DNA of 35,130 nt from Methanobacteriota archaeon (lineage in GTDB: Archaea > Halobacteriota > Methanosarcinia > Methanosarcinales > Methanosarcinaceae), in contig JASGVX010000061.1 in NCBI GenBank assembly GCA_030054735.1, positions 1 to 35,130 on the forward strand, in the 5' to 3' direction. The translations under genes and the position numbers were made by a program. Of this stretch, positions 1-35,130 are shown piece by piece; position 1 is the stretch's first letter; every line of letters begins with the position of its first letter. Under the pieces are notes generated by a model. It was not told the DNA's origin. It made no database searches and saw only the letters and a list, made by a program, of their open reading frames with translations.

Positions 1-201
1 AAGTTTAGTATGAGATATTATTAATTGATCATATGTAAACCTAAAAGTTACGTACAAATACTATGTATTATTTCAAAATCGGCATCAAGAAAAATTATGA
101 AAATTAAATGTCGACCTGCCGAAAGAATGATTATTTCAATATTCAACAGGTAAACTATTTTAGATATGAAAGATATAGTTTAACTCATTTGGGGATACAA
201 A

Positions 202-1560
202 ATGGAAAAAAAAGTACAGACCTACTTATTGAGAAGCAGAAAAAAAATAATAATTTCCAGCGTAATTTTGATTCTTTTAATAGCAATTATAACTTTCTTC
301 CTATCAGGTTTACCATCCGGGAGAGTAGTTTATGTAACTACCGACGGCAGTGGAGATTTCAACTGTGATGGTGTCGATGATCAGGTCGAAATAAATAAAG
401 CTCTTGCTTACGTGGCAGAAAATCCTCTGTTTACAACTGTTCATCTGCAAGGGGATGCTACATACATAATATCAGATAGTATTCTTATTGGAAGTAATAC
501 CGTCCTGGAAGGAGATTCCACAGCCGTAATCAAGCTTGAAGATAAATCAGACTGGCCGGAAGACAAGCCTATAATTACACAGATGGACAGCTCAGGAAAC
601 CATGATATAACCATAAGGGGGTTTGAGATAGACGGAAACCATGACGGTAATGCAGAAAAGAAGAGAGGCGCAGGATATCATAATCTGATTCATCTCCTTG
701 ATTCCGAAAACATAAAGGTGCATGACATGTATATGCACGACAGCCACGGAGATGGACTGAAAGTTACAAGATGTTCAAACATTCAGTTTTACAACAACAA
801 AGTGTATAAGTTAGGCCATGATGCCCTCTATGTTATCTTTTCTTCAAATGTGAAAGCCTGGGACAATAGAATAACGTGTAGAACAAATAGTGGCTTGAGG
901 ATTTACAATTCAAACCATGTAAAGTTTTACAACAACACAATTAACTCCGAAGGGGAAGGAGGAGCGGGGATTCAGGTCCAGAAAGAAGGCGCGTCAGTCG
1001 TTATGGATGATATTGAAATCTACAATAATTTGTTATATGAAACCAATGCTGCCGGCATCTGGATTACAGGTCACGGGTACAAATATTCAAAAGACACTGC
1101 AAAAGATATACACATACATAATAACAGGTTTTACAAAGCCGGCACCAATCAGGGTGCTGATTGGGCAGGAGGCATAACGCTCAATGGGTTCCAGAATACC
1201 CTCATAGAAAACAATCTATTCGACGGGTGCTATGGTGCAGCCATTGCCCACAAAAGAGTTCTGGCATTTTCAGCTCCCGAGTCAGGATACACGACTATTG
1301 TAAAAAACAATATAATAATTAATACACAGCCCAGCCGTACAGCAGGAAAAGGATATGCAATATTTAATAAGTTGAACAACACCCATTCATTTATCCTGGA
1401 AAACAACTGTCTTTCAAACAACGCTGCTGGAAATTACTTATATGCAAATTCAACATCCGACGTTAATGTCGATAAAGACTATGTAGAACAGATGATCAAG
1501 ACTGAATCTATGAAAAAAGACTTCCCATGGAGTGAAGCATTGTCTGCAGGGCCACAGTGA
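202..1560 (+). CDS. Membrane-anchored right-handed beta-helix protein
   Basis: The 452-residue product starts with a short basic stretch and one hydrophobic segment (about residues 14-36), so it is probably anchored in the membrane or exported with the rest outside the cell. From about residue 90 the chain is built of repeating short strands rich in Asn, Gly, Ile and Val (patterns such as IEIYNNLLYE, IHIHNNRFYK, LIENNLFDG). This is the hallmark of parallel beta-helix (PbH1/NosD/pectate-lyase-3 type) proteins. Such proteins often bind or cleave polysaccharide, but no catalytic residues can be assigned here and the substrate is unknown. The start at 202 has a weak upstream G-rich stretch (GGGGAT) as ribosome site. 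The gene stands alone; a decayed non-coding zone follows it. A surface role would fit the polysaccharide genes a few kb downstream, but that link is inference. Confidence 0.8.
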   Translation: MEKKVQTYLLRSRKKIIISSVILILLIAIITFFLSGLPSGRVVYVTTDGSGDFNCDGVDDQVEINKALAYVAENPLFTTVHLQGDATYIISDSILIGSNTVLEGDSTAVIKLEDKSDWPEDKPIITQMDSSGNHDITIRGFEIDGNHDGNAEKKRGAGYHNLIHLLDSENIKVHDMYMHDSHGDGLKVTRCSNIQFYNNKVYKLGHDALYVIFSSNVKAWDNRITCRTNSGLRIYNSNHVKFYNNTINSEGEGGAGIQVQKEGASVVMDDIEIYNNLLYETNAAGIWITGHGYKYSKDTAKDIHIHNNRFYKAGTNQGADWAGGITLNGFQNTLIENNLFDGCYGAAIAHKRVLAFSAPESGYTTIVKNNIIINTQPSRTAGKGYAIFNKLNNTHSFILENNCLSNNAAGNYLYANSTSDVNVDKDYVEQMIKTESMKKDFPWSEALSAGPQ

Positions 1561-1588
1561 TCTTAATAAGGTAGAATCCTGTGTAACT

Positions 1589-1652
1589 CACATGATATTC
1601 TTTGAATAACATGCCCAAAAAATGAAAGTATTTGAAAGTACTTTCATGTCAA
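1589..1652 (+). repeat. Dispersed repeat with internal palindrome, copy 1
   Basis: First of three copies of a roughly 60 bp sequence. It has an outer part (ATATTCTTTGAATAACA), a short A-run, and an inner palindrome at 1623-1646 that begins TGAAAGTA and ends TACTTTCA. The other copies are at 2758-2822 (inverted) and 13708-13772 (direct). This is the most diverged copy. It follows the beta-helix gene, and together with copy 2 it brackets the decayed zone. Confidence 0.75.
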
Positions 1653-1781
1653 ATAATTAAAAAGTCCTGACTGTCTCTTACTTTATCCCCAAAAAAGTTT
1701 AGCAGCCCACATAAGCAATTTTTTTAGTTTTCTTCTCTCCATTATCTTTTCGAGAATCAGCCAATATCATTGTAAACAGGA

Positions 1782-1985
1782 TTAACAGGAGTAGAAAAAA
1801 TTACCCGTCGGTAGAGTGCATTTTCTGTTCAATGACCGAAGACTCATCTTAAACGGGCAGTGATCCTCTTCTACTATAATACAAACGTGACAGCCGCAGC
1901 ACTTTGAGAGATTTACATCTTTGAGCATCAAATACTCAAATTCGACATCACTTTTAGACTGCATGAATTCTTCAATCTTCTTCAC
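1782..1985 (-). pseudogene. Remnant of an iron-sulfur flavoprotein (NADPH-dependent FMN reductase family)
   Basis: The 67-codon open stretch matches the middle of the Isf/FMN-reductase family: an amphipathic helix, the segment EYLMLKDVNL, then the cluster-binding pattern CCGCHVC followed by DHCPFK. The N-terminal flavin-binding part (normally GSPR-x-NGNT) and the C-terminal half are missing. The frame just upstream reads family-like residues (DDHNLTQ) but is broken by a stop before KKIEEF. I take this as a decayed gene fragment. No ribosome-binding site is visible. Confidence 0.55.
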
Positions 1986-2101
1986 ACCTGTGTAAGATTG
2001 TGGTCGTCTCTCCTATCTTTCGAAGGATAGAAAAGTTATGCGGCGATAGGAATTGTGGATCTCAAATCTCTCCTTGAGATGCAGGAAATAATCAGGACTC
2101 T

Positions 2102-2342
2102 AGTGTCTTGTCAGCATCAATATGTCGTATGAATTCAATTGTATCTATTCAGAATCATTAAATCTTTGAAGGTTGACGCAACACTGGTAAACAACTGACT
2201 TTCCGCAGGTGCGACAAGAAGCTATACCATGAATTGCGTCATACGCTACCTTTTCCATTTGAGGTAATCCTACTGTGACATGCATAAATGGTAACGTTTG
2301 TGTTTGAAGCCCACATGACAATATCAAGAACTTAAGGAACAT
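2102..2342 (-). mobile_element. Insertion-sequence remnant with one recognisable terminal repeat
   Basis: Positions 2102-2130 closely match, after one-base gapping, one end of the MITE-like element at 32412-32494; shared core GTCAGCAT-AA-ATGTCGTAT. The adjacent minus-strand open stretch (2145-2342, 65 codons) ends near this terminus and could be the degraded C-terminal end of a transposase. It contains a CRTCG segment but no catalytic motif I can assign. No second terminus was found nearby, so this is a broken element of unknown family. Confidence 0.35.
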
Positions 2343-2757
2343 TGCTTTGATAATTGGTCAGGATTAGAATATTATGAAGAACTTAAGGTGAATCATTGCA
2401 AAAATCGTGAAGTCAACTGGAGCTTCAAAGATATTGAAATATAAAGGCTCTTGGCTACGATAATCCAAGTATAATAAAAAATTCGTTAAGTTACTGACCT
2501 CGCCTAATTCAAGTCTTGTTGTCTCCTAATATTGAATTGGTTTTCTGAGGGCTTGATAATTATTTATGTGATTTGTTTTATTCTTATAGGGAGGGTAAGC
2601 GTTTTGCTGCGTTTTATTTTAATTATTATCCTTTAGACCCTATAATAGAAAAAGTCTTCATTTTCACTATAAGGGTTATAACTAAAACAGTTTTATATAT
2701 ATATATATATATATTCTGTATTATTCTTTTTGGAATTGCTTACTAACATAATTATTT
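2343..2757. other. AT-rich gene-free stretch
   Basis: No credible coding region was seen. The stretch holds a pure TA dinucleotide run (about 2694-2714). It ends at the second copy of the dispersed palindromic repeat. It separates the decayed zone from the aldo/keto reductase gene and may contain that gene's promoter. Confidence 0.5.
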
Positions 2758-2822
2758 TAGCATGAAAGTGCTTTCAGGTACTTTCATTTTTTGTGCCTGT
2801 TATTCGAAGAATTTCATATGTG
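2758..2822 (-). repeat. Dispersed repeat with internal palindrome, copy 2 (inverted)
   Basis: Reverse-complemented, this segment is almost identical to 13708-13772, including ATTCTTCGAATAACAGGCAC, the A-run and the palindrome at 2763-2786. It lies in opposite orientation to copy 1 at 1589-1652, so the two form distant inverted repeats around the remnant zone. Confidence 0.8.
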
Positions 2823-2946
2823 TTTTATTAGGCCCTAGTAAAAAAGTGTCTCTTGGTATTGTTTTATCTATGAAAGTATAAGCTCTGGTTAAAACGTAGA
2901 AAAACTTAAAAGTAGAGAAGCGATTTAAAACAGTAAGGTGCTGGAA

Positions 2947-4143
2947 ATGCTGTATAGAAAAATGCCAGGGAACGGAGACGAACTTTCAATACTTGGATTC
3001 GGATGTATGCGCCTTCCTCTCAAAGAAGGAAAAATAGATGAAGAAAGAGCCAGACTGCAGGTGCAATATGCAATCGATCACGGGGTAAACTACATAGACA
3101 CAGCATGGCCTTACCACATGGGAGAAAGCGAGCCTTTTCTTGGGAGAACACTTGCTGGAGGATACCGCCAAAAGGTCAAACTCGCAACAAAACTGCCTTC
3201 ATGGACCGTGAAAAGCAGAGAAGATATGGACAGAATCCTTAATGCCCAGCTTGAAAGGCTCAAAACAGACCATATAGATTATTATCTTGTGCACGGGCTC
3301 GTGAAGGCATTGTGGGACAAAATGGAAAATCTTGATGTTCTTAGTTTTCTTGACCAGGCAAAAGCTGATGGACGTATTGTCAATGCTGGCTTTTCTTTCC
3401 ACGGGTCGCTTGATGATTTTAAGCGCATTGTGGACTCTTATCCTTGGACTTTCTGCCAGATACAGTACAACTTCTTGGACGAAAAGAACCAGGCAGGAAC
3501 GGAAGGACTTAAATATGCCGCTTCAAAGGGTCTGGGCGTAATTATAATGGAACCCCTGCGCGGAGGGAAGCTGACACATCCTATCCCGCCTGCAGTCCAG
3601 GAGATATGGGACGGAGCCAGTGTAAAACGCACTCCAGCCGAATGGGCTTTTCGCTGGATATGGAACCACCCCGAGGTTACGGTTGTGCTCTCAGGCATGA
3701 ATGAAGAGTCTCATATAAAAGAAAACCTGAAAATAGCAAATGAAGCTTACCCTGGTTCCCTGACTGAAGCTGAACTGAAGATAGTAACCAAAGTAGAACA
3801 AAAGTACAGGGAGCTTATGAAAACGGGATGTACAGGCTGCAGGTATTGTATGCCCTGCCCTTCAGGAGTCGAGATTCCTGGCTGTTTTGAGATCTACGAT
3901 AACTTCTACCTCACAGGGAATGAAAAAGAAGCAAAACTCATGTATGCGGCAAAACCCGGAGGGATAATAAGAGGGGATGTTACGGGTTATGCTTCTCAGT
4001 GCGTGCGGTGTGGGCAGTGTGTTGAAAAATGCCCCCAGCACCTGGATATACCTTCTTTCCTTGAAGCTATTGCAGAAGAATTTGAGGGAAAAGATTTCAG
4101 GGGTTGGAAGGTTATTGCAAAAAAGAGCTTTGGAAAAGAGTAA
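2947..4143 (+). CDS. Aldo/keto reductase with C-terminal 4Fe-4S cluster motifs
   Basis: The 398-residue protein has an N-terminal aldo/keto reductase TIM barrel with the catalytic tetrad visible as Asp51, Tyr56, Lys82 and His116 (DTAWPY, ATKLPSW, YYLVHG). It also has a C-terminal ferredoxin-like tail with two cysteine groups, CTGCRYCMPCP and CVRCGQCVEKCP. This architecture is that of the 'predicted oxidoreductase of the aldo/keto reductase family' common in methanogens and anaerobes. It probably links carbonyl reduction to Fe-S electron transfer in the cytoplasm; the substrate is unknown. I chose ATG 2947 because AAGGTG sits six bases upstream; an in-frame GTG at 2938 would overlap that site. 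The gene is monocistronic, followed by a probable terminator and a convergent gene. Confidence 0.9.
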   Translation: MLYRKMPGNGDELSILGFGCMRLPLKEGKIDEERARLQVQYAIDHGVNYIDTAWPYHMGESEPFLGRTLAGGYRQKVKLATKLPSWTVKSREDMDRILNAQLERLKTDHIDYYLVHGLVKALWDKMENLDVLSFLDQAKADGRIVNAGFSFHGSLDDFKRIVDSYPWTFCQIQYNFLDEKNQAGTEGLKYAASKGLGVIIMEPLRGGKLTHPIPPAVQEIWDGASVKRTPAEWAFRWIWNHPEVTVVLSGMNEESHIKENLKIANEAYPGSLTEAELKIVTKVEQKYRELMKTGCTGCRYCMPCPSGVEIPGCFEIYDNFYLTGNEKEAKLMYAAKPGGIIRGDVTGYASQCVRCGQCVEKCPQHLDIPSFLEAIAEEFEGKDFRGWKVIAKKSFGKE

Positions 4144-4156
4144 GATCAGAGAATTA

Positions 4157-4190
4157 ACCGGTAATCTTTTTAATCCGGTATCTTCTTTTT
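4157..4190 (+). terminator. Probable terminator of the aldo/keto reductase gene
   Basis: ACCGG and CCGGT (4157-4161 and 4175-4179) can pair around a T-rich loop and are followed by CTTCTTTTT. It lies 14 bases past the stop codon. Confidence 0.4.
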
Positions 4191-4254
4191 GAAATTAAAT
4201 CTGATGTTGGGAAAAATTTCGGCTTTTTTAATTTACCCGATTTTCGGGAAAAGA

Positions 4255-4296
4255 GTCTTCAAAAGTGTCTTCAAAAGTGTCTTCAAAAGTGTCTCC
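4255..4296. repeat. 12-bp tandem repeat between convergent genes
   Basis: Three perfect copies of GTCTTCAAAAGT plus a partial fourth lie just past the end of the FemAB-like gene, in the spacer between two convergent genes. It is a simple-sequence tract with no assigned function. Confidence 0.8.
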
Positions 4297-4306
4297 TATT
4301 CCCAAA

Positions 4307-5314
4307 TCATTCAGATTCTTCGTGCGTAGCCTGATATAATAGCCTCATGAGGGAATACTTTTTCTTGCGCAGGGTTACCCTATAATAGGGAACAATCTTA
4401 GGAGAAAATCCCATAATAAAGTCCGTAAATCTTGGGATGTTTGCTGCCATCACATTCATGTATTCGAAATTTCTGGACTTCAGGTCAAGAAACTCATTAT
4501 AATATAGTAGCGAATTTGGACCCATTCTAGCGAATTCAGGGTTAAGGGCTGAAGACCATGTAACAGTGCACTTCTTACCATACAGGTTCAGATGAGACGC
4601 AATTACTTCACCTTCGGGAGTCTCTGAAACAAACATATAGCCTACATCTTTCTCCTTAATCAATTTAAATACCCTCTCAAAGAATTCCTTTGGCACAGGA
4701 GGCTCCAGATTTTGTTTGTCATATACAAGAGACAGCAGGTGATAATAAGTATCAAGATCGTTTGAGACTCTCGTTTTAAGTCCTGCTTCCTCAGCGCTTT
4801 TAAGTTCTCTTCTGATTTTCCTGGAAAGGTTGCTGTCTATATTTTCTTTAAGGTCTAGATGATGAGTATAATATACACTTGATTCCCATCCTTTCCAGGT
4901 AAAAGGTCTTACATCTTCAAGCCCTGGGGCAAGTGTAAGGGAAATGCTGTCAAAGCCCTGTTTAGATAGAAATTCTCTAAGAGCTCCAAGGATCTCGTGT
5001 GTGTCCTGCATACGTTTACTGGCTTTAGAGCTGGCTCCTTCTTTTATAAGGGGGCCGCTATAGTCTGTCATAGTACTGTTGGAAGTTGCTATTTTCATTA
5101 TACCTTTAATATTTTTAATGAAAATAGGACATCCGCCCACAAGCTCGCCGTTTCTAAAGCAGCCATAAATCCTTAAGTCTCTCGATAGGACATCTCTGCA
5201 GATCCCCAGCCAGTCACTTGTGTGAAAGAGCGTACCGGGTTGAGCTTTTTCCACAAGCAAATCCCATTCATTGTATTCAGATGGCAGTAATTCCCTGACT
5301 TCAATTTCGTCCAT
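4307..5314 (-). CDS. FemAB/GNAT-like acyltransferase
   Basis: The 335-residue protein resembles the Acetyltransf_6/FemAB-like group. It opens with a GNAT-like half (EWDLLVEKAQPGTLFHTSDWL, typical of this group) and has a second half with SRKIRRELKSAEEAGLKTR and a conserved C-terminal segment, NSLLYYNEFLDLKSRNFEYMNV. Members transfer an acyl or aminoacyl group, often in cell-envelope or exopolysaccharide biosynthesis. As archaea lack murein, a role in modifying a surface glycan is the best inference. It is the last gene of the minus-strand polysaccharide cluster, 107 bp after the GT4 gene. That gap carries its own TATA box and a duplicated 31 bp segment, so it may be transcribed separately. 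Confidence 0.75.
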   Translation of the reverse strand: MDEIEVRELLPSEYNEWDLLVEKAQPGTLFHTSDWLGICRDVLSRDLRIYGCFRNGELVGGCPIFIKNIKGIMKIATSNSTMTDYSGPLIKEGASSKASKRMQDTHEILGALREFLSKQGFDSISLTLAPGLEDVRPFTWKGWESSVYYTHHLDLKENIDSNLSRKIRRELKSAEEAGLKTRVSNDLDTYYHLLSLVYDKQNLEPPVPKEFFERVFKLIKEKDVGYMFVSETPEGEVIASHLNLYGKKCTVTWSSALNPEFARMGPNSLLYYNEFLDLKSRNFEYMNVMAANIPRFTDFIMGFSPKIVPYYRVTLRKKKYSLMRLLYQATHEESE

Positions 5315-5335
5315 TTTAAGCCCCGTTTTGATAGA

Positions 5336-5397
5336 TAGTAATTTGTATAGTCAATTGGTTATAATATAGTAATTTGTATAGTCAATTGGTTATAATA
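5336..5397. repeat. Perfect 31-bp tandem duplication in the leader of the FemAB-like gene
   Basis: Two identical 31-base units (5336-5366 and 5367-5397, each starting TAGTAATTTGTATAG) sit between the predicted TATA box and the start codon of the minus-strand gene. No divergence has accumulated, so the duplication is recent or maintained. Confidence 0.9.
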
Positions 5398-5405
5398 TAT
5401 ATAAA
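5396..5405 (-). promoter_or_regulatory. TATA box for the FemAB-like gene
   Basis: The minus strand reads TTTATATATA here, about 80 bases upstream of the ATG at 5314. Transcription would begin inside the 31-bp tandem duplication. Confidence 0.45.
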
Positions 5406-5421
5406 GACGAATTTTATGTAT

Positions 5422-6636
5422 TCAGCCCTTGAGTCCTGATTTACAGACTCTATCCACCTGTTTCGCAACACTGTACCAGCTGTAATTTTCAGTAACATAA
5501 CTTAAACCATTTGACCCCATATTCGTTCTCAAGTTCTTATTTTCAAGCAGCTTCGAAACGGCCTCTGCAAGGGCTTCCGGGTTTTCAGGAGGGACGGAAA
5601 GCCCTCCATTCGACGCCTCAAGAGCATCGACAACTCCACTGATAGCACTTGCAACAACTGGCTTTCCGCATGCCATATACTCGTACAATTTCAGAGGGGA
5701 CAGCCCGATTTTTGCATTCCTTGCCAGGATAAAAGGGGCTGCACATATATTGCTTGCATTGATATAAACTGGTACGCGCTCATAAGGTACCACACCTGTA
5801 AAAATAAATCTGTCTTCAACCCCGAGCTCTCGTGAAAGGTTTAAAAGTTCATTTTTCATAACCCCGTCGCCGACAATAAGAAAATGGCAGTCCGGGTGTC
5901 TGGTGAGTATTAAAGGAGCTGCCTTTACCAGGTACTCGACTCCCTGCCATGGAGCAAGGTTTCCAACAAAACATACATAAGGAGCTTTCGTGTCAAGCCC
6001 AAGGTCTTTTCTACATTCATCCTGCTCAAGAGGTTTGAACAGGGAAGTATTTGCTCCATTGGGTACCACTGTTATCTTTTCTCCAGGAATCCTGTAATCA
6101 CTCTCAAGAATCGCTTTTATTCCTGGAGTTACTGCGATAATCCTGTCCGAAAACCCGAGAGCTTTCTTCAGAACTAAAACCTTTAACCTGGATTTTGCAG
6201 AAGAAAGAGATCTGGATAAAAACTCCGTTCTCTTTTCCTCTAAAGATTTTTCTTCGCCTTTTTTTGATTTGAAGAGGCTGCTTTCATCCTCTGGAATTCC
6301 ATTTAATTCGTAAACCAGAACTTTGCACCGGCTTCGACAAAAAAGCCCGGCAAGAAAACCGAAATTAGGATTTCTGGTATACAGCACATCAAAAGTTTCG
6401 GAGCCGACAAGACCTGCAGATCGTCGGAAATAATTGATTGTAAGAGTCAGCAGGCCTCCAGGGCGCACGTAATGACAGTGTATATTATCAAGATGCGAAA
6501 GAGTAGAACTATCAGTGGTGAAGATATGGATTTCATTTCCGAGCTTTGCCAGGTTGCTCACAAGCTCGTGCCTGTGAATAAGCGAACCATCTGCCAGGTA
6601 AAGAGGCCATACAATGTCCAGAAAGAGCAACTTCAT
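5422..6636 (-). CDS. Glycosyltransferase family 4 (GT-B fold)
   Basis: The 404-residue product has the layout of GT4 enzymes. The N-terminal acceptor-binding Rossmann half begins MKLLFLDIVWPLYLADGSLIH. The C-terminal half carries VPNGANTSLF, VCFVGNLAPWQGVEYLVKA and the nucleotide-sugar binding region LSPLKLYEYMACGKPVVAS, including the E-x7-E-type segment. It would transfer a sugar from an NDP-sugar to a growing surface glycan on the cytoplasmic face. The start has a good ribosome site (GGGTGA, five bases before the ATG). It lies 42 bp after the GT2 gene, so it is probably in the same transcript as the three genes upstream. Donor and acceptor cannot be told from sequence. Confidence 0.88.
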   Translation of the reverse strand: MKLLFLDIVWPLYLADGSLIHRHELVSNLAKLGNEIHIFTTDSSTLSHLDNIHCHYVRPGGLLTLTINYFRRSAGLVGSETFDVLYTRNPNFGFLAGLFCRSRCKVLVYELNGIPEDESSLFKSKKGEEKSLEEKRTEFLSRSLSSAKSRLKVLVLKKALGFSDRIIAVTPGIKAILESDYRIPGEKITVVPNGANTSLFKPLEQDECRKDLGLDTKAPYVCFVGNLAPWQGVEYLVKAAPLILTRHPDCHFLIVGDGVMKNELLNLSRELGVEDRFIFTGVVPYERVPVYINASNICAAPFILARNAKIGLSPLKLYEYMACGKPVVASAISGVVDALEASNGGLSVPPENPEALAEAVSKLLENKNLRTNMGSNGLSYVTENYSWYSVAKQVDRVCKSGLKG

Positions 6637-6678
6637 ATTGTCACCCTTAGCATAATTTCGTAAAATAATTTAAACTGT

Positions 6679-7605
6679 TCATTGCTCTCCTTTTCCGGGC
6701 TCTGTAGAATTTCGACTTAAAAATCCCAGGACTCTGGAAAATAAAAATCCCAGTCCCTGGTTTCTATAATAAGTTCTTATCTCCATATCCTGGATTTTTT
6801 TCTCCCTTTTCACAACCGAATTGAGGTATCCGTAGAAATACGCAATACCTGTATAGTATGGAGATTTCAGGGAAAAATAAATTGCATTAAACAGGGCCAT
6901 AGCCAGACTTTTATCCAAATAATAAGCCATCCAGCCATTTTTAACAAATCCTTTCCAGAGCCCCTCCACGGCACTCGTTTTTCGTGTTTGTACCCCAATG
7001 ACGTCCGCATACTGCCTTAGCTGCCAGCCACTGAGAATTGCTTTGGTGTTGGAGATGGAATCAGGAGAAGGTTCTACCTGATAGCCCTGAGTCTCAAGGA
7101 AACAGTCCTTTCTCCAGAGCCTGCCAGTGCCACGGGGCAGATTTTTATCTGAGACTTCACGTGAAAGCTTACCGGCCATATTATAGTAAACCCCTCCACT
7201 TGCAATCCCAAGTGAGGAGTCCTTTTCGAATTCATATATTAATTTACCAAAATAGTTTTCTTCGAGTATAGTATCAGCATCAAGAAGGCCTATGTAATCA
7301 TATTCAATGCTGTTTTCCCTGCAGTATTCCAGTGAATAATCAAATCCCTGTTTGCAGACGTAACCGTAGTGAAAGGTTATATCTCTTGGCCTGGTAGGGA
7401 GCCTTATGCTCCGAATCCAGGAATATTTTGTTTTAAGACCTTCCAGAATATGAGGAGTATTATCCGTACTTCCGTCGTCCACTATGACCCAGAGTACAGG
7501 TTTTACTTTCTGCCTTGCCACAGACTCGGAAACCTCTGGAAGGTTTATTTCTTCATTTCTTGCAGGTGTAATCAACAGGTATTTTCTATTGAAATCTGAT
7601 TCCAT
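6679..7605 (-). CDS. Glycosyltransferase family 2 (GT-A fold)
   Basis: The protein is 308 residues from the chosen start. It has the GT2 signature: TPARNEE near the N-terminus, VDDGSTDNT (Asp43/Asp44) for nucleotide binding and LLDADT (Asp109, Asp111) for metal binding. A hydrophobic stretch near the C-terminus (ALFNAIYFSLKSPYYTGIAYFYGYL) may be membrane associated. I chose ATG 7605, which has GGTGGGG just upstream and overlaps the end of the deacetylase gene by 20 bases; a longer in-frame start at 7635 would extend the overlap to 50. The overlap shows it belongs to the operon that begins with the DUF354 gene. Specificity is unknown. Confidence 0.87.
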   Translation of the reverse strand: MESDFNRKYLLITPARNEEINLPEVSESVARQKVKPVLWVIVDDGSTDNTPHILEGLKTKYSWIRSIRLPTRPRDITFHYGYVCKQGFDYSLEYCRENSIEYDYIGLLDADTILEENYFGKLIYEFEKDSSLGIASGGVYYNMAGKLSREVSDKNLPRGTGRLWRKDCFLETQGYQVEPSPDSISNTKAILSGWQLRQYADVIGVQTRKTSAVEGLWKGFVKNGWMAYYLDKSLAMALFNAIYFSLKSPYYTGIAYFYGYLNSVVKREKKIQDMEIRTYYRNQGLGFLFSRVLGFLSRNSTEPGKGEQ

Positions 7606-8635
7606 TTCCCCACCACTCGTAAATTTCTTCTCCACTTGTAATCCATGCTCCTCTGTCGGAACAGTACTGCAGTATTTTCTTGTATAGTTTTACCCAATCT
7701 TTTCGGAAACCGCACCCGAAAACGAAGTTGTGCCACAGCAGGGTAATGACCCCATTGAACCTTGCTGTTGTATCTATCAGACCCTTCGTGCATCTCCAGG
7801 CTTCTTCAAAAGATCCGGAAGCTTTGAAAAGAGCGACATCCATTACAGTAAGTGGGATTTCCAGGATGTTAATCTCACTTTCTTTTTTCAGATTATATGG
7901 TTTGAAAGGGTGGCACATGCCATTTCTAAAGCCTACTGATTCGCTATATCCGAAAGTTGAGTCATAGGAAAAACCCGCATCAGCCAGTAATTCCCAGGTT
8001 TCCGGAGTTTTGAATCTGAGATAATGGTTGCGGAAACCCAGGACTTTTTTGCCCAGGACTTTTTCGAGCCTTTCCTTTTCACTTTTTAGAGATTCAAAAT
8101 TGTCATATGAATAATATCCGCCGTGAAGACCAGCCTCCCATCCCCTATCGGAGATTTCACCCAGACGGTTTTCTAAGTCTTCGATATCATATCTGAATCT
8201 AACAGGATCTTCTTTGCTGGCGATAAAGTAAAAAGAAGATTTCGCCCCGAAATCTTCCTCAAGATCCATTATTTCAGAAAAGTTAATGTAGGGAGAATAT
8301 TCACGCCCCTTAAATTTCCAGAGGGCTGAAGTTGCCAAACCCTGAAAATCCAGACTTTTCAGGCAGTAGACTGAAGACATCAGGCTGTGAGAAAGAGGAG
8401 GATAAATATCATCCATATCGTGAGTTAAACAGAGAGCAAAGGCTTTATTTTCCGGGAATTCAACTTTCATCCCGTTTTCTACAAGGTATCTTGAAACCTC
8501 AGGAATGGAGGTGGTTCTCAGATTGTCCTCGGAGAAAAAGAAACGCCCGTGTTCATCAAGTTTATTTGGATGATATTCTTCTTTCCGGGTAAAAAGATCC
8601 CAGATTTCTGCTTTTTGTTTCAATAAATCATACAT
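7586..8635 (-). CDS. Polysaccharide deacetylase family protein (NodB-like)
   Basis: About 349 residues. The sequence shows the NodB-type layout: a first motif LTHDMDD (the acidic/His metal site; one more Asp than usual), then SSFYFIAS, GLHGGYYSYD (the second His motif), LGFRNHYLRF (Arg motif) and a late LLWHNFVF His motif. This subgroup sits in exopolysaccharide clusters of archaea and bacteria and is assumed to remove N- or O-acetyl groups from glycans. It overlaps the upstream DUF354 gene by 8 bases and the downstream GT2 gene by 20, so the three are translationally linked. ATG 8635 is preferred to the in-frame TTG at 8644. Export is not obvious: I see no signal peptide. Confidence 0.85.
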   Translation of the reverse strand: MYDLLKQKAEIWDLFTRKEEYHPNKLDEHGRFFFSEDNLRTTSIPEVSRYLVENGMKVEFPENKAFALCLTHDMDDIYPPLSHSLMSSVYCLKSLDFQGLATSALWKFKGREYSPYINFSEIMDLEEDFGAKSSFYFIASKEDPVRFRYDIEDLENRLGEISDRGWEAGLHGGYYSYDNFESLKSEKERLEKVLGKKVLGFRNHYLRFKTPETWELLADAGFSYDSTFGYSESVGFRNGMCHPFKPYNLKKESEINILEIPLTVMDVALFKASGSFEEAWRCTKGLIDTTARFNGVITLLWHNFVFGCGFRKDWVKLYKKILQYCSDRGAWITSGEEIYEWWGNGIRFQ

Positions 8636-9713
8636 GATTCTCAACCGAGGCCTTAGATATGGAAACCCCTTTCTTTTCCCCTCGCTTTTTTTCAGGGATC
8701 TCTTCTATGAGTTTTACCATAAATTCGGTTACGTCAATTTTATCCTTAAGAAGGGCATCTTTCTTAAGGCTCCAGTTTCTCTTAAGTTCAGGGTCTTTAA
8801 GGAGTTCCACAGCCTTTTTCATGGCGGCTTCTGGATCGCTGTAATTGAAGAGTAAACCATATTTCTCTTCAAGTTCCGAGAAGTTTCCCATAGTTCCTGC
8901 AAGAGATGAGACATAGATGGACGGGGTCCCAAGGATTGCGCTTTCTACAGCCATAGTTGCTCCTTCGCCTACACACAGCGTAGCGTAATAAAGAAGGCTA
9001 TGGATTTTTTCAGGGGAGACCTTGATTCTATACCGATCAAACTCTTCTGCCATATTTCCTTCTGAAGAAATGAAAACCTTCCCGAACTTTTCGAGTTCCT
9101 GGACAAATGCTAGCTTATTGTTAATTCCATACTGTCCCACATCATGGTGTGCTCCCCATGAAATAAAGCGTAGAACAACGAAGGGCTCACCTGGCGCCAG
9201 ACCATGCTCCCTCAAAACCTCAGGATTCGGGGAAAAATAAGCTGGATGAAGATAAGCCAGTTCATGATAGCCACTGTACCTGATTTGCTTTTTTCCCACG
9301 TCTTTTTTAAATGACATAGGCGTACAGATGATGTCACAGAAAGGATAGGTAATTTTTTGGGCTATCTCTGCATGTTCAGTGTCATTAAAGATTATGGATT
9401 TCTTTCCCAGTGCCCATGCTATATGGGCGACAGGAGGAGAAAGAATGCCAATAATAAGGTCTGGATTAAACTTGAGAGCCATTTTATAAAGTTTAGTTTC
9501 TCTTATGAAAAATTCTTCAAGCAGGCGGATTTTACCTTTTTTAACCTTGCTTAAAACTGTATGCGGGATATTATAAGCGTTTAATAGGTCTATTACGACA
9601 TCTTTGTCTCTTGAGACAACCATGACCTGGTGTCCCTTTTTTTCAAGATTCCAGATAGTATTTTTGAAGAAATGAACATGGGCCGGATGCCCTATATCAA
9701 CAATGACCCTCAA
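8628..9713 (-). CDS. DUF354 family glycosyltransferase-like protein
   Basis: The 361-residue product is a GT-B-like protein of the DUF354 family. It has the N-terminal RVIVDIGHPAHVHFFKN, the middle SIIFNDTEHAEIAQ, and late VGEGATMAVESAILGTPSIY, equivalent to the UDP-binding region of MurG/WecB-type enzymes. Such proteins are common in archaeal surface-glycan loci; the reaction is inferred, not shown. The start is TTG 9713, which gives the expected N-terminus; AAGGAAGTG lies upstream. It is the first gene of the minus-strand operon, and a TATA-like TTATAAG lies about 30 bases upstream of the start (near 9743). Confidence 0.82.
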   Translation of the reverse strand: MRVIVDIGHPAHVHFFKNTIWNLEKKGHQVMVVSRDKDVVIDLLNAYNIPHTVLSKVKKGKIRLLEEFFIRETKLYKMALKFNPDLIIGILSPPVAHIAWALGKKSIIFNDTEHAEIAQKITYPFCDIICTPMSFKKDVGKKQIRYSGYHELAYLHPAYFSPNPEVLREHGLAPGEPFVVLRFISWGAHHDVGQYGINNKLAFVQELEKFGKVFISSEGNMAEEFDRYRIKVSPEKIHSLLYYATLCVGEGATMAVESAILGTPSIYVSSLAGTMGNFSELEEKYGLLFNYSDPEAAMKKAVELLKDPELKRNWSLKKDALLKDKIDVTEFMVKLIEEIPEKKRGEKKGVSISKASVENHV

Positions 9714-10300
9714 AGTTTTTCACTTCCTTACTGATACCCGCTTATAATGGATGACTAGGGGAAAAGAACAACAGTTCCTGGAGAAGGCAGTAGTGGAAAG
9801 GGAGTAAGAAGGAGTAAATGCCAGATCCGGTAGCAGATAAGGCAATATTTCAAGAAATCAGGACTTCATTCTGCTTCTTATAAAAAGCAGTTGTTGAACC
9901 CTGGTTCTTCTTAAGTCCCTTTTTCTGAACCTTACTCTAAGATTTATTGTCCTTTGGATCAATCTGCTACTGAAATAGGAAGAAGGCAACAGCCCCCTAT
10001 CGGTAGCCCTACCCTATTACAGTGCTTCTTTGAACTTAAGTTTTTGGTTTTGATAGGATCACTAACAATTATTATTAAATGTTAGATAGTTCATAAATAA
10101 ATAGTTTTGGGAGTAAGATTCCAAACTAAGCTGGTTAAGAAACTAAAACACAAAGCTTCCAGGTATTTCAGTTTCATAAGTTAATTGCCCCTGAGCTAAA
10201 GACTCAGGGGTTTCCTGCCTCAGTTCTATAATATGAATTGTCAATATTTGAGGAAGATAACTTTCTGGAAATACGAATAAATAGTCAAAAATTAAAAGGT
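9714..10300. other. Gene-free spacer with operon promoter and one hairpin
   Basis: No coding region was seen. The left end holds the probable promoter of the DUF354 operon. A perfect 8-bp hairpin lies at 10188-10210 (next entry). The middle has no recognisable structure. Confidence 0.5.
10188..10210. repeat. Perfect hairpin CCCCTGAG/CTCAGGGG
   Basis: Eight base pairs flank the 7-base loop CTAAAGA, and a TTTCCTGCCTCAG tail follows. It could terminate the minus-strand membrane-protein gene that ends at 10301. It also resembles the subterminal hairpins of IS200/IS605-type elements, but no tnpA or tnpB is near, so a remnant end is only a possibility. Confidence 0.5.
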
Positions 10301-10606
10301 TCAGGTGGCAAACCCCATAAAGATAATTTCCAGGCCTGCAAAAAGGAAGTTAGCAACAAAACATATCAGCAGCGGGTATATCCCCATATCAATAGAGTCT
10401 ATTAAAATATGGTCTTCGTTTCTGGAAACCAGAAGCATTTCCTTTAGTCCTACAAGAACTATCAGCCCCAGAACTATTATCCTGTAATATTCAGGAATTC
10501 CAAAGTCTGTGTAAATAAAACAGACGCCTGAGCTGGGAAAGCTATTTCCCAGAGTTAATCCTTCTGTACCCAGGATCGACATTGAAAGCACTACAAAATC
10601 TCCCAT
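10301..10606 (-). CDS. Small multi-pass membrane protein, function unknown
   Basis: About 101 residues from ATG 10606 (an in-frame TTG at 10621 adds five). The sequence has about three hydrophobic segments: one near the N-terminus (MGDFVVLSMSILG), one at YRIIVLGLIVLVGL and one at YPLLICFVANFLFAGLEIIFM. A charged loop (VSRNEDHILIDSID) separates the last two. I do not recognise a family. It is transcribed divergently from the UDP-glucose dehydrogenase gene and shares the AT-rich intergenic region with it. No clear Shine-Dalgarno site precedes the ATG, so it may be leaderless or weakly translated. Confidence 0.55.
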   Translation of the reverse strand: MGDFVVLSMSILGTEGLTLGNSFPSSGVCFIYTDFGIPEYYRIIVLGLIVLVGLKEMLLVSRNEDHILIDSIDMGIYPLLICFVANFLFAGLEIIFMGFAT

Positions 10607-10648
10607 TATAGGTATTGTCAAAACATATACTAAATTCTAAGTGTAGAA

Positions 10649-10674
10649 ACTTATATACTATCAAACTATATAAA
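10649..10674. promoter_or_regulatory. Divergent TATA elements
   Basis: The plus strand reads CTATATAAA (10666-10674), suitable for the dehydrogenase gene. The minus strand reads AGTATATAAG just left of it, about 45 bases upstream of the small membrane-protein start. Confidence 0.4.
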
Positions 10675-10822
10675 TATTTAAACCGGCACGAAAATGATAA
10701 ATATATGAAAGCTTGAAATCGGGAACCTTGAGTTTAGAAAAAAATAAAAGAGACAGCTATCAGGAAATAAATAAGAATTGGAATCGATTACCTGTTCAAT
10801 TCCCGGAAAAGAGGTAAAGACT

Positions 10823-12106
10823 ATGAAAGTTTCTGTTATAGGTTCAGGGTATGTGGGTCTGGTCTCTGCAGTCTGCTTTGCAGAAGTAGGCCATGAAGTT
10901 ATCTGCGTAGATATTGATAGGAAAAAAACAGAGCAGATAAACGCAGGCATTCCCCCTATTTATGAAGAAGGACTTGAAGATCTTTTGCAAAAACATGCAG
11001 GAAAAAAGCTCATAGCAACTACTGATTATGAATTTGCAGTCAATAAAACAGATATCTCCTTTATCTGTGTAGGAACTCCTTCGGCTGAGGATGGGAGTAT
11101 AGATCTTTCAATTGTCAGGGCAGCAGCAGCAAGTATAGGTAAAACCCTTGCAAAAAAAGAAGATTATCATGTAGTGGTAGTAAAAAGCACAGTAGTTCCT
11201 GAAACCACAGAAAAATTCGTCCTTCCGATTCTGGAGGAAGCTTCAGGAAAGACAGCAGGAATTGATTTTGGTGTTGCAATGAATCCGGAGTTCCTGAGGG
11301 AAGGAAAGGCAGTCCAGGATTTTATGAATCCAGATAAAATTGTAGTTGGAGCAATTGACAAAAGATCAGGAAACCTCGTTTCTGAACTATACCGGACTTT
11401 CAAATGTGAGGTCACACGCACTGATCCGACAACTGCAGAGATGATAAAATATGCAAACAACTCCCTGCTTGCAACCAAGATTTCTTTTGCCAATGAAATA
11501 GGAAATATTTGCAAAAAACTGGGGATCGATACCTATGAGGTCATGGAAGCTGTAGGTAAAGACGTCAGAATTTCCCCAAATTTCCTGAATTCAGGAGCAG
11601 GTTTTGGAGGCTCCTGCTTTCCTAAAGACGTAAAAGCTCTTATAGGTAAAGCAAAAGCTATTGGATACCCTCCTGTGCTCCTTGAGTCAGTTATAGCTGT
11701 AAATGAGAGGCAGCCGCTTCTTATGACTGAAATCCTGCAGAGGAAAATAGGAAACCCTGCGGATAAAAAGATTGCAGTTCTCGGCCTTGCCTTCAAAAAC
11801 GAAACTGACGATGTAAGAGAATCCAGAGCAATTCCTGTAATTGCCGAACTTCTCAGGCTTGGAGCAAGAGTTTCGGCTTATGACCCTATGGCATCTGAGA
11901 ACATGAAGCGTATCTTTCCTTCAATAGAATACTGCAGTAAGGTCTCTGATGCTCTTAAAGATGCAGAAGCCTGTCTTGTGATGACAGAATGGGACGAGTT
12001 CAGGAGCCTTGACTCCGAATTCCAGGCCATGAAAGGAAAAACAGTGATTGATGGAAGGCGGGTAATTAAAGCTAAAAACATTGATTATGAGGGACTCTGC
12101 TGGTGA
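10823..12106 (+). CDS. UDP-glucose/GDP-mannose dehydrogenase family (UDP-glucose 6-dehydrogenase)
   Basis: The 427-residue protein has the three-part UDP-sugar dehydrogenase layout. The N-terminal NAD-binding motif is GSGYVG (Gly7, Gly9, Gly12). The central domain carries the catalytic cysteine in GGSCFPKD (Cys265). The C-terminal UDP-binding part contains LGLAFKNETDDVRESR. It oxidises a UDP-hexose, most likely UDP-glucose, to the uronate in two NAD-dependent steps. UDP-ManNAc dehydrogenase is the main alternative. ATG 10823 is chosen over a 15-codon longer start because GAGGT lies seven bases before it and it gives the family N-terminus. It converges on the UTP-glucose-1-phosphate uridylyltransferase gene, whose product would feed it, close to the polysaccharide operon. 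Confidence 0.92.
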   Translation: MKVSVIGSGYVGLVSAVCFAEVGHEVICVDIDRKKTEQINAGIPPIYEEGLEDLLQKHAGKKLIATTDYEFAVNKTDISFICVGTPSAEDGSIDLSIVRAAAASIGKTLAKKEDYHVVVVKSTVVPETTEKFVLPILEEASGKTAGIDFGVAMNPEFLREGKAVQDFMNPDKIVVGAIDKRSGNLVSELYRTFKCEVTRTDPTTAEMIKYANNSLLATKISFANEIGNICKKLGIDTYEVMEAVGKDVRISPNFLNSGAGFGGSCFPKDVKALIGKAKAIGYPPVLLESVIAVNERQPLLMTEILQRKIGNPADKKIAVLGLAFKNETDDVRESRAIPVIAELLRLGARVSAYDPMASENMKRIFPSIEYCSKVSDALKDAEACLVMTEWDEFRSLDSEFQAMKGKTVIDGRRVIKAKNIDYEGLCW

Positions 12107-12204
12107 GGACCAGCAGAACTAACTCTTCTCTTGTATATCGCTATTTTTTTTGCTTATTTTTCTCAAATTTATCTAATTCAATTATTTTTATATTACCCTG
12201 TTCT

Positions 12205-13125
12205 TCAAATCTTTTTTGCTTCATTTGTTTCTTTTACGTTCTTTTCTGCGGGAGTCTTATTAACTGCAAGGATTTCCCGCAAATATTCAAGTATATCATC
12301 TCTGAGGTTTTCGTTTTTAAGGGCAAAGTCCACTATGCATTTTACGTACCCGAGCCGGTCTCCAGTATCAAACCTTTTTCCTTTGAACCTGCAGGCATAG
12401 ATCATCTGAGACCTGTTCAGCAGCCTGATGCCGTCAGTGAGCTGGATCTCGCTCCCTACGCCAGTTCCGGCTTCTTTTATACAGTCAAAAATTTCAGGTG
12501 TGAAGACATAGCGTCCGATTGCTCCTATATTGGATGGAGCATTTTCAGGAGAGGGCTTTTCCACGATATCCTCAAGCACGTAGAGAGAATCGTCAAGAGG
12601 CTTGCCCTTTATAATCCCGTAGCTGCTCAGTTTTTCGTAAGGCACCTCTTCGACTGCGATTGTTGACCTTCCATATTTTTCAAAATTCTCTATAAGCTGG
12701 GCGGTGCAAGGGTTATCATTTACGATAATATCGTCTCCGAGAAGCACCGCAAAAGGTTCATTTCCTATATGGTTTTCTGCTCTGAGGACTGCATCTCCCA
12801 GACCATCTGGCTCTTTCTGGCGGATGTAGTGGATATCAACAAGAGAGGAGATATCCCTCACCAGCTTCAGCATGTCTGTCTGGTGTTTTTTCGCAAGGTG
12901 CATCTCAAGTTCGGGGGAGTCGTCGAAGTAGTCTTCAATTGCCCTTTTTCCTCTTCCCGTGATGATAATTATGTCCTCAATCCCCGAAGCTATTGCCTCT
13001 TCGACTACGTACTGTATTACGGGCGTATCAATGATCGGGAGCATTTCCTTTGGCATTGACTTTGTGGCAGGCAGAAAACGGGTTCCGAGACCTGCTGCCG
13101 GAATAACTGCTTTTTTGACTTTCAA
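12205..13125 (-). CDS. galU: UTP-glucose-1-phosphate uridylyltransferase
   Basis: From TTG 13125 the protein is 306 residues and begins with the nucleotidyltransferase signature KAVIPAAGLGTRFLPATKSMPKEML. GalU-type motifs follow: VEEAIASGI, LGDDI (UTP/Mg site), EKPSPENAPSNIGAIGRYVF, GVGSEIQLTDGI and the sugar-binding KRFDTGDRLGYVK. It makes UDP-glucose from UTP and glucose-1-phosphate. GGAGTG about seven bases upstream supports the TTG start; a longer TTG start at 13161 is possible but adds residues not seen in the family. It converges with the UDP-glucose dehydrogenase gene (98 bp gap, T-rich). Together they would supply UDP-glucose and UDP-glucuronate for the surface-glycan genes to the left. 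Confidence 0.92.
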   Translation of the reverse strand: MKVKKAVIPAAGLGTRFLPATKSMPKEMLPIIDTPVIQYVVEEAIASGIEDIIIITGRGKRAIEDYFDDSPELEMHLAKKHQTDMLKLVRDISSLVDIHYIRQKEPDGLGDAVLRAENHIGNEPFAVLLGDDIIVNDNPCTAQLIENFEKYGRSTIAVEEVPYEKLSSYGIIKGKPLDDSLYVLEDIVEKPSPENAPSNIGAIGRYVFTPEIFDCIKEAGTGVGSEIQLTDGIRLLNRSQMIYACRFKGKRFDTGDRLGYVKCIVDFALKNENLRDDILEYLREILAVNKTPAEKNVKETNEAKKI

Positions 13126-13707
13126 GATGGACACTCCAGAAAAAGGAGAAATTTCATTCAAGTAATTTTAGATATGTATTGTTTATCTTAAACTGCAATT
13201 CTAATTAATTTTTCCCTATCCTCAGTAGTTCCGAATCTCCTTTAGAGAGAATTATGGCCTATATCCCCAGAATTGAGAGCTCAGATTGAAGAGCTTCAAG
13301 GGCTTCGTTGCAAAAAAAATGTGTACTTTTAGGCTATTATTACTTTCTTTAAATCTCTAATTTACCTTCGCATTATACGTTTCATTCGCTGCGAAGCCAG
13401 TTCCTGTTAGCATTGTGAACAAAAAACCAAATATAATTACAATTATATATTTTTATATATGATAACCACTGAGTTAATTTATATTTAAAGATATTTGAAA
13501 CCTTGTCAGGACATTAACTAAATTTAGATAGTTGAACTGTTAACAGTTCAGATAATTTCTTGCAGCAGCCTTTTATGAGTAACGCTTTTCATAACCCCGG
13601 ACAACAACACGCTCGACGAAGGAGAGCGGCCTTTCCCGTGAAGCCTGCAAATAAACAGTTTTTTAATAACTGAGGAAGTTTGTTAAAAGCTGAATTACCT
13701 GAAAAAC

Positions 13708-13772
13708 GTATATGAAATTCTTCGAATAACAGGCACAAAAAATGAAAGTACTTGGAAGCACTTTCATGCTAA
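13708..13772 (+). repeat. Dispersed repeat with internal palindrome, copy 3
   Basis: Nearly identical to the reverse complement of 2758-2822, it reads ATTCTTCGAATAACAGGCAC, an A-run, then a 24-base palindrome at 13743-13766 (TGAAAGTACTTGG... to ...GCACTTTCA). It sits about 105 bp upstream of the ATPase start, just before its TATA box. Confidence 0.8.
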
Positions 13773-13812
13773 ACAAAAAATAATCCATTACGAAAGCAAT
13801 CATACTTAAAAG

Positions 13813-13822
13813 GTTATATATC
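13813..13822 (+). promoter_or_regulatory. TATA box of the ATPase/TPR cassette
   Basis: GTTATATATC lies 58 bases upstream of the ATG at 13880, leaving a leader of about 35 bases. Confidence 0.45.
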
Positions 13823-13879
13823 GTTTACAACATACACTTCATGTTGAAATGATCAAAATTTCTGAAAGGAAGTACGATA

Positions 13880-15139
13880 ATGGCAGGAGACCTGAAACAA
13901 ATCTACGAACGATTTAATCCAAATAAAGCTCTTCAAAATGACAGTTTGGAAAAATATTATGTAGAAATAGACCAGAACGAAATATATATTGGAGATCTAA
14001 AAACTAACCTTGAGCTTAGCCTTGAAACTCACGAGCCAATTAAACTTCTTTTTACTGGCCATAGAGGATCAGGCAAAACAACAGCATTAAACCGTCTTGT
14101 TTCATACCTGAATAGAGAAATGGGAGATAAATTTTTTATTGTTCACTTTAGTGTTCTCGACCTTCTGGACAATAATGATATAATTTACACTGATGTATTG
14201 TTTTCAATACTTACAAAAATTATGGAAAAGTGTCAGGTAGAGTGCGATATAAGCCCTTCACTGGCTGAAAGAGCAGAAAGATGGGGTAAATCCATAACAA
14301 AAATAGAGATATCTGAAGATAAGGTGGAAGCAGGTGCAGGCTTTAATTTATCATATTTTTTTGAACTACTGGCACGGATGAAAAGCGAAACAACAACCAG
14401 ACAAGAAATTAGGGAAGAGATTCAACCACGTGTTTCGGAATTGATTAATCTGATAAATGATATAATTGCTGAAATAGAAAAAAGTGAAAGGCAAGTGCTT
14501 GTCATAATTGATAATCTTGAAAAATGTGATTACGAAAATGCATCGGATTTATTTTACCGTCACAGCACCCAGCTAACTCAACCATTATGCAAGATTATTT
14601 ATACATTCCCTATTTCTCTCCGAAGCTCGAATAATTTCAGCCAGATTAGAGGGAATTTTAGCGTAGATATAATCTATCCAAATATCAAGATTCATGAAAA
14701 GGATGGAAATGTAAAGGATACGAACGGTAGAAATTTCATGAGGCAAATTGTAGAAAAAAGAGTTTCTACTGACCTGTTTACTCCCGAAGCTCTTGAATAC
14801 ATTATTGATATGAGTGGAGGTGTTATCAGAGAATTTATAAGAATAATTAGGGATTCGGCAGTACGAGCCATAGCTAGAAGAAAAACCTTGATAGAGAAAG
14901 ATATTGCCGTAGAAGTAATAAATGGACTCAAAAACTCATATCAGGCACAGTTGAGTGATGAAGATTATGACGTACTTTTGAATATATATGAAACTAAGGA
15001 CATAAAAAGAGACGAGAAACTTGTTGGCCTGCTTCATAATCTCAGCGTGCTCGAATATACGAATGGAAGAAGCTGGTGTGATGTTAATCCAATTGTCAGG
15101 TCGATTCTTGAAGAGAAAAATCTTCTTACAGAAAAATAA
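13880..15139 (+). CDS. P-loop AAA/STAND-like ATPase, first gene of an accessory cassette
   Basis: The 419-residue protein has a clear Walker A motif GHRGSGKTT (residues 60-68) and Walker B VLVIIDNLEKCD (Asp211, Glu214), followed by a sensor-like IIYTFPISLRS and a C-terminal helical region. It resembles AAA_16/STAND-type or KAP-like ATPases that act as switches, not the common housekeeping AAA families. The N-terminus (FNPNKALQNDSLEKYYVEI) precedes the ATPase core directly, so there is no fused effector or repeat domain. The TPR-bearing protein encoded 81 bp downstream may supply that. Codons are AT-rich like the TPR gene. AAAGGA upstream of the ATG is a modest ribosome site. Function is unknown; a signalling or defence role is inference from architecture. 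Confidence 0.75.
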   Translation: MAGDLKQIYERFNPNKALQNDSLEKYYVEIDQNEIYIGDLKTNLELSLETHEPIKLLFTGHRGSGKTTALNRLVSYLNREMGDKFFIVHFSVLDLLDNNDIIYTDVLFSILTKIMEKCQVECDISPSLAERAERWGKSITKIEISEDKVEAGAGFNLSYFFELLARMKSETTTRQEIREEIQPRVSELINLINDIIAEIEKSERQVLVIIDNLEKCDYENASDLFYRHSTQLTQPLCKIIYTFPISLRSSNNFSQIRGNFSVDIIYPNIKIHEKDGNVKDTNGRNFMRQIVEKRVSTDLFTPEALEYIIDMSGGVIREFIRIIRDSAVRAIARRKTLIEKDIAVEVINGLKNSYQAQLSDEDYDVLLNIYETKDIKRDEKLVGLLHNLSVLEYTNGRSWCDVNPIVRSILEEKNLLTEK

Positions 15140-15220
15140 AATGAATTAGAAAGTTTAATTAAAAATTGTCGTCAAACAAGGCTTTAAATTATTTAATCTG
15201 GGAGCCTGAAGGGCAAAAAT

Positions 15221-17023
15221 ATGGAAATGGAACCCTCTCATTTTATGAAAGTCGAAGAGATAATTACACTCCTTGACCTCTCTGAAGACTGTACAATTGC
15301 ATTTGTGCGCTGTAATAAGCCCATTTTATGTGATGCAATCTACAAGGAAATTTGTGAGCGGATACGTAGTAGAATTCATGTTTACAAGATTGAAATGAAT
15401 GAAGAATCCACAAATCTCTTTCAGCTTTTAGAGGAAATAACAAAATCCGATTCGTACAATTCAAAACTTAATGAAAATAAAAAAATTGCTTTTTTTGTTT
15501 TTGGGCTCGACTGCGCAGTAAAAAAGAAAAACATTAGCGGGAAATCAGAAGCCTTGCTTCTGCTGAATATGATGCGAGAAAAGTTTCTGGAAATCAAACA
15601 CCCGATACTTATCTGGATAAACAGTGCGTCGCTCAATTTAATCCTTGAGGATGCACAGGATTTTTTTTCATGGAGAACCACGGTTTTTGAATTTGATGCC
15701 AAAAGAGAATTAACTTCCAGTCCAAATTTCGAATTTGAGGATTTTGATGGTCTGGACAAAAAAGGGCTGGAAGAACTTGTTGATTATTACAAAAATTTAA
15801 TTATAGAATTTGAAAACAAAGAATTGAAAGATCCTTATAAATTTGCTTACTGGAATTACAATCTCGGAATGATTCAACTACGTATGGGCTATTCAAAAGA
15901 AGCTATGAATTATCTTGAAACTGCAGCATTAATATCATCCAGGTTTGAAAATAAAAACCTAAAAGTTTCTATATACCGTAATCTAGGCATAACATACTAC
16001 CAGCTTGGAGATTTGAAAAAGGCTCTCGAATATTCAGATCAGGCTCTTAAAATTATTAAAGAGATCGGAAACAAGAAAGAGGAAGGATTTATCCTAAAAA
16101 ACTTTGGCACAATCAATGTACAACTTGGTGATGTAAGAAAAGCAATTGAATACTATGAACAGGCACTGGAAATTGCAAAAGAAATAGGGGACAAGCGAGG
16201 AGAAGGTGCAGACCTTGGAAATCTGGGCATCGCCTACAGTGATCTGGGAGAGACAAGAAAAGCAATTGAATACTATGAACAGGCACTAGATATTGCAAAA
16301 GAGATAGGGGACAGGAGAGGAGAAGGAAATCACCTTGGAAATCTGGGGAGCGCATACAGAAATCTGGGAGAGACAAGAAAAGCAATTGAATACTATGAAC
16401 AGGCACTGGAAATTGCAAAAGAAATAGGGGATAGGAGAGGAGAAGGAAATCGCCTTGGAAATCTGGGGAACGCATACAGAAATCTAGGAGAAACAAGAAA
16501 AGCAATTGAATACTATGAACAGGCACTGGAAATTGCAAAAGAGATTGGGGACAGGCGAGGAGAAGGTGTAGACCTTGGAAACCTGGGTATCGCATACCGT
16601 GATCTGGGAGAGACAAGAAAAGCAATTGAATACTATGAACAGGCACTGGAAATTGCAAAAGAGATAGGGGACAGGCGAGGAGAAGCTATAAACCTTGGAA
16701 ATCTGGGTATCGCATACCGTGATCTGGGAGAGACAAGAAAAGCGATTGAATATTATGAACAGGCACTTGAAATTGCAAAAGAGACAGAGGACAGGCGAAG
16801 AGAAGGTGCAGCCCTTGGAAATCTGGGTATCGCCTTCAGTGATCTGGGAGAGGCAAGAAAAGCTATTGAATTTTTAAAGGAATCCCTCACAATAGGAAAG
16901 GCGATTGAAGATCCGAGGATAGTTGGCCTTTGTGAGCAGAAATTGAAGGAACTTGAAGGGACTGAAGGGTCTGAAGACGATAAAACTTCGAAAATATCCT
17001 CCAGTTTCAAAACGTATTTTTAA
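15221..17023 (+). CDS. TPR protein with N-terminal degenerate P-loop-like domain
   Basis: The 600-residue protein has two parts. Residues about 1-170 look like a P-loop domain that has lost its Walker A site: CTIAFVRCNKP at the expected place, a hydrophobic Walker-B-like strand IAFFVFGLD, then HPILIWINSASLNLIL and DAQDFFSWRTTVFEF. Similar 'PLxLWLP ... DFWSWRSGVFEF' segments occur in many bacterial TPR/NB-ARC-like proteins. From about residue 200 onward there are tetratricopeptide repeats. Six 40-residue units are nearly identical (AIEYYEQALEIAKEIGD..., GNLG-AYRNLGETRK), with more diverged ones on each side. TPR arrays bind proteins or peptides. The gene follows the ATPase gene by 81 bp, probably in one transcript, so the pair may act as a split STAND-like switch and sensor. 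Confidence 0.8.
   Translation: MEMEPSHFMKVEEIITLLDLSEDCTIAFVRCNKPILCDAIYKEICERIRSRIHVYKIEMNEESTNLFQLLEEITKSDSYNSKLNENKKIAFFVFGLDCAVKKKNISGKSEALLLLNMMREKFLEIKHPILIWINSASLNLILEDAQDFFSWRTTVFEFDAKRELTSSPNFEFEDFDGLDKKGLEELVDYYKNLIIEFENKELKDPYKFAYWNYNLGMIQLRMGYSKEAMNYLETAALISSRFENKNLKVSIYRNLGITYYQLGDLKKALEYSDQALKIIKEIGNKKEEGFILKNFGTINVQLGDVRKAIEYYEQALEIAKEIGDKRGEGADLGNLGIAYSDLGETRKAIEYYEQALDIAKEIGDRRGEGNHLGNLGSAYRNLGETRKAIEYYEQALEIAKEIGDRRGEGNRLGNLGNAYRNLGETRKAIEYYEQALEIAKEIGDRRGEGVDLGNLGIAYRDLGETRKAIEYYEQALEIAKEIGDRRGEAINLGNLGIAYRDLGETRKAIEYYEQALEIAKETEDRRREGAALGNLGIAFSDLGEARKAIEFLKESLTIGKAIEDPRIVGLCEQKLKELEGTEGSEDDKTSKISSSFKTYF
16141..16860 (+). repeat. Six 120-bp tandem DNA repeats inside the TPR gene
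   Basis: The units begin at 16141, 16261, 16381, 16501, 16621 and 16741, and each encodes one 40-residue TPR. They are nearly identical at the nucleotide level, including silent positions, so they are being homogenised or were duplicated recently. Copy-number change by recombination is likely. Confidence 0.93.
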
Positions 17024-17102
17024 GGCTTTCGCCAGCAAGCTGAAATTCAAAAATAACTCTTCAAAAAGCATAACTCAGATCAAAACCCCCAGAAGCAAAA
17101 GC

Positions 17103-17114
17103 TATTATATAAAT
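17103..17114 (+). promoter_or_regulatory. TATA box for the marker 8 gene
   Basis: TATTATATAAAT lies about 85 bases before the ATG at 17198. A ribosome site AAGGTGG lies five bases before that ATG. Confidence 0.45.
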
Positions 17115-17197
17115 AGCCACAAACTCTAGCTGAAATTTTTTTACCGAATCTTAATTTCTTAACAATCGTTTTTTGCTCAGTTTGTAAAGGTGGAACT

Positions 17198-18046
17198 ATG
17201 CCTCATATAATGGAATTACTTGGAAAAACAAAAGTTGTCGTAAAAGACGGAAAGGTTATCGAAGTAGGAGAGCCTGAAATAGAATGGTGCCCCCTCTTTG
17301 CCAAAGTCCGCGGAATCAAGAGGATCACCTCTGAAGAAGTCAGGAAGAATATGGAGTTCCGGATAAGCGATTTCGGGATGTTTACTGACAAACGCAGGTT
17401 AGAACTCGAAGACTTTGTAGGGTTTGGAGCATCCGAAGTTATGATGACGGGCCTGAGCAGAGGTTTACTTGATACAACAGTAACTGCCTGTGAAGGTGCA
17501 GGGACTGTAATTTCCAATAACCCTGTTCTTGTCCAGGGCATGGGCGGTAGAATGTCCGGGCTTGTCGAAACCGAAGCAATCGGTGCCATCATAAAAGGCA
17601 TTCAGGAACGCGGCGGGATCGTGCTTGACCCCTCTACTGCCATAATGGATCCCGTTGCCGGAGTGAAAAAGGCAGCAGAACATGGGCATAAGAAGATCGC
17701 AGTAACAGTTGCATTCTCTGACACTGCTAAAAAATGCAGGGAACTCGAAGCCGAACTCGGGCTAGATCTTGTGGTAATCGCCGTACACGTAACCGGGCTT
17801 GACAGGGAAGAAGCTCAGGCCCTTGTCGAAAACTCGGACATCGTAACAAGCTGTGCATCAAAGCCTATAAGGGACCTTGTAAAGCCCCTGGCTCAGGTTG
17901 GGACTGCTGTGCCACTTTTTGCCCTTACACAGAAAGGGAAAGAACTTGTGATTGAAAGGGCAAAGGACATCAAAAGCCCAATTCTTATCAATACCATGGC
18001 TCTGCCGGTTTTGCCTGAGCATAAGCAGCCAAGAGAATTGAAGTAA
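17198..18046 (+). CDS. Methanogenesis marker protein 8 (DUF2099)
   Basis: The 282-residue protein matches the methanogenesis marker 8 family: MELLGKTKVVVKDGKV at the N-terminus, EWCPLFAKVRGI, MEFRISDFGMFT, then the glycine-rich GAGTVISNNPVLVQGMGGRMSGL and the C-terminal ALTQKGKELVIERA. Family members occur essentially in all methanogens and related archaea. They are thought to be tied to methanogenesis, possibly methyl-coenzyme M reductase function or cofactor maturation, but I know of no defined reaction. The start has a strong ribosome site (AAGGTGG). The gene is monocistronic, with a TATA box upstream and a palindromic terminator downstream. Confidence 0.88.
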   Translation: MPHIMELLGKTKVVVKDGKVIEVGEPEIEWCPLFAKVRGIKRITSEEVRKNMEFRISDFGMFTDKRRLELEDFVGFGASEVMMTGLSRGLLDTTVTACEGAGTVISNNPVLVQGMGGRMSGLVETEAIGAIIKGIQERGGIVLDPSTAIMDPVAGVKKAAEHGHKKIAVTVAFSDTAKKCRELEAELGLDLVVIAVHVTGLDREEAQALVENSDIVTSCASKPIRDLVKPLAQVGTAVPLFALTQKGKELVIERAKDIKSPILINTMALPVLPEHKQPRELK

Positions 18047-18062
18047 AAAGAAAAAACAAAAC

Positions 18063-18086
18063 CGGCTTTAAAGCCGTTAATACTTT
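18063..18086 (+). terminator. Palindromic terminator after the marker 8 gene
   Basis: The perfect palindrome CGGCTTTAAAGCCG (18063-18076) is followed by a T-rich tract, 17 bases past the stop codon. Confidence 0.6.
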
Positions 18087-18283
18087 TTATTACTTTTCAA
18101 CCATTTTTAGCTTCTTGTTCACTTTTAGCTTTCCAAGGCTTTCTCCTTAGCTTGCTTTTCTCTTCTTTGCCTTCTTTTTGATCTTATTTTTCCCAGGAGG
18201 AATCAGATTCTCTATTTTCTATGAAAAGATTATATTTTCTGGAAATTAAGCATATAAAATACCTCAATATTGTAAAGTTGAGG

Positions 18284-18883
18284 TTATGGCTTTGCCCTAA
18301 TCCTCCTGAAAACATCCTTAAAAGCCAGTTTTTTTGCTTCTATAATCGTAAATCCGGCTTCTTCTATATTCCTGGCAGTGTGCCGGGTTGTGTGATCCCC
18401 GAGAAGAAAAAACAGAAAAGGATCTATCAGGTCCTCAAACCAAGCAATAACCGGGTTAGTGCTATGCAAATGTTCAAGGGCTATCAGCTCCCCTGAAGGC
18501 TTAAGGACGCGCCTCATTTCTTTAAGAGCTTTCACAGGATCAGGAATTGTGCAGAGGACAAAGGTCGTAACCACGTAATCAAAACTCTTGTCCGGAAATT
18601 CGAGGTGCTCTGCATCCATAAGGAGAAGATTGACATTTTTCATTTCCCGTGCTTTATTTCTGGCTTTTTCAAGCATACCTTCACTGTTATCGATTCCTGT
18701 AAGCAGAGCGTTCGAAGGATAATGTTTTAGATTTCTTCCGCTCCCAACCCCGATTTCCAGAACTTTTCCACTCAGACCTGAAAGTGCCTCCGTTCTCCAT
18801 TTCCGGAAAAAGAAAAGTTCGAGTGGCAGGTCTATCAGTTCATAAATAGGTGCGATTCTGTTATATTTTGAGACTGCAGACAT
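18284..18883 (-). CDS. Class I SAM-dependent methyltransferase (Methyltransf_11/UbiE-like)
   Basis: From ATG 18883 the protein is 199 residues. It shows the class I methyltransferase motifs: VLEIGVGSGRNL (motif I), LTGIDNSEGML (acidic SAM-ribose residue), LLLMDAEHLEFPDKSFDYVVTTFVLCTIPD (motifs II and III) and ALKEMRRVLKPSGELIALEH. Such enzymes methylate small molecules or lipids; no substrate can be assigned. The start is chosen because AAGGT lies seven bases upstream and a TATA box (AATTATATA, about 18908-18917, minus strand) lies just before a longer in-frame ATG at 18904. The gene stands alone, converging on the marker 8 gene. Confidence 0.85.
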   Translation of the reverse strand: MSAVSKYNRIAPIYELIDLPLELFFFRKWRTEALSGLSGKVLEIGVGSGRNLKHYPSNALLTGIDNSEGMLEKARNKAREMKNVNLLLMDAEHLEFPDKSFDYVVTTFVLCTIPDPVKALKEMRRVLKPSGELIALEHLHSTNPVIAWFEDLIDPFLFFLLGDHTTRHTARNIEEAGFTIIEAKKLAFKDVFRRIRAKP

Positions 18884-18918
18884 GGTGGATACCTTTGTGG
18901 CCATTGATATATAATTAA

Positions 18919-19545
18919 AATGTATGACCGGGTATAGTTTTGAGACAACCTGCTCAAACTCAGTTTTAGAATGATGTTTATTGACTTTCTTGAAATCTTC
19001 CTGGCCATACCTGAGACTCTACCTGACTTATATTGCAGCAACTTTTAGGTTCATAGCTCTTTGCATATATTAGATCCTTTTGAAAGAGTCTTCTTTTGAA
19101 AAAATATTCTTTTGAAAGGTCTCTATTAAAAAGAGTCTTTCTTTTGAATCTCTCTGATACAAAAGGGGCAAAATCAAACCTGTAATACGGAGCATTCCCG
19201 AAGCTCTCAAAATAATTGCTTTTTAGCCGGAAAATGATAAATCAGTAAACAAGTTAGTAAGACTTGGAAAATAAATTTTCAAAATTTAAAAATGACATGA
19301 AAATTTGGTCCATTTTTGAATGGATGCCGGAAATGAAGTTAAAATCCCAAATTAAGCAGGGAGCATTAAATATATGGTCTAAAGTAGAAAGTGTATTTTC
19401 TAATCTAGAAAATATAAAAATATAAATATAAACTAAAAAATATGACCTAAGAAGTATAAAGCATAATATATTATAATATATGAAATATAACTTTATATAA
19501 TACCAGCAGCAAACAGAATAGAATTGGAAGGTTTAAAATAGAATC
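18919..19545. other. AT-rich gene-free spacer with imperfect TCTTTTGAAA repeats
   Basis: No coding region was recognised. Around 19070-19150 the sequence holds several imperfect copies of TCTTTTGAAA/GAGTCTT. The right third (about 19390-19510) is very AT-rich, with several TATA-like stretches (such as TTTATATAATA near 19492) that probably hold the promoter of the MoxR gene at 19546. Confidence 0.5.
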
Positions 19546-21198
19546 ATGCTAAAGACTTTAGAAAAAACCGCCTGTAAGCCCGGGCTGACTGCCCACAAAA
19601 CCATTCAACTTCTCCAAGCGGGAGGCCTGCCCCTGAAAGAAACTCTCATCAAAATAAAATCGGAATTTGGAGATTACTTCAAAGAGCGCGAAGCCGAAAT
19701 AAACGGCTCTCTCCTTGCCGTCCTTTCAGGCGAAAACTTATTATTTCTGGGACCTCCCGGCACTGCCAAGACTCAGCTTGCGAGAAGCATTTGCCAGACA
19801 ATTGAAGGCGGAAACTTTTTTAATTACCTCCTGACAAGCTTCTCTACTCCTGAAGAGATTTTCGGGCCCCTCTCCTTAAAAGCCCTTGAAGAAGACGAAT
19901 TCAGGAGAAATATTGAAGGCTGCCTCCCTACAGCTCATGTTGCCTTGCTTGATGAAATTTTTAAGGCGAGCAGTGCTATCCTCAACAGCCTCCTGACCAT
20001 ACTGAATGAAAGAAAATACCACAATGGGAGAGAAATTGTGGATGTTCCATTGTTATCGGTCTTCGGGGCTTCAAATGAACTTCCCGAAGAAGATGAAAGC
20101 CTTGAAGCCCTTTACGACCGTTTCCTGTTCAGGTACAGGCTCTCATATATCCAGGACGATGATAACTTTAAAAAGCTCCTTTTTAGAGAACCTGAAGATT
20201 TCACGCCCACTTCAAGCATTTCCGTTTCAGAAATAGAAAAACTCCGCAAAAGTGCAAACTCTCTATCTGTTGACCCTGACGTTGAAGTAATTATCACGGA
20301 ACTCAGGAAGAACATCCAGCTTCAGGAAATTGAGATTTCAGACCGGCGCTGGAAAAGAATTGTCCAGGTTTTGAAAGTTGCAGCCTGCAGCAGCGGATGT
20401 CCGGCTGTTGACAGGACAATGGTGCTTTTGCTACAGCACATGCTCTGGAACCTGCCCGAAGAGAGGGAGACCATCAGGAAAACCGTTTTCAGGCTCGTCG
20501 TTTCCGGCGGCACTAATACGGAAAAGCTTCGCCTGGATGTTGAAGACCTGAAAACAGCCCTGAGTATTGCACTGAAAAACGAACTTCCAGTTGGAATAGT
20601 CTGCGACAGCTGCGGGGAAGAATTTCAGCTGAGGGAAAATCTTGAGGTTCACCATGCTGCCTGCCCAAACCACAGCTATACTCTCAAACAGGAAGGGAAC
20701 TCAAGGATCTATCCTTATGCTAACCTGATGAAGGAAATTGAATCTCTTCATGCAAGTTCCGGAAAGAAAACTACCCTGTCTCAAGCCCAGAAAGAAGTTT
20801 TTGAAAAGGAATTCGAAGCCCTGGCTGGCAGGGTAAATAAAGTAAAACAGCGGCTCGAAGAAGAAAAAGAACTGCTCAGAGAGCTCATGGATGCAAACAT
20901 CTGGCTTTCAACTGCCGACAAAAACGAAGCCCTGCTCCTGCATGATACGGGAAATACACAGCTTTCAGGTACAGAAACACTCATCAAAGAAATCCGTGAT
21001 ATCCTTGGCTTGCAGATTAGAGAAAACAGGGATATGGATTCCAGATCCTTAAAACCATCAGCTTCAAAACCATTATCGTCCGGCTCTCCCTCTGACACTC
21101 ATACTTCAAAAATGGATGCAAAAATCCATGTGCCTGATTCGGGCAGCAACGCTGGGGGTTTTATTAAAGGGCTCGGGTCCAGATTTAAACTCAGATAA
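19546..21198 (+). CDS. MoxR/RavA-type AAA+ ATPase
   Basis: The 550-residue protein carries an AAA+ core with Walker A GPPGTAKT (residues 69-76), the MoxR-type segment LLTSFSTPEEIFGPLS, Walker B ALLDEIFKA (Asp136, Glu137) and sensor 1 FGASNELP. The order and spacing match RavA, the MoxR-family ATPase that works with a VWA protein (ViaA). After the AAA core there is a small cysteine/histidine cluster (Cys353, Cys356, His369, His370, Cys373) that looks like a zinc-binding knuckle, then a long coiled-coil-like region (about 390-440). It probably acts as a cytoplasmic chaperone or maturation ATPase with the VWA protein encoded 30 bp downstream; the client is unknown. Confidence 0.87.
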   Translation: MLKTLEKTACKPGLTAHKTIQLLQAGGLPLKETLIKIKSEFGDYFKEREAEINGSLLAVLSGENLLFLGPPGTAKTQLARSICQTIEGGNFFNYLLTSFSTPEEIFGPLSLKALEEDEFRRNIEGCLPTAHVALLDEIFKASSAILNSLLTILNERKYHNGREIVDVPLLSVFGASNELPEEDESLEALYDRFLFRYRLSYIQDDDNFKKLLFREPEDFTPTSSISVSEIEKLRKSANSLSVDPDVEVIITELRKNIQLQEIEISDRRWKRIVQVLKVAACSSGCPAVDRTMVLLLQHMLWNLPEERETIRKTVFRLVVSGGTNTEKLRLDVEDLKTALSIALKNELPVGIVCDSCGEEFQLRENLEVHHAACPNHSYTLKQEGNSRIYPYANLMKEIESLHASSGKKTTLSQAQKEVFEKEFEALAGRVNKVKQRLEEEKELLRELMDANIWLSTADKNEALLLHDTGNTQLSGTETLIKEIRDILGLQIRENRDMDSRSLKPSASKPLSSGSPSDTHTSKMDAKIHVPDSGSNAGGFIKGLGSRFKLR

Positions 21199-21228
21199 GC
21201 ATAATTAGTCAGGTGTTGAGGTGTTGAT

Positions 21229-22875
21229 ATGGAAGATTCAGCCGGTTTTTTAAGCAATCTGGATAGCACCTCTCCCGGGTCTTACTCTTTTTTTTCAAGA
21301 AGCAGGCTCTGGCATGATTTTCTTTCTGTCCAGAGACAGACCGCTATTCTTCTTGAAGGGGAATTGAGAAGCACTATTGCTTACCCCAGGATAATCCCTC
21401 GACCCCTTCGTGAGAAAATCGCTGAACTGATTGCCCTTGAAATTCTCTTTGGACAGCCGTACGAAATAAAAGATACTGAAAGGTTTATAGAGACTTTCGG
21501 GGCATTTTATCCCATCTTCCTGACTTTGAAAAACTCAAGGCCATGGCCCAAGCTCCAGAAAATTGCAAAACGAAGCAGAGGAGCCGGGGTTGCATGTCTG
21601 AAACTTCTTCTCCCCCTAATCTACGACCTTATGGAGCGTTATTCAACAATTCAGAACCGTGTTTCGGAAAAGGGATTACTAAAAGAACTTGATGCCGAAA
21701 CGGAAGCAATCTTAAGGGAGTTTGAAAAAATCCTCAATCAAACCTTCCTTCTCAGGAAAAGCAGTTATTCAGATGATTTTTCAGCCCGGAGTTTTCAGGG
21801 CTCTAACCATCTTTCAGGGCAGCCTGACCTTTATGAGTCTGTCCTTGATTTCATGCAACAGGACGGAATCCAGGCTTTTCTTGACGGAATAATGGAAGGA
21901 CTGTACTCGAGGATGCAGGAGTTCATCTCTGAAATGGAAGAAAACCTGGACCTTTTTGACACACTCTCCCTCCTCTTCCCAGGCAGGAGCTGGAGTTATT
22001 CCGTAAAAGAGCTTAAAAAAGAGCCTTTTTATGTCCAGCTCAAGACCCTGAAAAGTTACTCGGTTTTTTTTGAAAAAAACCCTGACCTCAGGAAGATCAT
22101 AAATTTTATAGGCAGACGGGAATTTGAGCCCCCGGCTGAGCGCATACGTTATTCGCCTTTTGGAAAAAACCGAATTCAGACGGTGAGGTTTTCAGACTCA
22201 ATAAATAACCTCCTGCCCATGGAAGCCGCAAAACTCCTTAATCCTTCTCTAAAGCGAAAATTCTATGCTGATATGCTTGAAGGAAAACTCCTGAGCTACC
22301 AGATGCTCGGCAAACATTATACGGGTCCTCCCCGAATAAAGCCAAGAGGCCCTATGATCGCGCTCGTAGACACTTCGGGTTCCATGCACGGGACTCCACA
22401 GACCCTTGCCAAGTCCGCAGTGCTCGCAATGGCAAAGCTGATGCTCTCTCAGCAGAGGGACATGAAGGTTATTCTTTTTGCCTCCACGAGCCAGCACCTG
22501 GAAATCGAGCTCAGCAACAGAAAAAAGATGTCAGAACGATTTCTTAATTTCCTTCTCTACACTTTTGGCGGCGGGACGGATTTCAATACCGCGCTTGCTT
22601 CAGGCCTCAAATCCCTTAAGGAAAAGGATTTTCAGGGTGCAGACCTGCTTTTTATTACCGACGGGAAGTCCGAAATCTCTGACGAGCTTGTCCTTGCCCG
22701 CTGGGAAGAGGCAAAAAAGAAGTATAATGCAAAGGTCTATTCGTTGATAGTTGGAGGAAGCGGAGCTGGCGGGCTTTCGCAGATCTCGGATTATACGTAT
22801 ATTGTGGAGATGGAGCAGGACCCGGAGGGCAATGGAGTAATAGTTAAACTGATCGAGACTCGTGAAACTGAGTAA
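21229..22875 (+). CDS. VWA-domain protein, partner of the MoxR ATPase (ViaA-like)
   Basis: The 548-residue protein is mostly helical in its first 370 residues and ends in a von Willebrand factor A domain. Its metal-ion-dependent adhesion site is visible as DTSGS (residues 381-385), with later FGGGTDFNTAL and LLFITDGKSEI. This is the ViaA/CoxE-like arrangement paired with MoxR ATPases. It is likely to recruit substrates or metal-linked clients to the ATPase encoded just upstream. The start is supported by GAGGTG five bases before the ATG. The 30-bp gap to the MoxR gene and their shared strand indicate an operon. Confidence 0.87.
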   Translation: MEDSAGFLSNLDSTSPGSYSFFSRSRLWHDFLSVQRQTAILLEGELRSTIAYPRIIPRPLREKIAELIALEILFGQPYEIKDTERFIETFGAFYPIFLTLKNSRPWPKLQKIAKRSRGAGVACLKLLLPLIYDLMERYSTIQNRVSEKGLLKELDAETEAILREFEKILNQTFLLRKSSYSDDFSARSFQGSNHLSGQPDLYESVLDFMQQDGIQAFLDGIMEGLYSRMQEFISEMEENLDLFDTLSLLFPGRSWSYSVKELKKEPFYVQLKTLKSYSVFFEKNPDLRKIINFIGRREFEPPAERIRYSPFGKNRIQTVRFSDSINNLLPMEAAKLLNPSLKRKFYADMLEGKLLSYQMLGKHYTGPPRIKPRGPMIALVDTSGSMHGTPQTLAKSAVLAMAKLMLSQQRDMKVILFASTSQHLEIELSNRKKMSERFLNFLLYTFGGGTDFNTALASGLKSLKEKDFQGADLLFITDGKSEISDELVLARWEEAKKKYNAKVYSLIVGGSGAGGLSQISDYTYIVEMEQDPEGNGVIVKLIETRETE

Positions 22876-22895
22876 ATTAGATTTCTGGTGAAAAA

Positions 22896-23354
22896 ATGGG
22901 TAAGCAAAAACCAATCTCTGACAGGTGGCAAATGGAGGATATCCTTTCAAAAGCAAAATTTATCCGCATCGCCCTTTCAGATTCCGAAACTCCATATATT
23001 GTCCCTATGTCCTTTGGCTATAAAGAAAACGATATCTATCTTCACAGCTCCCGGAAAGGCAGGAAAATAGAGATACTTAAAAAGAACCCCATGGTCTGTT
23101 TCGAAGCCGCCGTAGAAAACGAACTTATCACTGCTGATGAACCCTGCAAGTATAATTTCCGGTACATGAGCGTTATTGGGCACGGGAAGGCAAAATTTCT
23201 GGAAGATTATACTGAGAAAGTTAGGGGGCTTACTGTGCTTTCAGAGCATTACGGAAAGAAGGGGCCTTTTGAGTTTGAAGAATGGAAGGTTAACAGGCTG
23301 TGTGTGATTAAGATTGAGATTGAAAGGATGACCGGGATAGAAAGCGGTTTTTAA
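22896..23354 (+). CDS. Pyridoxamine 5'-phosphate oxidase-like flavin-binding protein
   Basis: The 152-residue protein matches the small split-barrel PNPOx-like group (NimA/Pfam Putative_PNPOx type). It begins with ILSKAKFIRIALSDSETPYIVPMSFGYKENDIYLHSSRKGRKIEIL, continues with PMVCFEAAV and SVIGHGKAKFLED, and ends with a hydrophobic strand VCVIKIEIERMTG-like tail. Members bind FMN or F420 and often reduce small molecules; the substrate is unknown. ATG 22896 is preferred, 20 bp after the VWA stop, so it may be co-transcribed with the ATPase/VWA pair, though a functional link is not evident. Confidence 0.82.
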   Translation: MGKQKPISDRWQMEDILSKAKFIRIALSDSETPYIVPMSFGYKENDIYLHSSRKGRKIEILKKNPMVCFEAAVENELITADEPCKYNFRYMSVIGHGKAKFLEDYTEKVRGLTVLSEHYGKKGPFEFEEWKVNRLCVIKIEIERMTGIESGF

Positions 23355-23849
23355 TCTGCTTTCTTCTTAACTGCTAAAGCCTTCATAAGGCGTTTACTGT
23401 AAAGTACTGTAAAGGCTAAAGTTTAACAGTAAACCATGAATATAGCTTACTGTTTATATTGTAGAGGCTAAAGCTTAAAGTAAGCCTTATGTTCTTGTTT
23501 TAAGGAAATTTTGAGATGTTTCAAATCCTGATTGCTAACCAGTCATTGACCACCAGTATAAATATTTCTGGAATCAAAAGAGGAATCCTTTGGTTTCTCT
23601 CCCTGGGCTCTCCCAGAGCCTCCCTGGGCCGTCCGAATCTTGAACGCCTGCCAACCGGATATTTTTTCCTTAATCCTGATCACGTTTTTGAATTCTGGTG
23701 GATATAGGCACCTCCGCCAGCTTGTCTGGAGGTTCTGCACAAAACGCAGAAAGAAAATTGAGACTAAAGAAGAAGCTTGAAAAATAAGTCTTTTTTAGCA
23801 GGTTTAAGTCCTATTTATATCCAGAAAGGAAATTTGGCTATTTCAACTC
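23355..23849. other. Gene-free spacer with small hairpins
   Basis: I see no convincing gene. A short perfect hairpin GCCTTCATAAGGC (23379-23391) lies 25 bases past the flavoprotein stop and may be part of its terminator. It is followed by a pair GTTTACTGT (23392-23400) and ACAGTAAAC (23426-23434). Another hairpin-like pair (ACCTCC and GGAGGT) lies near 23710-23733. Two 63-65 codon open stretches on opposite strands (23516-23740) show no family similarity. Confidence 0.45.
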
Positions 23850-24329
23850 TTATTTTTGTTCTTCAATTTTTTGAGACGGCCGCTCTCCTTCGTCGAGCGT
23901 GAAAAGACAGACTCGGTATAGCGAGTGATGTTGCATGGGTTGAAATTCATAAAAATCACTCACAATCCCACAAGCGGAAAGCTCCGCAGGCGTAAGCGCA
24001 TCAAGCACCATATGAGAAACAAACCCGGCCCCTGCAAAAAAGAGTCCGAAAGTAACTTCATCTGCCAGGCCGCCTGTTAAAAACAATGTACAAGTATCCT
24101 TCAGAAATACTAGCAGAAGTGCCAGGAAAAGCAGCGTATGGAAAAACGTCCTATGGTGCCGGTTTCCGGGAGGCTTGATTATATCAGGCAGTACAGCTCC
24201 AGGAGTTGAGGACGCTAAAGCTATCGGAAGAATCACTGGGCTGAAAACAAGTCTTTTTGAAAGCAGATCCCAGATCAGGATAAAAGACATCAATAATCCT
24301 GCTTTCATATGCATTTTTCGATCTGCCAC
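23850..24329 (-). CDS. YdjM-like membrane-bound metal-dependent hydrolase
   Basis: The 159-residue protein fits the YdjM/LexA-binding membrane-associated hydrolase family. It has an N-terminal membrane segment, GAVLPDIIKPPGNRHHRTFFHT (the metal-binding Asp/His region), a second hydrophobic stretch and GFVSHMVLDALTP. The family's activity is not well defined. The start is a GTG at 24329 with GGAAAG seven bases upstream; ATG 24314 is the alternative. The last codons (TLDEGERP) contain a 24-base sequence that recurs inverted at 13608-13631. The gene stands alone on the minus strand. Confidence 0.75.
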   Translation of the reverse strand: MADRKMHMKAGLLMSFILIWDLLSKRLVFSPVILPIALASSTPGAVLPDIIKPPGNRHHRTFFHTLLFLALLLVFLKDTCTLFLTGGLADEVTFGLFFAGAGFVSHMVLDALTPAELSACGIVSDFYEFQPMQHHSLYRVCLFTLDEGERPSQKIEEQK

Positions 24330-24372
24330 AATATCTTTCCTATTTTCCAGCTTTTTCTTTCTTTTTATTTTT

Positions 24373-24473
24373 AACCTATTATTTATTTTAACCTATTATT
24401 TATTTTAACCTACTAATTATTTTAACCCATTAATTATTTTAACCCATTAATTATTTAACTCACTAATTATTTT
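24373..24473. repeat. 17-bp tandem repeat
   Basis: Six units of a 17-base, AT-rich sequence (consensus AACCNATTAATTATTTT, one unit 16 bases) lie upstream of the YdjM-like gene. The units diverge gradually from left to right. Confidence 0.85.
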
Positions 24474-24581
24474 AAACAATTCATATATTATCGTTATTAT
24501 TTCTATTTTTTTGCTAGAGTTTGACTATTGTTCCACATATTACATAATTCAATATTGAGCATTAGATAATAATTGCTGAGA

Positions 24582-25400
24582 TCAAATTATTTTATGCATA
24601 AGGAAATAAGCAAAACCACTTAAAACCAGCCTGATAGAAGAGAACACAACAGAAACCATTGAAAAAGCCAGCAGGTAAACGTTTAAGGTAAGGATTCCTG
24701 AAAAAAAGCCGGAAAAGTCAGCATTGAGGAGCAGGGCAAATGCATTTACCAGTAAAATGAAGAAGAAAATTGTAATCAACCCCTTTGATGCTCCTTTAAG
24801 GTCTTCTTTACTCAGGGCTATATGGGACGAAATTGCAATTGCAAGGGCAAAAAAGATCCAGAAATTGAGGGAAATCAGGTTTTTTGCCGAAAAAATGCTT
24901 TTAAAAAGCTGGGTTGTCAATGCCAGAATACTCACTAAGGTTCGGGAATCTGGTTGACTCGCATCAAGAGCCAGGTAATTTGAAAACATAGCAAATGAGT
25001 CAGGCAGAAAGACATACATCCCAAGGATAAGTGCTGCCGTTCCGCTGAAAATGGGGCCCATGCCTATGAAAAAGTTCCCTATGTTCTGATAGAGGCTTTT
25101 TGAGTCCCAGCTGTGGTTGACGTACCCAAGGACTCCCTCCCGGGGCCTCAGGCTGAAGAGCTTAAAGCCGCTTATTCTGTGCTTGAAAAGATAGCACATA
25201 AGCAGATGGCCTAATTCGTGAACCGGTGTGCCTATCCAGGCTGTAAGCATTATCCCTCTCATACCGGAGACACTCTGGACATAAAAATTAGCTCTGTGCT
25301 CAAGCACTCCAAGGACCAGGCCTGTAAGGACCAGAGCACCTGTAACGCAGAGGGTTTCGGACAAACTGAGTTGTAATATTTTGAAAAGTATATTTTCCAT
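24582..25400 (-). CDS. Membrane protein with HExGH motif (M50-like)
   Basis: About 272 residues with at least five hydrophobic segments. Near residue 61 there is an HELGH zinc-protease motif inside a membrane-embedded stretch (TAWIGTPVHELGHLLMCYLF), as in M50/site-2-protease-related membrane proteins. A second conserved region, NFFIGMGPIFSG, recalls the family's NPxxG-type segment but lacks the usual Asp. It may therefore be a divergent protease or a non-catalytic relative. ATG 25400 is chosen (AAGGA upstream); a TTG at 25421 would lengthen it by seven codons. No partner gene is adjacent. Confidence 0.7.
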   Translation of the reverse strand: MENILFKILQLSLSETLCVTGALVLTGLVLGVLEHRANFYVQSVSGMRGIMLTAWIGTPVHELGHLLMCYLFKHRISGFKLFSLRPREGVLGYVNHSWDSKSLYQNIGNFFIGMGPIFSGTAALILGMYVFLPDSFAMFSNYLALDASQPDSRTLVSILALTTQLFKSIFSAKNLISLNFWIFFALAIAISSHIALSKEDLKGASKGLITIFFFILLVNAFALLLNADFSGFFSGILTLNVYLLAFSMVSVVFSSIRLVLSGFAYFLMHKII

Positions 25401-25543
25401 TCTCAGGTTCCTTAATTTCAAAAGTGAATGAGGTCATGGATATTATATCCAAATTGAACTCATTCAGGATTAAAGGCTTTACTTTTTTTCCTGTACCTGT
25501 ACAGGATATGTTTCTGCATCCCTATTTAAGTTTATACTATAGT

Positions 25544-26974
25544 TTAGTCCAATGCCGGGTTTTTTCCCACACCTGCATCGTTCTCTTTCTGGGAATAGAT
25601 CCAGAGAGGGATGTAAAGTGAAAGCACTACGAAACCAACTATCGTAGAAGTCCAGCCCAGTTCAAGGCTGTTAAGGTATATTATTCCAATAAGACATAGA
25701 GGCAGGTTAAAGAGCCCAAAGAAAAGTGCTACGTATTGCCAGCCTCCTGGGGCTTTGAACGGCCTTTCAAGTTTTGAGAACTTCGGGTCAATTTTTGCCT
25801 TCACATATGCAAGCAGACTTATCCCATTGGCACAAACATAACCTATTGCTGATGCAGCCACTATAGCTGCAGGGGTCCCCAGGAAGATGAAACCCATATT
25901 CAGGAGAGCAATGACAATCATTGCATTAATCGGAGTTCCATGAGGAGTCATTTTTTCAAAGAACTTTGGCAGGTTTCCTTCTTCAGCCATGGAGTACATA
26001 GCCCTTGAAGCTCCCAGAAAAGCAGTCTGGATAATGAGAACCATTGCTGCAATCAACATGAGGATGCTGAGAACCCCTCCTATAGAACCGAGGGTCATCC
26101 GGGCCATGGGAAGCATTGGCGAAAACGGCTCTGCCAGGATTCCTTCAATACCCAGAGTTCCTGTACATGCTGACTGGACAAGGATATAAGTCACAAGGCA
26201 GATAGACCCGCAAATAAAGAGTGCTTTGGGCACATCAGATTTTGGCTGTTTATATTCAGGTCCGTAAATAGCCGCGGTTTCCCAGGCACAGGCACTCCAC
26301 TGGGCCATTGCAAAAAGCCCCAGAAGAATCAGGATGTGATTTATATCCCAGCTCCAGTCAGCTGGAAGCCAGTAGCCTGTGATGTTGCTCAACTCAAAGT
26401 GCCCTGTTGCAAAGGGTGCAATAGATATAATAATTAGCGGGGCAAGTGAAAGCGCTGCAAGGATATACCCGAGCGTTGCTCCGCTCGATAGCCCGCGATA
26501 ATTGACCAGGATAAGAAGCACGAATACGACTGCACCTGTCACCAGATAAATTGGGATGTCAGGCAGGTCTGCAAGTGCAGGAACCAGACTTTTGAGATAG
26601 CTTCCGATAAGGATTGAATAAATTGCAAGAACCGGATTCCAGGCAAACCAGTAGCTCCAGGCGCTGAACCCTCCGAGCAATTTGCTCAAGTCATATCGTT
26701 TGTTCTTATTCCTGCTTCCAAAGACACTCTGAGCGTACCCGGGAAGGCCGGACGCTTTGGGAAACATTGTGGCAAGCTCTCCATAAGCAAAGTTTTGCAT
26801 GAAACCCTGAAAGACAGATAACGCCCACACAATGATTGCAAAAGCCCAGACATAGCTTGCAAAGTAGCCTATAGAAGGAAGTATCAGCATAGGAACACCA
26901 AGGGCAATTGCAAGTCCCTGCTTCCAATCAATTGTCCGCTGAAGTCCCCCCGATTCATTTTTTTCGTCGCTCAT
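25544..26974 (-). CDS. APC-family permease, probable methylamine transporter
   Basis: The 476-residue protein has about twelve hydrophobic segments. Its opening, DWKQGLAIALGVPMLILPSIGYFASYVWAFAIIVW, is typical of amino-acid/polyamine/organocation transporters. GELATMFPKASGLPGYAQ and AWETAAIYGPEYKQPKSDVPKAL are also APC-like. In Methanosarcina, APC-type permeases such as MtmP sit beside methylamine methyltransferase genes, so uptake of dimethylamine or another methylamine is the best inference from its place about 280 bp after mtbB. Transport of an amino acid cannot be excluded. The start has GGAGTGG upstream. Confidence 0.82.
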   Translation of the reverse strand: MSDEKNESGGLQRTIDWKQGLAIALGVPMLILPSIGYFASYVWAFAIIVWALSVFQGFMQNFAYGELATMFPKASGLPGYAQSVFGSRNKNKRYDLSKLLGGFSAWSYWFAWNPVLAIYSILIGSYLKSLVPALADLPDIPIYLVTGAVVFVLLILVNYRGLSSGATLGYILAALSLAPLIIISIAPFATGHFELSNITGYWLPADWSWDINHILILLGLFAMAQWSACAWETAAIYGPEYKQPKSDVPKALFICGSICLVTYILVQSACTGTLGIEGILAEPFSPMLPMARMTLGSIGGVLSILMLIAAMVLIIQTAFLGASRAMYSMAEEGNLPKFFEKMTPHGTPINAMIVIALLNMGFIFLGTPAAIVAASAIGYVCANGISLLAYVKAKIDPKFSKLERPFKAPGGWQYVALFFGLFNLPLCLIGIIYLNSLELGWTSTIVGFVVLSLYIPLWIYSQKENDAGVGKNPALD

Positions 26975-27253
26975 TTTATGTCCACTCCATTGATTATTTC
27001 TTAGTGTAATCTGATGATTCGCACAGCTCTTCTAGCATAAATATACATGCAGAAGCTGTAAGAAGAAAAAATGGAAAGAGATTCGGAAGATACTCAGGAG
27101 CCAGGAAGGGAGAATGCTCCAGTTTTTCTGCTGTAGCCGCTCCCTGAAAAATCTCCTCCTGTTTTCTAAAGAATTTCAGGGGAGATATGGCTCCTGATCT
27201 CTTCTTTACTTTTGTGACCCAATTTTGTGCGAATTTGCTTGTTATTCGTCTGT

Positions 27254-28657
27254 TTATCTGATCTGTTTTCTGAAAACTTCACATGAGTTAATCTTTACAT
27301 CGAGCAACTTTTCGATGTTCATTTTTGCTGCAATGCCCTTTGCTGCACCGGGTACGGATGTTATTACACCGATGTTGAGTTCCTCACGGAGTTCACGCAT
27401 AACGTGCTCGTCTGAGAGGTCCATGACATCGACATTGAGCTTCTTTGCGACGTATTCCTTTGCTTCTCCAATCCTCATGTTCTTTGAGAACTGCATCCTT
27501 GCAACAAGGTCTCCTGCTGCTCTCATTCCAGTCATACCGGAAGCCATTATGTGTGCGATCGGCATACCCAGAGGGTCGCCGACCCCGACCTATATGCCGT
27601 CTGCGCCAGCAATTTCGATCATTGCTTTACTGGACCTTGTGACTGCATCAATTGGAGGAGTCTCAAGCATCGGGATTCCACCAACACCCATTCCCATATC
27701 GACGTGACAGGGAATTGGAGAAGCTTTAACAGCTGCCTTCATGAAGGTAACTGCTCTGGCAAGGTTCCAGGCTAATGTCTTGCTGGTGTTTGTGTTGCAC
27801 ACAGGCCCGAAAACGTTTGCTCCTGCCTTTGCAACAAGAGGTGCCTGCTGGTGCGGCCAGAGGCCTGCAAGGGTTACACCGTCATACTGAAGGTTTCCGT
27901 GCATACCGAGTACGCATTCTCCTGCCATTCCTGCTTCTATGTACATGTTAGGGAACTCTTTTCTAAGTGCCTCGATCGCATGGAGGGTACCATACATATC
28001 TGCATCACCGGCTGCTCCGGTTGTGTCAAAGTTAACACCGTCTGCACCGGAGGCAAAGAGCTTCTGCATAACCCATACAGTATCCCTTGTGAGGTGTTCT
28101 GCAGCGTGTTCCATAGAGTCCCAGGCTTCCTGAATCTTGAAAGCTTTCATAAGGTCGCCGGGGTTTTCATAAGGACCATCAGGGGTGTAGTAAAGGCCCA
28201 TGTTTGGCATTGCACCGTAGAACAGAGGGATAATCATGTTCTGCTGGCAGACTTCCATTGTCTGGCACTCGTTTGAAACTATAGGTTTTACTGGCTTGTA
28301 ACTGTAGTCAATGTGGCCGAGTTCCATTGTGTCTGCACCAAAAGCCCTCTCGTGCATCATACAGCCGACGAGCCGACTGGAAGGAATACCAACACCACTG
28401 TTGCCCTGGTCGCCGTCAAGCCTTATGGTACCGATGTCGTGAGTAACTGGTACTTCCATGCCCTGTTCAACACTGACAGCCTTTCCGGGCATCATAAGGA
28501 TTTCTGCAAGCTTGTCGAGTTCATCGGCGCTAAGGGCAGGAATTTCGCCAAGATCAGCAGCATTTGCAGTACCGGCTTCGATCTCTGCCATAATTTTTTC
28601 TTTGCTAAGGAAGATCCTCTTTCCGTCTCCCATTCTCAAAGCGTATTCAGTTGCCAT
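27254..28657 (-). CDS. mtbB: Dimethylamine:corrinoid methyltransferase, pyrrolysine-containing
   Basis: The whole frame is 467 codons with a single in-frame UAG at codon 356 (positions 27592-27590, minus strand). Both halves match MtbB throughout: N-terminus [15 protein letters not shown], middle [18 protein letters not shown] and [19 protein letters not shown], then [17 protein letters not shown] and C-terminal [20 protein letters not shown]. MtbB moves a methyl group from dimethylamine to the corrinoid of MtbC, and pyrrolysine at this position is the known active-site residue. The TIM-barrel enzyme is cytoplasmic. A ribosome site GGAG lies seven bases before the ATG. It follows mtbC by 122 bp. 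UAG-readthrough implies that the host encodes pylT/pylS elsewhere. Standard gene callers would split it at UAG. Confidence 0.96.
27573..27585 (-). promoter_or_regulatory. Hairpin just downstream of the UAG codon
   Basis: In the mtbB mRNA, GGGUC-GGC-GACCC (stem 5 bp, extendable by a G-U pair) begins four bases after UAG. It resembles the idea of a PYLIS-type element, but the bases are also constrained by the conserved protein sequence, so a decoding role is uncertain. Confidence 0.4.
27590..27592 (-). other. mtbB: In-frame UAG codon read as pyrrolysine (codon 356)
   Basis: The minus strand reads GGC ATA TAG GTC GGG. The flanking protein is continuous with MtbB on both sides, and no frameshift or other stop separates the halves. 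This is the position known to hold pyrrolysine in Methanosarcina MtbB. Confidence 0.95.
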
Positions 28658-28779
28658 TTTTATTCTCCATTGTTTAAATAATATTTCCAGAACTATATAA
28701 ATGAACTTAGCTAACTAAACTGGATGCTTAATTAAACTTCCGAATTTAAATTGAAACACCTTAGACTGCAATCTGGAGT

Positions 28780-29424
28780 TCAGAGCAGCAGTTCTTTTGC
28801 CTTTGCAACAGCCTCGCTTGCGTTTTCCGCATAGCAGTCTGCTCCGATCTTGTCAGCCCAGGCCTGGGTTGCGGGAGCTCCCCCTACCATAACCTTCACT
28901 TTGTCCCTCATGCCTTCTTCCTTGAGGAGTTCAATTACATCCCTCTGTCCCTGCAGTGTTGTGGTCATAAGGGCGGAAATTCCAATCATATCAGCATTGA
29001 CTTCTTTTGCCTTCTCAATAAACTTCCTGGTTGGGACATCACGGCCGATGTCGTGCACTTCAAAACCGGCAGACTGGAGCATAGTGGACACTATTGCTTT
29101 GCCTATATCATGCACGTCGCCTTCTACGGTACCGTTTACGATAACGCCGAGTTTACTGCCAGAAGCTCCCTCAGGCATAAGCTCCTTAAGGGCATCGACT
29201 CCTGCAGTCATTGCATCGGCAGCCATCATCACATGTGGCAGGAAAAGCTTGCCTCTTTCAAAGCGGACTCCCACTTCGTTCATGCCTTCTGCAAGCCCCT
29301 TTTCTATGATATCGGCCGGTTCCATTATCCCTTTTGCCTTTTCAACTGCAGCGAGTACTGCATCTTTTTTACAGGAGATTACTGCTTCTGAAAGCTCCTG
29401 AATTAGTTCTTCTATGGTTGGCAT
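28780..29424 (-). CDS. mtbC: Dimethylamine corrinoid protein
   Basis: The 214-residue protein has the two parts of methyltransferase corrinoid proteins: an N-terminal helical cap domain (MPTIEELIQELSEAV to about residue 90) and a Rossmann-like B12 domain. The base-off cobalamin motif is GDVHDIG (Asp103, His105 as cobalt ligand, Gly108). SALMTTT and GGAPAT follow. It accepts the methyl group from MtbB and passes it to MtbA for coenzyme M methylation in the cytoplasm. The start has an ideal ribosome site (GGAGGT, five bases before ATG), a sign of high expression. It is the first gene upstream of mtbB and shares its strand. Confidence 0.94.
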   Translation of the reverse strand: MPTIEELIQELSEAVISCKKDAVLAAVEKAKGIMEPADIIEKGLAEGMNEVGVRFERGKLFLPHVMMAADAMTAGVDALKELMPEGASGSKLGVIVNGTVEGDVHDIGKAIVSTMLQSAGFEVHDIGRDVPTRKFIEKAKEVNADMIGISALMTTTLQGQRDVIELLKEEGMRDKVKVMVGGAPATQAWADKIGADCYAENASEAVAKAKELLL

Positions 29425-29520
29425 TTTTTACCTCCAATTTTTCGTTAGATTCTCTCCTCAGTATTTTAAAAATCAATACTGAAGCCTGATTTCCGATCAT
29501 CTAGATATTATACATGCAAA

Positions 29521-29528
29521 TTATATAA
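29521..29528 (-). promoter_or_regulatory. TATA box of the mtbC-mtbB operon
   Basis: TTATATAA lies about 97 bases upstream of the mtbC ATG, so the leader would be about 70 bases. A second TATA-like box (TTTATATAG, minus strand, about 28695-28703) lies in the mtbC-mtbB gap and could give extra mtbB transcript. Confidence 0.5.
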
Positions 29529-29529
29529 C

Positions 29530-30399
29530 CCAGTCTGTGGGATTTTTTCTTAATGGTGCGGAATTGGAACTTCCACTAAGTGTTGTTACCTGACTTTGAC
29601 AGTTAGATACATATAAAAGTGCTCTTTATTTTATATTTTTCGGTTATATGAAAATCACAAAACAAAGAGCTTCCCCTACAATCCCTAACAGGGATATATA
29701 TGTGTTTCTATCTGATATATTCTTTCCGTCCAATTCTTTTATGGAAAACTTAATTTCTGTGATATTTTTGGCAAAAATAGAAGCAAGGTCCTGGTCTCAA
29801 TAGTTTAATAATCGCTTTGTTAAGCTGCAAATTGATTGAGAATTCCAGTATCAGAGAAGCAGGTAGAATTTGGGCCAAAAAATGAGAAAACTCTCCTCTC
29901 CTGCGTGCAGACAATCCAGAATTTTTTCCTGGGCTTTTGCATAAGGACCTGATCCCTTTCAAAGGGGGAAGAGTTTCTACTGGCAATTGATAAGGATCCG
30001 GTTTTTATGGGCCTGTGGTCCCCATTGATAGTTGCTGGTTACTATGTCTCTTGTGCCTTCAAATTAGGCAAGATTTTTCTTCCTGATCCCGAGGGCGGCT
30101 ACAAGCTCTGCAGGATGTGGAAGTAAGCCGTAACAAAGCGAGCAAGAGCAGCCCCTGGATCAATGAGAACCTTTCTTTTCCTGGTTTTTACAGAATATGG
30201 AAGAGACCTTGCTCTAAAGGACTCAGATCCCGGTATATCGGTCTGCATATGGTTCTATCTGCTTGCAGGAATAAAAGCACTTTTTTGATTATACTCACAT
30301 TTGTAAAAAATAGGTTTCGGAACTAAAGGTATCCGAAGCTGTAAAAAGCCAAAAACTTGAAATAGGTAGATTCAAATTATTTATTTGGGTGAAAAATTC
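29530..30399. other. Gene-free spacer, possibly decayed
   Basis: Nothing in this roughly 870-base stretch is convincingly coding. A short open stretch from ATG 30007 to 30126 (MGLWSPLIVAGYYVSCAFKLG...) has a hydrophobic stretch but no clear ribosome site and no family I know. Upstream frames are broken by stops, which suggests degraded sequence. The promoter of the pRiA4b-like gene must lie near the right end. Confidence 0.4.
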
Positions 30400-30966
30400 T
30401 TGAAAAAGACTTTTGAGAAGGTTTACCAGCTAAAGCTTTCCATGAAGGGCATTACTCCTCAGATCTGGCGGCGAATCCAGGTGCCTGAAAATTATACATT
30501 CCTGAAACTTCATGATGCTATCCAGGTTGTAATGGACTGGTACGATTACCATTTGCATGAGTTCGAAATGATAAACCCGAAGACCGGAGCGACTGATATA
30601 ATTGGAATGGAAGGCGTAGATTTTGAAGATTTTAGAGAGAATTTTGTGCCAGAAAAGAAAGCAAAAATCTCTAATTATTTCACGCCAGAAAATAAGGAAG
30701 CTTTGTATTTGTACGATTTTGGGGACAATTGGATGGTAAAAGTCCGGCTTGAAAAAATCCTTCCGAGAGAAGAAGGAATAGAGTACCCCATATGTACTGC
30801 AGGAAAAAGAGCAGCTGTCCCGGAAGACGTCGGAGGTATATGGGGATATGAAGAGATGCTGGAAATCCTGAAGGATCCAGAGCATGAAGAATATGAAGAT
30901 ACTGTGTCATGGCTGGGGGGAGATTTTGACCCCGAGTACTTTGACCCAAAAGATGTTTCGTTCTGA
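30400..30966 (+). CDS. pRiA4b ORF-3-like protein
   Basis: About 188 residues from TTG 30400 (TTG 30385 is five codons longer). The sequence is that of the plasmid pRiA4b ORF-3 family: YQLKLSMKGITPQIWRRIQVPENYTFLKLHDAIQVVMDW, HLHEFEM, LYDFGDNWMVKVRLEKIL, then YPICTAGKRAAVPEDVGGIWGYEEMLEIL. The family is widespread in accessory regions and has no established biochemical activity. I chose 30400 because GGGTG lies about eight bases upstream and KKTFEKVYQL is the usual N-terminus. It lies about 450 bp upstream of the CRISPR array on the same strand, but nothing links it to CRISPR function. Confidence 0.8.
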   Translation: MKKTFEKVYQLKLSMKGITPQIWRRIQVPENYTFLKLHDAIQVVMDWYDYHLHEFEMINPKTGATDIIGMEGVDFEDFRENFVPEKKAKISNYFTPENKEALYLYDFGDNWMVKVRLEKILPREEGIEYPICTAGKRAAVPEDVGGIWGYEEMLEILKDPEHEEYEDTVSWLGGDFDPEYFDPKDVSF

Positions 30967-31022
30967 AGCATTTTCGTTCTGAAGTTTTATACAGTTAAGC
31001 AAAAAACAAGCAGCTTGACAGG

Positions 31023-31175
31023 CTGTCTTAAAACCCAAATCATTTCTACGATTGGATAATGAGAACTGTTAACTTTAAAAACATGAGCAGTTAAGATAGA
31101 GAGATTTGGATATGGATTAACCTTATAGTGGAAAAAGTTGACACTATTGTAGAATTAACTTAAGTTTTAAGACAG
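31023..31175. mobile_element. MITE-like segment with 12-bp perfect inverted ends
   Basis: CTGTCTTAAAAC (31023-31034) and GTTTTAAGACAG (31164-31175) are exact inverted repeats 153 bases apart end to end. No open frame lies between them. An inner pair (ATAGTG and CACTAT) lies near the right end. It could be a small non-autonomous element or a long-range RNA structure upstream of the CRISPR leader; target-site duplications are not clear. Confidence 0.4.
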
Positions 31176-31291
31176 TTTGTTATTTGTCTTTTTTCCCTCT
31201 GATCTACCCTAAGTTCATAAAGAAATTTACCCCGCTGTACAACTATATGTATTCTTAAAATATAATTTCAACATCAGTTAGTTAATTTCCG

Positions 31292-31422
31292 AAAAATTTA
31301 TATGCCGCTGATCTTTATATACTCTTATGTAACAGGGAGATCAGCGGAAAACGCTAAAAAATATGTCTCAAAAAATTGCTCTATTTTAAAAATAAAAGCA
31401 TAATAGAGCTTTTTGAGACCCT
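31292..31422 (+). promoter_or_regulatory. CRISPR leader with two inverted repeats and TATA boxes
   Basis: The AT-rich leader ends at the first repeat. It has two TATA-like boxes (TTTATATG, 31297-31304; TTTATATAC, 31314-31322). The second is flanked by a perfect 10-bp inverted repeat, CCGCTGATCT (31305-31314) and AGATCAGCGG (31338-31347). Next to the array an 18-bp inverted repeat (31365-31385 and 31402-31419, with a three-base bulge) reads GTCTCAAAAA...GCTCTATT and its complement, and it stops three bases before repeat 1. The leader side is inferred from the intact repeats here, the truncated repeat at the far end and the ATTGAAAC 3' end of the repeat. Confidence 0.65.
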
Positions 31423-32378
31423 GTTGAAAAACGGGTTCCAGCAAAACAAGGATTGAAACCCCGCTCACAACCTTCATATCTATCACTAGCTTTTCCATAG
31501 TTGAAAAACGGGTTCCAGCAAAACAAGGATTGAAACCCTGTTGAGAAATACACATCACCTTTTACGGTTCCGTTGTTGAAAAACGGGTTCCAGCAAAACA
31601 AGGATTGAAACCCGCTTGCGATTCTTGATGTTATTGTGTCCGTGTCCGGTTGAAAAACGGGTTCCAGCAAAACAAGGATTGAAACTTTTCTCAAATCTTA
31701 ATTGGGGTTCAACCGGCCTGCAGTTGAAAAACGGGTTCCAGCAAAACAAGGATTGAAACTCACGATTATTTTTTGTTTTCATGTCCTAGTTCTCGTTGAA
31801 AAACGGGTTCCAGCAAAACAAGGATTGAAACAGTTCTCCGGGGAGGTTTTCTTGTTTTCTCCATTTTAATGTTGAAAAACGGGTTCCAGCAAAACAAGGA
31901 TTGAAACAATGTTAATGTTAACGATTCCTGCTCTATCCAGAAACCTTCTTTTGAAGGTTTCTGGCGGAGAGTTCCCCGTTGAAAAACGGGTTCCAGCAAA
32001 ACAAGGATTGAAACGCGTAGATCTTTTACTTCCATTGATAGGCTCATTTTTTTGTTGAAAAACGGGTTCCAGCAAAACAAGGATTGAAACATAGTTGAGC
32101 GATCTCTCCGTATCTGTCAACGTCAGATAGTTGAAAAACGGGTTCCAGCAAAACAAGGATTGAAACTATATATATAGCCATAGCCATCTTTTTTCCCTCT
32201 TTGTTGAAAAACGGGTTCCAGCAAAACAAGGATTGAAACTTTTTTATAATAATCAGTAACTCCACAAAGATCTTTGGTTGAAAAACGGGTTCCAGCAAAA
32301 CAAGGATTGAAACAATGGACATGGAGATGTTTAAAACCCCCACTCCTATTGTTGAAAAACGGGTTCCAGCAAAACAAG
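31423..32378 (+). CRISPR. CRISPR array, 12 full repeats plus one truncated, 12 spacers
   Basis: The 37-base repeat begins GTTGAAAAACGGG and ends CAAGGATTGAAAC. Full copies start at 31423, 31500, 31575, 31649, 31723, 31795, 31871, 31978, 32054, 32130, 32203 and 32277. A thirteenth at 32351 matches for 28 bases and then diverges (CAAGAGACATTTTT), marking the trailer end. Spacers are 40, 38, 37, 37, 35, 39, 70, 39, 39, 36, 37 and 37 bases. The ATTGAAAC end is typical of archaeal type I-A/I-B and type III repeats and would become the 8-base 5' handle after Cas6 cleavage. All complete repeats look identical. Minus-strand reading frames through the array are not genes. Confidence 0.98.
31908..31977 (+). 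repeat. Double-length (70 nt) spacer containing a perfect hairpin
   Basis: Spacer 7 is about twice the normal size. It holds CCAGAAACCTTC-TTTT-GAAGGTTTCTGG (31937-31964), a 12-bp perfect stem with a four-base loop. No trace of a lost repeat is visible inside it. Confidence 0.9.
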
Positions 32379-32411
32379 AGACATTTTTGCAGATTAGCAT
32401 CTTTTTTTATT

Positions 32412-32494
32412 AGTGTCGTGTCAGTCATCAAGGATTATACGATTTTGAACCGTTGTAATCGATTATATACGACATTTAATGCTGACACAACATT
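32412..32494. mobile_element. MITE-like element at the CRISPR trailer
   Basis: An approximately 80-base element has inverted ends TGTCGTGTCAG (32414-32424) and CTGACACAACA (32482-32492), with one mismatch. Its right end matches the IS remnant at 2102-2130 (GTCAGCAT-AA-ATGTCGTAT), so both belong to the same mobile family. It lies 33 bases after the truncated last repeat and has no coding capacity. Confidence 0.55.
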
Positions 32495-32622
32495 AGTTGC
32501 TTAACAAACTTTTGCATTTTAAACGTGGCATCTTACAAATTTGCCTGAATTCCGGCTTTTTTGCTTTACTGCAATAATGAGAAATTAGCTCTTTTTTCTT
32601 TCCCTATAAGGTTGTTTTTCTG

Positions 32623-32700
32623 AAGACTTCGATGAGCTATCGAATTGTAGTCTTGACTCTCGAATAGTTCGTCTCCAGGAATATCAGAATCAAGAGACGA
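32623..32700 (+). ncRNA. Hairpin-rich segment upstream of the RT operon
   Basis: Two strong stems lie side by side. The first pairs AAGACT-TCGAT with ATCGA-(ATTGT)-AGTCTT around a five-base loop (32623-32654). The second pairs TCGTCTC (32669-32675) with GAGACGA (32694-32700). They end 20 bases before the ribosome site of the small ORF. This could be a structured leader, a regulatory RNA, or a relic of a group II intron 5' domain. RNA identity is unproven. Confidence 0.4.
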
Positions 32701-32732
32701 TTGGTAAGTAATCAATCAAAAGGAGGGACTGA

Positions 32733-32927
32733 ATGATATCCTGGAACTATATAAAAGAATTTCAGATAAAAGTTAAAATTTTTTCAGTTAAGACACTGGA
32801 AAATCTGTCTGAAATCCGGAAGAGAACATTGAAGCACACTGGAAAAATCTACAAGACTTTCTGGAGGGTCATACGCTGGACAGAGATTATCATAATCATA
32901 GTCGAGCTGTTGCTCAAATTCAGATGA
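32733..32927 (+). CDS. Small basic protein, translationally coupled to the RT
   Basis: The 64-residue product has a basic N-terminal two-thirds (KEFQIKVKIF, EIRKRTLKHTGKIYK) and a hydrophobic C-terminal segment (RWTEIIIIIVELLLKF). I do not recognise a family. It is very likely translated: AGGAGGG lies five bases before its ATG, the strongest ribosome site in this region, and its TGA overlaps the RT start as ATGA. It could be a cofactor of the RT, a leader peptide ensuring RT translation, or a small membrane-associated protein. A broken-off N-terminal piece of the RT is less likely, since the RT starts in another frame with a normal N-terminus. Confidence 0.55.
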   Translation: MISWNYIKEFQIKVKIFSVKTLENLSEIRKRTLKHTGKIYKTFWRVIRWTEIIIIIVELLLKFR

Positions 32928-34129
32928 AGTTGTACAGGGAATCCAGCAGCAAAAAAGAGAAGCCTTTAAAGCATCTCAAAAAGCTGCTTGTGAAAGAAGA
33001 GACCCTTCGTACTGCCTGGAAGAACCTTAACAGAGACACAAACTCCGTTGGTGTTGACTGTTTGTCTATCAGGCAAGTTAAAGAGTCCGGTGTGGATGAT
33101 TTTTTGAAAGCCGTACAGAAAGAACTTAAAACTAATCGATACAGGGCTGACAAGATAAGGAGGATTGATATTCCAAAAGAAAACGGTACCCAGCGGCATA
33201 TAGGGATAATGACTGTGAAAGACAGACTTGTCCAGGGGGCTATGAAGTTGATTCTCGAACCTATCTTTGAAGCAGATTTCGAGGACTCTTCTTTTGGCTT
33301 TCGGCCTTCAAGGTCCACAAAGCTTGCAAGCCTTGAAGTGTACAAATGGCTGGAAACAGGACTCAATCATGTAGTCAAGGGCGATATAAAGAATTGCTTT
33401 GATAGTATTCCTCACAAACAGATAATGGACTGCCTCAAAGTCAGGATAGGAGATAAATATCTCCTTTCCATCATCGAGGCCTGGCTTAAAGCTGGTGTTG
33501 TGGAAGCAGATTCTGTATACTACCCTGAAAAAGGAGTTCCTCAGGGAGGGATAATTTCTCCCCTGCTTGTGAATATCTATCTTTCCCAGATGGACAGAGA
33601 ATGGAGAAGGAATGTTTTTGACGGGCATGCAGGTAGGTCAGAGGAGAGGCTTGTGAGGTATGCTGATGATTTTGTAGTTCTTGGAAAGAAATGGGTTGAC
33701 TTTGCACGTATAGAAGCAGTTCTTGCGGATCTTGGTCTCGAAATCAACAGAGAAAAGACCTACACAAGCAACGTAAAAAAAGGCTTCGAGTTTCTCGGTT
33801 ACACTTTCCGTGAAGTTTCTTCTAAGGAAGGGCTTGAAGGAAAAATTCGGCTTTTACCTTCAGGAAGTTCAGTTAGAAGAGTTATAGAAGCCGTAGAGAA
33901 AGCAACGGAGTTTGATCCCTCATCTCCCAGGCCACTTGAGTATGTACTCGAAGATATCCAAAAAGTTGTACGCCCGTGGATGTGCTATTACCACCATACC
34001 GAGTACTTGGATGGACTTGAAGAAATTCAGAGATACTTTAATGTACAGCTCCGCGAATATACAAGAAAATACCGGGAAATTGAGCTTTTTAGAATGCAGG
34101 AGAAAAGACAGATTTCAAAAGCTTTTTAA
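32924..34129 (+). CDS. Group II intron-type reverse transcriptase, CRISPR-adjacent
   Basis: The 401-residue protein has the ordered RT motifs of the group II lineage: RIDIPKENGTQRHIGI (RT1), QGAMKLILEPIFEADF and SFGFRPSRS (RT2 region), KGDIKNCFD with Asp154 (RT3), GVPQGGIISP (204-213), RYADD with Asp248/Asp249 (RT5), INREKT and FEFLGY (RT6-7). A short maturase-like X/thumb region (RPWMCYYHH..., YFNVQLREYTRKY) follows. There is no HNH endonuclease domain. It would make cDNA from RNA. The 56 bases after the stop are AT-rich and lack a domain V-like sequence, so this is probably not a live group II intron. Position between a CRISPR array and cas6, on the same strand, suggests a role in spacer acquisition from RNA, but no cas1 is in the window. 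Confidence 0.9.
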   Translation: MKLYRESSSKKEKPLKHLKKLLVKEETLRTAWKNLNRDTNSVGVDCLSIRQVKESGVDDFLKAVQKELKTNRYRADKIRRIDIPKENGTQRHIGIMTVKDRLVQGAMKLILEPIFEADFEDSSFGFRPSRSTKLASLEVYKWLETGLNHVVKGDIKNCFDSIPHKQIMDCLKVRIGDKYLLSIIEAWLKAGVVEADSVYYPEKGVPQGGIISPLLVNIYLSQMDREWRRNVFDGHAGRSEERLVRYADDFVVLGKKWVDFARIEAVLADLGLEINREKTYTSNVKKGFEFLGYTFREVSSKEGLEGKIRLLPSGSSVRRVIEAVEKATEFDPSSPRPLEYVLEDIQKVVRPWMCYYHHTEYLDGLEEIQRYFNVQLREYTRKYREIELFRMQEKRQISKAF

Positions 34130-34185
34130 CCGGTAATTTTTTTTAATTTATAAAATAACTCATAAGTTTTTTTTTGCTGGTTAAT

Positions 34186-34857
34186 ATGAAACTCAAGACA
34201 CTCGAAATGACCTTCAGATCCACAAAAGAGTTCAAAGAGAACATTCTCTGCACCCGCGGCTTTTTTGCAACGAAATTTAATGAATACGTCCAGCTTCACA
34301 ACCACACTGCGGACAAGCTTGTGTACAGCTACCCCACAATCCAGTACAAGGTTGTCAGAAACAGGCCTCTTATTCTGGGCGTCAACGAAGGAATTGATGT
34401 CTTGAAGGAGATTTTTGATGAATTTGATACTGTAAAGCTTGGAGATACAGAATATGAGATCATCCAGAGGTCAATGACAATCAAAAAACAGGAATTCGGG
34501 CTTTCGGACAAGAACCATTTTTATGAATTCCTCACTCCATGGTTGCCTTTTAACAAGGAAAACTATGAAAAGTTCGTGAATCTTAAAACGATGGAAGAGC
34601 AAAAAGATATGCTTAGAAGGATCCTCACAGGCAATCTCCTCTCCATGTCAAAGGATCTCGGCTACACAGTCCCTGATAAAATAATATGTGATATCGACGT
34701 TCAGGTGACAAAAAGTGAGTATAAAAAGGTAGATTTTATTTCATTCTATGGCGGTTTCATGGTAAATTTCTCCATCCCCGACTATATGGGAATAGGGAAA
34801 TCTCCAGCAATGGGCATGGGAACTGTTAAAAAGATACGTGTATACAGGAATGACTAA
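34186..34857 (+). CDS. cas6: CRISPR-associated endoribonuclease Cas6
   Basis: From ATG 34186 the protein has 223 residues. It carries the Cas6-like N-terminal pattern VQLHNHTADKLVYSYPTIQYKV followed by RPLILGVNEGIDVL, and the glycine-rich RNA-binding loop near the C-terminus, GIGKSPAMGMGTVKK (about 202-216). Cas6 cuts pre-crRNA within each repeat to leave the 8-base handle, here AUUGAAAC. His in LHNH is a candidate catalytic residue but this is not certain. It starts 56 bp after the RT stop on the same strand, so the two may be co-transcribed. No strong ribosome site precedes the ATG; an in-frame TTG at 34174 is an alternative start. Effector and adaptation genes may lie just beyond the right edge. 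Confidence 0.85.
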   Translation: MKLKTLEMTFRSTKEFKENILCTRGFFATKFNEYVQLHNHTADKLVYSYPTIQYKVVRNRPLILGVNEGIDVLKEIFDEFDTVKLGDTEYEIIQRSMTIKKQEFGLSDKNHFYEFLTPWLPFNKENYEKFVNLKTMEEQKDMLRRILTGNLLSMSKDLGYTVPDKIICDIDVQVTKSEYKKVDFISFYGGFMVNFSIPDYMGIGKSPAMGMGTVKKIRVYRND

Positions 34858-35130
34858 AATAATTTGTTGTCTATTTTTCAAACTGAGGTTTTGCCGTTTT
34901 CCATCAAATTCCTTATTTTTCAATAATATTTAGTTATAATATTTATTTTGTAAGAAAATTTATTTAAGATGATTTAAAACCAGTTTAGTATGATATAACA
35001 TCTTTAATTATAATTATAACCATTTTTAATCTTATAAAATAGAAAAAAATTCTATTTAAATTTTTAACACATAATAAATATTTATAATTTTATGAGATTT
35101 ATAGAAAAAGATTGTATTAAATGCTAATTT
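34858..35130. other. AT-rich right edge of the window
   Basis: No gene is seen. The stretch is very AT-rich, with several TATA-like sequences, and may be a promoter region for genes beyond the window. Confidence 0.5.

Follow-up and report, generated by a model that had tools for sequence, protein, structure and literature searches.

In a type III-A CRISPR locus of the methane-producing archaeon analysed here (Methanosarcinaceae), a 64-codon open reading frame (ORF) directly precedes the gene of a reverse transcriptase (RT), evolves under purifying selection and accompanies a single subclade of these RTs. The RT gene probably begins inside the small ORF, at a near-cognate start codon with its own ribosome site. 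The reading favoured here is that of a small, lineage-specific RT-associated protein which is made together with the RT, while the main rival is a translational gate in front of the RT gene.

Organization of the CRISPR locus

The window, i.e. the whole 35,130-nucleotide stretch of DNA that was analysed, contains the following features:

31423–32378, + strand: CRISPR array 1, twelve full 37-nt repeats (GTTGAAAAACGGGTTCCAGCAAAACAAGGATTGAAAC) and a truncated last repeat (32351–32378)
32645–32732, + strand: 5' leader, the last ~75 nt of which are homologous to the leader of RT-CRISPR-1 RTs without small ORF
32721–32727, + strand: SD1 (AGGAGGG), ribosome site of the small ORF, 5 nt spacing, duplex energy −10.9 kcal/mol
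32733–32927, + strand: small ORF, ATG start, TGA stop, 64 amino acids, pI about 10.4, net charge +9
32863–32868, + strand: SD2 (GGAGGG), candidate RT ribosome site within the small ORF, invariant in three loci
32876–34129, + strand: RT, corrected model with putative CTG start, 417 amino acids, group II intron-like, YADD motif intact
34186–34857, + strand: cas6b, with Pfam domains Cas6b_N and Cas6b_C

The locus is arranged in the order array, small ORF, RT, cas6b, second array and csm1–5. The right end of the window and the reverse complement of a second contig of the same genome (C79) overlap by more than 100 bp without a mismatch. Since this contig carries the second array, built from the repeat of array 1, and all five genes csm1-csm2-csm3-csm4-csm5, the locus belongs to type III-A.

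The RT matches TIGR04416 with 329.5 bits (cut-off 300) and RVT_1 with an E-value of 2.6e-38, the YADD motif being part of the alignment. In a tree of 18 RTs, built without published RT-CRISPR-1/branch 11 reference sequences, all 11 Methanosarcinaceae RTs fall on one side, apart from the bacterial ones, with a support of 100/100. By its sequence, the RT is a member of the known clade RT-CRISPR-1, or branch 11. A remnant of group II intron RNA in front of the RT was considered and rejected, as a group II match in Rfam is absent, and a plasmid search with the RT gave no match.

Neither cas1 nor cas2 was detected in the window's genome (G000), the assembly of which is 99.4%-complete, apart from a cas1 fragment of 30 bits on contig C85 that contains a stop. 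Thus, either the assembly lacks cas1 or the RT works without it. In the two other genomes that carry the small ORF (G027 and G040, see below), cas1-cas2 and a CARF gene are located nearby on the opposite strand. The RT gene of G027 (L123:4071-7214) is split at the YADD motif by an apparent group II intron, and the insert encodes its own RT of 430 amino acids. At the same YADD position the RT match of a further genome (G004, L040/L044) stops, and the adjoining sequence resembles the 5' end of an intron (GTGCGCCACGAAAGCGCAC). Elsewhere in the window (13880–17023), an NTPase-like ORF precedes one for a protein in which a TPR-like repeat (EQALEIAKEIGDRRGEGxxLGNLG) recurs many times almost unchanged.

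The small ORF accompanies one RT subclade

The preliminary description of this region had reported a 64-codon ORF with a strong ribosome site, and SD1, situated 5 nt in front of the ATG, bears this out. Homologues of the ORF were detected in two of the 111 other family genomes searched: G027, of the same genus, with 73% amino acid identity, and G040, of another genus, with about 40%. All three ORFs comprise 195 nt and 64 codons, free of indels and premature stops; the start codon is ATG in the window and GTG in both homologues. Each homologue lies immediately 5' of one of the RTs nearest to the window RT (78% identity in G027, 71% in G040). The small ORF is hence carried by 3/3 members of this RT subclade, compared with 0/8 of the other RT-CRISPR-1 loci, the RTs of which are 40–61% identical to the window RT and group together with a support of 99/100. 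Several branching orders of the three carriers are compatible with the tree, and so are both gain and loss of the small ORF.

In the rest of the 112 family genomes no match of credible score was obtained, and neither the 393 phylum genomes nor viral contigs yielded a credible homologue outside the RT subclade. A weak match in G028 was discarded, as it contains two stops and nothing RT-like was seen in the surrounding sequence inspected. Within the family, co-occurrence is therefore restricted to the RT subclade, and the earlier proposal that the small ORF is real and tied to this RT clade stands; an unconserved peptide and premature stops in relatives were looked for as signs against it, and neither occurred.

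The encoded products are strongly basic throughout (pI about 10.4, net charge +9 to +11). Structure modelling yields a single long helix (pTM 0.31), and the C-terminal helix is hydrophobic with a score near the threshold for membrane segments. The small ORF has no family match in Pfam, NCBIfam, PADLOC or PHROGs. Likewise, the earlier remark that no RT partner of such composition has been described holds for sequence searches of Pfam, NCBIfam, PADLOC, PHROGs and the PDB.

Selection on the small ORF

Comparison across the homologues, as the preliminary description had suggested, revealed purifying selection in the frame of the ORF, with dN/dS values of 0.26, 0.36 and 0.35 for the three pairs; the other two frames gave 1.1–1.6 and 0.54–0.67. 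For codons 23–43, which lie outside the overlap with the RT, Fisher tests returned p values of 0.009, 0.002 and below 0.0001. Shuffling of whole alignment columns over codons 2–43 of the three sequences resulted in p = 0.016 (control frames 0.77 and 0.10), and randomised substitutions rarely match both the observed openness and the conservation of the frame (joint P 0.004–0.03). These values derive from only three sequences, the p values are moderate and the pairs are not independent. Codons 2–22 show little constraint at the protein level (pN/pS 0.6–0.87). Taken at the level of codons, the tests provide moderate evidence for a translated protein, strongest in codons 23–43. Homologues of the same length in front of the nearest RTs, in combination with purifying selection, indicate that the small ORF is more than a chance reading frame.

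The weak constraint on the first half of the peptide would also suit a translational gate, in which the small ORF, as an upstream ORF overlapping the RT gene, tunes RT translation by opening or occluding the internal SD2 and the peptide itself is inert. Such a gate would be in line with the position of the small ORF, which occupies the leader and the ribosome site used by the RT genes of relatives, and with small ORFs detected by Ribo-seq in Methanosarcina mazei, some of which lie in 5'UTRs and are possible upstream ORFs (PMC11456600). Moreover, SD2 is predicted to be strongly paired in the window mRNA (unpaired probability 0.01) and partly paired in that of G027 (0.23). However, SD2 is more open in G040 (0.57), which shows that sequestration is not conserved, and any regulation would not act via conserved sequestration. 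The constraint on amino acids in codons 23–43 also speaks against an inert peptide. The gate is less likely than the favoured reading, but is the alternative to be taken most seriously.

The RT gene probably starts within the small ORF

A literal 4-nt ATGA overlap between the small ORF and the first ATG of the RT frame (32924) is present, as previously noted, and corresponding overlaps exist in all three loci (ATGA, ATGA and TTGA). The preliminary description took this ATG as the RT start, reached by termination and reinitiation, which would couple the synthesis of both proteins. Consistent with this, no SD is found just before the overlap (−0.5 to −3.1 kcal/mol). However, several observations disagree with a start at this position. 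In archaeal as well as bacterial relatives, the N-terminal motif [AxIQ/xLQ]-x-KLY of the RT reaches further 5' than ATG 32924, with the variants AVAQIQ-MKLY in the window, AVADLQ-LKLY in G040, KLAEIQ-LKLY and KVAQIQ-LELY in other archaea and KIRxLQ-RKLY in bacteria. Initiation at the ATG would thus remove the conserved IQ/LQ residues. The codon itself is TTG in G040, and its position is occupied by Leu in most archaeal RTs and mostly by Arg, Gln or Glu in bacteria. Finally, the RT codons NTG-AAR automatically contain the TGA of the small ORF in another frame, and RT loci that have no small ORF show such codons as well.

In the corrected model, ATG 32924 is codon 17. An AlphaFold model of the RT beginning at CTG 32876 has a mean pLDDT of 88 and a pTM of 0.83, and its first helix comprises residues 2–25 (pLDDT 94 over residues 11–20). 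Met17 is located inside this predicted helix, so that a start at Met17 would cut it. An RT expressed from ATG 32924 would be without over half of the first helix and might be inactive.

The preliminary description saw no independent ribosome site for the RT. SD2, however, is invariant and followed after 7 nt by a start-like codon in the RT frame, namely CTG 32876 in the window, TTG in G027 and ATG in G040. Its duplex with the anti-SD amounts to −9.8 kcal/mol in all three loci. Across the RT gene, 5.6% of 24-nt windows reach −8 kcal/mol or better with the anti-SD, so it is chiefly the invariant sequence and the location that single out SD2. Against the corrected model, CTG rarely serves as a start codon. 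Nevertheless, the RT probably starts at CTG 32876 with its own ribosome site, as judged from sequence and predicted structure, and the two genes would overlap by about 52 nt. The ATGA coupling is then probably an artefact of the gene model. A start at the overlapping ATG and the lack of a separate SD, which would characterize a coupled pair, are not apparent from the sequence. Stoichiometric synthesis by termination and reinitiation does not follow if, as is probable, the RT has its own SD and starts elsewhere than at the ATGA; overall, initiation at ATG 32924 appears improbable.

Unusual start codons may also occur in RT genes without the small ORF. In L034, L035, L036, L037, L038 and L044, GGAGG stands 4–8 nt in front of an in-frame ATT, ATC or ATA codon of the RT, and these starts lack ATG, GTG and TTG alike. 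The residues that follow are nevertheless conserved (IQxQxxAxIQLKLY in the Methanosarcina RTs), and AUH initiation is possible in these six genes.

The leader in front of the small ORF

In five Methanosarcina loci without the small ORF, a homologous leader (last 75 bases) leads directly into the RT. The shared elements are CGAA-NNN-TTCG, ATATCA and GATGATTG...GGAGG. Among the three carrier loci, the leader can be aligned and is conserved over about 170 nt (32560–32732).

Synonymous sites are less diverged in the small ORF than in the RT (pS 0.39 vs 0.55), which, combined with the conserved leader, points to constraint on the nucleotide sequence as well. Part of the conservation of the small ORF may therefore act on the RNA. 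Both features would be expected if the region were a structured or regulatory RNA leader that preserves the sequence, with the open frame being incidental. However, the frame-specific substitutions and the absence of indels and stops argue for a coding role, RNAalifold gave no consensus structure for the leader, and Rfam contained no credible family apart from the CRISPR repeat. A purely non-coding origin of the open frame consequently has little probability.

A displaced fragment of a known protein, e.g. the coiled coil and membrane helix of archaeal Oxa1-like DUF106 (EMC3/TMCO1), is very improbable: a profile matched MJ0480 (5c8j) with an E-value of 1.3e-5, but the single-sequence match reached only 0.73, no Pfam match was obtained, and the identity was rejected by hhalign against eight DUF106 proteins of these archaea (2.8% probability).

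Comparison with known systems

RT-CRISPR clade 1 (Toro et al. 2017, PMC5541045) corresponds to branch 11 (Silas et al. 2017, PMC5513706). As described there, this group and the window have in common their occurrence in Methanosarcinaceae, a group II-like RT unfused to Cas1, adjoining cas6 and array, and type III effectors. The arrangement of RT, cas6 and type III genes is thus already known. The window differs by the additional overlapping 64-codon ORF after the leader, and by the absence of cas1 beside the RT in the assembly; in the available portions of both descriptions no small ORF in front of the RT is mentioned. No report of the small ORF was found in the open-access papers searched, and experimental work on archaeal CRISPR RTs was likewise not found in the literature searched.

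RT-Cas1 and Cas6-RT-Cas1 systems, such as that of Marinomonas MMB-1 (type III-B), also harbor an RT in a type III CRISPR locus, and the RTs of such loci are thought to allow the acquisition of spacers from RNA. In contrast, the window RT is a separate protein of another lineage and lacks the RT-Cas1 fusion. In size class, non-ATG starts and location in a 5' region, the small ORF resembles the small proteins and upstream ORFs identified by Ribo-seq in M. mazei (PMC11456600). The Ribo-seq dataset is unlikely to include it, since searches of the genus gave no homologue other than that of G027.

A proposed small protein made with the RT

An RT-associated protein would be the simplest reading in view of the selection on the small ORF and its linkage to the RT subclade. 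The small ORF would take its place after a conserved leader and ribosome site, at the point where RTs without it begin, and would presumably share one mRNA with the RT and cas6b. The RT would be translated from GGAGGG 32863 and the near-cognate CTG 32876 inside the small ORF. Both the small ORF and the RT would then be translated, and ribosomes traversing the former might modulate access to the internal SD2. The basic, helical 64-residue product could act together with the RT; the simplest mode would be binding to the RT itself or to the RNA that it uses as substrate. Its role may lie in spacer capture with Cas1-Cas2, or in another task of the RT after loss of cas1-cas2.

The combined reading, in which a real gene confined to this lineage encodes the peptide, the RT starts from its own SD2 and CTG 32876, and the peptide acts with the RT, is considered about evenly balanced between true and false. 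Somewhat more tentatively, a dedicated 64-residue partner of a CRISPR RT, the gene of which overlaps the RT N-terminus and carries the RT ribosome site, may have evolved in one archaeal type III-A subclade. A small protein tied to an archaeal CRISPR RT would offer a way to study how an RT that stands alone, unfused to Cas1, supplies or controls the acquisition of spacers.
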